Below are positions 1 to 64,000 of a stretch of 64,000 bases of DNA, in pieces. The notes below the pieces were generated by a model. That model worked only from the letters and a program-made list of their open reading frames with translations. It did not search any database and was not told the DNA's origin. Both the position numbers and the translations under genes were made by a program. The first letter of the stretch is position 1. The number at the start of each line of letters is the position of its first letter. This DNA is from Gimesia alba (GTDB taxonomy: Bacteria; Planctomycetota; Planctomycetia; Planctomycetales; Planctomycetaceae), in the NCBI RefSeq assembly GCF_007744675.1, contig NZ_CP036269.1, forward strand, positions 3,699,546 to 3,763,545, in the 5' to 3' direction.

Positions 1-272
1 CGATCCATCACATAGAGTCGACGTTTGGCAACGGTAATTCCGCCATAGCCGCCACCGATTTCCTGTTCCCAGATTTTTTTCAAACCCGCTGCGGGCCACT
101 TTGTTTTGATCGGGGGACCATTCCAGGTTCCATCGCCGCGCGGGCCGCGCCATTGCGGCCATTCTTCGTATTGTGTGTTATGCTTCTTTGTGTCTTGATC
201 TGGTTCTCCAGCCAGGAGAACTGCAGGTGTGAAGAACAACATCAGTGTCAGCAGGCGGAGAATATAAGGCAT
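1..272 (-). CDS. PQQ-like beta-propeller protein, partial (3' end outside window)
   Basis: Only about the first 90 residues are in the window; the reading frame runs off position 1. The start is the ATG at 272. It opens with a hydrophobic signal peptide (MPYILRLLTLMLFFTP, cleavage probably near LLAG), so the product is exported. The mature part begins with EEWPQWRGPRGDGTW, the usual N-terminal signature of planctomycetal PQQ-repeat (BamB-like) propellers, followed by KIWEQEIGGGYGGITV, a first propeller blade. Such proteins are periplasmic or outer-membrane associated and of uncertain role in this phylum. It lies downstream of asnB on the same strand with a 131-bp gap, so it may be the distal gene of the glycosyltransferase-asnB unit. 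Family call is from recognised motifs only. Confidence 0.75.
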   Translation of the reverse strand, partial: MPYILRLLTLMLFFTPAVLLAGEPDQDTKKHNTQYEEWPQWRGPRGDGTWNGPPIKTKWPAAGLKKIWEQEIGGGYGGITVAKRRLYVMD

Positions 273-403
273 TGTCATCTCATCTTGGCGGGTTGTCAGG
301 CGGGTTTTGATCCTGGAGAATCAACTAATCAATGTCAGTCGATATTTTCGCCGATGGAGAGAGAAAGCTCAAGTATTAATTGCCGGGAATGGTCGTCACC
401 CGT

Positions 404-2416
404 TTATGTCAGCACGGTTTCGGGGAAATGATCGGGAATCTCAGCCGGATCGAGGAAGGTCTGGAACCACATTTCCAAAACAAGGAGCGACCAGAGGCGG
501 GCGCTGTGATCCCATTGCAGATTCAGATGCTCGCTGATGAGTTGTTCGACGGCAGCGGGATTAAAAATCTGTCGATCCCGGGCACGCTGGCTCATGAGTA
601 CGTCAAACAGCAGCGGTTTGAGTTCATTGCGGAACCAGTGATTGAGGGGCACGCCGAAGCCCATTTTCTTACGGGTCTGAATTGATTCGGGGAGCAGATC
701 AGAAAAGGTGTCCGTCAGAATTTGTTTGCCTCGGCCTTTGTGCATTTTGAGATTAAGGGGCATGGCTGCGGCGAGCTCGGCGACACGGTGATCGAGAAAC
801 GGGCTGCGGCATTCAAGGCTGTGGGCCATGCTGGCGATATCGACTTTCGTCAGAATATCACAGGGAAGATAGGTCTGGACATCGGTGGCTGTGGTGCGGG
901 TGACAAAATCACGATCGGGACAAAGCTGATAGGCGTCCAGCAGAAACTGATCGGCGTCGAATGTGTTTAACTGTTCCCGGAATTCGGGAGCATACATTTC
1001 GTGCCGACGTTCCGTATCAAAGATGCCGACCCATTTCAGATAGCGGCGTTCCGGGGGAACAGCGAGGCCTGCGAGAAAACGTTTGACGCGGCGGCGGAAT
1101 GATTTTTGTTCGACCGACGCGGGCAGTTTTTGCCAGATGGAAGCGGTCATCATTTTTCTCATCATGGTCGGGAGGCGATCGAACCACTGAGAGAGTGCGA
1201 CCGCGCGATAGCGATCATAACCGGCGAAGAGTTCGTCGCCGCCGTCTCCTGATAGTGATACGGTGACTTCCTGCCGCGTGACTTGGGAGAGGTACATTGT
1301 CGGAATGGCGCTGCTGTCGGCGAAGGGTTCATCGTAATGCCAGGCAAGTCGAGGCAGCATTTCCAGCGCCTCAGGTTCCACGACATATTCGTGATGGTCG
1401 GTTCCCAGCATCTTGGCGGCTTCCCGCGCGTAGCTGCGTTCATCGAACTGTTTTACCGGGAAGCCGATCGAAAACGTATGTACGGGGCGGTCGGACATAC
1501 TCTGCATGAGGCCGGCGATGATGGTGGAATCAATGCCGCCTGAGAGAAAGGCGCCTAACGGGACATCGCTGCGCATGCGAATTTTGACGGACTCAGTGAG
1601 TGTTTCGCGGAGTGCGTCTGACCATTGCTGAGGTGTTTTGAACGGGAACTGCAGGTTAGAAGCCGGGTTCTCGTACGGAGGTTTCCAGTAGCGTTCGACG
1701 GTGAGTTTGCCTTGTTCGTAGATGGCGCGGTGCGCTGGCGGGAGTTTCTGATACCCTTTCAGAATCGACCAGGGATGTGGCACATATTGATAAGCGAGAA
1801 ACAGATCGATGGCATGCGGATCGACGGTTCTGCTGGCGTCCGGCAATTGTAGTAATGATTTCAATTCACTGGCGAAACTGAGCGAGTTGGCTGTTTCGCG
1901 GTAAAACAAGGGTTTCTGTCCGATGCGGTCGCGTGCCAGAAACAGTCGCTGGTGGCGTTCGTCCCAGATGGCAAACGCGAACATGCCTCGCAGACGTTCT
2001 ACGCACGCGGCACCCTGCTCTTCATAGAGATGCACGATGACTTCGGTATCGGATTCGGTTTTGAATTGGTGCCCCTGTTGGATCAGCTCCTTACGTAATT
2101 CCTGGTAGTTGTAAATTTCGCCGTTGAAGGCGATCCAGATCGAGCCATCTTCGTTGGATAACGGCTGGTGACCGGTTCCCAGGTCGATGATGGAGAGCCG
2201 GCGATGTCCGAGTGCCGCACCGACGTCGGATGCGAGTTCAAAATCGGCGCCCGTATTTTGATCGTTCAATAGAAAGGATTTACCGGGCATGTCCGAGTGA
2301 TAGCCGCCGGAATCATCGGGGCCTCGATGCGACAGCACATCGGTCATGCGTCGCAGTATACGAGGCGAAATGTTTTTCTCTCGCGCGGTCCACGCGATTC
2401 CGGTAATTCCACACAT
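404..2416 (-). CDS. asnB: asparagine synthase (glutamine-hydrolysing)
   Basis: 670 residues, slightly longer than the usual 600-640. Cys2 (MCGITG) is the N-terminal nucleophile of the glutaminase domain (about 1-230), with RGPDDSG near 32-38, FNGEIYN near 98-104 and the TESDTEV segment. The ATP-pyrophosphatase domain follows, with the PP-loop SGGIDST at 293-299. The protein makes asparagine from aspartate and glutamine, or in this family's biosynthetic-cluster members amidates a carboxylate on a glycan or peptide. An insertion near residues 40-64 separates the first two glutaminase motifs. It follows a GT4 glycosyltransferase gene by 66 bp on the same strand, a pairing common in exopolysaccharide loci, so a role in surface-polymer synthesis is as likely as primary asparagine supply. 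Confidence 0.93.
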   Translation of the reverse strand: MCGITGIAWTAREKNISPRILRRMTDVLSHRGPDDSGGYHSDMPGKSFLLNDQNTGADFELASDVGAALGHRRLSIIDLGTGHQPLSNEDGSIWIAFNGEIYNYQELRKELIQQGHQFKTESDTEVIVHLYEEQGAACVERLRGMFAFAIWDERHQRLFLARDRIGQKPLFYRETANSLSFASELKSLLQLPDASRTVDPHAIDLFLAYQYVPHPWSILKGYQKLPPAHRAIYEQGKLTVERYWKPPYENPASNLQFPFKTPQQWSDALRETLTESVKIRMRSDVPLGAFLSGGIDSTIIAGLMQSMSDRPVHTFSIGFPVKQFDERSYAREAAKMLGTDHHEYVVEPEALEMLPRLAWHYDEPFADSSAIPTMYLSQVTRQEVTVSLSGDGGDELFAGYDRYRAVALSQWFDRLPTMMRKMMTASIWQKLPASVEQKSFRRRVKRFLAGLAVPPERRYLKWVGIFDTERRHEMYAPEFREQLNTFDADQFLLDAYQLCPDRDFVTRTTATDVQTYLPCDILTKVDIASMAHSLECRSPFLDHRVAELAAAMPLNLKMHKGRGKQILTDTFSDLLPESIQTRKKMGFGVPLNHWFRNELKPLLFDVLMSQRARDRQIFNPAAVEQLISEHLNLQWDHSARLWSLLVLEMWFQTFLDPAEIPDHFPETVLT

Positions 2417-2482
2417 GAAACAGGTTCTATCTTTGATCGAAGATTCTGATTGAAGTTTCTGGGCAGCAGAAAGCGGCTTAGA

Positions 2483-3598
2483 TTATTTGAGCACTTCATG
2501 ATAAAGGGCGGCGTACCCTTTTACCATTTTATCGACACTGAATTCCTCTTGCATTCGTTTTTGCGCCGCGGTTCCCAGTTGTTTTGCCAGTTCCGGGTCA
2601 GCGAGGATGCGTTCTGCATATTGGGCAAAGCCGGTGCAATCGCCGACGGACGTCAAAAAACCGGTTTCGCTGTGGATCACCAGTTCACGGTTGGGCTGGA
2701 TATCACTGGCGACGACCGGGATTCCGTATGACATCGCTTCCATGATACTGTTCGATTGACCCTCAAAATCACTGGCGAGCAGAAACAGCTCGAACAGGGG
2801 AAAGAGTTTATTGACATCCGGACGATGACCGAGAAAGCGGACATTGGGTGTGATGGTATATTGACGTGTTAATTCTTCGAGTTTGGCCCGTTCGGGGCCG
2901 TCGCCGACGAGGAGCAGAATAATATTTTCATCCATCTGCCGGACCAGTTGTAAGGCCCAGAGCAGGTCTTCGATCCGCTTCTGTCTGGCGAGACGTCCAA
3001 CAAAGGCGATCAACCGCGCATTTTCGGGAAGATCGTGTTCCTGGAATAATTGATTCCGGGTGGTTTCACAGACACTGGTATCAGGAATGGGAATGCCGTT
3101 ACAGACGACGCGGAGAATGGAATCGGGAACGCCCTTCTCGCGATAAAAATCGACGACTCCCTGTGAATTGCCGACGAGGAGTGAAGTTTGAGGCAGTAAG
3201 CGGCGGTCGACATTGTGTTGCCAGTTGCTTTTCCAGGAATCGACACAGCGTTCGGACACGATCACTTTGGGGATTTTCTGTGAGGCAGACAGTCGTTTGA
3301 CTGCCATTCTGCCATAGGAATTTGCTGCGAACAGCCAGGTATGGAGAATATCGGGCTGTTGTTTTTGTAGCGTTTTTTTCAGCGCGCGGTACGCGAGTGG
3401 ATCAAACTTGAAACGCTTATTCAGGATCGTAACCGGAATATCGTGTTCTTTGAGCAGACTTTCATAAGGGCCGCCACGCGTGAGGGCGATGACCTGTACT
3501 TCAAATTCATCACGGGGTAACGATGTGGCGAGCAAGGCAAGCTGTTTTTCTGCGCCGGACTGGTCCAGTGTCGGAATGAGAAGGCTGACTTTTATCAC
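2483..3598 (-). CDS. GT4-family glycosyltransferase
   Basis: 371 residues with the GT-B two-domain layout. The N-terminal Rossmann half begins MIKVSLLIPTLDQSGAEKQL, including the loop typical of GT4 enzymes (SGAEKQ). The C-terminal donor-binding half carries VGRLARQKRIEDLLWAL, LLVGDGPE and the E-x7-E region FEGQSNSIMEAMSYGIPVV, where the glutamates contact the nucleotide-sugar. It transfers a sugar from a nucleotide donor to a lipid, glycan or other acceptor; the acceptor cannot be told from sequence. No signal peptide or membrane helix is visible, so it is cytoplasmic. It is the first gene of the leftward group with asnB (66-bp gap). The start ATG at 3598 faces the promoter region of the divergent macrodomain gene. 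Confidence 0.88.
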   Translation of the reverse strand: MIKVSLLIPTLDQSGAEKQLALLATSLPRDEFEVQVIALTRGGPYESLLKEHDIPVTILNKRFKFDPLAYRALKKTLQKQQPDILHTWLFAANSYGRMAVKRLSASQKIPKVIVSERCVDSWKSNWQHNVDRRLLPQTSLLVGNSQGVVDFYREKGVPDSILRVVCNGIPIPDTSVCETTRNQLFQEHDLPENARLIAFVGRLARQKRIEDLLWALQLVRQMDENIILLLVGDGPERAKLEELTRQYTITPNVRFLGHRPDVNKLFPLFELFLLASDFEGQSNSIMEAMSYGIPVVASDIQPNRELVIHSETGFLTSVGDCTGFAQYAERILADPELAKQLGTAAQKRMQEEFSVDKMVKGYAALYHEVLK

Positions 3599-3646
3599 GG
3601 TAGAATAATTCGCAATCGTTGCTGGGAAATGTGTTGAGTTCGCTCT

Positions 3647-3674
3647 TTGAACAAAGTCTAGTGTATTTTATACT
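3647..3674 (+). promoter_or_regulatory. sigma70-type promoter for the macrodomain operon
   Basis: TTGAAC at 3647-3652 and TATACT at 3669-3674 are separated by 16 bp and lie 65 bp upstream of the macrodomain start codon. Both boxes are one or two bases from consensus. The promoter is read from sequence only. Confidence 0.55.
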
Positions 3675-3738
3675 GCAAGAAACAGACCAATGTCTGGTTC
3701 TGAGTGGTTGAATTCTTCATATCATAGATCGAAAACCG

Positions 3739-4278
3739 ATGATCGTACAGTTTGGATCCGGGCGGATTGAGCTGGTTCTGGGAGATATTACCCGTCAAGA
3801 GGTCGATGCGATCGTGAATGCCGCCAATTCAATGCTGGCGGTCGGCGGAGGCGTGGATGGTGCGATTCATGATGCCGGCGGCCCGGCGATTCTGGAAGAA
3901 CTGCAGCGGCGTTATCCGGATGGTTGTCCCACGGGGAGTGCCGTTGTGACCGCTGCGGGGAATCTGGCAGCCCAGTATGTCTTTCACGCCGTCGGGCCGA
4001 TCTGGCAAGGGGGTGGCAAAAAAGAACGTGAACAGTTGCAGTCAGCTTACGAAACGTGCCTCGCATTGGCGGAAAAACATCAGTGCCGCAGTCTGGCTTT
4101 CCCTTCGATCAGTACGGGAGTCTATCGTTATCCGGTTGATCTGGCGGCGGAGGTGGCGCTGCGCACGGTGGCGTTGAAACTGGAATCATCCACCCCGCTG
4201 GAGCTCGTTCGTTTTGTGTTGTTTGATCAGGGGACATTTGGTTGTTATGCCCGTGTGTTAGAAACGATGCTGGTTTGA
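3739..4278 (+). CDS. macrodomain protein (ADP-ribose / O-acetyl-ADP-ribose deacetylase type)
   Basis: 179 residues, a single macrodomain. The ADP-ribose-binding segments are visible: GDITRQEVDAIVNAANSML near the N terminus with the catalytic-type Asn pair, GGGVDGAIHDAGG, and the phosphate loop SISTGVYRYPVD. These match the MacroD/YmdB class that hydrolyses O-acetyl-ADP-ribose and removes mono-ADP-ribose from proteins. No signal peptide, so cytoplasmic. The next gene, an alpha/beta hydrolase, starts 4 bp after this stop, indicating translational coupling. A good promoter lies 65 bp upstream. The physiological substrate is not deducible; members of this class also reverse toxin or defence ADP-ribosylation. 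Confidence 0.9.
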   Translation: MIVQFGSGRIELVLGDITRQEVDAIVNAANSMLAVGGGVDGAIHDAGGPAILEELQRRYPDGCPTGSAVVTAAGNLAAQYVFHAVGPIWQGGGKKEREQLQSAYETCLALAEKHQCRSLAFPSISTGVYRYPVDLAAEVALRTVALKLESSTPLELVRFVLFDQGTFGCYARVLETMLV

Positions 4279-4282
4279 ACTC

Positions 4283-5158
4283 ATGAGCGAACCCGCGATC
4301 GAGGAATTTGTGGCGTCTGATAACTACCGTCTGCAGGGACGCGTCTGGTCACCTGTCGAGGAGCCGCCGCGGGGAACGCTGGTGGTGCTGCACGGGATTC
4401 AAAGTCATTCAGGCTGGTATGACTATTCCTGCGGTCAACTTTGCGATGCGGGATATCGCGTCTGTTTTTTTGACCGCCGTGGTTCGGGACTGAATCAAAA
4501 AGAGCGCGGGCACGTGGCGCACTGGCGACGTCTGGTGCAGGATGTTGTGCAGTTACTGACGCGCATTCGCTATCAGCAGAAACAGTCGCAGCAACAGCGT
4601 CCGATTTTTTTGCAAGCGATGAGCTGGGGAGGCAAGCTGGCTGTGGTAGTGGCCGCACAACGACCTGATCTGATTGATGGCCTGGCACTGCTGTATCCCG
4701 GGATTAAAGCGAAGGTCAAGCCGACCCCTTTTCAGAAGTTCCAGTTAACGCTGGCCGCTCTATTGGGGATTGAACAAAAACGGATTGAGATTCCCTTGAA
4801 TGATCCGGCGTTATTTACCGGCGAAGCCGCGTATCAGGACTTCATCAGAACGGATTCGCTGGCGTTGCGCCATGTGACGGTTTCGTTTTTGCAGGCGAAT
4901 CGAGCCTTGGACCGGCTGGTCGATGAGGCGGCGGGACAGATTTCCTGTCCGACGTTGTGCCAGCTGGCGGGGCGGGATCAGATTATTGATAATGCGGCGA
5001 CAGAGGCCTATTTCCAGCGCATTGTCGCCGATCAGAAACAGCTGATTCACTATCCGGAAGCGCGGCATACGTTGGAATTTGAGCCGAATCGAGAGCAGAT
5101 TGTGATGGATTACGTTGACTGGTTGGCTGATTTGAGTTCTTCCCGGCCGATCTCGTAA
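4283..5158 (+). CDS. alpha/beta hydrolase, monoacylglycerol-lipase / lysophospholipase type
   Basis: 291 residues with the alpha/beta-hydrolase fold. The oxyanion-hole segment LVVLHGIQSHSGWYDY is at about 33-48, the nucleophile elbow is AMSWGGK with Ser114, an acid candidate is in LAGRDQIID, and the catalytic His is in EARHTLEFE near the C terminus. The HGIQSHSGWY segment resembles bacterial monoglyceride lipases (Hydrolase_4 group). No signal peptide is visible, so it probably acts in the cytoplasm or at the inner membrane. It is separated by only 4 bp from the macrodomain gene and is almost certainly co-transcribed. One possible link is hydrolysis of acyl esters by both partners, but that is inference. 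Confidence 0.85.
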   Translation: MSEPAIEEFVASDNYRLQGRVWSPVEEPPRGTLVVLHGIQSHSGWYDYSCGQLCDAGYRVCFFDRRGSGLNQKERGHVAHWRRLVQDVVQLLTRIRYQQKQSQQQRPIFLQAMSWGGKLAVVVAAQRPDLIDGLALLYPGIKAKVKPTPFQKFQLTLAALLGIEQKRIEIPLNDPALFTGEAAYQDFIRTDSLALRHVTVSFLQANRALDRLVDEAAGQISCPTLCQLAGRDQIIDNAATEAYFQRIVADQKQLIHYPEARHTLEFEPNREQIVMDYVDWLADLSSSRPIS

Positions 5159-5261
5159 AACTTGTTGAATCAGGGCAGACTTTTAATGCGAAGTACCTAG
5201 AATAACAGTATGTAATAGCACAGATGGGCATTCCAGACCCTTAATGATATGGGACACATTC

Positions 5262-6224
5262 ATGAATCGGCAAATTTTCTCTCTCTTGTCACTTTTTACA
5301 TTGGCTGTGGTCTTGATCGCAGGCCAGCGACTTTCCGCTGTGGATCCCGTCAAACCCAAATCAGATACGGCGGACAAAACCAGTACTGATTCCAAGTCGG
5401 AAACGAAACAGGACGACGAGGGTCTGGTCCCTTTGAACAAACAGAAGACCGTGCTGCTGGATCTGAAAGGCAAGCGGCTACTGTTAAAGACAAAGGTCTG
5501 TCTGCAGGAAGGCGTGCTGGAAATGCTGTGTTGTAAAAAGCAGACCAAAGAGCACGAATCGATTCTTTCCATTGACTCACCGGCAAAAGCCATTCATGCC
5601 GGCTTACTGGCCATTGGTGCGAAAGTCGGATCGCCGGTCCGGTTTTCACCGAAGTTTCAGCCACCAAAGGGACAAAAGCTGAAGATTGTCCTGCAATGGA
5701 AAGACAAAGAGGGGAAGTTACACCGCGAGCCTGCCCAGAGTTGGGTTCGGACGGCGACGAACCGTTATTTTTCTGCCAAACTGGACAAGCTGCCGGAAGG
5801 AGTCGTGATCGATCGACAAAAGAGCGAATTGCGCTACGACGAGAAATACAAGGAACTGATCTGGTTCGGTCAGATGACGAAAAAAGAGCGGGATGACTTT
5901 CTGTCAATGTCGAAAGACAAACCGTTTCAGGAAGCGATCAATAAATTCTATGATGTCAGCCAACCCCACCTGATGAAGGCGGACTGGATCTTCGCGGGCA
6001 GTGGTTTTTCGGTCGACGAAATGACGGGCGAGAAATATTACCATGCAGAAAGCGGCGACCTGATTTGTGTCGCCAACTTCCCAACGGCAATCATTGACGT
6101 GAATATTGCCAGTTCGTCTACGGGGGAAGGAAACCTGCTGTTTGAAGCCAATCAGGACAAGATTCCTCCCCGGGGAACACCGGTGACGATTGAAATTTCG
6201 CTTGCGAAAAAATCGCCTAATTGA
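5262..6224 (+). CDS. secreted YdjY-domain protein
   Basis: 320 residues from the ATG at 5262, chosen because it has GGGA seven bases upstream and begins directly with a signal peptide (MNRQIFSLLSLFTLAVVLI); an in-frame ATG at 5244 would add six residues. After a charged Lys/Asp-rich linker, residues about 70-190 carry the YdjY-like domain: VCLQEGVLEMLCC, TKEHESILSIDSPAKAIHAG and GAKVGSPV. The domain is of unknown function, found in exported proteins of planctomycetes and some proteobacteria. The C-terminal half contains a second conserved stretch ending in a beta-rich tail. The gene is convergent with the downstream isomerase-like gene and their 3' ends overlap by 8 bp. Confidence 0.8.
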   Translation: MNRQIFSLLSLFTLAVVLIAGQRLSAVDPVKPKSDTADKTSTDSKSETKQDDEGLVPLNKQKTVLLDLKGKRLLLKTKVCLQEGVLEMLCCKKQTKEHESILSIDSPAKAIHAGLLAIGAKVGSPVRFSPKFQPPKGQKLKIVLQWKDKEGKLHREPAQSWVRTATNRYFSAKLDKLPEGVVIDRQKSELRYDEKYKELIWFGQMTKKERDDFLSMSKDKPFQEAINKFYDVSQPHLMKADWIFAGSGFSVDEMTGEKYYHAESGDLICVANFPTAIIDVNIASSSTGEGNLLFEANQDKIPPRGTPVTIEISLAKKSPN

Positions 6225-7167
6225 TCAAGGCGAAGCCTTTTTTCATCGCGGTGGATGTCGCGGCTACCGCCTGATCTGCGGGCAGCTTTCTGAGTGCTGC
6301 GTTGAATGGTTCCGCACGCACGGGCCCGTCGTAGCCGATGCTGTTGAGCGTATTTAAAAATGTGGCGAGATCAATCACGCCGGTTGCCATGGGGAGTTCC
6401 CGTTTCTGATCGATCTGTTCGTCGATTTCCAGTCCGGCAGGCGCGTCGTTCAGATCGACGGCAACGATATCGTCGTTGGTGAGCGTGAGTAAATCGTCTT
6501 TGGTTTCATGGGCAGTGTACCAGTGCCAGCTATCGAGAATCAGGCCGACCCCTTTGACGTCGATGGCAGCGATCAGTTCTTTCGTTTCAGGCATGGAGTG
6601 AATGAAGGGGTATTTTTTACTCGACCAGAGTGTTTTGGGGCCGACGTATTCCATTCCGAAGCGTAAGCCGTGATCGGCCAGAATTCGTGTGACTTCTTTT
6701 AAGCGACGTGCATGCCGTTTGAAGTTCGCGTTGTATGTGAGCTCGGCATGGGTGGGCATCAGCCAGGTGCCGGTGCGTGTGACGCCGGCCCGCTGTAATG
6801 CGGCGGAAGACGCAGGGAGTGCTTTGAGCCCTTGCTGAAATTTCGATTCGTCATTCCGAAAGTCAACAGGCATCCCGGCTGCACTGAAAACGAGGTTTTT
6901 CGATTTCATGTCGGCTTTGAGAGCGGCCAACTCGCTGTCAGAAAGTTTTCCCAGATACCCGGCGTCGGGAACGACTGCTTCGAAGCCGTATTTGTGTGCG
7001 TAGTCAATCGCCTGTTTTTGATCAGCGCGGACACCAATTCGTCCACAGGAGAGGTCAATTTTCATTTTTCTCTGTGAAGACGTTCCCGCGGAGGCGAATT
7101 GAGTTATTGCCCCGCTGAACAGGGCAGCACTAGAGTATTTGAGGAAGGAGCGCCGATCGAAAGCCAT
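6217..7167 (-). CDS. Tat-exported sugar phosphate isomerase/epimerase-like protein
   Basis: 316 residues starting at the ATG at 7167, preferred over an upstream in-frame start at 7239 because it has AAAGGG seven bases before it and directly begins the signal MAFDRRSFLKYSSAALFSG, a twin-arginine motif. The rest is a xylose-isomerase-like TIM barrel (AP_endonuc_2 fold): LSCGRIGVRADQKQAIDYA, a metal-ligand region GMEYVGPKTLW, LILDSWHWYTAHE and AVDLNDAP, ending VRAEPFN. Glu and Asp/His residues in those strands fit divalent-metal binding. Such exported TIM-barrel proteins are abundant in planctomycetes and some act on 3-keto-glycosides; the substrate here is unknown. The 3' end overlaps the convergent YdjY gene by 8 bp. 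Confidence 0.82.
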   Translation of the reverse strand: MAFDRRSFLKYSSAALFSGAITQFASAGTSSQRKMKIDLSCGRIGVRADQKQAIDYAHKYGFEAVVPDAGYLGKLSDSELAALKADMKSKNLVFSAAGMPVDFRNDESKFQQGLKALPASSAALQRAGVTRTGTWLMPTHAELTYNANFKRHARRLKEVTRILADHGLRFGMEYVGPKTLWSSKKYPFIHSMPETKELIAAIDVKGVGLILDSWHWYTAHETKDDLLTLTNDDIVAVDLNDAPAGLEIDEQIDQKRELPMATGVIDLATFLNTLNSIGYDGPVRAEPFNAALRKLPADQAVAATSTAMKKGFALIN

Positions 7168-7423
7168 GTTGCTGCCCTTTTCTGTTGGAAGAGTCGTAAT
7201 TTTACGCAGATTAAAATCAAAGGTGACTGATGGTTTCACGCCTCGAATTGAAAGCGGTCATCTTAAGTAATTATAGAAAAGTAGCTTAGAAAAAGAAAAC
7301 CAAAGGCGGAGATCTCTTGTCTGGGACGGATTCCTAAGCCGCTAGTTCAGTGAAGACCGGGGAAATTACGATCTGGCAAAATAGGTTGAGAATGCGGGTT
7401 CGATCTAATCTGAACCCGGATCG

Positions 7424-7471
7424 AAATGAGAAGTGATCTGATTAAAAGCTGGGATCAGATTCTCTCATTTT
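7424..7471. repeat. imperfect inverted repeat / hairpin
   Basis: The left arm AAATGAGA-AGT-GATCTGAT (7424-7442) pairs with the right arm ATCAGAT-TC-TCTCATTT (7454-7471) apart from a small internal loop. It lies in the divergent intergenic region and could be an RNA hairpin or operator. Confidence 0.5.
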
Positions 7472-7529
7472 GGGCTGATAGAAATGACGAATTTTTAGTC
7501 ATAGCTACCCTGAATTTTTCACAATACCT

Positions 7530-7549
7530 ATTCAACAGTGAGGTTGAAT
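7530..7549. repeat. perfect 7-bp inverted repeat
   Basis: ATTCAAC (7530-7536) and GTTGAAT (7543-7549) with a 6-base spacer. The size fits a regulator half-site pair or a small hairpin. Confidence 0.4.
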
Positions 7550-7847
7550 TAGAGAAACGTATTGGATTGATCAATAAAACTCAGTGAGCCATTGTTCTCC
7601 GTGTTTGAAAATGGCGGGACGTTCGCTTCCAGACCGTTCCGGTTCAGGCAGATGAGAGCAAAATAGATTATATGGAAACAAACATCCGTCAGACGCACCA
7701 AGGGATTTTCGTGTGCTGGCCACATCATATCACTACGACGGGCAAGCCCGGTTTACGTCTTTTCACGGATGAATGGATTCTGTTATCAGGATTCACTTCA
7801 GACAAGACGGTGCCTTGCATTTTCTTATCGAAAAGGAACGGTACCGC

Positions 7848-8837
7848 ATGATGCGCATGCTCAAAATCAGATCAGAACACCATTTTTCAAATATGCTGGC
7901 GTCCGCGATCTTTTCCGCAGCCATCGGGATTCTGTATTTCAGTTATGACCCCTCTCCTGCTGATGCCGACCCCAATGACATGGCGATTGTTGCGCCAAAG
8001 CCTGTTTCAATTCCGGTGATTGCCTACAAGCCGACTGAATTATCACAGCCTCAACTAGGTGAAAAAACAAAGACAGGCGAGAAACAGGTCCCGCAACAAA
8101 ACGGGACATTAACAGGGCGGATGGCACTGTTGATGAATATGCTGCTGCTGGAGAAAGGTTGTCGTTACCTGGAGACGATTCCCGATTACACAGCGACTTT
8201 TTCAAAACAGGAATATGTCGGTGGTGCCTTAACCGAGAATCAGGTGATTAATCTCAAGTGCCGCCACAAACCCTTCAGTGTTTACATGAAGTGGGTTGTC
8301 GGCGATAAAGGCCAGGAGCTGTTATATGTCGATGGGCAGAACGAAGAAAAGATGCTGGTGAAAATGGGAGGCCTGAAAGGTCGCCTGATGCCAACCTTGA
8401 AACTGGACCCTCACGGTTCACTGGCCATGCAGGAGTCTCGCTATCCGATCACCAAGGCTGGCATCAAGGCTTTGGCAGAGACAATCATCGATTTTCGCAA
8501 GAAGGATCTCGATGAAAATCTCAATACCGAATGTGTGATGCTGCCCAATCAGAAATTTGACGGCAAAGACTGCTACTGTTTCATTGCCCATTTTGCGAAC
8601 GCGAAAGAGTCACCCTCCTATCGTAAGTCAGTGATCTATATCGATCACAAAACCTGTCTGCCGATTTTTGTTCGCGGATTTGGCTGGCCAGAAGATGGTC
8701 TGGCCAGTGCCTCGGCCGAAGAGTTGGATGAGAAAACCCTGATTGAATCCTACTCTTTCACTGATATCAATATGAAGTCCGAATTGGCAACGACTGATTT
8801 CAGTGACAAAAATTCAGATTACCGCTTTCGCCGCTAA
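7848..8837 (+). CDS. DUF1571-domain exported protein
   Basis: 329 residues from the ATG at 7848, chosen for AAGGAACGG just upstream; an in-frame ATG at 7773 lacks such a site. The N terminus has one hydrophobic segment (MLASAIFSAAIGILYFSY) that is a signal anchor or signal peptide. From about residue 100 the DUF1571 domain is recognisable: YTATFSKQEYVGG, KPFSVYMKWV, GQELLYVDGQNE and LDPHGSLAM, followed by a lipoprotein-carrier-like beta fold with SVIYIDHKTCLPIFVRGFGWP. DUF1571 proteins are a planctomycete family of unknown function resembling outer-membrane lipoprotein-sorting proteins. The gene stands alone, with a convergent hemQ gene downstream. Confidence 0.82.
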   Translation: MMRMLKIRSEHHFSNMLASAIFSAAIGILYFSYDPSPADADPNDMAIVAPKPVSIPVIAYKPTELSQPQLGEKTKTGEKQVPQQNGTLTGRMALLMNMLLLEKGCRYLETIPDYTATFSKQEYVGGALTENQVINLKCRHKPFSVYMKWVVGDKGQELLYVDGQNEEKMLVKMGGLKGRLMPTLKLDPHGSLAMQESRYPITKAGIKALAETIIDFRKKDLDENLNTECVMLPNQKFDGKDCYCFIAHFANAKESPSYRKSVIYIDHKTCLPIFVRGFGWPEDGLASASAEELDEKTLIESYSFTDINMKSELATTDFSDKNSDYRFRR

Positions 8838-8870
8838 GCGATCGCGTTTTTAATAAATTGAATGAGCTAA

Positions 8871-8911
8871 AATCGCCTGTCTCGAACAATCAGAGTTTGA
8901 GATGGGCGATT
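8871..8911 (-). terminator. probable terminator of the chdC gene
   Basis: A long interrupted palindrome: AATCGCC, TCTCGAAC, loop, GTTTGAGA, GGCGATT. Read on the minus strand the stem is followed by only four Ts. It contains the chdC stop codon and lies between two convergent genes. Confidence 0.5.
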
Positions 8912-9732
8912 GCTTCTTGTGGCGACATGATATAGCTCAGATAAAACGGTCCGAACTCGGCATACTTGGCTGATGCTTTATCAAATCGCATGGTGTAAAC
9001 GATCTCTTTGATCGGCTCTGGTGCCCTGCCCCATAATGTGACGCCCCATTCCCAGTCATCAAAGCCTGTTGAGGCAGTGATCACTTGGACGACGCGACCG
9101 GCGAACTTCATGCCGCTCAAGCCATGCTCGGCCATCATGCTGTAACGGTTGCTGAACTGCTCCATGTACCAGTTCGCACCCGGGACGCGTGATTTATTCA
9201 TCGGATAGAACGTACAGACGGGAAAATCCGGGAACTCCGGGTAGATCCGCTGTTGATTCATCGCCGGCAAGCGGCCTTCATAGGCTTTGAGCTTGGCTTG
9301 GAAGGCGGGGCTTTCCGGATCGGTGCCTTCCTGCTTCAATTTGGCGGCATACTGTTCCAGAGTGGGCACGTATTCAGAAATTTCGGTGATCGAAACAAAC
9401 GAATAAGTGGGAATCAGCGCTGGCCCCAGGCCGCAAGAGCGGATGGCCTGTTGAATGCTGTCAATCTTGATCGGATCGGTGTCCATGATCAGCACTTGCA
9501 GGTCGGCTTTATGGCCGGAGACGATGGACGTCTGGATGCGAATGGGGGCGTCTTCATGATCGGGATCAAGAAGTGCAGCTAGTTCTTCGCGGCCCGCAGC
9601 ACGGGTGCTTTGGTCGATTTGATTCAGTACGCCTTGATCAACGCGGTAGTACAAGTGCAGGCAGTGCCAGCCTTCGGTCATATTGGTAGTGGGATCAGGT
9701 TGTGGCGCAGAAGTATGTGGAGGACGGTTCAC
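8890..9732 (-). CDS. chdC: coproheme decarboxylase (HemQ/ChdC), chlorite dismutase family
   Basis: 280 residues, GTG start at 9732 with AAGGTG upstream. The fold is that of heme-binding chlorite dismutase-like proteins. The catalytic Tyr is in FYPMNKSR (Tyr176), the proximal heme ligand is His203 in MAEHG, and the distal residue in RVVQVITASTGFDDWEWG is Gln (about 216) rather than the Arg of true chlorite dismutases. These features mark the coproheme decarboxylase that turns coproheme III into heme b with peroxide in the coproporphyrin-dependent route. It is cytoplasmic, without a signal peptide. The gene is monocistronic here and no other heme gene is in the window, though ccoS and a ccoI-like gene for cbb3 oxidase assembly lie at the far end. 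Confidence 0.88.
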   Translation of the reverse strand: MNRPPHTSAPQPDPTTNMTEGWHCLHLYYRVDQGVLNQIDQSTRAAGREELAALLDPDHEDAPIRIQTSIVSGHKADLQVLIMDTDPIKIDSIQQAIRSCGLGPALIPTYSFVSITEISEYVPTLEQYAAKLKQEGTDPESPAFQAKLKAYEGRLPAMNQQRIYPEFPDFPVCTFYPMNKSRVPGANWYMEQFSNRYSMMAEHGLSGMKFAGRVVQVITASTGFDDWEWGVTLWGRAPEPIKEIVYTMRFDKASAKYAEFGPFYLSYIMSPQEAIAHLKL

Positions 9733-9886
9733 GTCGGGTCACCTTGTTCAATAATAAAGGAAAGTCGTTTATCGCAGACGGCCCCGACAGACTGACTGGG
9801 GGACCGACTTTGATTATAGCTGAACCAGAGGAATGAGCAAACGCAGGAGCAGGAGCCGATGCCGTCTCGTTCTCGAATTCTCCAGA

Positions 9887-11995
9887 TTACTTCCTGATCT
9901 GCAGCTGTTTTTCGTCCCAGCCCATTTTCTTGCTGACTTGAGATGAATAAGCCCAGTCTTTGGGATTCACTTTGTGGAGTATGACTCTGCTACGACTGGC
10001 AGCCATGGCGAGTGCCTGAGGCAAATCCAGAAAACGCAGAACATTCAGTAGCGCGGGGCCGTTGTGATGCGAGGCGGGCATGCCGGTCAGGTCGAGTTCG
10101 CTGATGTTCTTTTCGAACAGAGAAGCATACAAACAGAGTGCGGCGGCTTCCCCCGTCCCCACTAGTCGCATTTCCGATTTCGAGAATTCCGGTTGGGCCT
10201 GCAATTCCTGAATTGCACGGCGGACATCCCAGATCTGCATCCCCTCCAGAGATTGACCGAGCAGATAAAAACGTCGGCGGATTTGGGTCTGCTTGCGTTC
10301 TTCGGGATTCCAAGCATCAAGACCAATGCCACGAGGTGTGAAGTAAGCAATGGCTGTCTGGTTTTCCAGTACGTTTTTACGGAGTTCCTGGAACAGTTTC
10401 TCGCCTTGGGGAGAAAGCGGCGTTGCAGAATCCATTCCGGGAAATACAGGAGCGAGTTCATTGAGATAAGTATCCCATTCTGATTGATTCAAAACGGTCA
10501 ACGTCACCGGTTGAGGTGTCTTTGATTTTTTGGACATCACGACAAACAGTTTCAAGGGAACATGTTTCTGACTGTCAAACGAAATCGTTTGCAGCGTGAG
10601 ACCGTCTCTGGTTGCCGATTCTACTTTTGTTTTGGTATTTGAATCATTCTTCTTCAGCCAGCCGCGGAAGGACTTCTTCTGTAACTGAGTTTTCCACTGT
10701 TCCTGCATCTGATGCCACTGGGCGGAATCTTCGGGGACTTTGGCTTTCGCCTGTTTGACAAAGGTTTCCTGGATTTTGGCGTTTTTCTGGTCTTCGGGAA
10801 GCGTTTTGAAGACTTTGAGTTCTTCCGGCGTGTGGAATTTCGTTGCCGCCATTTCGATCAATGAATCATCGCCTTTGAGGAAATGATTGAACCAATGGAA
10901 GGCGTGAATTCGCAGTTCCTGCGTGTCTTTGTGGGGGCCTTCTGTGATCTGCAGACCCAGATTTTCCGGCACGCCATACAGCTCATAGATCTTCATGGTA
11001 TTGTTATAGACATCGACCACCCCATCCAGCGGGAAGATGCTGTCTTTGTCGGTATTGGAAATCAACAGCGGCCGCGGTGCCACGAGTGCGGCAACCTGTG
11101 CGTAATCCCATTGGTAGGTGTTGACCATAAACATACAGTCGCAGTGCCCTTCCACAGCCCCGTCGATCACGTAGTTTTTGAGATTGGTAATGCCGGCGAC
11201 CGGAACGGCGGCTTTGATGCGCTCATCGAGGGCAGCGATCCACCAGCTGTACGCGCCTCCCCCGGAGCGGCCGGTGACGCCCAGTTTTTCGCCGTCCACT
11301 TCAGGACGCGACTGCAGATAGTCCAACGCGCGGATGCAGTTCCAGGCTTCCACGCCGGCGGGAGTATAACCTCGTGATAGCCACCACCACATCCCTTCGC
11401 GATAGGTGCCGTGATGCAGGCCTTCGATTTCACCCAGTTGCAGTGTGTCAATTGTCAGACAGACATAACCATTGCGCGCGAACCATTCGCCATGATGCTG
11501 GTAATGCACCTTGTTGCCGTAGATGATGCCGTTTTTCTTGACGCCCCCGTGGCCGCAGACATACAGAATTGCAGGAATTTTTCCTTCCTGTTTGATCGGG
11601 CGATACAGGTTCCCCGTCACATACAGGCCGGGACGCGACTGAAACGTGATGTTTTCGACTATAAAACCATCGCTGGTGATGCTGTTGGTGATGACCGGTT
11701 TCAGGTCGGTTTTGTGAGGCAGCGGCGACAGGCCGAGCATTTCGAAGAGCTGTTTCCGATATTGAACGCGTTTCTTTTCCCACGTCTTGAGATCTTTCAC
11801 GTTCTTCAGGCTGCGGTTGGCCAGTCGCGTGGCGTGGTCGCGGAAATAGTCGGTCAGATGCTGGTCTGCTGCGGTCGTGCCGATGACCTTGCGGCGTTCC
11901 AGAACAGGATTTGCTGCTTGAGAGCCGCCTGTTTGAATCAAGAGTCCTATCAACGTGAGAGCGAGAAATAATAATTGGTGGGGTTTCTGAGTCAT
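9887..11995 (-). CDS. secreted two-domain alpha/beta hydrolase (acetyl xylan esterase-like)
   Basis: 702 residues with a signal peptide (LLFLALTLIGLLIQTGG). The first domain (about 100-380) is an alpha/beta hydrolase of the acetyl xylan esterase / prolyl-oligopeptidase type: RPGLYVTGNLYRP, ILYVCGHGG, nucleophile elbow GRSGGG (Ser244), acid in SNTDKDSIFP and His in TEGPHKDTQ. The second part (about 460-700) has hydrolase-like architecture, but its elbow position reads GTGEAAALCLY with no serine, suggesting a degenerate or non-catalytic copy. Exported esterases of this type deacylate plant or algal polysaccharides. No other carbohydrate-degradation gene is adjacent. The substrate is not deducible. 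Confidence 0.83.
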   Translation of the reverse strand: MTQKPHQLLFLALTLIGLLIQTGGSQAANPVLERRKVIGTTAADQHLTDYFRDHATRLANRSLKNVKDLKTWEKKRVQYRKQLFEMLGLSPLPHKTDLKPVITNSITSDGFIVENITFQSRPGLYVTGNLYRPIKQEGKIPAILYVCGHGGVKKNGIIYGNKVHYQHHGEWFARNGYVCLTIDTLQLGEIEGLHHGTYREGMWWWLSRGYTPAGVEAWNCIRALDYLQSRPEVDGEKLGVTGRSGGGAYSWWIAALDERIKAAVPVAGITNLKNYVIDGAVEGHCDCMFMVNTYQWDYAQVAALVAPRPLLISNTDKDSIFPLDGVVDVYNNTMKIYELYGVPENLGLQITEGPHKDTQELRIHAFHWFNHFLKGDDSLIEMAATKFHTPEELKVFKTLPEDQKNAKIQETFVKQAKAKVPEDSAQWHQMQEQWKTQLQKKSFRGWLKKNDSNTKTKVESATRDGLTLQTISFDSQKHVPLKLFVVMSKKSKTPQPVTLTVLNQSEWDTYLNELAPVFPGMDSATPLSPQGEKLFQELRKNVLENQTAIAYFTPRGIGLDAWNPEERKQTQIRRRFYLLGQSLEGMQIWDVRRAIQELQAQPEFSKSEMRLVGTGEAAALCLYASLFEKNISELDLTGMPASHHNGPALLNVLRFLDLPQALAMAASRSRVILHKVNPKDWAYSSQVSKKMGWDEKQLQIRK

Positions 11996-12327
11996 CGTAA
12001 ATCCTGTTGTGTTCGGCCCTGTTGGATTTGGTGGTGGGGTACAGAGGAGAGTGTTTCATTAACAATGCTAATTATTGTACCAGGGCCCGAGACCGTTGTC
12101 AGCAATCAGGACACATTTCTCTCAATTCACAGTTCATCGGTAAGCAGCGAATCGCAGAAAGAAGAGGAGAATATTGCTTTTCTGAAGATTTCAAGGCGGC
12201 TGGGCGAACCCCGGTAGTGTGAAGTTCGTCAATCAGGGAACTCGTATCTTTTTCAGCGGTCTGGTTTTCTGCGCTGAAAAAGTTTCATCATCAATTCATC
12301 AGGAAACCGGAACCGAGGAGAACTTTG
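11996..12327. other. 332-bp divergent intergenic region
   Basis: No coding frame. It separates the secreted hydrolase gene from the AAA ATPase gene and contains an 11-bp inverted repeat at 12248-12282. Confidence 0.5.
12248..12282. repeat. perfect 11-bp inverted repeat upstream of the AAA gene
   Basis: CTTTTTCAGCG (12248-12258) and CGCTGAAAAAG (12272-12282) are exact reverse complements around a 13-base spacer, 46 bp before the AAA start codon. It could be a leader-RNA hairpin or an operator; no T run follows, so it is not an obvious terminator. Confidence 0.6.
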
Positions 12328-14193
12328 ATGTCAAAACAGACAAAAAATCTGCAGACCGTTCTCAAGCAATGGCGGGAACGGGATCTGACCAAAGAAGCCA
12401 TGACAGGAACACTTTCCCCTGTCTTCCTGATGGATGATCTGGTCTCTGATGTGAGTGATGTGTTGAACGCTGGCCGCTTTCCCATTCTGTATGGCGGATC
12501 GGGTGTCGGGAAATCGGCTGTGTATCAGAAACTGGTAGCACAGTCCGTTGCCGGCGAAGGACCGGAGTTATTGAAAGAAACACGCATTTTGAAACTTTCT
12601 TTTCGTCGGGCGCTGGCTAGTCTGAAAAAAGAAGATCAACTGCGGGGCGAATTTCAGAAACTGCTGGACCTGCTACTGGAGACAGAGGAAAGAATCGTTC
12701 CCTTTTTCGCAGATGCGGAAATCATGAATGATTATTATCTGCAACCATTACTGCAGGCATACGCTTATCAGACCGAGCGACCATTACTGGCCGAGGGAAA
12801 TCGGAATAGTGTGGAAGCGATGTTTGAAAACTATCCCGAACTGGAGAGTCACTTTGTCGCACTCAAGGTGGAAGAACCGGATTTATCAACGGTGCGGACC
12901 ATTGTTCATGAATGGTCGCAAAACCAGCTTCAAACAGAACGGGTTAAGATTACCAAATCGGCTCAGGATGAAGCACTGTTGTTGACACACCGCTTCCTTT
13001 CGCGACTGAACATGCCGCGAAAGGTTTTGGATCTGTTGAAACAGGTTCAGGTCGTGCACAGCAAAGAACGAAAAGTGAACGGCCAGGATGTGATCAACCG
13101 GTTTCATCAGGTGTATAAGGTAACGTTGTCTTTAATCGATCCGGATCAGAAACTGGATCTGGTGCAGGTGCGCGAACAGTTTGCGCAGGTTGTTTTAGGC
13201 CAGGATCAGGCGGTCGATGCCGTGGTACGGATGATTGGAACGATCAAAGCAGGATTGAGTGATATTCGCCGTCCGCTGGGGGCGTTCCTGTTTACCGGTC
13301 CGACTGGTGTGGGAAAAACGCACATCGCGCAGAAGCTGTCCGAGTATTTACTGGGGCGGCCTGAAAGTATGGTACGGCTGAATATGGCGGATTTTCAATC
13401 CGAAAGAGCCGCCGCGACACTGTTTGGTGATCCGGACGAGTATTCCCTCGCGAAACGGCAGGGACTGCTGACACAGCGTTTGCAGGGCCAGTCGTTTACG
13501 GTTCTGTTGCTGGATGAATTCGAGAAATGTGCCCCTTCGGTGCTGGATCGTTTCATGCAGTTGATTGATGAAGGGTGTTTTATCAACGGGACCGGCGAGT
13601 CGGTCTCCTGCCGTTCGACAGTGATCATTGCTACGACGAATGCGGGGGCCGAACTGTATCGGAAAAGTCTGATCGGATTTTCTGAAGGTGTGTCTTCCCG
13701 TCAGGAAATGGAACAGGCGGTTCACCGTCAGCTTGTCGAACATTTTCGGTTCGAGTTTTTGAATCGGTTCGATGAGATTGTCTATTTCCATGCGTTGAGT
13801 GCCAGAGATATTCGGCAAATTGCCGCCTGTGAACTGCGTCTGCTACAGGATCGGATTGGATTGAAACGTCACAAGCTGACCATTCAACCAGACCGGGTAG
13901 TTCTGGACTGGTTGGCTCAAAAAGGGTACGACCCCTATTTCGGAGCGCGGTTCTTGCGACGAACGATTGAACGGTTTGTCACGCCGGTTATTGCGGATGT
14001 GATTAATTCGCAGTCTCTGGAAAAAGGGACTACGTTGATGCTTTCATTCGAACAGCAACGTATTGTCATACGGTTTGAACAAAAACAGACGGGAGACACC
14101 ACTGAGCAGAAGGCGTTTGTGTTTGCGGGGACTCCTGTCATGGCGACGAGTTTGTCGAACCGGAAAAAAGAACGGACGGCAACTGCTGTCTGA
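12328..14193 (+). CDS. ClpB/ClpA-like double AAA+ ATPase with degenerate first module
   Basis: 621 residues from the ATG at 12328 (GAGGAG seven bases upstream). Two ATPase modules are visible. Module 1 has Walker A GGSGVGKS (56-63) and RGEFQKLL, as in ClpB D1, but its Walker B region reads FFADAE (126-131) instead of hydrophobic-DE, and the usual arginine-finger RRF region is ELESHF. Module 2 (about 280-600) has Walker A GPTGVGKT (324-331), Walker B LLLDEFEK, sensor 1 ATTN, arginine finger FLNRFDE and sensor 2 GARFLRR, all ClpB D2-like; the pore loop is EYSLAKRQG rather than GYVG. It lacks the Clp N domain and the ClpB middle coiled coil. Likely a cytoplasmic remodelling ATPase; its partner is unknown. 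A terminator follows, so it is monocistronic. Confidence 0.85.
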   Translation: MSKQTKNLQTVLKQWRERDLTKEAMTGTLSPVFLMDDLVSDVSDVLNAGRFPILYGGSGVGKSAVYQKLVAQSVAGEGPELLKETRILKLSFRRALASLKKEDQLRGEFQKLLDLLLETEERIVPFFADAEIMNDYYLQPLLQAYAYQTERPLLAEGNRNSVEAMFENYPELESHFVALKVEEPDLSTVRTIVHEWSQNQLQTERVKITKSAQDEALLLTHRFLSRLNMPRKVLDLLKQVQVVHSKERKVNGQDVINRFHQVYKVTLSLIDPDQKLDLVQVREQFAQVVLGQDQAVDAVVRMIGTIKAGLSDIRRPLGAFLFTGPTGVGKTHIAQKLSEYLLGRPESMVRLNMADFQSERAAATLFGDPDEYSLAKRQGLLTQRLQGQSFTVLLLDEFEKCAPSVLDRFMQLIDEGCFINGTGESVSCRSTVIIATTNAGAELYRKSLIGFSEGVSSRQEMEQAVHRQLVEHFRFEFLNRFDEIVYFHALSARDIRQIAACELRLLQDRIGLKRHKLTIQPDRVVLDWLAQKGYDPYFGARFLRRTIERFVTPVIADVINSQSLEKGTTLMLSFEQQRIVIRFEQKQTGDTTEQKAFVFAGTPVMATSLSNRKKERTATAV

Positions 14194-14207
14194 AGCTGCT
14201 GATCGCG

Positions 14208-14241
14208 GCAGGTTACGCTGATGTGTGACCTGTCGTTTTTT
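14208..14241 (+). terminator. rho-independent terminator of the AAA ATPase gene
   Basis: CAGGTTAC (14209-14216) pairs with GTGACCTG (14225-14232) through one G-T wobble, followed by TCG and six Ts. It starts 15 bp after the AAA stop codon. Confidence 0.75.
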
Positions 14242-14274
14242 ATTCCGCGCGGCACGTCTCCTGACATGCATTCG

Positions 14275-15276
14275 TCAGTCTGTTGTTTCGGTTTGATATC
14301 CCTCTGGATGATCTCGGAACCAGTTCCAGGCGGTCTGTATGATCGATTCCAGAGTCGTGTACTGTGGAGACCAGCCAAGTTCTCGACTGATTTTTTCGTT
14401 CGCAGCTGATAATACCGGCGGATCACCGGGACGACGGGGTTGATAGTCGATCGGAATTTCACAGCCGGTCACCTGCTCTGCGGTTTTGATCACTTCGAGC
14501 ACCGAATAACCGTGGCCGAGACCGATGTTGTAAAACTTCTGTGATTCAGTCGTGAGTGTATCGAGCGCCAGCAGATGCGCGGCGCAGATATCGTCGACGT
14601 GAATATAATCGCGAATGCAGGTGCCGTCGGCGGTGGGATAATCATTGCCCAGGACGGTGATCTGGGATTGTTTCCCGAGTGCGGTATTCAGGCTGTTGGG
14701 AATCAGATGGGTTTCGGGACGGTGATCTTCACCCAACGAGCCGTCTTCTCTGCAGCCGGCGACATTAAAATAACGCAGGCCGATGAAACCGAAGTTAGGA
14801 TAACTGTGGGCACAGTCTTTGAGAATCTGTTCAATGAACAGCTTTGACCAGCCATACGGATTGATGGGGCTCTGAGGACTCTCTTCGGTGACCGGAATCT
14901 GCGCAGGGATTCCATATGTCGCGCAGGACGAACTGAACACGATCTGACTGACGCGGGACTGTCGCATGGCGCGTAACAGGGAAATCGTGCCGGCCGTGTT
15001 GTTGGAGTAGTACGGCAGTGGTTCGGCCACCGATTCACCAACATACGCCAGCGCTGCAAAGTGGATCACTTTTTCGATCCGCTGGGATTTCATGATATCG
15101 GTCAACGCTTCCGTATCGAGCAGATCGAGTTGAAAAAAGGATGCCTGTGGCGGGACGGCACAGCGATGGCCGCGGGAGAGATTGTCGATCACACAGACCT
15201 TGTGGCCAGCGTCGATTAGCTGCCGCACGCAATGGGAGCCGATGTACCCTGCTCCGCCCGTCACCAGAATTGTCAT
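14275..15276 (-). CDS. galE: UDP-glucose 4-epimerase
   Basis: 333 residues from the ATG at 15276 (GGGAA seven bases upstream); an in-frame ATG two codons earlier is less well placed. The N terminus MTILVTGGAGYIGSH is the Rossmann NAD-binding Gly motif of extended short-chain dehydrogenases. The catalytic Ser/Thr region is FSSSCATYG and the Tyr-Lys pair is YGWSK. Further family blocks are LRYFNVAG, CIRDYIHVDD and YNIGLGHGYSVLEV. It interconverts UDP-glucose and UDP-galactose, supplying precursors for glycans. It is a single gene here, convergent with the AAA gene, with the DUF5009 gene diverging upstream. Confidence 0.95.
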   Translation of the reverse strand: MTILVTGGAGYIGSHCVRQLIDAGHKVCVIDNLSRGHRCAVPPQASFFQLDLLDTEALTDIMKSQRIEKVIHFAALAYVGESVAEPLPYYSNNTAGTISLLRAMRQSRVSQIVFSSSCATYGIPAQIPVTEESPQSPINPYGWSKLFIEQILKDCAHSYPNFGFIGLRYFNVAGCREDGSLGEDHRPETHLIPNSLNTALGKQSQITVLGNDYPTADGTCIRDYIHVDDICAAHLLALDTLTTESQKFYNIGLGHGYSVLEVIKTAEQVTGCEIPIDYQPRRPGDPPVLSAANEKISRELGWSPQYTTLESIIQTAWNWFRDHPEGYQTETTD

Positions 15277-15429
15277 GAACACATTCCCGAAAAAAATATA
15301 GATAAATCGACTTTGATTGATGTTTTACTCTGAAACGCAAACAGGGTACCATAACAGCAGGCTTATCGTGCCCGCAACAGGCATGTTTCTTTTGATACCT
15401 TAGCTTTTCTTTCATCATCGGTAAATCAG

Positions 15430-16860
15430 ATGTCGCAAAATACTCCCGACTCAGGCTCGCAAAAACCGGAAACGATCCCGTTGCAGAAGATTCCTGAAAA
15501 ACCGATCACGCCTCCCCTGGAAACGGCTGAAAAGCAGAAGAAGCCGAATCCGAACCAGCGCCTGGTTTCACTGGACGCCTATCGAGGATTTGTAATGCTG
15601 GCGATGGCGTCCGGCGGTCTGGCGATTGCCAGTGCGATGCGCAATTCACCGGAAATTCTCGATCAATATAACGGCACGCAGTGGGAATCGTCGTGGAAGT
15701 ACCTCTGGCAGACACTCTCGTATCAACTGAGCCATGTGGAATGGACGGGGACCGCGTTCTGGGATCTGATCCAACCGTCGTTCATGTTCATGGTTGGCGT
15801 GTCGATGCCCTTCTCTGTCCGGAAGCGAAAACAGAAGGGAGATTCCACACTCCGCATCTGGGGGCACGCGATCTTTCGCGCCGTGCTGCTGGTGGCGCTG
15901 GGCGTCTTTTTGTCGTCCCAATACAGCCCGCAGACCAACTTTACCTTTGCGAATGTGTTGTGCCAGATTGGCCTGGGGTATCTAGTGGTTTTCTTTTATG
16001 TGAATCGTTCGTTTGTAACGCAATTGATCGGCGTGATCACGATTCTGGGAGGCTACTGGTTCTTTTTCTATCAGTATATGCCCGTGGAAGACGAGCTGGC
16101 GGCGGTCAAAGCCTATCTCACGGATGTCAAACACAAAGACGCAGCCGAGTGGTCGCAGTTTGAAGGGATTGGCAGTGCCTGGAATAAGCACACCAACGCA
16201 GCGGCAGCCGTCGACCGTCAGTTCCTGAATCAGTTCCCCCGTTATGAAGAACAGTTTCAGGATCAGAAATTCTGGGTGAATAACGGCGGCTATCAGACGC
16301 TGAACTTTATTCCGTCGATCGCCACAATGCTGTTCGGTCTGATGGCGGGGCAACTCCTGATCTCGAATCGCATCGAGAAAATGAAAGTCAAATGGTTGCT
16401 GCAGGCCGGACTCATCTGCTTTGTGATATCCATGCTGCTCGATACCTCGATCTGGCCTGTGAATATCGAACAGTGGGAATGGCATCTGGTGCCTATTGTG
16501 AAACGGATCTGGTCCCCCGGCTGGGCCATCTTCAGCGCGGGCTGGGCATTCTGGTTTCTGGCGGTCTTTTACTGGATTATTGACGTCAAAGGCTACAAGA
16601 AATGGGCCTTCCCGTTTGTTGTGGTCGGCATGAATTCGATCGCCATGTACTGTATGGCCCAGTTGATTCGACCCTGGGTTCAGAAATCGCTTAAGATTCA
16701 TCTGACAACCCTCGATCAGGCGACCGGCTGGTCGGTGGCGGGTTCCCTGTTCAGCACTGATTGCCCCTACGCTCCGATTGCGATTTCCGCGACCGTCTTG
16801 TTTGTGCTGTGGCTGATCTGTCTCTGGATGTATCTGCAGCGAATCTTTATCAAGATTTGA
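15430..16860 (+). CDS. DUF5009 / heparan-alpha-glucosaminide acetyltransferase-like membrane protein
   Basis: 476 residues. After a 45-residue charged, proline-rich cytoplasmic N terminus, the motif LVSLDAYRGFVMLAMASGG introduces the first membrane segment. This SLDAYRG start is typical of HGSNAT/YeiB-like acyltransferases. About nine to ten hydrophobic segments follow (for example FMFMVGVSMPFS, AVLLVALGVFLSS, LGYLVVFFYV, ISMLLDTSIW, FPFVVVGMNSIAMYC), with a soluble loop near residues 210-280. Family members transfer acetyl groups from acetyl-CoA across the membrane to amino sugars. The substrate here is unknown. It diverges from galE and is followed 110 bp later by queF on the same strand. 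Confidence 0.82.
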   Translation: MSQNTPDSGSQKPETIPLQKIPEKPITPPLETAEKQKKPNPNQRLVSLDAYRGFVMLAMASGGLAIASAMRNSPEILDQYNGTQWESSWKYLWQTLSYQLSHVEWTGTAFWDLIQPSFMFMVGVSMPFSVRKRKQKGDSTLRIWGHAIFRAVLLVALGVFLSSQYSPQTNFTFANVLCQIGLGYLVVFFYVNRSFVTQLIGVITILGGYWFFFYQYMPVEDELAAVKAYLTDVKHKDAAEWSQFEGIGSAWNKHTNAAAAVDRQFLNQFPRYEEQFQDQKFWVNNGGYQTLNFIPSIATMLFGLMAGQLLISNRIEKMKVKWLLQAGLICFVISMLLDTSIWPVNIEQWEWHLVPIVKRIWSPGWAIFSAGWAFWFLAVFYWIIDVKGYKKWAFPFVVVGMNSIAMYCMAQLIRPWVQKSLKIHLTTLDQATGWSVAGSLFSTDCPYAPIAISATVLFVLWLICLWMYLQRIFIKI

Positions 16861-16970
16861 CCTGTTTTGAGGCAATTTGTCGTGCTGGTGCTTGAACGGG
16901 CCGCGGAATCCTTATAGAACACGGTCACAAATTTGTCACGCACCGCTAATTGAAACAGAAACATACGACC

Positions 16971-17336
16971 ATGAGTGAAACTGAATCTCCCCGCGACCTG
17001 CTGGAAACGTTTGAGAACCCACACCCGAACCGTGATTACGTCATGGAAACGGTCTGCCCGGAGTTCACCTCTGTCTGTCCCAAGACGGGCCAGCCTGATT
17101 TCGGTACGTTGATCATCACCTATATTCCGGATGCGGTCTGTTTCGAACTCAAGTCGTTGAAAATGTATCTACAGAGCTACCGCAACGTCGGTGCGTTTTA
17201 TGAAGACGTGACCAATCGCATTCTGGATGATCTGGTCGCCGTCACCGATCCTCGCTGGATCGAATTGCGAGCCGAGTTTACCCCACGCGGCGGCATCAGC
17301 AGCACGATTACCGTGACGCATCAGAAAGAAGAATAA
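16971..17336 (+). CDS. queF: 7-cyano-7-deazaguanine (preQ0) reductase
   Basis: 121 residues from the ATG at 16971. This is the short, unimodular QueF type of the T-fold superfamily. The catalytic Cys36 is in [14 protein letters not shown] with the general acid Asp43, and the QueF signature [14 protein letters not shown] follows. It reduces preQ0 to preQ1 with NADPH in the queuosine pathway for tRNA wobble modification at GUN anticodons; a tRNA-His of this class is encoded elsewhere in the window. The gene is convergent with the GntR regulator, with 6 bp between the two stop codons. No other queuosine gene and no preQ1 riboswitch is seen nearby. Confidence 0.94.
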
Positions 17337-17342
17337 ACGACT

Positions 17343-18206
17343 TCAGCGTTTCAATTGTGACAGCACCGGGTGATTGCTGCGCAGATGCAGTTCGAGTTCT
17401 TTGCGGGCCAGCTTCCAGTCTTCATTCAGCAGCGCGGTCAGGATGCGCTGATGCTGCTGGATCTCCTGGATTGCGGCTTCTCGATCATTCGATTCCCAGA
17501 GGAACAGCAGGTCAAAATAACGGCCGTGCCGATCGAAGAAGCTGATGATGTAATAATTGTCCGATTGTTTGATCAGATACTCGTGCAGGCTGTTGTCGAT
17601 TTGCAGCGGTTCTTCAGCGGTTTCCGGCACCCGATTGCCGGCCAGTATCTTTTCCAGGACCTGTTTGTCGAGACTCCCCTTCGCCAGATCGAGCGCTTTC
17701 AGTTCGAGCACCACGCGGACTTCGATAAAGGCGTCGAGGTCGTGCTGATTAAAGGACCGGAGTTTCCAGCCACGTCGCGGCACATGTTCCAGCACACCAT
17801 CGCCGGCCAGCCGATTGAAAATGTTCCGCAGACTGGTGCGGCTGATGCCGTATTTTTTCGCGGAAGCCGCTTCCCGCAGAAACAGCGATTCCCCGTTCAG
17901 GCTCATCGCGAGCAGGTCGTCTGTGATCCGTTTGAAATGATCTTCGGGTGGTGCGGGTTGATGAGACTGAGCCGCGGTCTGAGCGTCGCCAATCTTGTCC
18001 TGATTAACGTACAACCGTCGGTTCTTTTCGCGGTAGAGATACCCCTCTTCGATCAGCTCATTGATGGCATGATAAATGGGGGTGACACTCACCTGGTAAT
18101 GATCCGAGAGCGCAGCCAGCGTCAACGATTCCGGCGGCAACTCGGCGCGTGACAGCCGGGATATCAGATCGGCTTTGATGTAATTCGTGAGTGTCAAAAT
18201 CTGCAT
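17343..18206 (-). CDS. GntR-family regulator with two winged-helix segments and an FCD-like domain
   Basis: 287 residues. Residues 1-70 form one GntR-like winged helix (LTLAALSDHYQVSVTPIYHAINELIEEGYL). A second helix-turn-helix of the same type follows at about 90-165 (LFLREAASAKKYGISRTSLRNIFNRLAGDGVLEHVPRRG is split here by position; key segment GISRTSLRNIFNRL). The C-terminal 120 residues are all-helical, FCD-like (FIEVRVVLELKALDLA, SLHEYLIKQSDNYYI, HQRILTALLNEDWKLA), where FadR-type proteins bind an effector. Tandem DNA-binding domains before one FCD domain are unusual. The start ATG at 18206 has GAGGGA upstream, and this site overlaps one arm of an inverted repeat (18215-18238), suggesting autoregulation. 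The regulated genes are not evident. Confidence 0.85.
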   Translation of the reverse strand: MQILTLTNYIKADLISRLSRAELPPESLTLAALSDHYQVSVTPIYHAINELIEEGYLYREKNRRLYVNQDKIGDAQTAAQSHQPAPPEDHFKRITDDLLAMSLNGESLFLREAASAKKYGISRTSLRNIFNRLAGDGVLEHVPRRGWKLRSFNQHDLDAFIEVRVVLELKALDLAKGSLDKQVLEKILAGNRVPETAEEPLQIDNSLHEYLIKQSDNYYIISFFDRHGRYFDLLFLWESNDREAAIQEIQQHQRILTALLNEDWKLARKELELHLRSNHPVLSQLKR

Positions 18207-18214
18207 CGGCGTCC

Positions 18215-18238
18215 CTCAGAGTGCGTTAGGTCTCTGAG
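18215..18238 (-). promoter_or_regulatory. inverted repeat overlapping the GntR ribosome-binding site
   Basis: CTCAGAG (18215-18221) and CTCTGAG (18232-18238) are exact reverse complements with a 10-base spacer. The promoter-proximal arm merges with the GAGGGA ribosome-binding site of the GntR gene. It may be an autoregulatory operator or a leader hairpin that masks translation. Confidence 0.5.
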
Positions 18239-18396
18239 AATATATATGATATTGGCGACAATGTAAATAATATGATCTGAGTATTGGAATATGATTGAAT
18301 AAAAAGCATGCATTTTGTACTCTGAAATAACTACGTGTTCATAAGGGCATTTGTGGTTTGAGGTGCATTCCATAGCAGAGAAAGTACGAGCTTACA

Positions 18397-19914
18397 ATGT
18401 TCATAGAAGAAATATTAGACGGCATAGAGCATGAGAGTATAAATAGAAATATTGCTTTTGAAACTTTTATGCTGAATCTATTAGAGCATCACTTAGAACG
18501 GCAAAATAAACCTTTTTTAAGAGGCTCTTATGTTCACGATGGGTATGATGCATTAGCACCAGATGGATTTGATAAACTGAGAGAGACAACATATATCGAG
18601 TTCAAGTATGATCTGAAAAATATTCCATCTTCATATTGGAAGAGATATTTTAGCCGACTTTGTTACTCATTATCTCCTAGTGACAAGGAACGATCCAACC
18701 TACTTATTATTTCAGCGAAGCAGGCGACCCCAAGAATAAAAGATCGAATATGTGCAGCCTATGAGTCATTTGAAGGTCGGCTCAATCTATTTTTGTGGGG
18801 ACCGACCCAAATAGAAAAAATTGCCAAAAAGTATAAGACAAAAATAAATGAGATTGCTGATAATCTTTTTTCTTTAAGATTAGCATCTGCGGTAAGCGAA
18901 ACAAAAGATGATTGGAAATCCGATCGAGAGGTTCTAATTGAAGACTTAAGAAATTGTTATTTGAAAGGCCAATTTTCACTATTCTTAGGTGCAGGCGTTT
19001 CTAGTAGCGCTGGAATGCCTGATTGGAATACCTTATTAAACTCACTTTTTGTAACCTATTTAACCCAAGAGTTTAGAAGTGATATAAAGATTTCTGTAGA
19101 TGATATAAAACAGCTAGTGCTGCGGCTAAAAGAAGTAGATGAACCTTCTACTTTGATGGCAGCAAGATATTTACGCCGAGGTTTGTCTCAAAAGAAAGAA
19201 GGAGCTAAAGAATTTGTAAGTGAGATTACTAGAAATCTCTATGAATTGAGAGATGAAAGTTATGATATCGATTCTAGGTTACTTATGTCACTTGCATCAA
19301 TGTGTATTCCGCGTAGAACTGGAGCAAAAGTTTCGTGTGTAGTGACATACAACTTTGATGATTTATTTGAGAAACAACTAGATAGTAAGTCAATCAATTA
19401 TAGATGTATTTATACTGATAGCGAATCAGATAACCCGGATGAATTACCTGTTTATCATGTTCATGGTTTTTTACCTGAATATAATGGTGCTTATGATGAT
19501 TTAGAAAAATCGACTCTTGTCTTTGCAGAAGAAGGTTATCATCAAATTTATACTGATTCGTATCATTGGTCTAACTTGGTTCAATTAAATAGACTTCGTG
19601 AAAATACTTGCTTGATGGTTGGCCTATCGATGACTGACCCAAATTTACGTCGTTTATTAGATATCGCCGCTAAAAATAATGACCGAACTAAGCATTTTGT
19701 TTTCTTGAAGCGACTAAAAAAGGAAACATTCTGTTTTGAAAACAAAGATGGAAAAAAACATGAATTAATTAAGAATCAAGAGGGAGCTGAAAAATTTCTA
19801 AAAGGCCATCATGTTCTAAATGAAGAGCTAATGAAGGAACTTGGAGTCGCAGTAATTTGGTATGAAGAGTACGATGATATTCCTGAAATTCTTGAACGAA
19901 TAATTAAAATATGA
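18397..19914 (+). CDS. SIR2-domain protein with N-terminal PD-(D/E)xK-like region, candidate defence gene
   Basis: 505 residues. The N-terminal ~170 residues resemble a restriction-endonuclease-like fold: Asp51 in DGYDALAPDG and Glu68-x-Lys70 in YIEFKYD give a D...ExK arrangement. Residues about 190-420 are a SIR2 NAD-binding domain: SLFLGAGVSSSAG (GAG 198-200), VVTYNFDDLFE (Asn319, Asp321), YHVHGFLP (His356, the catalytic type) and LMVGLSMTDPNLRRLL. Such SIR2 proteins act as NADases in phage defence (for example ThsA and Dsr families), but this exact architecture is not one I can name. Base composition and codon use are clearly AT-rich against GC-rich neighbours, which indicates horizontal transfer. 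No partner gene of similar composition adjoins it. The nuclease-like assignment is less sure than the SIR2 one. Confidence 0.8.
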   Translation: MFIEEILDGIEHESINRNIAFETFMLNLLEHHLERQNKPFLRGSYVHDGYDALAPDGFDKLRETTYIEFKYDLKNIPSSYWKRYFSRLCYSLSPSDKERSNLLIISAKQATPRIKDRICAAYESFEGRLNLFLWGPTQIEKIAKKYKTKINEIADNLFSLRLASAVSETKDDWKSDREVLIEDLRNCYLKGQFSLFLGAGVSSSAGMPDWNTLLNSLFVTYLTQEFRSDIKISVDDIKQLVLRLKEVDEPSTLMAARYLRRGLSQKKEGAKEFVSEITRNLYELRDESYDIDSRLLMSLASMCIPRRTGAKVSCVVTYNFDDLFEKQLDSKSINYRCIYTDSESDNPDELPVYHVHGFLPEYNGAYDDLEKSTLVFAEEGYHQIYTDSYHWSNLVQLNRLRENTCLMVGLSMTDPNLRRLLDIAAKNNDRTKHFVFLKRLKKETFCFENKDGKKHELIKNQEGAEKFLKGHHVLNEELMKELGVAVIWYEEYDDIPEILERIIKI

Positions 19915-20007
19915 AGTAAGCACACTTCACAAGATCCAATTACTTTTTTGGTATCAATTTTTAGAACCTTTAAGTACATATCTATTGATTTGGAAAAAAG
20001 AACCCCC

Positions 20008-20340
20008 ATGAGCATGCCGGTCACGACCACATTTACAATTGAGGGCTACCAGATCAAAGAGTACAAGGGAGTGGTTCGCGGGATCATTGTGCGGTCGCCG
20101 ACGATCGCGCAGGGATTTTTGGGTGGCTTGAAAAATATTGTGGGAGGTCGGATTGGTGCCTACACCCAGATGTGCGAGCAGGCGCGGCAGCAGGCCTATG
20201 ATTTACTCCTGGAGCACGCCCGGGAACTGGGGGCGAATGCGATTGTGGGCCTGCGCTACGATGCCTCGGAAGTGGTCAGCAAAGGCTCAGCGACCGAAGT
20301 GCTCTGTTACGGGACCGCTGTTGTGATCGAGCCTGAGTGA
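20008..20340 (+). CDS. YbjQ/UPF0145 family protein
   Basis: 110 residues from the ATG at 20008; upstream in-frame extension to 19948 falls in AT-rich DNA following the SIR2 gene and is not conserved-looking. The family pattern is clear: VTTTFTIEGYQIKEYKGVV, GIIVRSPTI, a long central helix (MCEQARQQAYDLLLEHARELGANAIVG) and LCYGTAVVIE. UPF0145/YbjQ proteins form compact pentamers of unknown function once called heavy-metal-binding. Cytoplasmic. Its stop overlaps the region of the next small gene (start 1 base later), so the two are coupled. Composition is like the host, in contrast to the AT-rich gene before it. Confidence 0.88.
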   Translation: MSMPVTTTFTIEGYQIKEYKGVVRGIIVRSPTIAQGFLGGLKNIVGGRIGAYTQMCEQARQQAYDLLLEHARELGANAIVGLRYDASEVVSKGSATEVLCYGTAVVIEPE

Positions 20341-20341
20341 T

Positions 20342-20629
20342 ATGTATAAACACCGGGATGCCAGCCAGCGGCTGACGATTGAGTTTTTTCAAATTGAAGC
20401 CGACTCGTATCAGAGGATTACACAAATCGTTGTGAATCAGTTTCAGCTGGCGCCTGTGGGGGAACTGGTGGTCGGCCCGGATGAACTGTTTCAGGAGTTC
20501 CGACTTCAGAGAAAAGTCGTTGGCTTGGAATGGGATATCTGGTCGGGCTACATCGTAGTCGCGAAAACGAAGTCCGCGGAAAAACTGGTGCGGAAAATCG
20601 CGTCATTTATCGAATTGCACCAATTATGA
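20342..20629 (+). CDS. small hypothetical protein
   Basis: 95 residues, not recognised. The ATG lies one base after the stop of the YbjQ gene, so translational coupling is likely and supports reality. The sequence has a mixed alpha/beta character: RLTIEFFQIEADSYQRITQIVVNQF, a central strand-rich part, LEWDIWSGYIVVAKTKSAEKLVRKIASFI. There are no cysteines, no signal peptide and no membrane segment. A cytoplasmic partner of the YbjQ protein is plausible but is inference from arrangement only. Confidence 0.6.
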   Translation: MYKHRDASQRLTIEFFQIEADSYQRITQIVVNQFQLAPVGELVVGPDELFQEFRLQRKVVGLEWDIWSGYIVVAKTKSAEKLVRKIASFIELHQL

Positions 20630-20723
20630 AAAAGACTTCGGTCCTACCCCCTTCTTATACTTTGGAACGTTGATTACCATTCACTGGTGGCAAGCCACCA
20701 GTGCCACCCCGGCGTCTTATCTT

Positions 20724-22184
20724 TCATGCGAGAATGTTCTCAATCACGGTCCCATGCACATCGGTCAGGCGGTAGTCACGGCCCTGATGTTTATAGATCA
20801 GGCGTTCGTGGTTGAGCCCCAGGCAATGCAGGAGTGTGGCATTCAAGTCGTGGACGTGGACCGGGTTTTCGGCGATGTTGTAACAGAAATCGTCGGTCGC
20901 GCCGTAGGAGAGACCGGGCTTGATTCCGCCACCGGCCAACCACATGGTGAAACAGCGGCCGTGATGGTCGCGGCCGTAATCGGTGCTGGTGAGCGTGCCC
21001 TGGCTGTAGATTGTACGTCCGAATTCCCCCCCCCAGACAATCAGGGTGTCGTCTAATAACCCGCGCTGTTTGAGGTCAGTGAGTAAGCCTGCGGTGGGTT
21101 GATCGATGTCGCCGCACTGCAGACGGAGGTCGCTGGGGAGATTGTAATGCTGGTCCCAGCCCCGGTGGTAGAGTTGAATGAACCGCACGCCCCGCTCTGC
21201 CATCCGCCGGGCTAACAGACAGTTGGCGGCATACGTCCCTGGCTTGCGGGAGGCTTCGCCGTACAGCTTGAAAGTCTGATCCGTCTCTTCGGAGAGGTCG
21301 GTTAGATCGGGGACCGAGGTCTGCATGCGATACGCCATTTCGTATTGTTTGATGCGGGTGCGAATTTCGGGATCGCGGTACGTTTCGAACTGCCGCTGGT
21401 TGAGTTGCGACAAACCATCCAGCATGTGGCGACGACTGGCGGCATCGACGCCCGGCGGATTCGAGAGATACAGCACGGGATCGCCACTCTTGCGGAAATT
21501 GACGCCCTGATGATTCGAAGGGAGAAAACCGGTGCCCCACAAGCGGGCGTATAAGGGATCGGCGGGACGAGAGGCACTGCCGTGCGAAATGAGCACGACG
21601 AATGCGGGCAGGTTCTGATTTTCGCTGCCTAAGCCGTAACTCGACCAGGCGCCGAAGCTGGGGCGGCCCGGTTGCTGGTGGCCGGTCTGCATCAGGGTGA
21701 CGGCGGGATCATGATTAATGGCTTCGGTGTGCATCGATTTAATCACGCAGACGTCATCAATGACTTTCGAAAAGTGTGGTAGTGCATCGCTGACCCAGGT
21801 GCCGCTCTCGCCGTGCTGCTGAAAGCGGAATTGATTGGGGGCGGCGATTGGGAACGATTTCTGATTCGCCGTCATGCCGGTCAGTCGTTGGTCGCCGCGA
21901 ACGGAATCGGGGAGCGGCGTCGTGTTCAAATCTTTGAGTCGCGGTTTATAGTCGAAAAGTTCCATCTGTGACGGGCCGCCATGCATGAAGAGATAGATCA
22001 CCCGCTTGGCTTTGCCCGGAAAATGTGATGGATTTGTGGAAGCGTTGTCAGGCTTTGTTTCATTGGCGAAGAGCCGTGGGTTCAACAGCGAGCCTAGCGC
22101 AGCAGCACCGATGCCGGTCACGTTCTGGCGGAAGAACTGCCGGCGGGTGAATTCCTGTTGGAGTGCGGTCAGGTCAAGGTGCAT
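20724..22184 (-). CDS. DUF1501 Tat-exported protein
   Basis: 486 residues from the ATG at 22184. Upstream in-frame codons to 22316 are rejected because this ATG directly precedes a twin-arginine signal ([20 protein letters not shown]). The body shows the DUF1501 pattern: [76 protein letters not shown] and [19 protein letters not shown], which places it in the alkaline-phosphatase-like superfamily. Its natural substrate is unknown. It follows the DUF1549/DUF1553 gene by 25 bp on the same strand; this pair is a hallmark of planctomycetes and probably works as one exported system. Confidence 0.93.
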
Positions 22185-22209
22185 GCGGATTCCTGTTGCT
22201 TGTCGTTGA

Positions 22210-25371
<3,162 letters not shown>

Positions 25372-25528
25372 GGACCCACTCTTGACGGGGAAGGAATACG
25401 AACGAGGATGCTAATATATAAAGTAACTTAAATATTAGCAGGCATGGGAGTGAATGTCACTTGTGGATTGGGAGAAAACAAGTTTTGGGGCCCAGGCAAT
25501 CGTCGTCTTCGCTTCCCTTGTGTGGTTT

Positions 25529-26323
25529 TCAAAGATCAAACAGTGGTTTTGGATGTCCCGATAAATTGACGAGCCCGCTCCCGTCGTCATAGTCAAGGGC
25601 CAGACAATGGTGCCAGAATTCACGGTCGAAGTCGATGACGCTGGCTTCGCGGACCGTTCCCATTGAGATCAAGCGATGGATCAGTGATTGAGCCAGGCTC
25701 TGCTCGTCCGTGACGACAGACCGCCAGCGCTGTGCTGTCTGCTCAGTCGGATGCGTATTCAGCCAGTTGACGCAGGCGGTCTCCAGCCGCGATTGCCAGT
25801 CAGTTGTGACAGAGCGAACAGCGGAGATAGACACTAAATCGGCATAGCGCTCGGCGATCAGTTCTGGTGGCGTTACCTGACCCGGTTTAAAGAGGATGCC
25901 AATCTCAAGGTAGTCAGAATTCATCAGCGAAAGGTCAAGCTCCAGTGACTGGGCAACGAAAATGGCTCCCCGTTTGAGAGCCTCCATGTCGAACGGCTGG
26001 CACTCGAGACCGAGACAGCCATCGTAGTAGCTGAAGCCTGACGTATAACCGGCAAGTATTTCGGGACGTTCAGGTACGGGGATTTCTACATAGATCGTAC
26101 GGTCCATGAGTTGATATTCGCCGCGGTAGATGATTTCCGGCGTACCCAATGATTTGAGACGGTCAATGTTTGCCAGAACCTGCTGCCGCCCGCGTTCGAA
26201 GTCAACTGTGACCGTGGAGATGTGCGATTCGAGCAGCGTCAAGACTTCCTGCACATCGAGCGAAGGAGAGTCTTCCGAAGGGAAAAAGAGTTCGGCTGTG
26301 AGTTGAAAGTCAGGATCTGGCAT
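25529..26323 (-). CDS. hypothetical protein
   Basis: 264 residues from the ATG at 26323, chosen over a TTG four codons upstream; it overlaps the 3' end of the preceding gene by 14 bp, which points to translational coupling. I do not recognise the family. The sequence is acidic, soluble, without signal peptide or membrane helix. Segments such as ELFFPSEDSPSLDVQEVLTLL, YVEIPVPERPEILAGYTSG, YDGCLGLECQPFD and LDLSLMNSDYLEIGILF suggest an alpha/beta protein, perhaps of the DUF/immunity-like SMI1 type, but this is not supported by a specific motif. There is one Cys-containing loop (GCLGLEC). Probably co-expressed with the upstream secreted protein. Confidence 0.65.
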   Translation of the reverse strand: MPDPDFQLTAELFFPSEDSPSLDVQEVLTLLESHISTVTVDFERGRQQVLANIDRLKSLGTPEIIYRGEYQLMDRTIYVEIPVPERPEILAGYTSGFSYYDGCLGLECQPFDMEALKRGAIFVAQSLELDLSLMNSDYLEIGILFKPGQVTPPELIAERYADLVSISAVRSVTTDWQSRLETACVNWLNTHPTEQTAQRWRSVVTDEQSLAQSLIHRLISMGTVREASVIDFDREFWHHCLALDYDDGSGLVNLSGHPKPLFDL

Positions 26324-26777
26324 TCGCTTTGCCAATCAAGGAATAATTGGTGATGACGCCCACGGGGAGTTCGGTTTTTCCGTCGTGAATACGTGTTTTT
26401 TGTTTCAACTGATGAATGGCAAGCTGGAGCTGCTCCAGGTTGGATGCGATGATTCTTCCGCCGCCGGGTTGAATCAGAATGAGGTAACCGGGAGTGGACG
26501 GATTGGGTTTCCAGGAGCCGACTTCGAGCCAGAGTGCACAACCGGGATTCTGGGTTACCTGCAAAACATTGAGCGGATTATTGAGAGATTTCGTCAGGCG
26601 TGCGGCTGCGGATATGATTTCGGGGGAACTGGTTTTGGGGATTGCGACGGGCCATGGCCAGTTGGTGTACTTTGTGTGTTGGGGAGCTGACTCAATTTCG
26701 CTATTGATTTGAGAACGAGCAGAAAAGGGGATGGTCAGGAAGAACAAAATAAAACTGCAGCAAATAAAACGGTTCAT
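26310..26777 (-). CDS. small secreted hypothetical protein
   Basis: 155 residues with a clear signal peptide (MNRFICCSFILFFLTIPFSARS). The mature part is about 130 residues, with no recognised family: SAAARLTKSLNNPLNVLQ, GCALWLEVGSWKP, LILIQPGGGRIIASNLEQLQ, with two Cys only in the leader and one in the mature region. The ATG at 26777 has TCGGAGGTCGG upstream, a good ribosome-binding site. It overlaps the next gene by 14 bp. Exported to the periplasm; role unknown. Confidence 0.65.
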   Translation of the reverse strand: MNRFICCSFILFFLTIPFSARSQINSEIESAPQHTKYTNWPWPVAIPKTSSPEIISAAARLTKSLNNPLNVLQVTQNPGCALWLEVGSWKPNPSTPGYLILIQPGGGRIIASNLEQLQLAIHQLKQKTRIHDGKTELPVGVITNYSLIGKANARS

Positions 26778-27316
26778 AAGTCCGACCTCCGATTGTTTGG
26801 TTAATGCAGGATAGAATTTATCCTATTTGATTTACTATGCTGAGTGCTAGATTATTCTTGTGACTTTGAGATTTTCTGTATGGCTGATAGAAACCGGGTG
26901 GCACCGAATGAAATTCGGTGTTGTCATTGACAACAGGAGGTTTGGATGATGCTTTCTGGTTTGTAACAACATGCGAAACTCTACTTTTACATCGGGAGTC
27001 AATTTTTGTAAGACCGAATTACTTGGATCGAGTCGTTATTCTGTCACCTCCTGCTCGCTGCGCTCGGCCCGAATTACATTTGGGCCTACCCTTTTTGCTT
27101 ATTTTCGAAGGATTTTTCCCTGCTTCAGAACCATTGAACCTGTCATGGGTCTATGAGATAGGAGTATGAATCTGATGAGTCAAGATTATCGATACGACGC
27201 TGGTTCGCCGCCGCGATTATGGTACATTACAGCAGGAAGACGATATATAATTATGCTGCGCGGGAGTTGTATTCTGGAACTGTTGATGCTCGAAGAAGAG
27301 ATCAGAAAGGCCAGAC
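26778..27316. other. 539-bp intergenic region, mostly a dispersed repeat
   Basis: This divergent intergenic stretch contains repeat copy 1 (26896-27114). Short open frames inside it follow the repeat and are also present in copy 2, so I read them as non-coding. Confidence 0.6.
26896..27114 (+). repeat. dispersed structured repeat, copy 1
   Basis: The left end has two adjacent hairpins, CACCGAAT/ATTCGGTG and TTGTC/GACAA, then AGGAGGTTT. The right end has CACCTCCTGCTCGCTGCGCT followed by a CCGAAT-type hairpin and CTACCCTTTTT. GGAGGT near the left end can pair with ACCTCC near the right end, so the whole element may fold as one structure. A similar, about 180-bp element is at 31822-32003, and single-end copies are at 34510 and 59006. 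Confidence 0.75.
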
Positions 27317-27826
27317 ATGTGGGGACAGCGGATCAGAAACATTCTCAAAGGAGTGTTTGGCGGTGCCTTTGTGGGTCTGTTTTTAGGGGCTTATACAGCG
27401 AGTTTAACACTCGGCCATGTGATTCAGAAAGCTGATTTCGTCCATCCGACCCTGTTTGAAATAGCTGAGTTGCGTTATCGGTGGACCTTGATACTCAGTT
27501 ATCTATTTGTTTTCTCGTTAATGGGACCGTTCATTGCTGCGGTTACATTTGGTCCCTGGCTGCGGCATGCCGTCTATGGCTTGCTGGGTTGTGTTGCGCT
27601 CGTTGTCGGTGTGGCACTACTGGGTTCTCTCATCTTTGGAGAGCAACCTTTTAATCATTTCAAGGGAGCAAGTCGAACCTGTATTGATGCGGCGCGACTC
27701 TATGGGGTTCCGGCATCGTTTGTGATTGGGCCGATCGTGGGGATACTGATTGGCAGGAATCGAAAGGCTGGATGTATAGAGGATTCGGGTGATCTGTCTG
27801 CGACAATTTCACATGATAATTCCTGA
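27317..27826 (+). CDS. hypothetical inner-membrane protein
   Basis: 169 residues. Three or four hydrophobic segments are visible: GVFGGAFVGLFLGAYTASL (with a Gly-zipper GxxxGxxxG pattern), LILSYLFVFSLMGPFIAAV, HAVYGLLGCVALVVGVALLGSLIF, and GVPASFVIGPIVGILIG. No conserved family recognised. The ATG at 27317 has AAAGG nine bases upstream. It is the first of a rightward run of small membrane-protein genes (27.3-29.6 kb) separated by gaps of 50-155 bp, so their co-transcription is uncertain. Confidence 0.7.
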   Translation: MWGQRIRNILKGVFGGAFVGLFLGAYTASLTLGHVIQKADFVHPTLFEIAELRYRWTLILSYLFVFSLMGPFIAAVTFGPWLRHAVYGLLGCVALVVGVALLGSLIFGEQPFNHFKGASRTCIDAARLYGVPASFVIGPIVGILIGRNRKAGCIEDSGDLSATISHDNS

Positions 27827-27929
27827 AGATCCTGTTTTGTCTCTCCATCTCAATCTGTTAAACTGATTTACACAGACTTGAATTCACTGGAAGTCGATTG
27901 ATGGATGTCTGGCCGAGGCGAATTAAGAT

Positions 27930-28592
27930 ATGAGCGAAATCTTGTCAGAAAAGAGCTGTCGGGCTAAACCCTTGTATGTTGTTTTGCCATTTGTCGTTAC
28001 GGTCTTCTGGATTGGCGTCAGTGTTCTCGCTATCAATTATTTCTATTCAAGAACTGGTCGTTTCACCAGCGGCTCCGTCCTGGCTGTTCTCCTTGTTGGT
28101 GTTGTCCTGATCTTGATCTCGGGGGCAGGTATCTGGCAGGGCCTGGCTTACTGGCGCCGGTTTCGACTAACTCTCTCACAAGAGGCGATCACCAAGGTTG
28201 TCGGTACTGAGACCAACATGATTTCCATGGATGAAATTTCTCACCTTAACTGGCGATCGATATCAGGTGAGATCATTATCAGTTCAGCGGCCGACAAAAT
28301 AAGAATCAATCTGGATCATTTCAAGCGAAGAGATCAACGCGATATCATTGGATTTCTCCGCACTATGGTGCCCCTGGAGCAGCAGGAGAAATGGGAGCCG
28401 TTTTCAGCAGCTCATCGACACACCATTGATCCGCACGTCCCTCTGACAAGACGCGAACGGCTCGTAACAGCATTCTGGCTCATTGCGACAGTGTTGATAG
28501 GATATCAGTGGTGGATTGAATCAGCGTGGCCATACCTGATGATGGCATTGACAGGTGTCTGGCTGACGATCCGAAGCTATCGGGGGACTTAG
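27930..28592 (+). CDS. hypothetical membrane protein with PH-like central region
   Basis: 220 residues. Two N-terminal membrane segments (LYVVLPFVVTVFWIGVSVLAI and VLAVLLVGVVLILISGAGI), then a soluble domain with a strand-rich pattern (FRLTLSQEAITKVVG, MISMDEISHLNW, EIIISSAADKIRINLDHF, RDQRDIIGFLRTMV) like the bacterial PH-domain membrane proteins (YdbT/YcxB types), then two C-terminal helices (LVTAFWLIATVLIGYQ, WPYLMMALTGVWLTI). The PH-like reading is inference from pattern. Function unknown. Confidence 0.68.
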   Translation: MSEILSEKSCRAKPLYVVLPFVVTVFWIGVSVLAINYFYSRTGRFTSGSVLAVLLVGVVLILISGAGIWQGLAYWRRFRLTLSQEAITKVVGTETNMISMDEISHLNWRSISGEIIISSAADKIRINLDHFKRRDQRDIIGFLRTMVPLEQQEKWEPFSAAHRHTIDPHVPLTRRERLVTAFWLIATVLIGYQWWIESAWPYLMMALTGVWLTIRSYRGT

Positions 28593-28644
28593 GAACTAAT
28601 TGCAGGAAATGCTTTGCTGAAAATCGAGCGGAGAAAACTGTTCT

Positions 28645-28830
28645 ATGAATAATTCACAAGTGACACCGACAAAAAACAAATTGATTGTTTCTACGATATG
28701 CTTCTTGTTGTCAGGCATTTTTTCCAGCTATTTCTGGTGGTCTGGTGAAGGAATAATTTTTCTGTTGAATGCAATCGTCTGTCTAAATTGTGTGTTCGAT
28801 GCGATCAGGAGAATCTCTCTGAAAGATTAG
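28645..28830 (+). CDS. small two-helix membrane protein
   Basis: 61 residues, GGAGAA about nine bases before the ATG. Two hydrophobic segments, LIVSTICFLLSGIFSSYFWW and GIIFLLNAIVCLNCVFDAI, separated by a short turn (SGEG), with a basic C terminus (RRISLKD). Not recognised. Its place in a run of small membrane-protein genes supports it being real. Confidence 0.55.
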   Translation: MNNSQVTPTKNKLIVSTICFLLSGIFSSYFWWSGEGIIFLLNAIVCLNCVFDAIRRISLKD

Positions 28831-28985
28831 CCGTTTCACTCAGTTGAGAAAGACAAAGTTGAACTGGAAACCAATCGTGAATCCGATCGCCTGTGATACT
28901 CTTGCTGGATCAGCTCATTATATGGGCCTGAGTGAAGTCAAAAAATTGCTGTTCGTTTAACCTGTTCTAAATAAGGCGGTGGTGG

Positions 28986-29555
28986 ATGTGGAATTGGGGT
29001 GATCGTTTAAGAGAGAAATCTCCTACAGAAGAGGAGATGTATCGTCCTCGAAACTTCTATCTGGGAATATTGATTAGTCCGATTGTAATTCTTGTAGGAC
29101 TCTATTTTTTCACGTTTCATTTTCTGGCCGATCTCCAAAGTTTTTACAAATTCAAGGACTCGGCACCCACGCCCGTGAGCCGAGTTTTGCATGTTGAACT
29201 TGTCGTGGAGGAAGGTGGAGAAGATTCGACAGAAAAGGTTGTTGTGAAATACGAGTACAAATACAAAGGAAAAATCTATACTGGCGATCGTGCTTCCATT
29301 TATCGCGGCGGTGACAATTTTGGTTCTTTTCAGCGCGATCTGTATCAGAAAGTCAAATTGTTTCAACAAAACAAAGGTGGCCAACTAGCCTGTTATGTGA
29401 ATCCGCAGAATCCTGCTGAGTCAGTGCTTGATAATTCGTTTCGCCTCAGTCGCTTTCTGGTGGTTCTGGTGTTCTCCTTAGTACCATTGGGAATGGGATT
29501 GTATATTTTTATCGGCGTCTTGATGAATAAGGCACGCTATTTTGAGTCGAAATGA
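28986..29555 (+). CDS. DUF3592-like membrane protein
   Basis: 189 residues with AAGGCGGTGG directly upstream of the ATG. One N-terminal membrane helix (LGILISPIVILVGLYFF), a soluble extracytoplasmic domain, and one C-terminal helix (FLVVLVFSLVPLGMGLYIFIG). The middle has the DUF3592 pattern: VVVKYEYKYKGKIYTGDR, a variable loop, then GGQLACYVNPQNPAESVL, where YVNPQNP(E/A)ES is characteristic. DUF3592 proteins are of unknown function and usually have this two-helix layout. Confidence 0.8.
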   Translation: MWNWGDRLREKSPTEEEMYRPRNFYLGILISPIVILVGLYFFTFHFLADLQSFYKFKDSAPTPVSRVLHVELVVEEGGEDSTEKVVVKYEYKYKGKIYTGDRASIYRGGDNFGSFQRDLYQKVKLFQQNKGGQLACYVNPQNPAESVLDNSFRLSRFLVVLVFSLVPLGMGLYIFIGVLMNKARYFESK

Positions 29556-29652
29556 TTTTCAAATCGCTTTTACGCTCCAACAAAGTATATTCTTCACACA
29601 GGCTCTGATTTTCTTGAACAATTCACTTTAAAATGCCTGATGAGTATCTACC

Positions 29653-30510
29653 TTGAATCCGATTGTCTATCACATTGCCTCGGGGCAGGCTTTCTTTACG
29701 GGAGTTGCGTTAGTCATTCTCGCGGCCCTGTTGTCGCTGCGTGAGCAACGCATGCCGCGGCGGTTGATGGTGCTCTCATTTCTGCTGGGAGTGATCGCGG
29801 TTGCGGTCTCTTCGACTCCCCTGCCTTGGTGGTTGTATGGCATGGCGGGGCTGTTAACACTGGTCTGGCTGGTGCTGCTGTTTCGAAGACGAGGACATCG
29901 GAGCGCCGCGTTTCTACTGATTGCTGTCTGGCTGGTGGCGCTATTGCTGGAGGTTCCTTATCATCTGACGCCGGGAGTGAAGCCGGTCGCATCGCGCAGT
30001 CTGACGGTGATTGGGGATTCGGTGACCGCCGGTCTAGGAGACAAAGAGAGCGAAACGTGGCCACGAATTCTGGAGCGGCTACACGGCGTTTCTGTTCAGG
30101 ACCTTTCGCATGTTGGGGACACGGTTGCCGCGGCCCGGAAGCAAGTGGCGGCGACGGAGATTGATTCCCCGCTGGTGCTACTGGAAATTGGCGGGAATGA
30201 CATACTGGGTTCGACGACGACGGCGCAGTTTGAAGCGAATCTGGATGGACTGTTATCCGAACTGACATCGCCGGGCCGTCAGCTGGTGATGTTGGAACTG
30301 CCGCTGCCACCGTTTTATCATGAGTTTGGGCGCATTCAGCGTGAACTGGCGCGGAAACATGGCGTCAAACTGGTTCCGAAGCGGGTGTTTCTGTCAATCA
30401 TCGCGGGTGGAGATGCGACGCTGGATAGTATTCATCTTTCACAGGCCGGCCATCAGAATATGGCGGAATTCGTCTGGCAAATTCTTGGCCCCGCTTATTC
30501 GTCTGAGTGA
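29653..30510 (+). CDS. SGNH/GDSL-family hydrolase, membrane anchored
   Basis: 285 residues with a TTG start at 29653; an ATG at 29752 is possible but would lose the first membrane helix. The first 105 residues hold three or four hydrophobic segments. The hydrolase domain begins with SLTVIGDSVTAGLGD (nucleophile Ser123 in block I), then LEIGGNDILG (block III Asn) and LDSIHLSQAGH (block V Asp and His), all the catalytic residues of SGNH enzymes. It probably deacylates a lipid or glycan at the membrane. It converges with the alcohol dehydrogenase gene (22 bp between stops). Confidence 0.85.
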   Translation: MNPIVYHIASGQAFFTGVALVILAALLSLREQRMPRRLMVLSFLLGVIAVAVSSTPLPWWLYGMAGLLTLVWLVLLFRRRGHRSAAFLLIAVWLVALLLEVPYHLTPGVKPVASRSLTVIGDSVTAGLGDKESETWPRILERLHGVSVQDLSHVGDTVAAARKQVAATEIDSPLVLLEIGGNDILGSTTTAQFEANLDGLLSELTSPGRQLVMLELPLPPFYHEFGRIQRELARKHGVKLVPKRVFLSIIAGGDATLDSIHLSQAGHQNMAEFVWQILGPAYSSE

Positions 30511-30532
30511 TCTTGAAGACATTATCCCTGCA

Positions 30533-31663
30533 TCATTTCCCAAACGTGACGACCTGCCGGACGGCGGCGCCGGTGGCGAGGGCGTCAAAGGCGGCGTTGA
30601 TTTCGTCGAGTTGGATCGTGCGTGAGAGCAGTTGATCGACGGGGAGCAGACCGGCTTCGTACATGGCGATGAATCGAGGCAGGTCACGGCGGGGAACGGC
30701 TGAGCCCATGTAGGAGCCTTTGATGGTGCGTTCTTCGGCGACGAGACTGACGGCGGGGATCGAGAACATTTTGATTGGATGCGGCAGGCCGATGGTGATG
30801 GTGGTGCCGCCCCGTTTGGTGGCCGCGTACGCCTGTTGCAGGACCAGTTCGTTGCCTACACTTTCGAAGGCATAATCCACGCCGTTGGTGATGTCTTTGA
30901 TCATGGTCACCGGGTCTTCTTCACCGGCGTTAATCAGATGTGTTGCTCCTGCCTGCACAGCGTGTTCGAGTTTATCGGGCAGGAGATCGACGGCGAAGAT
31001 CGTTTCGGCGCCGGCAGCGCGGGCACCCATAATGGTACTTAAGCCGACACCACCCAGACCGAAGACGGCGACGCTGGAGCCGGGTTCCACTTTCGCGGTA
31101 TTGACGACGGCCCCGACGCCGGTCATGACGGCGCAGCCAAACAGGGCCGCGGTGCTGAGAGGGAGTTGCGAATCGATCTTGATCAGCGATTCCTGGGCAA
31201 CGACCGTGTGTTCTGAAAAGGCGGCGACGCCGAGGTGGTGGTTGATTTCCTGACCGGACAGACTGCTGAAGGGACGACGGCCGGAGAGCAACGTGCCGGC
31301 GATGTTGGCCTGGGCGCCGGGTTCACATAACGCCGGACGACCGGTGGCGCAGGGCAGACAGTGACCACAGAGGGGAACGAACGAGAAGACGACGTGGTCG
31401 TCGGGTTTTAAATCGTGTACCCCGGCGCCGACTTCGCGGACAATGCCGCTGGCTTCGTGGCCCATGACCATCGGCATCACGCGGGGACGGGAGCCGTCGA
31501 TGGTCGAGAGGTCGGAGTGACACAAGCCAGCGCCCGCCATTTCAACAAGGACTTCCCCTGGCCCGGGATCGGCGAGGTTGACTTCTTCGACAACCAGCGG
31601 TTTTGACTCGGCATAGGGAGTCGGTTTTTCCATCTCATAGAGAACAGCGGCTCTGGTGAGCAT
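30533..31663 (-). CDS. zinc-dependent alcohol dehydrogenase (MDR superfamily, class III-like)
   Basis: 376 residues. Catalytic zinc ligands are Cys48 (GLCHSD) and His69-Glu70 (GHEASG). The structural-zinc Cys set is in CGHCLPCATGRPALC (Cys 99, 102, 105, 113). The NAD(P)-binding GLGGVG motif is near residue 200 (VAVFGLGGVGLSTIMGARAAGA). Substrate region MIKDITNGVDYAFESVG is like class III and related medium-chain dehydrogenases that act on alcohols, aldehydes or S-hydroxymethyl thiols. Substrate not determined. It is transcribed alone, with a repeat-bearing region upstream. Confidence 0.9.
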   Translation of the reverse strand: MLTRAAVLYEMEKPTPYAESKPLVVEEVNLADPGPGEVLVEMAGAGLCHSDLSTIDGSRPRVMPMVMGHEASGIVREVGAGVHDLKPDDHVVFSFVPLCGHCLPCATGRPALCEPGAQANIAGTLLSGRRPFSSLSGQEINHHLGVAAFSEHTVVAQESLIKIDSQLPLSTAALFGCAVMTGVGAVVNTAKVEPGSSVAVFGLGGVGLSTIMGARAAGAETIFAVDLLPDKLEHAVQAGATHLINAGEEDPVTMIKDITNGVDYAFESVGNELVLQQAYAATKRGGTTITIGLPHPIKMFSIPAVSLVAEERTIKGSYMGSAVPRRDLPRFIAMYEAGLLPVDQLLSRTIQLDEINAAFDALATGAAVRQVVTFGK

Positions 31664-31821
31664 AGTGGCATTCCTTTAACTGTGATCTGGTACCTGCTAC
31701 TTCGGCACACCATCGTGACAGATTATGATCATGATGGCAAATCCAAAATGTGAGCTGTTGTCTGAAATGAGAAATGATGATTTCCAGAAGGATGATGGAA
31801 AAATATGATTAAGGAGCGATC

Positions 31822-32003
31822 GGGTAGCACCGAATGAAATTCGGTGTTGTCGCAAGACAACGGGAGGTTTCGGAACAATCGTTCTGCTTGAGTGGCAATA
31901 TTCACTGCTCTTTTGTAAGGCCGTTTATCTATGATATGAGTGGTTGCTCTGAAACCTCCTGCTCGCTGCGCTCGGCCCGAATTGCATTCGGGCTTACCCT
32001 TTT
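31822..32003 (+). repeat. dispersed structured repeat, copy 2
   Basis: Same order of parts as copy 1: hairpins CACCGAAT/ATTCGGTG and TTGTC/GACAA, then GGGAGGTTTC. The right end reads GAAACCTCCTGCTCGCTGCG, then a CCCGAAT/ATTCGGG hairpin. The 9-mers GGAGGTTTC and GAAACCTCC are exact reverse complements, so the two ends can pair. The centre differs from copy 1 apart from TTTTGTAAG(A/G)CCG. Confidence 0.78.
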
Positions 32004-32489
32004 CTTTCTTTGTGATCACTTTGTGGATCATGAAATCCCAAACTAGTTCATTCTGTTCTGTTCCGAATATTCACCCGTTTGATCGCTTATGAAGCGTTTA
32101 TGAAGTCCTGAAATCGCTTTGTGATGTTGATAGATCGTTCTGCGAACGCGTTTGATAACGCACGAACATGCGAGGTGAATAGGGTGAACTATAGCGAGCA
32201 GCGAATTTGAGTATACTCTATGATTGTTGAGTCAAACGAATGTCGAAAACGGGTTTACCATTGTTTTCTCTGCTTGTGTTGCATTTTGAAACAATTGAGC
32301 TAACTGCTGAAAACAGAGGACGATAAATTTAGTAAGAATGTTGTGTCTCGCGCGCCCGACTTTATCTCCGCATAGCTTATTTCGTTTCGGGGTGCTGTCA
32401 AGCTGTTGATCGGGAAGTAAGTTCAGCGGCTGTGCACCGAGATTTGTTCCCTGGTTCCTGACGGTTTGAGTTGGCGCTCGTTTTCATAT

Positions 32490-32507
32490 CAGTATGCTGT
32501 TATACTG
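32490..32507. promoter_or_regulatory. possible operator of the MFS gene
   Basis: CAGTAT (32490-32495) and ATACTG (32502-32507) are inverted repeats with 6 bases between, overlapping a TATACT that could be a -10 box. It lies 48 bp before the transporter start. The half-site is short, so chance is possible. Confidence 0.3.
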
Positions 32508-32554
32508 CTGCATCAAAATTTGCTCACCGACCCTGAAGGAAAGTTGAGAGACTT

Positions 32555-34477
32555 ATGGCCAGTGTGGAACCGACCAAATCGTACGTGCGTTATCGCGTGA
32601 TTTTTGCCTGCATGCTGATGGCGATTCTGTTGTATCTGGATCGATTCTGTATTTCTTTCGCCGAGGTCTTTATTAAAGATGAGCTGGGATTGACCGATCA
32701 TCAAATTGGGATCCTGCTCGGTTCGTTTTTTGTCTCCTACGCGTTATGCCAGGTGCCCTCTGGTTGGTTTAGTGACCGCTTTGGTGCACGGAAAATGTTG
32801 ACGCTCTATATTCTCATGTGGTCGCTATTCACAGCTTTGACGGGATTTGCGACCGGATTTGTCATGCTGTTAATATTTCGATTGGGATTTGGACTGAGCC
32901 AGGCCGGCGCGTATCCCACGAGCGCCAATGTTGTCAGCAAGTGGATGCCTTTAACGGAACGCGGGTTTGCCAGCAGCATGGTCACCGTCGGCGGACGGAT
33001 TGGCGGCGCCCTGGCGCCGGTATTGACTGCGTTTTTGATTATCCTGTTTGTGCCGATGTCGGAATCCTCGGATCTCAAATCCGGGGATATTATGAATCCT
33101 CACAATCTGGCAGAGACATTTCTGGAGCGTGTAGACGAGAAGCAAGAGTTTGAAACGAAGATCTTTGAGGGACTGACATCAGAAAGTAGAAACTATCTCA
33201 ACGCGGAGGCTGTTGCCGCTAAGGCGGAGGCTGCTGCTGTAGCTGCGACTACAGCCAAGAAAGTTGCTAAGGATACGGCTGCCATAGCTGCAAATGCCAG
33301 TGGTGAGAATAAAGCTCTGGCTGAAACTGAAGCTAAGAATGCTGCCGATGCAGCGGAGTTAGCAGTGGCAGAGGCAGCTGCTGCCGCTGATGCTGAGGTT
33401 GAAGCTAAAGCTCTGGTGAAATCATTTACGAAAGCAGAGAGTTCTTTCCTGGTGAATTTGAATACGATCTTACAGAAAGAGATGCTGTATGATCCGGCAG
33501 ACTTCGAAGGGTTAACGCTCAATCAGCAGGCAGAGCAGCTGTTGAACGTGAATCCGGGTGAGATGAATCTGGAGCAGACATCCCGGCTGAATCGATTGCT
33601 GTTTGAAGCTCGCTATTATTCCGATGTACGCAAGGTGCAAGGAAAAGGCTGGCGGAAAATGATGATGACCTATGGTGTGGTCGGAATATTGATCGCGGGA
33701 ATTTTCTGGTGGATCATTCGCGATTATCCCCGCGCCCATTCCTCTTGCTCCAAAGAGGAACTGGAACTGATTGAAAAGGGCCGTCTGGATGAAGACAAAG
33801 ATCACTCAAAACAGATCGGCGGAATTCCTTTCAAGGCGATTACAAAGAATAAGAGTCTCTGGCTGCTGTCTTTGTCTCAATTCTGCACGAATGTGGGCTG
33901 GTTGTTTCTGGTGACCTGGCTGCCACGCTTCCTGGATGAGGCATATCAGGTTCCGCTGGAAGAGCGCGGAAAGATGATCACGTTCGCGCTGGCGATCGGC
34001 TGGTTGGGAACTTTGTCGGGTGGAAAAGTGACAGACTGGTTGATGAAACGCATCAGTTTGCGCTGGAGCCGCGTTCTGCCGATTGCGATCTCGCGGTTCA
34101 CGGCGATGGCCGCGTATCTGGTGTGTATGCTGGAGATCTCTCCCTGGTTCGCGGTGGTGATGTTTTCGATCGTCGCGTTTTCGACGGATTTTGGTTCACC
34201 CGCTATGTGGGCATTCAACCAGGATATTGCCGGCAAACATGTGGGGTCTGTTCTGGGATGGGGAAACATGTGGGGCAATCTGGGGGCGGCGGTGGCTCCT
34301 TCCTTAATGATCGCGGTGATTGGCGAGGAACATCACTGGAACATGGCCTTTGTGACGTGTGCGGTTGCGTTTTTGATCGCGGGAGTGGCATCGTTGTGGG
34401 TGGATCCGTCGCAGACTCTGGTTGTGGAAACGGATGAGGAAGAAGGATCGTCAGAGGATGAGGCAGAGGAGATTTAA
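32555..34477 (+). CDS. MFS transporter (anion:cation symporter type) with large Ala-rich periplasmic insertion
   Basis: 640 residues; typical family members have about 430. GGAAAGTTGAGAG lies upstream of the ATG. The MFS signature GWFSDRFGARK follows the second helix, and RLGFGLSQAGAYPTSANVV with RGFASSMVTVGGRIGGALAP fits the ACS (anion:cation symporter) group taking up organic anions such as sugar acids. Residues about 169-364 are an insertion between helices 5 and 6, in the loop facing the periplasm. It includes an Ala-rich helix (about 217-290) with a coiled-coil-like repeat and a second soluble part (KEMLYDPADFEGLTLNQQAEQ). The C terminus is acidic (EEEGSSEDEAEE). The anion transported is unknown. 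Confidence 0.85.
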   Translation: MASVEPTKSYVRYRVIFACMLMAILLYLDRFCISFAEVFIKDELGLTDHQIGILLGSFFVSYALCQVPSGWFSDRFGARKMLTLYILMWSLFTALTGFATGFVMLLIFRLGFGLSQAGAYPTSANVVSKWMPLTERGFASSMVTVGGRIGGALAPVLTAFLIILFVPMSESSDLKSGDIMNPHNLAETFLERVDEKQEFETKIFEGLTSESRNYLNAEAVAAKAEAAAVAATTAKKVAKDTAAIAANASGENKALAETEAKNAADAAELAVAEAAAAADAEVEAKALVKSFTKAESSFLVNLNTILQKEMLYDPADFEGLTLNQQAEQLLNVNPGEMNLEQTSRLNRLLFEARYYSDVRKVQGKGWRKMMMTYGVVGILIAGIFWWIIRDYPRAHSSCSKEELELIEKGRLDEDKDHSKQIGGIPFKAITKNKSLWLLSLSQFCTNVGWLFLVTWLPRFLDEAYQVPLEERGKMITFALAIGWLGTLSGGKVTDWLMKRISLRWSRVLPIAISRFTAMAAYLVCMLEISPWFAVVMFSIVAFSTDFGSPAMWAFNQDIAGKHVGSVLGWGNMWGNLGAAVAPSLMIAVIGEEHHWNMAFVTCAVAFLIAGVASLWVDPSQTLVVETDEEEGSSEDEAEEI

Positions 34478-34509
34478 AGTATTTACTTTATTGATCGCTT
34501 GAACTGCGA

Positions 34510-34555
34510 CCTCCTGTTGTCTGCGACAACTCCGAATTTCATTCGGAGCCACCCG
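34510..34555 (-). repeat. dispersed structured repeat, copy 3 (left end only)
   Basis: The reverse complement of this stretch matches the left end of copies 1 and 2: GGGTGGCTCCGAATGAAATT, hairpin partner CGGAG, then TTGTC-GCA-GACAA and AGGAGG. The first stem has CTCC/GGAG where copies 1 and 2 have CACC/GGTG, a compensatory change that keeps the pairing. Confidence 0.7.
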
Positions 34556-34590
34556 CTAGTTTTTTCTGTTCAAGAAGTCTTATGAACCAC

Positions 34591-35775
34591 TTAAAGGGAC
34601 TTCGCCCAGATCGCGCCGATATCAGAGAGTTTCAATCGCACGCTGAGAATGTACGGGGCTTTGCCTTTTTCCCAGTGGCCGTAGGTAGTGAGGATGTAAG
34701 TGCCATCGGGGAGAACTTCGACGCCAGGGTAGGCACAGTCGGCGCCTTTGGTGTTGTCTTTTAGTCTCACGTGGTACTGCCCTTCTTTTCTGTTAACGAG
34801 ATCGTCGTAGGTGCCGACCCAGGCAACCCAGTCTCCTTCGGTGGGAGCGGTGTGACCTTTGGGGGTGTTACTACGGAAGGAAATCAGCAGCCGACCACTT
34901 ATGGGATCGTATTTGCCGGTATGGCGATCTCCATTGAGCGAGCCGGGAAGATCGCGGGGGGCGGTCCAGGTTTTGCCTTCATCGTTGGAGAAGATGATTT
35001 GTGAGTTGTGACGACGGCTGTTTTCGCGGAGTAAAACGGCGAGCTGTTTGCCATCGGGAGAACGAATGATGCCGGGTTCGCAGATGTGGTAGTCGGATGA
35101 TTTGTGGATTGCCTGGGGATCAGACCAGGTTAAGCCGCCATCTGTGGAGAGACTTTTATAGAGTGTGAACGTTACCGGCGATGTCTGTTGGGAATCTTTT
35201 GAGATAAAACGTCCGTCATCATGAAACAGGGCCATGTAATGCCCTTTGCCGGTTTTGAGGGGTTCGACACAACCCATGACGACGATGCCACCCCAGTCGC
35301 CGACCTGCTTGAGTTCGCTCCAAGTCTGGCCGTCATCTTCGGTGACCGCCATACGAGTGGGATAAAGGCCGGAGAACATAATGATTCGTCTTTTGCCGCT
35401 CGCATCAATGACGCGATGCAGTGTGGGAACTTCGCGGGAGGTCGCCCAGGAAGCGGGAGTCGGCAGACGATCGCTCCAGGTTTTACCGGCGTCGTTGGAG
35501 CGTTTATAAACGATGCCCCCTTTTCCGTGCCCTTTGGGATAAACGCAGAGCATGGTTTTATTGTCTTCCAGCAGAACGGTGGTGGGATGCCCCAGGTATT
35601 GCCCCTCTTCGCGGTCGACGATGATTTGCCGGTCTGATTCATCGTTGAGGTCAACGTAGGGAATAGTGAAACCAGGTTTTTGGGGTTCCTCTGTGAAAGC
35701 AGTGTTGATCGTGAAGCTGACCGTAGCAGCGAGAAGCAGGATTCGCGTTGTCAGAGCAGGTGCTTTCAGTAACAT
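34591..35775 (-). CDS. secreted BNR-repeat sialidase-like protein
   Basis: 394 residues from the ATG at 35775, preferred for AAGGA eight bases upstream and for the signal peptide that follows (MLLKAPALTTRILLLAATVS). Asp-box motifs S-x-D-x-G-x-x-W are evident: NDAGKTWSD, EDDGQTWSE, TDGGLTWSD and NDEGKTWTA, as in six-bladed exo-alpha-sialidase propellers. Catalytic-type residues fit loosely: an early Arg region, a Glu and a Tyr, not clearly the canonical trio, so hydrolysis of sialic acid is not certain. Planctomycete sialidase-like proteins are many and varied. The gene diverges from the second DUF1553 gene. Confidence 0.83.
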   Translation of the reverse strand: MLLKAPALTTRILLLAATVSFTINTAFTEEPQKPGFTIPYVDLNDESDRQIIVDREEGQYLGHPTTVLLEDNKTMLCVYPKGHGKGGIVYKRSNDAGKTWSDRLPTPASWATSREVPTLHRVIDASGKRRIIMFSGLYPTRMAVTEDDGQTWSELKQVGDWGGIVVMGCVEPLKTGKGHYMALFHDDGRFISKDSQQTSPVTFTLYKSLSTDGGLTWSDPQAIHKSSDYHICEPGIIRSPDGKQLAVLLRENSRRHNSQIIFSNDEGKTWTAPRDLPGSLNGDRHTGKYDPISGRLLISFRSNTPKGHTAPTEGDWVAWVGTYDDLVNRKEGQYHVRLKDNTKGADCAYPGVEVLPDGTYILTTYGHWEKGKAPYILSVRLKLSDIGAIWAKSL

Positions 35776-36160
35776 GTGAGGTCCTTCGATTTCGCGTTGA
35801 CTAACTTGAGACAATGATGATTTCGCCGCCCTTCAGACTATCGAGGAATGAAAGTCACTGCAACATTTTCTGAATGATCAGGCAGTCGAAGTGGATTGTG
35901 AATGCGGGAACCTGAAAAGGGATGAAAGTATCGTGTGTCGTCGGGGGGCTGGAATTCATGGAAAAATAGGCTGAAATCGGGATGGAACGGGGCAAATCGA
36001 CGGATTGAGAAGGCTTTTTTAAATATTATATTGTTATTCCCGGTTTTTCCCGATAGGATATAAAGCATACTTGATGTATCTGGTTGTGGAACAACGAGAT
36101 ACAGTTGAGTGATCCTCAGCCGGCGCGGCTTTATCCCACCTGACTTTTATCATCGCAGAC
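35776..36160. other. 385-bp divergent intergenic region
   Basis: Promoter region for the sialidase-like gene and the DUF1549/DUF1553 gene. No convincing gene; a 76-codon frame on the minus strand has no ribosome-binding site and no recognisable product. Confidence 0.5.
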
Positions 36161-39100
36161 ATGACTATGAAAACTTTGCAAAAAGTGACCGCTGTCATCG
36201 TAATCACGAGCCTGTTCGGTTTGTTCCTTCCGGAAGTTTCAGCGAAGGAAGCACAGCCAGATCAGGCAGGGCTCGATTTCTTTGAAAAGAAAATTCGTCC
36301 GGTTCTGATTCAGCATTGTTACGAATGTCATTCCGCCGACTCCAAAAACCTCAAGGGGAGTCTGCTGCTGGATTCGAAACAGGGAACGCTCAATGGGGGA
36401 GATTCGGGAACGGCACTCGTGCCTGGAAAACCTGCCGAGAGTCTGCTGCTGGAGACAATGCGTTATGGTGAAGAGAGCTATCAGATGCCTCCCAAGGGGA
36501 AGTTGCCTGATGAAGTGATCGCGGATTTTGAAAAATGGATCGCGATGGGGGCTCCCGACCCGCGAAACGAAACAAAAAAGAAACAGGTCAAAGCCGAAAT
36601 CGATTTTGAGAAGGCACGCGCGTTCTGGTCCTTTCAACCGCCAAAGTCTCATCCGGCTCCTAAGGTCAAACAGCAGAACTGGCCTGTAAACAAGATCGAT
36701 GCCTTCGTTCTCGCAGCGCAAGAGGCGAAAGGGTTCTCCCCTGCTCCGGCTGCAAATAAGCGAACCCTCATTCGCCGTGTTTATTTTGATTTAATCGGGC
36801 TGCCTCCGACACCTCAGGAAGTGGGACAGTTTGTCAAAGACAAGTCCCCCGATGCGTATGCCCGTCTGATTGATCGCCTGCTGAAGTCGCCCCATTATGG
36901 CGAACGCTGGGGACGGCACTGGCTGGATGTCGCACGGTATGCAGAAGACAATACGAATATGGGACCGCACAACGGCCCGTATCCTCACGCGTATCGCTAT
37001 CGTGACTGGGTGATCAAAGCGCTGAATGATGATATGCCTTACGATGAATTTATTATTCGTCAGTTGGCGACGGACTTTCTACCGGAGACAGGACCGGAAG
37101 ACTACCCTGCTCTCGGTTATATGGGATTGGGGCCTTCGTACCATAAAGAAGTCGCGCTGTCACAGGTCACATTGGAAAATCGCTATGCAGATGACTGGGA
37201 AGACCGTGTGGACAGTTTGTGCCGCGGTTTGCTGGGGCTGACGATGGCGTGTGCCCGTTGTCATGATCATAAGTATGATCCTCTGACGGTTGAAGATTAT
37301 TATGGCATTGCAGGTGTGTTCGCATCAGTCAGACAGACGACGCGGCCGATTATCCCCGATGAAGAAGTCGCGAAAACGCAGCCTGCCCGGGATAAAGCGA
37401 ACAAACTCACAGAAGAAAATAAGACTCTGACTGATACGATTCGTGAGTTGAATAAGCGAAATGCACTCCTCAAACAGCAGATACAAAAGGCCGGAAAAAC
37501 CGAATTCGCGTTAATTGCACCCCGTCCCGATTTGAAGAAGCAGGCCACGATTCAGTTTCCGATTCCACCAGTAGAGCTGAAACAGAATACGTCATTAATT
37601 GCTGCATACAATAAGACGATCAAAGATAACAAAGCGAAAGTGGAAGAGATCAAGAAGGCAACTCCCGGCTTTGATCTACCCCTGGCTGATGCATTGACGG
37701 AAGAGCAAGTACGCGTGGAAGAGATTACGGAAGACCGGATGAAGATTGTTTATTATCCAGACAAGCCCCGGGATTTGAACGTGTTCATTCGCGGCAATGC
37801 CGGAAACCTCGGAAAACTGGTGCCACGTCGGTTTGTGAAGGTACTGGCCGGCGAGAATCCTGAGCCGTTCAAGAACGGCAGTGGTCGCCTGGAATTAGCA
37901 CGGAGCATAGCCAGTCGGGACAATCCGCTGACGGCACGTGTGATGGTAAATCGGGTCTGGCAGCATCATTTCGGCGAAGGTCTGGTTGATACGCCAAGTA
38001 ATTTTGGCAAGACCGGTTCCCAACCCAGTCATCCCGAACTGCTGGATGATCTGACAGTCTGGTTTATGGACGAAGGTTGGTCGCTGAAGAAGTTACATCG
38101 TTTGATTATGCTGTCGGCGACGTATCGACAGTCATCGAACGTCGTGTTGACTGATGCACAGAAGAAGCAGGATCCGAATAATCGTTTACTGTCCTACTTC
38201 AATCGGCGACGTCTGGAAGCGGAAGTCTACCGAGATGCGTTATTAGCCGCGGGAAATAATCTGGATGCCACCCAGGCGGGGCCTTCGGGGGACGTTGATG
38301 ATCCGACGTTCCATCGACGTGGGATTTATGCCAACGTTTCGCGCCATAAATTGAGTACGTTCCTGCAGTCGTATGATTTTCCTGATCCGGCGATTCATGC
38401 TGCCCGTCGTTCCAAGACAACAACGCCGTTACAGCAGTTGTTTGTCTTGAACTCTCCGTTTGTGAGACAGCAGGCACAGCAATTGGCGAATCGATTCGAG
38501 GGTGAATCATCCGAACAACGGATTGACGGCGTTTATCAACTGCTATTTTCCCGCGCTCCCACTCAGAAGGAAACGCAGATTGGCTTGCAGTTTATCGAAC
38601 GGGCTGGTTTGACAGATGAACCGCAGCCTGCGGTCGAGCAAATCCCCACGTTTGCCGGCAAACGGATTAAAGCGGATGTCAAAGAGTTAGGCGATTCTTA
38701 TTCGGTTGAGCTCTGGGTGAAAAATCAGATTCCCAATGACAAACGCATCATCACGGGATATTTCTTTTCCAGAGGGAAAGACTCCGCCGCGAAGGCCGCG
38801 GGCGACCATCTGGGGATTGCCGGCAAGTATCGACCGAATAAAGCGGGCCGCCTGTTTTTCTATAATGGGGATCAACAGCGACAGACATTGTTTGGTAATA
38901 CGGTGATCAAACCGGACACATGGAATCATGTGGTTTTCATTCGAGATCAGCAGAAAATTCAAGTGTATCTGAACGGGAACCCGAAACCGGAAATTACAGG
39001 TGAAGCAAAGCCGGGATATGAATCAGGAGTTTCTGAAGTGATCATTGCCGGTCGAAACGATAATTTCTCGAATTTCCAGGGACAGCTCGGCGCGGTGGCA

Positions 39101-39397
39101 CTATTTAATCGGGTGTTGAGCCCGAGCGAAGTTCAGAAACATTTTCATTCAGCGAAAATGGAGAAAGGTCAGTTATCGCATGCGGAATATGTGGCATCTA
39201 TTTTAGAGTCAGATCCCCTGTCCTGCTGGCCTTTACGGACGGACAATCCGAATTTGGCACAGGCCGCGGATATTACAGATAATAAAAATAATGGCGTTTA
39301 TGAAGGTCGAGAAACAACAGACCCGAAGCAGCTTACTCCCTGGCAGCGCTATTGTCAGGCATTGTTGTGCAGTAATGAAATGATGTTTGTTGACTGA
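36161..39397 (+). CDS. planctomycete cytochrome-like DUF1549/DUF1553 protein with C-terminal LamG domain
   Basis: 1078 residues; signal peptide [20 protein letters not shown]. PSCyt1 heme motif CYECH (53-57), with [17 protein letters not shown] and [11 protein letters not shown]. DUF1549 follows ([13 protein letters not shown] region, [44 protein letters not shown] with a second CxxCH). A coiled segment ([18 protein letters not shown]) comes next, then DUF1553 ([38 protein letters not shown]). A LamG-like domain lies at the C terminus (about 850-1010: [31 protein letters not shown]), unlike the copy at 22 kb where it is internal. Exported; likely heme protein of unknown role. Paired with DUF1501 58 bp downstream. 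Confidence 0.93.
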   Translation: [1078 protein letters not shown]

Positions 39398-39455
39398 AAA
39401 TCAAATCGGTTGATGAACACAGTTTTCATTTTTCATTGATAAAGAGTAATCAAAC

Positions 39456-40853
39456 ATGATTAATTCCAATTCGCAGAATGTATTCAGCCGCCGAGAAATG
39501 CTCCAGAGTGTTGGGGGCGGTTTTGGGATGATGAGCCTGGCCGGGATGCTGGCGGCTGCAGAGGCCTCTGAAGCTACGAAAAAGAATCCACAGCAAACGC
39601 CGCATTTTGCTCCCAAAGCAAAGCGTGTGATTTTCCTGTTTATGAGCGGCGGTCCTTCCCAGGTGGATACGTTTGACCCGAAGCCGGCTTTGAAGAAATA
39701 TGCAGGTCAACGTCCCAAGTCAGCTGATATTCGCACAGCTTCGAAAACGATGGGGCTGCTACCTTCGCCGGTCAAATTTATTAACGCCGGGAAGTCGGGG
39801 ATTCCTGTTTCCGAACATTTTCAGCATCTTTCGAAACATGTCGATGATATGGCGATTATTCGTTCGATGCACACCGACTTTCCGAATCATGCCCCTGCTC
39901 TGTGTATGATGAACCTGGGAACGTTGACGCCGACACGGCCGAGTATTGGATCCTGGTTGACTTATGGATTGGGGACCGAGAATCAGAATCTGCCCGGCTT
40001 CCTGGCATTATGCCCGGGGAAACCAGTGGTGGGACCGAAATTATGGGGGAGTGCGTTCCTGCCTGGCAAGCATCAGGCAACTCACATCAATAACAAAGAC
40101 CTGACTCCCGAGCAGATGATTCCCTATCTGAAAAATGAAGTTCTCTCTTCCAGCGAACAAAAAAAACAGCTGGACTTGGTGCAGGCAATTAATAAGCAAC
40201 ATCTTTCATCCCGCGCCGGTGATAATGAGCTGGAGACGCGGATCAAGTCGATGGAGTTGGCTTATCGGATGCAGTTTGCTGCGACGGATGCCTTTGATAT
40301 TTCCCTGGAACCGGAGAAGCTTCAGGAAGCGTATGGCAAGAGCGAATTCTCCAAGGCCTGTCTGCTGTCACGTCGATTAAGCGAACGTGGCGTCCGATTC
40401 GTGCAGGTGTATTACGGAAATCGTCAACCCTGGGATACGCACAGCAATCATGACAAAAGCAACGAACGATTGTGCAAAGACATCGATCAGCCGATTGCCC
40501 AGCTACTGACTGATCTGAAACAGCGTGGATTACTGGATGAAACACTGGTGGTCTGGGGGGGCGAATTCGGTCGGACCCCTACCGCTCAAGGCGGGATTAA
40601 TGGTCGCGATCATAATCCGTTCGGCTTCTGCATGTGGATGGCGGGAGGCGGCATCAAAGGGGGGACCATTCATGGTGCCTCGGATGAATTCGGGTTCCGG
40701 GCGATGCAGGATAAAGTTCACGTCCATGATCTGCATGCGACAATCCTGCATCTGATGGGAATCAATCATGAACGATTGACCTATCATTATTCCGGACGTG
40801 ATTTCCGTCTGACGGATGTGGCTGGCGAAGTGGTCCATAACATCATTTCCTGA
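39456..40853 (+). CDS. DUF1501 Tat-exported protein
   Basis: 465 residues with a twin-arginine signal (FSRREMLQSVGGGFGMMSLA). The DUF1501 pattern is seen in [72 protein letters not shown] and GRDHNPFGFCMWMAGGG. The family is related to alkaline phosphatase/sulfatase folds but no metal set is firmly assigned here. It is the partner of the upstream DUF1553 gene (58 bp apart), repeating the arrangement at 20.7-25.4 kb in the opposite order of strands. A FadR-type regulator gene follows 151 bp later on the same strand. Confidence 0.93.
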   Translation: MINSNSQNVFSRREMLQSVGGGFGMMSLAGMLAAAEASEATKKNPQQTPHFAPKAKRVIFLFMSGGPSQVDTFDPKPALKKYAGQRPKSADIRTASKTMGLLPSPVKFINAGKSGIPVSEHFQHLSKHVDDMAIIRSMHTDFPNHAPALCMMNLGTLTPTRPSIGSWLTYGLGTENQNLPGFLALCPGKPVVGPKLWGSAFLPGKHQATHINNKDLTPEQMIPYLKNEVLSSSEQKKQLDLVQAINKQHLSSRAGDNELETRIKSMELAYRMQFAATDAFDISLEPEKLQEAYGKSEFSKACLLSRRLSERGVRFVQVYYGNRQPWDTHSNHDKSNERLCKDIDQPIAQLLTDLKQRGLLDETLVVWGGEFGRTPTAQGGINGRDHNPFGFCMWMAGGGIKGGTIHGASDEFGFRAMQDKVHVHDLHATILHLMGINHERLTYHYSGRDFRLTDVAGEVVHNIIS

Positions 40854-41004
40854 GCTTACAGATCAGCCAATATCGATGTGTCAAACTTCTTTTTCAGGAA
40901 GTTCCAGAACGCCCTCTTTTATCTCCTCAATGAATCATATATAATATACGTACTCTATTAGTCTGTTTATTATAAGCCTTTACAAGGCGGCTTGAGGAAA
41001 GAAT

Positions 41005-41700
41005 ATGTCGACGACCAATCTACCCGGATCATTCTCAATGGTTCCCCGTGGAAATATTCGCGAAGTGGTTGTCCAGAGGATTTTGACGGCCGTCATCCGA
41101 GGCGAATTTCCAATTGGCCATCGGATGGTGATTCAAAATCTGGCCGAGCAATTTGGAGTGAGTGCGACTCCTGTTCGGGAAGCCCTTGTGGAACTGGCTT
41201 CGATCGGGATTGTTGAGAACCTACCGAACCGCGGAGCTGTGATGCGTGAGTTTGGCGTCATGCAGATCCGTGAAATTTACCAGTTACGCCGGATTCTCGA
41301 AGTGGAAGCAGTCAGGACGGCGTGTGGGAAGATTGAGCCACGTTTGCTGTCTGAACTCGCGGATGAATTTGCTGCCATCGCGAAAGAGGCACGGGATGCA
41401 AGCTGGTCGCAGAAGGCGATGGCTTTGGATATACGATTGCATAGTCTGATCGCCGCGCATTGTGGGAGTGTTCGTTTGCAAGATGAACTGCGTCGCTATA
41501 ACACGCTGATTCAGGCGATTCGTGAAGTCGTTGATAATGAGAGCCAGGCTCAGGAAATCGCGCTTTCGGATCATGAGGAAATCATCAAAGCCTTACAGAA
41601 AAATGACTGTGACAAAGCCGCTTCGGAAATGGAACAGCATATCCGGAAGACGGCGAATCTGGTTGAAAAACTGATGCAGGACCGATTGCAGACTAAGTAA
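41005..41700 (+). CDS. GntR-family (FadR-type) transcriptional regulator
   Basis: 231 residues. N-terminal winged helix: IREVVVQRILTAVIRGEFPIGHRMVIQNLAEQFGVSATPVREAL is split by position; recognition segment is GVSATPVREALVEL with the wing at NLPNRGAVM. The C-terminal FCD domain is all-helical (IYQLRRILEVEAVRTAC, ALDIRLHSLIAAHCG, SDHEEIIKALQKNDC, EMEQHIRKTANL); its His and Asp/Glu residues fit metal-assisted effector binding, as in FadR/VanR members. It probably represses genes for uptake or breakdown of a small organic acid. Nearby candidates are the preceding DUF1553/DUF1501 pair and the MFS transporter, but that link is only positional. Confidence 0.9.
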   Translation: MSTTNLPGSFSMVPRGNIREVVVQRILTAVIRGEFPIGHRMVIQNLAEQFGVSATPVREALVELASIGIVENLPNRGAVMREFGVMQIREIYQLRRILEVEAVRTACGKIEPRLLSELADEFAAIAKEARDASWSQKAMALDIRLHSLIAAHCGSVRLQDELRRYNTLIQAIREVVDNESQAQEIALSDHEEIIKALQKNDCDKAASEMEQHIRKTANLVEKLMQDRLQTK

Positions 41701-41718
41701 ACGCAAGTTTGCCGGCGA

Positions 41719-42249
41719 TTAATTCAAATCAAACTGAAACTCGTTTTCCTGATCTGCGACAACGGTTGCTTCCAGTTCTGAGACTGTCACGTCAGAGTAC
41801 TGACGTGGAATCAGTTGCTTCAATTCCGGTGGTGTTTGTGTCTGTGTGAGGACTCCACCCCCCGACACAATCCGATCTGCTTCTGTCACTTTGGCCTGGT
41901 ACTCTGCTTCTGTCATTTTCCCCGGCGGGACCATTTTCAAAACGGTGACTTTGTATGTTCCTGGAATCACTCCTCTTTTTTCCGTGCGCGCACCAAAATA
42001 GGATTTAAGCTCGAATTGCCCTTTTTCATCCGTGATCGCATTGATGGTGGCATTCATTGAGGGTTTCGTGGCGGTAGTGGAAAAAACAATCGAAGCCCCT
42101 TTTAGCGGCTCTCCCTTGTAGGTGACGGTCCCTTTGACGGAGGCGGTGTCAGGAATATCAAGAGACGCAGACGAGCAACCAACTGCTAAGCCGAGGACAA
42201 GCAGGAGAAGCAGAAATTGTTGTCGGGCGAAGTATTGCGAGAAAAACAT
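41719..42249 (-). CDS. lipoprotein with carboxypeptidase-regulatory-like domain
   Basis: 176 residues from the ATG at 42249, with GAGAG upstream; two codons earlier another ATG is too near the site. The leader ends in the lipobox LAVGC, so Cys is lipid-modified and the protein is anchored to a membrane. The mature part has a beta-sandwich start (VKGTVTYKGEPLKGASIVF, FELKSYFG, VIPGTYKVTVLK) common to the planctomycete carboxypeptidase-regulatory-like lipoproteins, followed by a Gln/Thr-rich region (VLTQTQTPPELKQLIPRQYS). Such genes usually lie directly downstream of a DUF1559 gene, as here (66 bp). Function unknown. Confidence 0.85.
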   Translation of the reverse strand: MFFSQYFARQQFLLLLLVLGLAVGCSSASLDIPDTASVKGTVTYKGEPLKGASIVFSTTATKPSMNATINAITDEKGQFELKSYFGARTEKRGVIPGTYKVTVLKMVPPGKMTEAEYQAKVTEADRIVSGGGVLTQTQTPPELKQLIPRQYSDVTVSELEATVVADQENEFQFDLN

Positions 42250-42315
42250 GATCATCTCTCACTGGAAGGAATGAGGTATAAAGTTAAGATCAACGAACGG
42301 TTCAGAGTCGTAGAA

Positions 42316-43410
42316 TTAAAACTCGCCGATCGTCTCGCGCCCCTGTTTGGTACCGAGGGCACCCCAGACGCCATAGTTGCTGGGACCTGTGGTGGCAGGA
42401 GCTGCTCCCAGATTTCTAGTATCGATATTTTCACTGATGAAACGGACTGCACCATCTGCCATCAGGATATGGGCGCCGCCTTCGTGGTAGCTGCTGGAAC
42501 TGGCGAGAGCCCAGCTGTCGCCGTGAGTGTTGGACATACAGGAAGGACTGTTCGGGGGGAGTACTGTGCAGAAACCGGCAAAATGAGGTTGTCCGTGTTG
42601 CCACATGCCACCCATGTGTCTGTCTCGCTGGACGCTTTGTCCGGCGTTGTAGAGTCCGCCACTGGCGGTGGCAAAGCAGGTGTTGGGGGCTGTCAAAACG
42701 GAACTGATTCCATTGGCGGCGAGTCCGCGAACGTCACGGTTATTTCCGGAGTAGATGCCCCGCTCTGCCAACATAATGGTGTTGCTGCTGCCATCGATAA
42801 TATCACGCATTCGGGTGCTGGACTGAAATCCAAACAGACCGCGGGTGTTTCGGACGCCCCAGTTGTTGATGGTATCTCCCATACAGAAGACATAGCTCTG
42901 GGGAACTGTCCATCCGAAGTTGCGATACGTGGCTGGGGTAGGATTGGACGGACAAAGAATTAAAGAGAGCTTGACTTTCCAGGGGGCATAGCCACCATCG
43001 TCTCTAGATGAACCAAATGCCGGGTAACTTCCCAGAGGTGAGGAAATTTGATTGAACAATGGTGCCTGATCAATGTATGGCAATAACCCAATAAATCCGC
43101 TGACACGACTTTCGTTTCCAGTACCAAACGAACCCGTTCCACATCCATCCGTGACAGGAGACCCACCAAAACAGCGACCATTGGCAGTCCCTCCCATCAT
43201 GTGGACAAAAACGCTAAACGTATCATGGTAGTTGTGTAACGCCAGACCTAACTGTTTCAGGTTGTTTTTGCAGGTCGATCGACGTGCTGCTTCGCGTGCC
43301 TGTTGAACTGCCGGGAGCAGGAGGGCAATTAAAATCGCGATAATGGCTATGACAACCAGTAATTCGATTAGTGTAAACCCGTGACGTTTTTGAGGTCTGG
43401 ATATCCACAT
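42316..43410 (-). CDS. DUF1559 protein with prepilin-type N terminus
   Basis: 364 residues. The N terminus has a class III/IV prepilin leader and helix: [20 protein letters not shown], cleavable after Gly, then [18 protein letters not shown]. The body shows the DUF1559 pattern: [54 protein letters not shown], and the C-terminal H-x-G-G-A-x-x-x-x-A-D-G motif [18 protein letters not shown]. The family is expanded to dozens or hundreds of members in planctomycetes and probably forms pseudopilin-like exported or surface components. It is followed by a lipoprotein gene. An AT-rich repeated motif lies upstream. Confidence 0.95.
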
Positions 43411-43480
43411 TTTTTAGCCCTCAACAATTAGAGTAATAGAAAACAACGATTAATTAGACATCTGGTATAATTAGATTAAT

Positions 43481-43504
43481 TATATGATATATAATATATG
43501 ATAT
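43481..43504. promoter_or_regulatory. direct repeat TATATGATAT upstream of a DUF1559 gene
   Basis: Two copies of TATATGATAT (43481-43490 and 43495-43504), 70-95 bp upstream of the DUF1559 start. The same 10-mer is at 18243-18252 upstream of the first GntR gene, and most of it in reverse upstream of the second (about 40934). A shared operator is possible, but the motif is AT-rich. Confidence 0.35.
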
Positions 43505-43870
43505 AAAATGTGTGTTCAGGTCAAGAGGGATTGATCAAATCGGTGAAGATTTTGTGGAATCCCATTGCGGTCGTCTCCTGAAAAGTACGGAGCTTGAGTA
43601 GGGAATGGTCCGTCTACCGGGAACTTCGAATTCTTCCTTTGTGATTCAAAAATTATGAAATCTCATGCGAACTTTTTTTCAGTTGTTACGTCATAGTAAT
43701 TAGCAGGAACGATGCAAATCGTTATTAAGTAACGAGTGAGACTTCTTTTTCTAACTACAGGCTTTCACGTGATTTTAAACGACATGGTGTTTAGATTCAG
43801 CATGAGTAATGACGATCTTTCGTTCTCCCGAGGAACAGAGGAAAGTCATCCGCTCCGTTTGTAGCACCTG

Positions 43871-43930
43871 GTCGTGAAAAATCTGTTTGTAGATCTGGCC
43901 TGGTGTTTTCACGACATCGGGCTTTTTTTT
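43871..43930 (+). terminator. hairpin with downstream T run upstream of the tRNA array
   Basis: GTCGTGAAAA (43871-43880) and TTTTCACGAC (43906-43915) are exact reverse complements, with an inner ATCT/AGAT helix. Seven bases later come eight Ts (43923-43930), directly before the first tRNA. Terminator of an upstream transcript or a leader structure of the array; the spacing between stem and T run is not ideal. Confidence 0.45.
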
Positions 43931-43933
43931 CAG

Positions 43934-44005
43934 GGATCGGTAGCTGAGATGGTATAGCGGCGATCTGAAGAATCGCAGACGAGGATTCGAGCACCTCCCG
44001 ATCCA
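43934..44005 (+). tRNA. tRNA-Phe(GAA)-like, with an atypical T arm
   Basis: The 72-nt cloverleaf has acceptor GGATCGG/CCGATCC, discriminator A, D arm GCTG...TAGC with A14, G15, G18, G19 and A21, and an anticodon stem GCGAT/ATCGC with loop CTGAAGA (anticodon GAA). The T loop TTCGAGC is normal in T54, T55, C56 and A58, but the T stem GAGGA/ACCTC has an A-A mismatch at 53:61 where G-C is nearly universal. The variable loop has four bases (AGAC). It is first in an array with tRNA-Glu 23 bp later. Either a functional but odd tRNA-Phe or a decaying copy. 3' CCA is not encoded. Confidence 0.6.
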
Positions 44006-44028
44006 CTTACGAATGGAGAGACCATTTT

Positions 44029-44101
44029 GCCCCGTTGGTCTAATGGCAAGGATACCGGCCCCTCAAGCCGGTGATGCTGGGTTCAATTCCCGCACGGGGT
44101 A
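44029..44101 (+). tRNA. tRNA-Glu(CTC)
   Basis: The cloverleaf has acceptor GCCCCGT/ACGGGGT with a G-T wobble at the first pair, discriminator A, and anticodon stem CCGGC/GCCGG with loop CCCTCAA (anticodon CTC, reading GAG). The T arm is GGGTTCAATTCCC. CCA is not encoded. Confidence 0.95.
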
Positions 44102-44129
44102 TTTGACTTGTATTAAGTAAATTTGATAC

Positions 44130-44214
44130 GGAAGTCATCCGGCTGGATGAGGGCCCGGTCTTGAAAACCGGTGGTGCTGCATAGTGCTTGTGGGTTCGAG
44201 TCCCACGGCTTCCG
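44130..44214 (+). tRNA. tRNA-Ser(TGA)
   Basis: 85 nt with the long variable arm of class II tRNAs. Acceptor GGAAGTC/GGCTTCC, anticodon stem CCGGT/ACCGG with loop CTTGAAA (anticodon TGA), T arm TGGGTTCGAGTCCCA, discriminator G. CCA is not encoded. Confidence 0.95.
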
Positions 44215-44287
44215 CGTTGGATTCTGCAATCCGATTTTTCTGGAAATCATGCAGAAACCGGGTCGAATATGAGGAAAAATGGTTTGA

Positions 44288-44373
44288 GGAAGGTAGCCGG
44301 ATATGGCTCGCCGGACCGCACTGCTAATGCGTGTGCCCGTTTGGGCATGTGGGTTCGAATCCCATGCCTTCCG
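44288..44373 (+). tRNA. tRNA-Ser(GCT)
   Basis: 86 nt, class II. Acceptor GGAAGGT/GCCTTCC, anticodon loop CTGCTAA (anticodon GCT), long variable arm with GTGCCCGTTTGGGCA pairing, T arm GGGTTCGAATCCC, discriminator G. CCA is not encoded. Confidence 0.95.
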
Positions 44374-44394
44374 CTTTTGGTGAGAATTCGATAT

Positions 44395-44468
44395 GGTGTT
44401 CGTAGTGTAAAGGTTAGCACGTAACACTGTGACTGTTAAGGAGGTGGGTTCAATTCCCCTCGAACACC
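44395..44468 (+). tRNA. tRNA-His(GTG)
   Basis: Acceptor GTGTTCG/CGAACAC is extended by G-1 (44395) opposite discriminator C73 (44468), the hallmark of tRNA-His. Anticodon stem TAACA/TGTTA with loop CTGTGAC (anticodon GTG). T arm GGGTTCAATTCCC. A T run follows. Confidence 0.95.
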
Positions 44469-44500
44469 CTTGTTTTTAGAATTACAGGAATGGTGAAATC

Positions 44501-45097
44501 ATGGTGGCATCAACGCTGCAGCGGCCAACGCTGATACTCAATCGGAACTGGCAACCAGTCGGTGTGACGACGGTGGCTCGTGCTGTGGTTAAAATCTGGA
44601 ATGAAACGGCACGCGTGGTTGACCCTGCCGACTATCAGACCTATTCCTGGTCGGATTGGGCGAAGCTGCAGCCGGAAGACGATGAATTGTCGATCCAGAG
44701 CAGTCATTCCCGATTTCGGGTACCGGAAGTGATTACGCTGTTGAAGTACGATCGCGTGCCTCGCAATGTAGTGACATTCAGCCGGCGTAACGTTTTTAAA
44801 CGTGACCGGTTTACCTGTCAGTATTGTGGTTGTCAACCCGGTAGTGAAGAACTGACGATCGACCACGTCTTGCCACGTTCCCAGGGCGGTGAAACGTCTT
44901 GGGAAAACTGTGTGCTGGCATGTGTTGAATGCAATTCGCGTAAAGCGGCTCATACGCCACGTCAGGCAAGGATGAAGCTGTTGAAAGAACCTGTGCGTCC
45001 GAAGTGGAAGCCATTTTATGCGATGCAAAGCATTCGAATTGACAGCTGGTCCCGGTTCATCAGTGAAACATACTGGAATGTAGAACTGGAGTCATAA
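44501..45097 (+). CDS. HNH endonuclease
   Basis: 198 residues, starting 32 bp after tRNA-His. The HNH domain is at about 100-170: FTCQYCG (Cys106, Cys109), ELTIDHVLPRSQGG (Asp121-His122, the metal and general base pair), WENCVLACVECNSRK (Cys141, Cys144, catalytic Asn region). The N-terminal part, LILNRNWQPVGVTTVARAV, is the usual leader of the stand-alone HNH proteins conserved across bacteria. The two CxxC pairs probably bind structural zinc. No methylase or restriction partner is near, so it is not an obvious restriction system; a housekeeping role is more likely. A strong terminator follows. Confidence 0.9.
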   Translation: MVASTLQRPTLILNRNWQPVGVTTVARAVVKIWNETARVVDPADYQTYSWSDWAKLQPEDDELSIQSSHSRFRVPEVITLLKYDRVPRNVVTFSRRNVFKRDRFTCQYCGCQPGSEELTIDHVLPRSQGGETSWENCVLACVECNSRKAAHTPRQARMKLLKEPVRPKWKPFYAMQSIRIDSWSRFISETYWNVELES

Positions 45098-45098
45098 A

Positions 45099-45143
45099 GC
45101 AAACAAGTGCTTCTGTTATTGAAACGGGAGCACTTGTTTTTGC
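45099..45143. terminator. bidirectional rho-independent terminator
   Basis: GCAAACAAGTGCT pairs with AGCACTTGTTTTTGC across a 17-base loop, ending the HNH gene on the plus strand and the DUF11 gene on the minus strand. The T run on the plus side is five long, and A-rich on the other side. Confidence 0.85.
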
Positions 45144-45147
45144 ATTT

Positions 45148-47928
45148 CTACTGTAACTTTTCCAATACAGGAATCGCTTCTTCCTGGTTCAGTGGCTTTT
45201 GCATCTGCTTCGACTGAACCTGCACTAAAACGCGAGCATCCCCTTTGTTTTGAGCTGCGAAAGAGAGCTCGAAGTTTAACGCCTGCTTTGCGGGTAATTC
45301 CTGAGCAGGTTCAAAGATGATGTAAGAGCCTGCCTGTTTATAGCGGACCGGACCTTTGGCTGCGAGAAAGACCAGTTCATTGGGGATCTTGACGCGAAAT
45401 TCTACATTCGTAGCAGAGGCACTCCCCTGATTCACGAGCTGAATCTGCATCGCCATTTTTTCGCCGACTTCAAGAGGGCCCTTTAATTCGCTGGTCTCCA
45501 CTTTCAGTAATGGTTGACCAATGACGGTGACTTCTGACTGCAGGTTAGCCGAATATTTTGTGTTGTTGTCGGTGACGACCTGGACTGTGCTGATCAGTTT
45601 ACCAACTTCAATGGGCTCCAGTTCAACAGTCAAAACTCGCTGCTCACTGGCAGCTAACTCCGGGATGTCCCACTGGACGACATTGCGGACGGTATCAAAC
45701 TGTCCGTTGGCCGAGGCTGTGACAAACTTCATCCCGGGAGGGACTGATTCGAAGACGGAGATATTTTGAATTGGCTTTTCTGTGTTGTTTGCGATTGTAT
45801 TTTCATAGACACCGGAACGCCCTAGATACCTGTTTTTGGGGCCTTTGCGGGTTAATAGAAACTGTTCGCCGTTCCCAATGACTTTCAGAGGAACTTCGGT
45901 TTCTGCTTTGAGATTTCCATCTCCCATAACGCTGGAGATATTTTTGCCGGCACCGGGCTTGATGGCTTTTAGTTTCAATTGAACCTGTTTGGTTCCACCG
46001 GCAGGAATGACGCCGATATTGTATTCCAGGTCATCGCCTCCAGGGTGAGTGAATTGTGGAGGGATGATGCTGCGAATGTAAACGTTTTTGGCATCACCTG
46101 TGCCTGAATTAGTGATGGTGTAATTAACGACGGTAATCTCACCAGGTTTGACGGCTCCCGGCTGGTCCGACTGAATCACCAGTTTGGGAGAAGTGATTTT
46201 TGTTTCAGAGGCAACTTCCGTGACGAAATTCACGGTTGCAACACTGCCGATTTGTCCGGCTGTTTCAGGGATGACTCGGATGGATATTTTCTTTTCCATC
46301 CCAGGGCTCATTTCTCCCAGTCGCCAGATAATGCGATCTTTTATCTGTTCTGCACGAGGAATGGTGCCTGTTAATTTAGCCCCTTTGGGGATACGATCCT
46401 CGACAACGACGTTCTGGGCCGATGTGGTGCCACTGTTTTTGACAAGCACGTGATAAATGAATGGCTGCCCCAGAATGGCTTCGGGAGGCGCCACTTTCTG
46501 AATCGTCATTTTCGGAGATTGCGTCTTTTGCTGGGCTGACAATTTTGCCGGCTCTTGAGGAACAGGTTGATTTCCCTCGACGAGATTCAATGGCTTGGGT
46601 TCAGAAGCAGGTGCAATTTGAATCGGCTGTGGTGCTGGTGTATTCTGTGCTTTTGTTTTGCCTTCAATCGTAAAGAGTGGTGGTTCCTGTGGAGCAGTCT
46701 CTTTCCGTTTTTTGATGACGACTACATCAGACGGTTCTTCAGCCGGTGTCGGTTCTGGTTGAGGAGTGGTTTCCAGAGGAGCTGGTGTCGAGTCGTTCGC
46801 GGTTTTCTCTGGTTCTACCGAAAAGGGATTGGCTTGCTTTTCCTCGTTGTTCGCTGAATTTGGTGGAGTGCTTTCAGGTAACTTCAATTCGAGTGGCTGA
46901 GCCGGCTCTGCTGGTTTTGCAGCAGGTTCATTTCCAAACGGGTTGAATTCTTGCTCGACTTCCGGTGTTGGTAGTTCAGCCGGCGGTGTCGCAAGCGGCT
47001 TCGCTTCAGGTGTTTCCTCGGCCTTGGGGACCGTCATAAAGGGATTGGAATCGACCTTGGGAGTTGCAGGGAGACTCCCCTCCTTGATTTCAAACGGAGA
47101 GTCATCAGTCTCCAGTTTTGTGGCAGGAGACGTATTTCCCGAAAACGGATTTTCCTGGCTTTTCCGTTCATTATCAGTGGCCGTCGGTAACTCAGGGGTA
47201 GGAGACAGAGTTGGTTTCACCGGCGCTGCTTCCTGCTCAAAGGGGCTGACAGCTTCAGCCGATTTGGAAATGGTTTCCCGTGGTGGGATTTTCGTTTTTG
47301 TATCTTCAGGGGCTGGCGTGTTATCGAAGTTCGTATCCAGTCCAAATTGTGGGCCCGTTTTGAATTCTGATTCCAGGGGGGCTGTCATTGCCGCCTTCTG
47401 CTTTTCTGTCGTCGCTGGCTGTGCGGATTCAGCAAAGGGGTTTTCATCGAAATCTGGCGTTTTCAATGCGGGAGGTTCACGAAAATCCAGACCTTTGGCA
47501 GGAGGGGTGAAGGCATTTTTATCCTCAGGTTCGAACTCATTTTCATCCTGGAGGTCGAGGGCCGATTCTTCTGTAGCCGCTGTAAGTTTGATTTTGGAAG
47601 AACTTGGGGTTGTATTCGGGGCGAATGGCGGTTCTGATTTTGACTTGATCGGTGTGGCGTTTTGTGCTGTCAGTTCAGAGAGTTCGGTAGGAACCTTATC
47701 GCGAGGAATTTTGATCTCGCCTACCTGGGGTTCAGTCTGGTCGGGAAGCATTGATGTTTCAGGTTGTGAGCTTGCCGATTGGGAATCCACTGATTCCAAT
47801 ACATCCAGCTGTCCTATCTGGTTTTCAATATTACCAGACTGGATGCCTTTCTGTGCCTGGAGAAACATCAAGACGCCGAGGCCTACAACACCAGTGACGG
47901 CGATGAGTTTGATCGCTACATTCGACAT
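45148..47928 (-). CDS. DUF11-repeat surface protein with long NPF-motif linker
   Basis: 926 residues, ATG at 47928 with AAGGGAG upstream. Residues 5-25 (AIKLIAVTGVVGLGVLMFLQA) are a membrane anchor. Residues about 30-470 are a Pro/Glu/Ala-rich, low-complexity region with repeated NPF tripeptides at about 163, 260, 295, 329 and 367 and SPF at about 228 and 277. Residues about 470-926 form four DUF11-type beta-sandwich repeats (for example YHVLVKNSGTTSAQNVVVED, GEITVVNYTITNSGTGDAKN, VGEKMAMQIQLVNQGSASAT), which are extracellular adhesion or wall domains. It is the last gene of a minus-strand run (NAD kinase, secreted protein, cyclase). Why NPF motifs recur is unknown. Confidence 0.85.
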   Translation of the reverse strand: MSNVAIKLIAVTGVVGLGVLMFLQAQKGIQSGNIENQIGQLDVLESVDSQSASSQPETSMLPDQTEPQVGEIKIPRDKVPTELSELTAQNATPIKSKSEPPFAPNTTPSSSKIKLTAATEESALDLQDENEFEPEDKNAFTPPAKGLDFREPPALKTPDFDENPFAESAQPATTEKQKAAMTAPLESEFKTGPQFGLDTNFDNTPAPEDTKTKIPPRETISKSAEAVSPFEQEAAPVKPTLSPTPELPTATDNERKSQENPFSGNTSPATKLETDDSPFEIKEGSLPATPKVDSNPFMTVPKAEETPEAKPLATPPAELPTPEVEQEFNPFGNEPAAKPAEPAQPLELKLPESTPPNSANNEEKQANPFSVEPEKTANDSTPAPLETTPQPEPTPAEEPSDVVVIKKRKETAPQEPPLFTIEGKTKAQNTPAPQPIQIAPASEPKPLNLVEGNQPVPQEPAKLSAQQKTQSPKMTIQKVAPPEAILGQPFIYHVLVKNSGTTSAQNVVVEDRIPKGAKLTGTIPRAEQIKDRIIWRLGEMSPGMEKKISIRVIPETAGQIGSVATVNFVTEVASETKITSPKLVIQSDQPGAVKPGEITVVNYTITNSGTGDAKNVYIRSIIPPQFTHPGGDDLEYNIGVIPAGGTKQVQLKLKAIKPGAGKNISSVMGDGNLKAETEVPLKVIGNGEQFLLTRKGPKNRYLGRSGVYENTIANNTEKPIQNISVFESVPPGMKFVTASANGQFDTVRNVVQWDIPELAASEQRVLTVELEPIEVGKLISTVQVVTDNNTKYSANLQSEVTVIGQPLLKVETSELKGPLEVGEKMAMQIQLVNQGSASATNVEFRVKIPNELVFLAAKGPVRYKQAGSYIIFEPAQELPAKQALNFELSFAAQNKGDARVLVQVQSKQMQKPLNQEEAIPVLEKLQ

Positions 47929-48199
47929 GGGACTCCCTTCCCGCTGAACAAGCTCTTAAAAAACACAGAATTACCAGGCAGGCCACTCACTTTATGGTTC
48001 ATTAAAGTCAGGTAAATGGAATGGCCCTGTCATCGTTCAGAGTCGTCATCAAAACGGAAACGGATCGATGTTCGCATTGTGCGAGAGTTTCATAGCAAAT
48101 ATTACAATTTAAGGGAAGAGAATATTTGGGAAAATCTGCGTATCTGCTTATAAAAGGCGATGATAGGTCCAGGGGTGAACCTGGTGAGGCTGTCGTGTT

Positions 48200-49129
48200 T
48201 TACTCAGATTGAGGGGGTTCGGTATCAAAATCGAACCATTTCATCGCACTGCTCATCGGCTCAATTCGCAGAACGACATAACCGTCCTGGAAGATCCGGA
48301 CGGTTCCCGTTGATTCCGATACCGCAATGGCGATGGCACCGGTTTCTTTGGAGATGGCAGCGGCGGCCCAATGACGGGCGCCCAAGCCTTTCGACAGGGT
48401 TAATCCCTCAGCAGAGGCGTTTAAAATCCGTCCAGCAGACTGGACGACCCCATCTGAGCTGATAATGAAGGCACCATCGATTTGCGCCAGTTCTTTCATG
48501 CTCTCTTTGACGCGGGGGTTGCTCACCATCCGGTCTTTTTGTGAGTAGCCTTTAAAGGGATCGTGAACCTGTTCGTGCGACAGAGATAAGACTTTGCGAT
48601 GGTTTCCGACGACAAATAAAGCGCCAACCGGTTTTCCTTCCCGCCCTTCCCGTCCAATTTCGACTGCGAGATCTACGACGGTTCTTAATGTCTGGAGTGG
48701 AACTTTGGTCTCAAGTCGCTGCAAATCACGTGAGGTCAGTTTGGCCAAGTGATCTGCGAGACTGACGATACTTAATGAATCGGCGTGTTCTCGTTCAAAG
48801 CCTGCATAGAGAGCAATAATGCGATCCCCGGATGCCAGGATTTCATCAGCAATCGCCTCCAGAATGGCCTGGCTGATCTGAACTTGCCGGGTCTGTGGCT
48901 CATGAATGAGAGGGACCAGAGCAATGCCGTCTTCTTGTGCGGCGCGCTGGACATCAGGCTTATCTGAGGAAACAACGAGTCGTAATTTCCCGAGTGATTT
49001 GCTGATTTCCAGGAAATCGTACGGGATATCGGCCAACAGGAAGACGACTTCAATCTCACAATCACTGGCCAAACGCTTGGCTACTTTCAGCAAGCTGGTT
49101 AATTGTGGAGAAAGCTCAACCCGTTTCAT
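48200..49129 (-). CDS. DisA/DacZ-type diadenylate cyclase
   Basis: 309 residues from the ATG at 49129 (a TTG four codons upstream is less likely). The C-terminal half is a DAC domain (about 165-300): DGAFIISSDG contains the DGA motif (218-220), and KGLGARHWAAAAISKET matches the GxRHRAA motif but reads RHW (252-254) instead of RHR. GAIAIAVSESTGTVRIFQDG follows. The N-terminal part (about 1-125) has a Rossmann-like alpha/beta fold with SGDRIIALYAGFE, like the PK_C-like domain of archaeal DacZ and the related bacterial CdaZ. The enzyme would make cyclic di-AMP from two ATP. A promoter (49357-49384) lies about 230 bp upstream. Confidence 0.83.
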   Translation of the reverse strand: MKRVELSPQLTSLLKVAKRLASDCEIEVVFLLADIPYDFLEISKSLGKLRLVVSSDKPDVQRAAQEDGIALVPLIHEPQTRQVQISQAILEAIADEILASGDRIIALYAGFEREHADSLSIVSLADHLAKLTSRDLQRLETKVPLQTLRTVVDLAVEIGREGREGKPVGALFVVGNHRKVLSLSHEQVHDPFKGYSQKDRMVSNPRVKESMKELAQIDGAFIISSDGVVQSAGRILNASAEGLTLSKGLGARHWAAAAISKETGAIAIAVSESTGTVRIFQDGYVVLRIEPMSSAMKWFDFDTEPPQSE

Positions 49130-49500
49130 GTCCGTTCTCAATAGAAGCAGTGATTGTTAGTGACGCATCTTTCTGATTTAGTTGAAGCCTTGTTTGGCAA
49201 CCGGCTCTTCTTTCGCAGCATCCCCGAGATTTTCCACGTCAAAGTACATGGAGCACGAAGATTGTTCAGGATGTGTTCACAGTTTCATGAACAAGGCCTG
49301 AGGGTGAAGAGAAGTGGCAGTCTGCAAGGGCTTACATACTTTCACGGCGATCTCTAAGTGTAAAATAATTGTTGTCAGCGTCAACACATAAGTACTTGTC
49401 AGCCTTCAAAAAAAGCAATACCGGGGCCAGAAAGGTCATGGTTGGATGCGAGATCATCGATCCTGGATCTGGTAGTGTGCTATTCTGCAAAGGAAGTTCG
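49130..49500. other. 371-bp region upstream of the cyclase gene
   Basis: No convincing gene. It contains the minus-strand promoter of the cyclase gene at 49357-49384 and a TGTTCA/TGAACA inverted repeat near 49277. The long leader may hold regulation. Confidence 0.5.
49357..49384 (-). promoter_or_regulatory. sigma70-type promoter for the diadenylate cyclase gene
   Basis: On the minus strand, TTGACG (49379-49384) and TACACT (49357-49362) are spaced by 16 bp. The start site would be near 49350, giving a leader of about 220 nt to the ATG at 49129. Confidence 0.5.
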
Positions 49501-50394
49501 TTATTTTGTGTCGGATTCCGTATCTTTCTGGGCCAGGCTTGTTGGGTCGACCAGGGTTTCGACGCGCGTCGAAACAGCTCGCATTGCTCCCTTGCCCTGA
49601 AAGACTCCGACTTGTGCTTTATCAAGGGAGACGTCCTGTGAAAGGATGACTCCACGGTCGAGATCCAGTTTAATCGTCCCGGCCGGGGTCTTTTGAATGA
49701 GTTGGAGCCCTAATTTGGGGTCATTCAGACGGAGCATGATTTTGGTTTTGAAGGTGATGACTGCGGTCTGATTTTCGACGGAATCCAGCGTAAAAGTCCG
49801 GCGGATGGGGACTTTTTTCCTCAGGGTTTTTCCCACTGAGACTTCCACATCGTATTCTTCCTTCCAGCTATCACCAATTTTGACCTTGTTTTCAGGCAGC
49901 GGGATCAGAAATCCCTGGTTTGGAGTATTCGGGGTTTCCTTCTCCTCTTTTTTGTCGTTAGAAATGACTTTTCCAATAGGGGAATAGACGATACGAGAAG
50001 GCTTGCCGATACTGGCCTGAATCGGCTCGAATTGTTTGAGAACTTTCTGGTTCTTATCTGCAGAGTCAAAGGTGGCTGGTGTTTTATTGTCGAATTTGAC
50101 ACTCATTTGCACCCGGTCAATCATGGTTTCCAGTGTGCCATTTCCCTCTTCATCAACCCAGATCACGCGATAGTGTTTCAAGGTTTTCGTGCTGTTTTCA
50201 GTCTTTTCTTTGTTCTGGTTTAATTGAACCTCGATTTTATTCAGTGAATCCACATGATAATGGACAAATTCGTTGGGATTGAATTTATAGCGCAGCGTAT
50301 ATTCCGTTGCGTCTTCTTCCGCAAACGTGACCGGTAATGCTAGCGTTGACAGGCTCAGCACAAATGAAAGCACACAGAACACAAAAGACCGCAT
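49501..50394 (-). CDS. secreted hypothetical protein (DUF6263-like)
   Basis: 297 residues with a signal peptide (MRSFVFCVLSFVLSLSTLALP) and AAGGAG six bases before the ATG. The mature part resembles the DUF6263 type of planctomycete exported proteins: YTLRYKFNPNEFVHYHVDS, TLKHYRVIWVDEEGNGTLET, a Lys/Glu-rich middle and KVKIGDSWKEEY. It is rich in beta strands and has no catalytic motif I recognise. It lies between NAD kinase and the cyclase on the same strand (122 bp and 371 bp gaps). Function unknown. Confidence 0.7.
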   Translation of the reverse strand: MRSFVFCVLSFVLSLSTLALPVTFAEEDATEYTLRYKFNPNEFVHYHVDSLNKIEVQLNQNKEKTENSTKTLKHYRVIWVDEEGNGTLETMIDRVQMSVKFDNKTPATFDSADKNQKVLKQFEPIQASIGKPSRIVYSPIGKVISNDKKEEKETPNTPNQGFLIPLPENKVKIGDSWKEEYDVEVSVGKTLRKKVPIRRTFTLDSVENQTAVITFKTKIMLRLNDPKLGLQLIQKTPAGTIKLDLDRGVILSQDVSLDKAQVGVFQGKGAMRAVSTRVETLVDPTSLAQKDTESDTK

Positions 50395-50516
50395 CAGGGA
50401 CTCCTTCCCTCTAAAAATGGTTGTCAGTTCTCCATAACCTGTGGTGAGGTTATCAGATCGGAGATTTTATGGGGAGGCCATTTTTGCCGCAGAGAGGATA
50501 TTTTTGAGTGAACAGA

Positions 50517-51377
50517 CTACTCTGCCCCATATTTGGGCTGTCCACCCCAGCCTAATTTGCGATTGAGTCGGGAATAGTAGTTGAATCCCGGGATGCGCGC
50601 GAGCTTAAATGTGACCGACGCTTTGGTGATTTCCAGTCGGTCGCCGGCTGAATACGGGACCTTGATTTGTCCATCAATCACCAGCATGGCTCCCTCCGGA
50701 ACATTCGCGGCGGTCAAAGAGTAAAGACAATTCGCGTTATCAACCAGCGGACGATTCGAGGGCGTATGTGGACAAATCGGGGTGATCACAAACGCCTGCA
50801 GGTCCTGTTTCAGGATCGGACCTCCTGCGGACAAACTGTGGGCAGTCGAACCAACGGGAGTGCTGATGATCAAGCCGTCCCCGCTGTAGGTTGTGACAAG
50901 CTCATTATCCACGGCCAATTCGACATCGATCATCGACAACGCTCCCGCCGAACTAATGACGACTTCGTTTAACCCAAGATAGGAATCAACGTTTCCATCT
51001 GCCTTAATATGCTTACATTCAAACATCAGATGTTCGACGATTTTGTATTTTCGCTCTAAAATCAAGGCGAAATTCTTACAGAATCCCTCTGGTGTCAGGT
51101 CTGCCAGAAAACCCAACCGCCCCAGATTGACGCCGATCATCGGTAACTGTTTGAGCCGCATTTGGCGGCACGCCCTGAGAATCGCACCATCGCCCCCGAG
51201 TACAACAACCAAATCAACCTCAGAATCATGGGGAGAAAAATCTTCGATGATTGAAACCGCAGAGACGTAAACCGAGGATTGTGCTTGAAGGTGATTATGA
51301 ATCTGTTCCCACGCCGATTGAATATGCGCGCTTTGATCCCGTAACAGGAACATTAAATTAAGAGGCGAATCAGGCAT
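50517..51377 (-). CDS. nadK: NAD kinase
   Basis: 286 residues. The ATP/NAD-binding motifs are present: VVVLGGDGAILRA (GGDG 61-64, with catalytic Asp63), GVNLGRLGFLADL, and the block TYSGDGLIISTPVGSTAHSL with SAGGPIL. The enzyme phosphorylates NAD to NADP in the cytoplasm. It starts the minus-strand run that includes the secreted protein and the diadenylate cyclase. ATG at 51377. A housekeeping gene without obvious oddity. Confidence 0.95.
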   Translation of the reverse strand: MPDSPLNLMFLLRDQSAHIQSAWEQIHNHLQAQSSVYVSAVSIIEDFSPHDSEVDLVVVLGGDGAILRACRQMRLKQLPMIGVNLGRLGFLADLTPEGFCKNFALILERKYKIVEHLMFECKHIKADGNVDSYLGLNEVVISSAGALSMIDVELAVDNELVTTYSGDGLIISTPVGSTAHSLSAGGPILKQDLQAFVITPICPHTPSNRPLVDNANCLYSLTAANVPEGAMLVIDGQIKVPYSAGDRLEITKASVTFKLARIPGFNYYSRLNRKLGWGGQPKYGAE

Positions 51378-51659
51378 GTTTTACTTTCAGCACAGAATCA
51401 AAGGGAGAGGGGCCCGGTCACATCTCAGGCATTATACGCGCCGTTCTTGTGAGAGCCAATGTCCCGAGCCCCGTTCTCGCGCAAGGCAGATCAGATTTAT
51501 ATGTAAAACCAGGATGAATCGCCGCTTTCCGGGCCTGTCCCTGATCACAGCGAAACGAATTCCAGAGATGTTTCGCGGAAACTGTAAATTTCTCGTAGGA
51601 TCGGCTACGATAGAATTTTCACGCTGAATTCTCCTGACTTTCATCAATAAAGCGTTTTC

Positions 51660-52343
51660 ATGAATTATTTTGCGCACGGGATGAGGTTTGTTGATCGTCC
51701 GTATTATCTAGTGGGAACTGCCCTGCCCGACCTGTTGGCGGTGGTTGATCGTCGTGTCCGACTGCGAATGAAAAATGTGATTCCGTTTACTGGGGATGAC
51801 TCAACCATTCAAACCGAAGTCGCCTCCGGAATCCAGCAGCATCTGGAAGACGATCATTGGTTTCATTCTACTCAAGGTTTTCTGGAAACCAGCACCGATT
51901 TATCACTCCTGTTCCGTAAACTCTTTGCCGACGATGAGTATGCACGGGTTGGGTTTCTGGGGCATATTGTCACCGAACTCCTGCTGGACGGCGTGTTAAT
52001 GGATCAGAACCCGGGATTGATTGACCAGTATTACGCAGCCTTCGAGCAGATTGATCCAGTGGAAATCGAACAGGCGACCAACAAAATGGCCACGAAAAAT
52101 ACGGATCAGTTGAAGCTCTGGCTCGTCCATTTTTCTAAAGAAGGTTTTTTAAGGGATTACCTGGATTCACAAAGACTGTTGGTACGCTTGAATCAAGTGA
52201 TGAAACGAGTCAAACTACAAGCATTACCCGCGGAAACCATTTCCATACTGAAAACAGGCCGAAGAATCGTAGAAAAGCGTCTCGACGATTTATTGCCGCC
52301 TGAGCATTTTGAATCTCAATTGATTGAAAGAAAACAACTATGA
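51660..52343 (+). CDS. conserved hypothetical protein, ACP-phosphodiesterase-like helical fold
   Basis: 227 residues. It opens MNYFAHGMRFVDRPYYLVG with TALPDLLAVV, a pattern also seen at the start of acyl-carrier-protein phosphodiesterase (AcpH-like) proteins (FLAH...LPD). Later segments (HHLEDDHWFHST region, LGHIVTELLLDGVLM) contain several His and Asp residues fit for metal binding, as in the HD-like fold. It is cytoplasmic and helical. The stop codon overlaps the start of the epimerase gene (ATGA), so the two are translationally coupled. The enzymatic call is inference. Confidence 0.7.
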   Translation: MNYFAHGMRFVDRPYYLVGTALPDLLAVVDRRVRLRMKNVIPFTGDDSTIQTEVASGIQQHLEDDHWFHSTQGFLETSTDLSLLFRKLFADDEYARVGFLGHIVTELLLDGVLMDQNPGLIDQYYAAFEQIDPVEIEQATNKMATKNTDQLKLWLVHFSKEGFLRDYLDSQRLLVRLNQVMKRVKLQALPAETISILKTGRRIVEKRLDDLLPPEHFESQLIERKQL

Positions 52344-53182
52344 AGTACGGCTTGAATATGCTGCTTTGGACATCCGATGTGAATGAATCGCATTTTGGAC
52401 TGCTGGAACAGATTAAAGGCTGGGGCTATGACGGCGTCGAGCTGCCGATTTTCGAAGCCGATGAAAAGAAGTTTTCGCTGGTTGGCAAAAAACTGTCTGA
52501 ATTAGGTTTAGAGTGTACTGCCGTCACAGTCTGCACGCCTGATGAAAATCCCATTTCCCCCGATGCGAAAATCCGTGAAGCCGGCCTCGAGCGACTGAAA
52601 CGCATGCTTGATATGTGTGCCGCTTCAGGAGCCACTCATATCTGTGGGCCGATTCACTCTGCTTTGGGTGAGTTCACCGGCGCCGGACGGACAGCCGACG
52701 AATGGAATTACGGCAAAGAGACCTTGGCCAAAGCAGCCGACTATGCACAAACCCTTAACGTGACGCTCGTCTGCGAATATTTAAATCGCTTCGAATGTTA
52801 TTTCCTGAACTGTGCAGAAGACTGTGCCCAGTTCACACGCGAAGTGAATCATCCCAATCTGAAAATGATGTACGATTCGTTTCACGCGAACATTGAAGAG
52901 AAATCGATCACCGGGGCCGTCAAAGCCTGTGCTGATCAGATGGTGCATGTCCACATTTCTGAAAACGATCGCTCCACTCCGGGTGAAGGCGGCGTGAACT
53001 GGGACGAAACGTTTTCTGCTCTGAAAGAAGTCAACTACGATGGCTGGTTGATGATTGAAGCCTTCGGCCTGGCACTGCCCGAACTGGCAGCCGCCACTCG
53101 CATCTGGCGGAAGATGTTCCCGACAGAAGAGCATTTAGCAACCAAAGGTCTGGAATTTATGAAAACCCGCTGGGAAGGATAA
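52340..53182 (+). CDS. sugar epimerase (D-psicose/D-tagatose 3-epimerase-like TIM barrel)
   Basis: 280 residues. The TIM-barrel AP_endonuc_2 fold with the pattern of ketose 3-epimerases: KYGLNMLLWTSDVNES, GYDGVELPIFE, LVCEYLNRFECYFLN (Glu metal ligand), MMYDSFHANIEEKS (Asp and His), VHVHISENDRSTPGEGGVNW (His), and MIEAFG (Glu). It would epimerise a free ketose or its relatives at C3 with Mn/Co; L-ribulose or hydroxypyruvate relatives are possible. The ATG overlaps the upstream stop codon by ATGA. A strong terminator follows, closing this two-gene unit. Confidence 0.86.
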   Translation: MKYGLNMLLWTSDVNESHFGLLEQIKGWGYDGVELPIFEADEKKFSLVGKKLSELGLECTAVTVCTPDENPISPDAKIREAGLERLKRMLDMCAASGATHICGPIHSALGEFTGAGRTADEWNYGKETLAKAADYAQTLNVTLVCEYLNRFECYFLNCAEDCAQFTREVNHPNLKMMYDSFHANIEEKSITGAVKACADQMVHVHISENDRSTPGEGGVNWDETFSALKEVNYDGWLMIEAFGLALPELAAATRIWRKMFPTEEHLATKGLEFMKTRWEG

Positions 53183-53201
53183 CGTTCCCGATCTTTGAGT
53201 C

Positions 53202-53244
53202 AAAATGGAGTAAACATCGTGCTGAATGTTTACTCCATTTTTTT
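53202..53244. terminator. bidirectional rho-independent terminator
   Basis: AAAATGGAGTAAACAT pairs with ATGTTTACTCCATTTT across an 8-base loop, followed by a run of seven Ts. It sits between convergent epimerase and glmM genes. Confidence 0.9.
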
Positions 53245-53249
53245 ATAGC

Positions 53250-54599
53250 TCAACCAACCGCTTTTTCGACAATTTCCATCGCCTTGTTACAGAGCGTTTC
53301 CGCTTCTTTCTGCTGCGGTGCTTCGGCAATCACGCGAATGATCGGCTCCGTATTGCTGGCTCTGACTTGAACCCAGCGGTCATCCCAATCCAGTCGCAGG
53401 CCGTCACCCGAAGAAGCGGTAGCATCATCAAAATGGCTTTCGAGTGCTTTACAGGCATCATCAACCTGCTCGCGCGGGCAGGTGATTTTGTTTTTGACAA
53501 TGCTGTATTGCGGCAGCGAATCGGCCCAGGCACTCAATGTTTGACCGGAAGCGGCTAAACCAGCCAGCACATAAGCCATGCTGACATAGCTGTCGCGGAC
53601 GTAGCCCACTTTGGGGTCAATCACGCCCCCGTTTCCTTCTCCGCCAATAATCGCGGTTTCCTGTTTCATTTTGGCACAGACGTGTGCTTCTCCCACATAC
53701 GAGCGGAAAAAAGGGCAATTGTATTTTGCAGCAATATCCGCGGTCACGCGACTGGTGGAACCGTTGACGACGATCGGGCCAGGAGTCCGCGCCAGAACGT
53801 AGTCGGCTCCCAACGCCAGCGTCAGTTCTTCGCCGATATAGCGACCCGTTTCATCAACAATTGCCAACCGGTCGGCATCCGGATCTTGTGCAAAACCAGC
53901 GTCCGCCTTGTGCTGGACGACCGCTTCAGAGAGCCCCGTCAGATTTTCCTTGAGCGGTTCCGGGGTATGCTCGAACTGGCCGTCTGGCGTCTCGCCCAGA
54001 ACGATCACTTCGCAGCCGAGTGCTTCCAGTAATTGAGGCGTCGCGACCCCGCCCGAACCATGATTGCAGTCCAGAACCACTTTAAACTTCCGTTGCTGGA
54101 TCTGCTCGACATCCACCAGTTCCAGCACGCGGACAATATGCGGGCCGGCGGCATTATCATAAACTTCCAGAGTCCCGAGTTCATCCCATGGAACATAGTT
54201 GAATTTTTCGTTGTTAAGCACATCCAGCAGTTGCTCGCCCTGTTCCCGGTTATAGACGGAACCTTCCGCCGAAAAGGGTTTCAGACCGTTCCAGGGAATC
54301 GGATTGTGGCTGGCCGTAATTTGAATCCCACCCGCCGCATTGAGATGCGTCACGAGCACGCCGCACGTGGGAGTCGTCGCAATGCCGGCATCAACCACCC
54401 GACAGCCCGTAGAAATCAGGCCGGCGATGACCGCGTGACGCACCATTTCTCCGCTGGCCCTGCCGTCTCGTGATAAAACAACCGTCCCTTTGTTGGCGAT
54501 CGTGCCCACGGCTGCGGCGAAACGCGTTAAATAGTCGGGCGTCAATCCATTCCCCACAACGCCCCTTAAACCGGAAATACTGAGAATCCGTTCCGACAT
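53250..54599 (-). CDS. glmM: phosphoglucosamine mutase / phosphohexomutase
   Basis: 449 residues of the alpha-D-phosphohexomutase family. The catalytic phosphoserine is Ser98 in IQITASHNPIPWNG; the Mg-binding loop is QDPDADRLAIVDE (239-244); the sugar-specificity loop is GGEGNGGVIDPK; the phosphate-binding C-terminal loop is RASNTEPIIRV. The GEGNGG loop is closer to the archaeal-type GlmM than to the usual bacterial GEQSGH form, so glucosamine-phosphate mutase activity is likely but phosphomannomutase is not excluded. It isomerises GlcN-6-P to GlcN-1-P for UDP-GlcNAc. Single gene on the minus strand. Confidence 0.85.
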   Translation of the reverse strand: MSERILSISGLRGVVGNGLTPDYLTRFAAAVGTIANKGTVVLSRDGRASGEMVRHAVIAGLISTGCRVVDAGIATTPTCGVLVTHLNAAGGIQITASHNPIPWNGLKPFSAEGSVYNREQGEQLLDVLNNEKFNYVPWDELGTLEVYDNAAGPHIVRVLELVDVEQIQQRKFKVVLDCNHGSGGVATPQLLEALGCEVIVLGETPDGQFEHTPEPLKENLTGLSEAVVQHKADAGFAQDPDADRLAIVDETGRYIGEELTLALGADYVLARTPGPIVVNGSTSRVTADIAAKYNCPFFRSYVGEAHVCAKMKQETAIIGGEGNGGVIDPKVGYVRDSYVSMAYVLAGLAASGQTLSAWADSLPQYSIVKNKITCPREQVDDACKALESHFDDATASSGDGLRLDWDDRWVQVRASNTEPIIRVIAEAPQQKEAETLCNKAMEIVEKAVG

Positions 54600-54705
54600 G
54601 GTATGTTCCTGCTCAAGAAAAAAAGAGTTGTCCTGTCACTTTGAGTTGATATGGGAAAACCATAATGCAGCCGCACTGAAATGACAATCCCGACTCGAAC
54701 AGAAA

Positions 54706-55413
54706 TCAGCGGATGTGTTCAGGTAGCAGCCATTCTTCGGCCTGCTGTTGGCATTCAGCAACACGTTGTCGGGTGAGTTCCAGTAATTCTTTTTCCGCAC
54801 CCCGTTCACAATAGTCCCTGACCAGCGTCGAGGGAATTGGTTCGCCGAATATCACTCGCACCGGGCACGGACGCAGAAAGTAAGCTCCGCGTGGCAGTGC
54901 GTGAAAAGCACCCGCGATCCCAATCGGATAGATGGCACAGTCGGTTCGCTTCAATAAGGCTAAAAAACCAGGTTTAAAACGCTGGACTGCGCCATCTTCG
55001 GAACGTGTCCCTTCCGGAAAGATGCCAACAAAGTTTCCATCTTCAATATTCTGAATGGCAGCACGAAAGCTGGTTGAACTGGCTGCGCGACGGCTGATGG
55101 GAATCACAAACTCATAGCGCAGGAATGGTCCCAGGATTGGAATTCGAAACAGTGAGTCGCGGGCCATAAAACTGACCGGGCGGCTCAGTGGGAGGCCAAT
55201 CAGCAATGGGTCCAGAAAACTCTGGTGATTGCTGACCATTAAGCCTCCCTCCTCTGCCGGCAATTGCTCTTTTCCACGCGACTGATAACGCAACCAGAAC
55301 GCAAAGAGAACCTGCAGGATCCATTGAAACAGGATCCAGGGTAGGTTTCTGCGATTACGTTTCCGTGGAGAATCGGGATTCAATTCAGCCAATTGACTCT
55401 GCCTCTCAATCAA
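54706..55413 (-). CDS. 1-acyl-glycerol-3-phosphate acyltransferase (PlsC family)
   Basis: 235 residues. Acyltransferase motifs: NHQSFLDPLLI (NHxxxxD), FVGIFPEGTRSEDG (EGTR), and LFRIPILGPFLRYEFVIPI. A hydrophobic N-terminal stretch (LPWILFQWILQVLFAFWL) attaches it to the membrane. It adds an acyl chain to lysophosphatidic acid or a similar lipid. No ATG precedes the catalytic motif in frame, so it must use a non-ATG start; the TTG at 55413, overlapping the upstream sialidase stop by 8 bp, is the best choice. The overlap implies coupling with that gene, an odd pairing. Confidence 0.88.
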   Translation of the reverse strand: MIERQSQLAELNPDSPRKRNRRNLPWILFQWILQVLFAFWLRYQSRGKEQLPAEEGGLMVSNHQSFLDPLLIGLPLSRPVSFMARDSLFRIPILGPFLRYEFVIPISRRAASSTSFRAAIQNIEDGNFVGIFPEGTRSEDGAVQRFKPGFLALLKRTDCAIYPIGIAGAFHALPRGAYFLRPCPVRVIFGEPIPSTLVRDYCERGAEKELLELTRQRVAECQQQAEEWLLPEHIR

Positions 55414-56482
55414 TCTCTTTGAGTTGCAGCTTCGCAGGATCGAGGACCACGTGTTTGACTAACTCGCGTTTCCAGGTGTAAGTGATATGCACTTTGCCGT
55501 CGTCTGTTTGAATTACAGCAGGATAAGAGTACTCCCCTTTCTGGTTTTCCAGAACCAGACCCGTTTTCCAGTGTTTTCCATCGGAAGAAACAGCGACATG
55601 TAGCGGGCTTCTCCCTTTGGTAGTCGGGTTATAAACCAAGAGAGCCCGGCCATCTTTCAGGGTTACCGCATCGGTTCCACTGTTGGGGTTGGGGAGTGTC
55701 GTCTCGGTGACTTCACTCCAGGAGCGTCCTTCATCGTCAGACCAGGCTTCGACGATTTTTCCCCCTTTGCTGCGGCAGAGAATCTGCAGACGATCTCCAT
55801 AGCGGAGTACCGAAGGCTGGATCGCCGCCACTTTTCGGCCATCGTTAAGAGGACCGGTGCGATGCCAGGTTTTGCCCAGGTTGGGAGTCCACTCCATCTG
55901 TAGCTGCCAGCCATCATGTTCGGTGCTGGCGGGACAGAGCAGTGTGCCGTCTGCTAGCAGGAACGGCTTATTCTTAACCGGGCCGACAAAGCCGTCCGGC
56001 AAGCGCTTGGCGGCGCCCCAGGTCTTGCCGTTATCGTGAGAAACTTTGAGCATCCCCCACCATTCGCTGGGATTCGGCCCCACTTTATAAAACAGCAGCA
56101 ACGTTCCCGGTTTCGTCTGAAACAGAACCGGATTCCAGCAAGGCCAGCGTTTCGAAGCATCTTTCACGCCGTTGGCAACACTGACGGGAGCAGTCCATCC
56201 ATTTCCCTCATTTCGAGACAACCAGATTTCCACGTCCGGGTTCTTTTCCGCGGTCCCGCCAAAAAAGGCACAGACCAGACCTTCGGGAGTTTCTGCAATC
56301 GTCGAGGCATGGCACGAAGGAAACGAGGCGTCATTATAAACGAATTCCTGCATCACCAGCCCCGGCTGGTCAGGTGTCGTTGCTTTTGGTTCTTTTCCCA
56401 TAGAAACGGCTGTCGAATTCAAGCCAAGATACGCAGAGAATAATAGCAGGGAGAGCGTTTTAACGGTCAGCAGGCGTGGCAT
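55406..56482 (-). CDS. exported exo-alpha-sialidase-like protein
   Basis: 358 residues from the ATG at 56482; the TTG at 56524 is less likely. Signal peptide MPRLLTVKTLSLLLFSAYLG. The BNR-type propeller has DNGKTWGA, NLGKTWHR and DDEGRSWSEV Asp boxes, with SFPSCHASTIAETPEGLVCAFFGG at the start. This resembles the planctomycete/bacteroidete sialidase-like branch (BNR_2), in which catalytic Arg residues (SRNEG, KRWPCWNP, SKGGK) are not all certain. Secreted. It overlaps plsC by 8 bp downstream. Confidence 0.83.
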   Translation of the reverse strand: MPRLLTVKTLSLLLFSAYLGLNSTAVSMGKEPKATTPDQPGLVMQEFVYNDASFPSCHASTIAETPEGLVCAFFGGTAEKNPDVEIWLSRNEGNGWTAPVSVANGVKDASKRWPCWNPVLFQTKPGTLLLFYKVGPNPSEWWGMLKVSHDNGKTWGAAKRLPDGFVGPVKNKPFLLADGTLLCPASTEHDGWQLQMEWTPNLGKTWHRTGPLNDGRKVAAIQPSVLRYGDRLQILCRSKGGKIVEAWSDDEGRSWSEVTETTLPNPNSGTDAVTLKDGRALLVYNPTTKGRSPLHVAVSSDGKHWKTGLVLENQKGEYSYPAVIQTDDGKVHITYTWKRELVKHVVLDPAKLQLKEID

Positions 56483-58192
<1,710 letters not shown>

Positions 58193-58227
58193 TTCCAGAG
58201 TTCTGAGTACGAGTTTTGATTTTGAAA

Positions 58228-58268
58228 CCAGGAGCCGGCTGCGAAAAAAACGGCCGGTTCCTGATTTT
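58228..58268 (+). terminator. terminator of metY
   Basis: CAGGAGCCGGC pairs with GCCGGTTCCTG through one G-T wobble, followed by ATTTTC. The loop contains a run of seven As. It is 36 bp after the metY stop. Confidence 0.65.
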
Positions 58269-58391
58269 CAAATAAGTTTGCCGATGTTTTGCGACTTACC
58301 TGACGATAAATCTTTAAACCAACACAGAGAAGGTCCATCGATTCGCTTGTCGGATGATTTTCAGCGAACTAAAATACCAAAAATCACAAAA

Positions 58392-58464
<73 letters not shown>

Positions 58465-58468
58465 CTTT

Positions 58469-58507
58469 TAAAGCCGTAACTCAACCCGGGTTATGGCTTT
58501 TGTTTTT
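58469..58507 (+). terminator. terminator of tRNA-Lys
   Basis: AAAGCCGTAA pairs with TTATGGCTTT, followed by TGTTTTT. It starts five bases after the tRNA. Confidence 0.8.
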
Positions 58508-59005
58508 GGGGTGATACCAAGGCGAGTCGAACCCTGGTTACTCTCACATTGCAGTACCTTGCTCATGTGACTCTCATTCACCATTGCTGAACCTCCGCAA
58601 CGGCACCTGAAAAAATCGGTCTTGACCACGCCGTGCCACCAGCGATAACCCTTGTTGCGCGTCGCGCGCGTGAGCACTGCTGGTTCAGGTGAAACTGTGA
58701 AACCGGTTTTAACCGCAACTGCAAAAAAACGCTTGTTTCAGACTGATTTTTCAAATGGAATCCTCCAAAAGTTATGCGGGTCGACACACATCGGCGCATT
58801 ACCAACACCACACGGTCCACTCTCCGCCCCTTGAGACACACTCCCAACCCCCGTCCGCACCACATCAAAATTCCCTTTCCTCTTGACCCACTCACGCCGT
58901 TCGCAACAATCCGTTTCACAATCATGATGTTCTCTCTGGTAGCGACAAGTCTATGTGCTCGCCCGCCTCACGAGTTTCAAAATTTGACAAACGCTCATTT
59001 GAACC

Positions 59006-59053
59006 GGGTAAGCCCGGATGCACATCCGGGTCTCACGCAGCGAGCAGCAAACC
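59006..59053 (-). repeat. dispersed structured repeat, copy 4 (right end only)
   Basis: The reverse complement matches the right end of copies 1 and 2: GCTGCTCGCTGCG, then a hairpin and GGGCTTACCC. The hairpin here is CCCGGAT/ATCCGGG where copy 2 has CCCGAAT/ATTCGGG, again a compensatory change. Confidence 0.65.
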
Positions 59054-59074
59054 AATAGATCGACTGGCAACACC

Positions 59075-59132
59075 AGATCACGAATTCATTCACCAAAAGT
59101 AGGGCGCGGCCCTATGTGGCCGCCCGCCTGTC
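59075..59132 (+). repeat. 58-bp direct repeat, copy A
   Basis: It begins AGATCACGAATTCATTCACC and ends with a GCGGCC/GGCCGC hairpin (loop CTATGT). The partner copy is at 59527-59583. Confidence 0.7.
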
Positions 59133-59382
59133 GAATCACAATCCAAAATCACTGCTGAAATGGAACCAGAACCACCGCCCTGTCATGAGCAGCACGGCGC
59201 CCGCCGCCGATTTCAACCTGAATGTGAAATCAAACCAACGACAAACCAATCCTACCCGATCTCACCGAACGCATGAGAGATGAACAGGACGCACCGACCT
59301 GCAAAAATCATCATCTGAAAACAGCATTGATTTCCGAAGCCCGGAGTAAAGAACGAGAGCCGATGAAGAGACCATTCACATC

Positions 59383-59410
59383 AGGCCCTGCTCCATTAGC
59401 CGCAGGGCCT
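59383..59410. repeat. perfect 9-bp hairpin
   Basis: AGGCCCTGC (59383-59391) and GCAGGGCCT (59402-59410) around a 10-base loop. No T run, so not a standard terminator. It lies between the two direct-repeat copies. Confidence 0.5.
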
Positions 59411-59526
59411 TAGATCCGGTTCAGCAGAGAAAAAGGTGGAAAGTCAATTTAAGGTTCCTAGTATCTCGGATACTCACCCAAGCCGGGCGCAAAGAGCAGG
59501 AAGTTGACAGATTGACTTACAAAAGC

Positions 59527-59583
59527 AGATCATGAATTCATCCAGATAAAAGTAGGGTGCCGCCCTATGTGGCAGCCCGCCTC
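59527..59583 (+). repeat. 58-bp direct repeat, copy B
   Basis: It begins AGATCATGAATTCATCCAGA and carries GGGTGCC ... GGCAGCCC with the same CTATGT loop. The stem bases differ from copy A but pairing is kept, as expected for a structured element. Confidence 0.7.
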
Positions 59584-59593
59584 TGTTTAGAAT

Positions 59594-59623
59594 TTGACAC
59601 TAGATATGTTTTCAGTGTACTAT
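59594..59623 (+). promoter_or_regulatory. sigma70-type promoter of the DUF1559 operon
   Basis: A perfect TTGACA (59594-59599) and TACTAT (59618-59623) are spaced by 18 bp, about 90 bp before the DUF1559 start codon. Confidence 0.7.
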
Positions 59624-59712
59624 GCATGCGTTGTCAATTGTGCACATTTAATCCTGTCTCAATCATCAGACTCTTACGCAAATTCTTGCAATAACAAAAA
59701 AGAGGCTTGGAC

Positions 59713-60777
59713 ATGAGGGTGAAATCAAATCGAAGTTTACCTGGTTTTACTTTAATTGAGCTTTTAGTTTCAATGTCGCTGATTGCAGTACTGATCGCAT
59801 TGTTGTTACCTGCTGTTCAGCAAACGCGAGAGGCTGCTCGCAGGATGTCGTGCCTCAATCATATGCGTCAACTTGGACTTGCTGTGCATAGCCATGTTGA
59901 TGTTCAGGATCGGTTTCCGGCATCTGGCTATCTCAGCCTGGACAGTTCCGGAGATGTCCAGCCATTCTTCAACTGGGCTGTCGCCATCCTTCCGTATATT
60001 GAGCAGAACCCCATCGCCAATCAATGGGACTTCTCAGAGCCATCCTTAAGTACTGAAAATACAAAACTATCAGAAACCGTCATTCCCTTATTCACCTGCC
60101 CCTCAGACATCACTCTTGGTGGACGTGGCGATTTAAGCTATGCGGTCAATGGAGGCTTCGCATGGACATCGACCGTGGGGGGGGCGGCCGACTGTCCCAT
60201 CGTTTTCCCATCGCGCAGCCCGATTGATTTGAATGGGAATGGGGTAATATGCTCACTTGCTGCGAGTGCCGATGGATCACCAAGTGATCGCGATTTATTG
60301 CTCAAAACAGGAGTCTGTTTCCTCGAAAGCTGGAAGGTGAAGGGCACGAGCCGACATCATCGATTTTCAACGATTTCGGATGGTTTAAGTCATACTTTGC
60401 TTTTTGCCGAAAATGTCAGGCTCGGTTATGATCCGAATAATCTTCAGAGATCATGGTCGTTTGCCGATCCGTTAGCAACCAGTTTTTTTATTCCCAGCCA
60501 GGTTTGTCAGGGAGATTCATGCACCCCCGGAAATGTCTCACTCGGGAAAGCGAACGGTGCACCTCACGGGATCAACTATGGTACCAATCTGGCGGAAGGT
60601 GAAGCGCCTTGGCCCTCATCATTTCACCAAGGGGGAGTAAACGTCGTCTTTACTGATGGACGTGCCACCTTCCTTTCTGAAAACATTAATGGGCACGTGT
60701 ATTATTCAATGGTTACATCGCAAGGTCTAAGCTTGCCAGCACATTTAAAAGATACAGAAGCTTCTCCAACTCAGTAA
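59713..60777 (+). CDS. DUF1559 protein with prepilin-type N terminus
   Basis: 354 residues from the ATG at 59713 with AGAGG seven bases upstream; a TTG two codons earlier is rejected. Prepilin leader [20 protein letters not shown], then [21 protein letters not shown]1559 body: MRQLGLAVHSH, AILPYIEQNPIANQWDF, PLFTCPSDITLGG, TISDGLSHTLLFAENVR, and the C-terminal motif SSFHQGGVNVVFTDGRATFLSENI. It has its own promoter and is followed 41 bp later by the propeller gene. It is divergent from the copy at 42.3 kb. Confidence 0.95.
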   Translation: MRVKSNRSLPGFTLIELLVSMSLIAVLIALLLPAVQQTREAARRMSCLNHMRQLGLAVHSHVDVQDRFPASGYLSLDSSGDVQPFFNWAVAILPYIEQNPIANQWDFSEPSLSTENTKLSETVIPLFTCPSDITLGGRGDLSYAVNGGFAWTSTVGGAADCPIVFPSRSPIDLNGNGVICSLAASADGSPSDRDLLLKTGVCFLESWKVKGTSRHHRFSTISDGLSHTLLFAENVRLGYDPNNLQRSWSFADPLATSFFIPSQVCQGDSCTPGNVSLGKANGAPHGINYGTNLAEGEAPWPSSFHQGGVNVVFTDGRATFLSENINGHVYYSMVTSQGLSLPAHLKDTEASPTQ

Positions 60778-60818
60778 CCTGCAGATTAAGAGAAGCCAAA
60801 TCACTAAGGCGTCAAAAT

Positions 60819-61748
60819 ATGAACATACAAACCGCTGTTATTGCAGTGGGATTCACAATTGTGATTGGAATATCCATTTCGTGGTGGGTCAACTCACCGA
60901 CAAAATTTCCGGAGCCAACCGGAGCAACTTCAGCGCCAGCAAATGCCATCCGGGCTCCTAAGCCAAAAACGGCAACCTTGCCTGATCTCGTCCCGAATAC
61001 AGCTGAATTATTGCCTGGTTTTGAAAAACGTGAGCCTTGTTTCTCTCCTGCACTGACGCCAGACCTTCTCTCCATCATTTTTTCTATGGCCGGGAGAGTT
61101 GGCTCTGGATTTGATTTGTATGAATCAACACGTCCCTCGATTGATGATCCATTCGGAGACCCCGTATTGCTTGAAACGACAGTCAGCCCAGAAACGGAAG
61201 CTTACCCCGCGATCTCTCCCAATGGCCTGGAATTAATCTATGTTAAATCCGACATCAATCCAACATTGTGGATCGCCAAACGAAAAAGCCGGCAGGAACC
61301 TTTCCAGGAAAATAAGTTATGGGAAGCTGTCGGAAAAGTAGATGCTTCAATCCGTGTAGGAACGCCACAATTTCTGGACGCGAATCGGGTCGTTTTCAGT
61401 AAACTTGAAAAGAATGGCTCTCGTTCGCTCTGGCTGGTACAGCGCAGTGGGACAAAATTTCGCAATCCCAAACTCTTTGTGCAGCAACAAGGGGCCGAGG
61501 CTTTGTTCCTGAGTAAAAATGGCCTACGTGCATACTATCCACATATCGAGGGCGGGCTCTATCTCGTATCTCGTGCTGCGTTGTCTCATCAGTATGGATT
61601 ACCCCTTCCTCTGACCTCTAAAGAACAAACGGGCCCCATTGACGGAACGATATGGGTTTCTCCTCAAGAAGATGTATTGATTTATTGCTCACCTGGACTA
61701 CAAAAAGAAATAGGGAGTTCACGTCGTCTCTGGCAAATCGCATTTTAG
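60819..61748 (+). CDS. membrane-anchored TolB-like (PD40) propeller protein
   Basis: 309 residues. One N-terminal membrane helix (AVIAVGFTIVIGISISWWV), then a beta-propeller with PD40-type repeats: PCFSPALTPDLLSIIFSMAG, AYPAISPNGLELIYVKSD, LFLSKNGLRAYYPHIEGG, IWVSPQEDVLIYCSPG. PD40 modules occur in TolB-like and many exported planctomycete proteins. It lies 41 bp downstream of the DUF1559 gene on the same strand and is probably co-transcribed. Function unknown; an external scaffold is likely. Confidence 0.78.
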   Translation: MNIQTAVIAVGFTIVIGISISWWVNSPTKFPEPTGATSAPANAIRAPKPKTATLPDLVPNTAELLPGFEKREPCFSPALTPDLLSIIFSMAGRVGSGFDLYESTRPSIDDPFGDPVLLETTVSPETEAYPAISPNGLELIYVKSDINPTLWIAKRKSRQEPFQENKLWEAVGKVDASIRVGTPQFLDANRVVFSKLEKNGSRSLWLVQRSGTKFRNPKLFVQQQGAEALFLSKNGLRAYYPHIEGGLYLVSRAALSHQYGLPLPLTSKEQTGPIDGTIWVSPQEDVLIYCSPGLQKEIGSSRRLWQIAF

Positions 61749-61775
61749 TCTTTCGACTTTACTAAGGTCGTTTAC

Positions 61776-62015
61776 ATGTCTGAAAGAAAACGATTTAAGA
61801 TTCTCCAGTATTTATGCTCTGGCATTTGTGTTTTGTTAGTAGTTTATGTTTTGAGTATTAGGCCTGTAAATTTATTGGTTGTTGGCTCAGACAATATGGA
61901 GTTTGAAGATTATTGTGAATGGTTTTATGGTCCGTTACTTTGGTGTATGGATCAAAACGATTTATTTTGCGACCTGATCGGTAATTACATGGTATTTTGG
62001 TCTCGATTCGCGTAA
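61776..62015 (+). CDS. small membrane protein, paralogue A
   Basis: 79 residues with one strong helix (YLCSGICVLLVVYVLSI) followed by RPVNLLVV, an acidic stretch and WFYGPLLWCMDQND. It shares the pattern VLSIRPV ... FYGPL with the next gene (LLSVGPV ... FYSPLF), so they look like tandem paralogues. Not recognised otherwise. Starts 28 bp after the propeller gene. Confidence 0.65.
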   Translation: MSERKRFKILQYLCSGICVLLVVYVLSIRPVNLLVVGSDNMEFEDYCEWFYGPLLWCMDQNDLFCDLIGNYMVFWSRFA

Positions 62016-62082
62016 CCACTCGTCCGTGGAGCGTTCCGACGGAAACGAACAGACCAGGATTCTTTATTCAGAGACCGGTTTG

Positions 62083-62334
62083 ATGCTTAAGAACAATCCT
62101 TTGGTTTCGAAAATCCTGAGACGGACGAGCTATTTCCTCATCAGTCTGGGAGTGTTGTATCTGTTGAGTGTGGGACCTGTGGTGGCGATCTGCCGTCAGT
62201 TGGTGAAGAATCCCTGGACGATTCCGCCAGGTCTGAGTACGATCGAACGATTCTACTCACCTCTGTTTGCGGTCCCCTGGATCACGCCCCTGATTGAACT
62301 TTATATCAATTTGTGGGAGAAAATATTGGGCTAA
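62083..62334 (+). CDS. small membrane protein, paralogue B
   Basis: 83 residues from the ATG at 62083; a GTG at 62026 would add 19 residues without membrane features. One helix (SYFLISLGVLYLLSVGPVVAI) followed by a short soluble segment with ERFYSPLFAVPWITPLIELY. Homologous in layout to the preceding gene. Function unknown. Confidence 0.6.
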   Translation: MLKNNPLVSKILRRTSYFLISLGVLYLLSVGPVVAICRQLVKNPWTIPPGLSTIERFYSPLFAVPWITPLIELYINLWEKILG

Positions 62335-62439
62335 GCAGCAGCTCGCCATTGCCGGATCTGACACAGGCTGATCGCTTTTGAATAGAACGATTTGAACGAG
62401 CTTGAAACGTTGTCGTGAAATAAAAAGAGTGAAATTGAG

Positions 62440-62664
62440 ATGCCAAACCAGCCGGCGTGGATTCTGATTTTTGTGGGAATATTGATCGTGGGGGTGGGAG
62501 TCGTGTGGTTATTGGCGCCGTCGATTCCGTGGCTGGGGAAGTTACCGGGAGATGTCCTGATTGAACGGGAAAACTTTCGGCTTTATTTTCCACTGACGAC
62601 ATGTATTCTGTTGAGTTTACTGCTGACGGGGATCATCTGGCTGGTGCGGTTCCTCTCACGGTAA
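62440..62664 (+). CDS. DUF2905 family membrane protein
   Basis: 74 residues. Two helices (WILIFVGILIVGVGVVWLLA and TTCILLSLLLTGIIWLV) with the connecting motif GKLPGDVLIERENFRLYFPL, which is the DUF2905 signature. Function unknown; common in many bacteria. Confidence 0.9.
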   Translation: MPNQPAWILIFVGILIVGVGVVWLLAPSIPWLGKLPGDVLIERENFRLYFPLTTCILLSLLLTGIIWLVRFLSR

Positions 62665-62987
62665 ATTCCCCCATATCCCCGAAACCCACTATGGAGAGAG
62701 GGGAGAGGGTTGGCTGGATTCGGCTGAAAGCAGACGGGTCAAGCTTTACAGATACACACTACCCAGTATAATACATGTGTCACGCCAGTTGTGACGAGCA
62801 GAGACAAGGTGCAGTTTAAACGCCTTCGGGTCGTTCATCTCTTCCCGCTTCATTTTACTAGCAGGGCTTCTAAGTAAGTTTCAGCTTCTGTTTTTTGTGG
62901 CTCTATCTGCTTTCATTTTTTGGGCTTCGGTTGCCTGTTTTTATCAAGGCTGTCGAGTGTCGTAGGTTATCATGTTGGAGAGCAGTA
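62665..62987 (+). other. 323-bp leader region of the cold-shock gene
   Basis: Contains a promoter (62745-62772) and, after it, a leader of about 210 nt with a GTCAC/GTGAC hairpin. Long structured leaders are typical of cold-shock genes. No gene is seen. Confidence 0.5.
62745..62772 (+). promoter_or_regulatory. sigma70-type promoter of the cold-shock gene
   Basis: TTTACA (62745-62750) and TATAAT (62767-62772), a perfect -10, spaced by 16 bp, about 215 bp before the start codon. Confidence 0.6.
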
Positions 62988-63188
62988 ATGCCACAGGGTA
63001 AAATTAAAAGGTTGGTTACAGATCGCGGTTTTGGGTTCATCGAAGGAGAACGGGGTGACCTGTTTTTTCATCATTCTGAAGTTCAGGGTGTGACTCTCGA
63101 AGAATTACAGGAAGGACAGACTGTCGAGTATGAAGTAGGCGAAGGCCGTAAAGGGCCTTGCGCGACTTCCGTTCGCGTGGTCGAATAA
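62988..63188 (+). CDS. cold-shock-domain protein
   Basis: 66 residues from the ATG at 62988 (GGAG seven bases upstream); a longer frame from 62895 is rejected. The OB-fold shows RNP1 RGFGFIE and RNP2-like DLFFHHSEV, with GKIKRLVTD at the start. It binds single-stranded RNA or DNA as an RNA chaperone. The long 5' leader suggests temperature- or growth-dependent control as in cspA, by inference. A strong terminator follows. Confidence 0.93.
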   Translation: MPQGKIKRLVTDRGFGFIEGERGDLFFHHSEVQGVTLEELQEGQTVEYEVGEGRKGPCATSVRVVE

Positions 63189-63230
63189 GTTCTGCCCGCC
63201 TGAGACCTGATCGATTTTATAAAATCAGTC

Positions 63231-63263
63231 AAAAAAACGCCCGGATTTGTTCCGGGCGTTTTT
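63231..63263. terminator. bidirectional terminator after the cold-shock gene
   Basis: AAAAACGCCCGGA pairs with TCCGGGCGTTTTT around TTTGT. It serves the cold-shock gene on the plus strand and ccoS on the minus strand. Confidence 0.92.
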
Positions 63264-63287
63264 GTTTCCACTCGCGGCAAATGACGC

Positions 63288-63452
63288 TTAACGTTCTTCT
63301 TTTGGTTTCGGTTTCTGATCGTCTTCCAGAATGCGATAGGCGGGGGTTTCAAGATCATCGTACTGGCCGCGCGAAACGGTCCAGACAAATCCGATGACCG
63401 CTGCCAGTGCTAACAGGATCGCGATCGGTAATGCGATATACAGAACACTCAA
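63288..63452 (-). CDS. ccoS: cbb3-type cytochrome oxidase assembly protein CcoS
   Basis: 54 residues, a gene too short for most gene-finding cutoffs. It uses a TTG start at 63452 that overlaps the upstream ATPase stop codon (TTGA), with AGGAG eight bases before it. The N-terminal helix [20 protein letters not shown] is followed by [20 protein letters not shown], the CcoS signature (G-Q-[FY]-[DE]-D-x-E-x-P-A-x-R-I-L). It is an inner-membrane factor needed for maturation of cbb3 cytochrome c oxidase. It follows the ccoI-like gene, as in ccoGHIS operons. Confidence 0.88.
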
Positions 63453-64000
63453 GAATAGGGCTCCTGAAAAGCACGGTTCATAAAGGATAAGATCAGGACC
63501 GTCAGGGAACTGATCGGCATCAGCACAGCGGCAATGAGCGGGTTAATCAATCCGCCGATTGCCAGCCCTGCCGCTATCACATTATATACTAGAGACATCA
63601 GCAAGTTGCGATAAATCACATGATTCGTCAGGTGTGCGCCATCAATCAGTTCCTTCAGCGGTGCCAGGCCCGGTCGATTCAGATAAACGGCGGCGGCCTG
63701 CAGGCTGGCTTCGGCTCCCCCATGCACGGCAATGCCGACCGAAGCAGCCGCTAACGCCGCGCTGTCATTCACGCCATCGCCGACCATTACCGTGATACCG
63801 CGTCTGGTAGACTCCTGAATGATTTTCAGTTTTTCTTCGGGGCGTACGGCAGCGTGCACCAGTTCAGGATCAATATTCAGGCGGCTGGCAATCGGTGTGA
63901 CAATTTCTGAATGATCGCCGGAGAGGATGCCAACAGACCAACCTTCGGTTTTCAGTTTTTGAATCGTCGCTGCGGCATCGGGTCGTAAATCATCGCCGAT
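63449..64000 (-). CDS. ccoI: heavy-metal P-type ATPase, CcoI/FixI-like, partial
   Basis: The 183 C-terminal residues are in the window; the frame continues past 64000. It shows the P-type ATPase hinge [21 protein letters not shown], the segment [18 protein letters not shown] with [10 protein letters not shown], and two C-terminal membrane helices ([18 protein letters not shown] and [19 protein letters not shown]). The family moves copper across the inner membrane; the CcoI/FixI branch supplies copper to cbb3 oxidase. The link to that branch rests on the directly overlapping ccoS gene. The CPC and metal-binding parts are outside the window. Confidence 0.85.

Follow-up and report, generated by a model that had tools for sequence, protein, structure and literature searches.

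A single gene in the chromosome of Gimesia alba looks like a self-contained, not yet named anti-virus suicide switch, judging from its sequence and predicted structure. The gene lies in the window, i.e. the 64,000-nucleotide stretch of DNA analyzed here, and its product appears to combine a domain of the PD-(D/E)xK nuclease fold with a SIR2 domain of the NADase type and nothing further, an architecture well supported by sequence comparison and structural modeling. A role in defense is likely. For the reading as a whole, in which a stand-alone, horizontally spreading anti-phage protein would engage nucleic acid through its nuclease-fold half and then, in this presumed order, license NAD+ hydrolysis by the SIR2 half, we estimate a probability of roughly 0.5.

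Two domains in one polypeptide

The open reading frame is intact, starts with ATG and encodes 505 amino acids (Table 1). The original prediction had placed a nuclease-like arrangement, Asp51...Glu68-x-Lys70, ahead of an intact SIR2 site (Asn319, Asp321 and His356), and all six residues are found at these positions. Structure prediction of residues 1–160 (pLDDT 86) yields a restriction-endonuclease-like fold that is closest in structure to the N-terminal domain of Avs4, with the small subunit of R.BspD6I, EcoT38I and FokI as the next matches. In the model, the core fold carries the Asp and the ExK motif on core strands, which bears out the proposed PD-(D/E)xK character of the N-terminus at the level of a predicted structure. 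Glu22, which was not among the residues originally listed, completes a typical nuclease active site.

Conservation was assessed in an alignment of 134 rows that consists of the best 120 of 1621 homologues (query included) and 14 translations of individual loci, with a possible overlap between the two. When quadruples were drawn at random from the 36 Asp, Glu and Lys residues within residues 2–162, those as conserved as E22/D51/E68/K70 made up 0.019% of the 100,000 draws, a figure that ignores the relatedness of the sequences. The N-terminal domain as a whole is about twice as variable as the SIR2 domain (mean column entropy of 1.87 vs 0.95 bits), a difference that fits a recognition module facing changing targets.

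The N-terminal domain is named by no Pfam, NCBIfam, PADLOC or PHROG model. Matches to LZ3wCH (0.004) and Gins15 (0.18) lie below their own cut-offs and were rejected, the A5 query gave only chance-level matches against Pfam, and comparison of the domain profile with solved structures by sequence returned no relative (best E 0.09, unrelated). With residues 1–172 as the query, only the query itself and P0006 were returned among 574 candidates.

Table 1. Features of the fusion gene and of the block that contains it (window positions).
Feature	Position	Strand	Remarks
Low-GC block, 1729 bp, 33.9% GC: one gene and flanking non-coding DNA	18268..19996	.	Defined by composition and congener breakpoints
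Nuclease-fold/SIR2 fusion gene	18397..19914	+	505 aa, stop codon included
Restriction-endonuclease-like (PD-(D/E)xK) domain, residues 1–160	18397..18876	+	Predicted fold
Glu22 codon, proposed active-site acid	18460..18462	+	Kept in 128/129
Asp51 codon, proposed catalytic	18547..18549	+	Kept in 129/131
Glu68-x-Lys70, proposed catalytic ExK	18598..18606	+	E 123/133, K 121/133; predicted beta strand 65–70
SIR2 domain, residues 172–505	18910..19911	+	Reaches the C-terminus
Gly198-Ala199-Gly200, proposed NAD-binding GAG motif	18988..18996	+	G198, G200 134/134; aligns with GAG of ThsA, KomC
Asn319-Phe320-Asp321, proposed NADase active site	19351..19359	+	134/134 each
His356, proposed catalytic His of NADase	19462..19464	+	133/134; one Tyr, in L013

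The remainder of the protein matches the Pfam model SIR2_2 (PF13289) with 68.2 bits against a cut-off of 24.5. The nearest structural match of this part is ThsA, followed by chains of DSR2, KomC, Avs5, SPARSA and SIR2-HerA, all of them phage-defense NADases. The SIR2 site is intact as proposed, with N319 and D321 invariant in the alignment and H356 nearly so. The SIR2 alignment reaches residue 505 and no other Pfam domain was detected, which leaves no further domain in the chain. Confidence in the full-length structure model is low (mean pLDDT 70.9), and the segments with pLDDT below 50 (200–218, 248–266, 273–286, 357–361 and 368–390) all fall within the SIR2 domain and touch the active-site loops.

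Erosion of the nuclease site in relatives

Across the 134 rows, residue 70 is Arg in 7, Met in 2, Tyr in 1, Val in 2 (both short and probably misaligned) and a gap in 1; Asp takes the place of Glu68 in 8/133 rows, and 2/131 rows have Asn or Gly where Asp51 is expected. Among the loci studied individually, Lys70 is replaced by Tyr in L016, Met in L017 and Arg in L019. L016 and L017, the two Paraburkholderia members, have thus lost Lys70 and kept both N319 and H356. Because some relatives with an intact SIR2 site are devoid of Lys70, nuclease catalysis cannot be essential in every member of the family, and the degraded nuclease sites beside intact SIR2 domains suggest that the NADase is probably the main effector and cleavage is secondary, although this comparison of sequences is a hint and not a proof.

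Several further variants were observed. Read by eye, L084 has Ala at the position of Lys70, and L085 has Asn at position 51 together with Asp at position 68. In the homologue of Alcaligenes faecalis AU14 (L013:8001-9524), the proposed catalytic His356 is changed to Tyr and the nuclease site is intact; this homologue is possibly a natural inactive copy and lies near the candidate defense gene PDC-S06.

Probable foreign origin

The block that contains the gene differs sharply in composition from the rest of the window. Outside it, 40 non-overlapping segments of 1518 bp have a mean GC content of 50.8% (sd 2.8), and the lowest value, 45.3%, is well above the 33.9% inside, in agreement with the original observation that the gene is far more AT-rich than all its neighbors. 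At the third codon position, GC is 24.7% in the fusion gene vs 53.9–70.8% in 10 neighboring genes, a comparison that leaves out the row 20010–20340. The two ends of the block (18200–18420 vs 19880–20060) share no common word of 8 or more nucleotides, direct or inverted. The numbers of promoter matches (8 vs 6.6, sd 2.7, in shuffles) and terminator matches (1 vs 0.7) in 18150–20050 are within the scatter.

The block is absent from all 10 congener loci examined (L058–L067). Homology to the window ends at 18267–18281 in all 10 and restarts at 19997–20007 in four of them and further right in the other six. The corresponding position is occupied by different DNA, partly common to some of the loci, with no clean empty site; since congeners carry other DNA there, the fusion gene would have taken the place of such DNA, or pushed it aside, within an interval that varies. 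Of the 17 genomes of the genus, 15, including that of the window, contain the gene that borders the block on its left; the two that lack it are 74–76% complete. More broadly, the gene content of the interval between a GntR-like regulator (17343–18206, named by eye) and small genes at ~20008–20629 varies across the species of the genus, as if this were a variable site.

In its own genome, the fusion protein is present once and is also the sole SIR2_2 match. In the phylum, 4 of 392 genomes, this one included, match at 1e-10; the matches in the other three cover only the SIR2 half, with 31–34% identity, so that the full-length protein is found in 1 of 392. The block and the fusion gene were therefore probably acquired horizontally. 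In a tree of 44 rows, the window protein sits on a long branch (0.91) next to rows from Bacteroidota and Paraburkholderia; the support for this placement, 89/88, is too weak to name a donor.

The neighbors of the fusion gene in the window are ordinary-looking chromosomal genes, and the surroundings include genes that we take to be typical of Planctomycetota. The flanking ORFs encode 287 and up to 130 amino acids, and no known defense gene was recognized beside the fusion gene on reading the neighboring ORFs. Elsewhere in the window, five tRNA genes (Phe, Glu, Ser, Ser, His) are clustered at 43934–44469, and a tRNA-Lys gene is located at 58392.

Distribution and mobility of the family

The fusion family is large, with 1621 proteins at E<=0.001, and its distribution is patchy. 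Its hosts, in addition to the genome of the window, are Gamma-, Beta- and Alphaproteobacteria and Bacteroidota, and among the best 120 homologues listed the only database names are ‘SIR2 family protein’, ‘hypothetical protein’ and ‘Uncharacterized protein’. At least 3 of 5426 E. coli genomes carry the gene, a count obtained with the DNA of the Klebsiella plasmid gene as the query, which more diverged members would escape. In several GC-rich hosts, the gene is much poorer in GC than its surroundings: 35% vs 62% in Aeromonas taiwanensis, 40% vs 62% in Pseudomonas nitroreducens and 39% vs 61% in P. rhizoryzae. However, its GC content is close to that of the surroundings in GC-poor hosts (Acinetobacter tandoii, 33% vs 30%) and in Paraburkholderia (52% vs 56%), which rules out foreign composition as a universal trait of the family.

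Carriage by mobile elements is observed in individual cases. A full-length relative was found in 1 of 72,556 plasmid records; on this plasmid, the copy (L022) is accompanied by part of the AbiEii/type I restriction island seen in E. coli. The 50,697 phage records contain no full-length relative and one partial SIR2 match, and IMG/VR gave two matches. On a P2-like IMG/VR contig, from a phage or a prophage, two capsid genes of the P2 type lie near the homologue (L084:7941-9425), one for the scaffold at a distance of ~4 kb and one for the major capsid protein at 5 kb.

Gene neighborhoods

No partner gene recurs among the 229 neighboring ORFs of 20 loci. Five pairs of these ORFs match between loci, and none adjoins the fusion gene in both; the test relied on sequence similarity alone, and several of the contigs are short. 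The original view of an independent single gene is thus reasonable.

Some members of the family reside in defense islands. A CBASS cyclase lies 0.75 kb from the homologue in L001; SIR2-HerA, with a HerA of 569 aa and its own SIR2 beside it, is near the homologue in L002; Gabija GajA and Shedu SduA are near that in L009. Two E. coli loci lie in islands that are almost the same and contain AbiEii, a DEAD/DEAH helicase and genes for type I restriction-modification, of which one is frameshifted in the second island. The gene adjoining the fusion gene is annotated as a NACHT protein in one island and appears in the other as two fragments annotated as hypothetical proteins; one of the two annotations also includes an AlpA-family regulator.

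When 160 of the 229 neighbor ORFs, those within 5 kb at the 20 loci, were compared with PADLOC at 1e-10 in two sets, 141 and 47 families were matched, with much redundancy among models of a single system; Septu PtuA/PtuB, MADS mad2 and AriA are also among these families. A search for PtuA within 5 kb of a homologue in nine genomes found none. Scanned singly against PADLOC at 1e-20, 4 of 20 neighbors matched and 16 did not. Two large ORFs near homologues, L001:3627-7409 (1260 aa) and L012:9428-13285 (1285 aa), have no PADLOC match at 1e-20 and are possibly defense genes, possibly ordinary ones. Among the 25 Pfam families listed per set, the neighbors mostly represent ordinary genes (sulfatases, oxidoreductases, gyrase, transporters); the second set of 84 neighbors includes two phage integrases and two resolvases.

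As a control, 150 ORFs from 14 chosen regions of the same genomes matched 16 PADLOC families (AbiTii in three ORFs; mad3 and mad2 in two each; MkoA, MkoC, ShosA, SoFic, PsyrA, AriA and others in one each). Because control regions match PADLOC as well, no enrichment figure is claimed; carriage in defense islands is clear at particular loci. The original interpretation is supported in part, by the predicted nuclease fold, by the intact SIR2 domain and by the location of some relatives in defense islands or mobile elements.

Proposed mode of action and alternatives

With only two domains in the protein and no recurrent partner, one of the domains presumably meets the trigger. The nuclease-fold half would be the recognizer, because it is the more variable and a nucleic-acid binder by kinship, and the SIR2 half the NADase, because it is the more constant and an NADase by kinship. 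Under this scheme, the nuclease-fold half would recognize foreign nucleic acid and possibly cut it too; binding, probably with oligomerization, would turn on the SIR2 half; and hydrolysis of NAD+ would halt the infected cell, resulting in abortive infection. The principal effector would be the NADase, with cleavage as an aid that was lost in some lineages. In its most specific form, which we hold tentatively and at somewhat less than even odds, the nuclease-fold domain itself may sense foreign nucleic acid and allosterically license the NADase of the same chain, so that one 505-residue protein would replace the two-protein or large-sensor designs of SIR2-HerA, SPARSA and Avs, with the nuclease decayed to a pure DNA-sensing domain in some lineages.

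The main rival, which appears unlikely, is that a phage protein rather than DNA is the trigger and that both domains act side by side as effectors, such that an oligomer both cuts DNA and depletes NAD+; the nuclease domain would then serve, like that of Avs4, as an effector and not as a sensor. The catalytic quartet is conserved, the closest fold is that of the N-terminal domain of Avs4, which is bound to a phage portal in the structure named in the title of 8dgf, and Avs5 carries SIR2 together with STAND according to the title of 9jap; nevertheless, the fusion protein lacks a STAND module or repeat sensor with which to see a protein, and K70 is lost in some relatives that keep SIR2. Less probable still is that the nuclease-fold half is a mere DNA-binding or dimerizing scaffold, with SIR2 acting alone and no cleavage. 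The loss of K70 in the two Paraburkholderia members and, by eye, in L084, along with the substitutions at E68 and D51, is in line with such a role, whereas the retention of K70 and E68 in the great majority of rows, within a domain that otherwise diverges, argues against it.

It is improbable that the gene mainly serves a purpose other than phage defense, be it as a suicide gene directed against plasmids or used in genome surveillance, or as a toxin belonging to mobile elements: its presence on a plasmid, in islands and on a P2-like contig would suit such a purpose, and the N-terminal domain could sense any foreign DNA, but SIR2 proteins are described as components of phage defense in passages of PMC11559045 and PMC10952713. 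A metabolic or regulatory sirtuin-like enzyme with no defense role is the least probable alternative, in spite of the position of the window copy among ordinary-looking chromosomal genes.

Comparison with known systems

Avs4 is a nuclease-STAND protein. It includes a STAND ATPase and sensor repeats, in place of which the fusion protein has SIR2, with a length of 505 aa compared with 1534 residues in chain 8dgf_B. In Avs5, SIR2 is N-terminal (chain residues 17–293) and is followed by STAND, whereas in the fusion protein SIR2 is C-terminal to the nuclease fold. No Pfam match to a STAND NTPase or sensor repeats was obtained at E up to 10, and the 505 aa are filled by the two domains. SIR2-HerA (Nezha) consists of two proteins including the HerA ATPase, unlike the fusion, a single protein without HerA; the ORFs flanking the gene in the window are too small to encode an adjacent HerA (569 aa in L002), and none recurs at the 20 loci.

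In Lamassu, a nuclease and SIR2 are alternative effectors of LmuA, and the partner is LmuB, of the SMC type. The fusion protein differs in holding both in one chain with no recurring partner: no partner of the size of LmuB is located beside the window gene, and none recurs at the 20 loci. In L085, two genes directly upstream of the homologue (L085:352-3173, IMGVR_UViG_3300006183_000096) resemble, by eye, a nuclease of the DUF4297 type and an ATPase similar to SMC, and may form a pair of the Lamassu kind.

ThsA of Thoeris, a SIR2-SLOG NADase, has a C-terminal SLOG domain, as described in the abstract of PMC11204291; the fusion protein, by contrast, is devoid of SLOG, ends with SIR2 and has its nuclease fold at the N-terminus. 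A ThsB-type TIR partner, if some members have one, is no recurring neighbor at the 20 loci, a comparison for which the PADLOC families of neighbors comprised the 25 listed per set. In KomBC, the record of the complex presents SIR2 as a separate protein, KomC (264 aa), solved together with KomB, whereas here SIR2 is joined to the nuclease fold. The Dsr1 model (NCBIfam NF041818) gives 20.2 bits against a cut-off of 1400.

The original prediction could place the protein in no named system, and the fusion as a whole is indeed named by no PADLOC, NCBIfam, Pfam or PHROGs model, nor is it described in the passages available from the open-licence full-text literature, including PMC11559045, PMC11514479, PMC13092281, PMC10952713 and PMC9519451. 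Each half is of a known kind, and within these libraries and this literature the stand-alone fusion of both is the new part. SIR2 NADases are common immune effectors, and in the systems named in the literature passages the sensor is located elsewhere, in another protein or in a large extra domain. The fusion family offers a small single-chain system in which to study how the recognition of nucleic acid could trigger the destruction of NAD+; natural members whose nuclease site is eroded and whose NADase site is intact provide ready-made comparisons, and many genomes would gain an annotation for the family.
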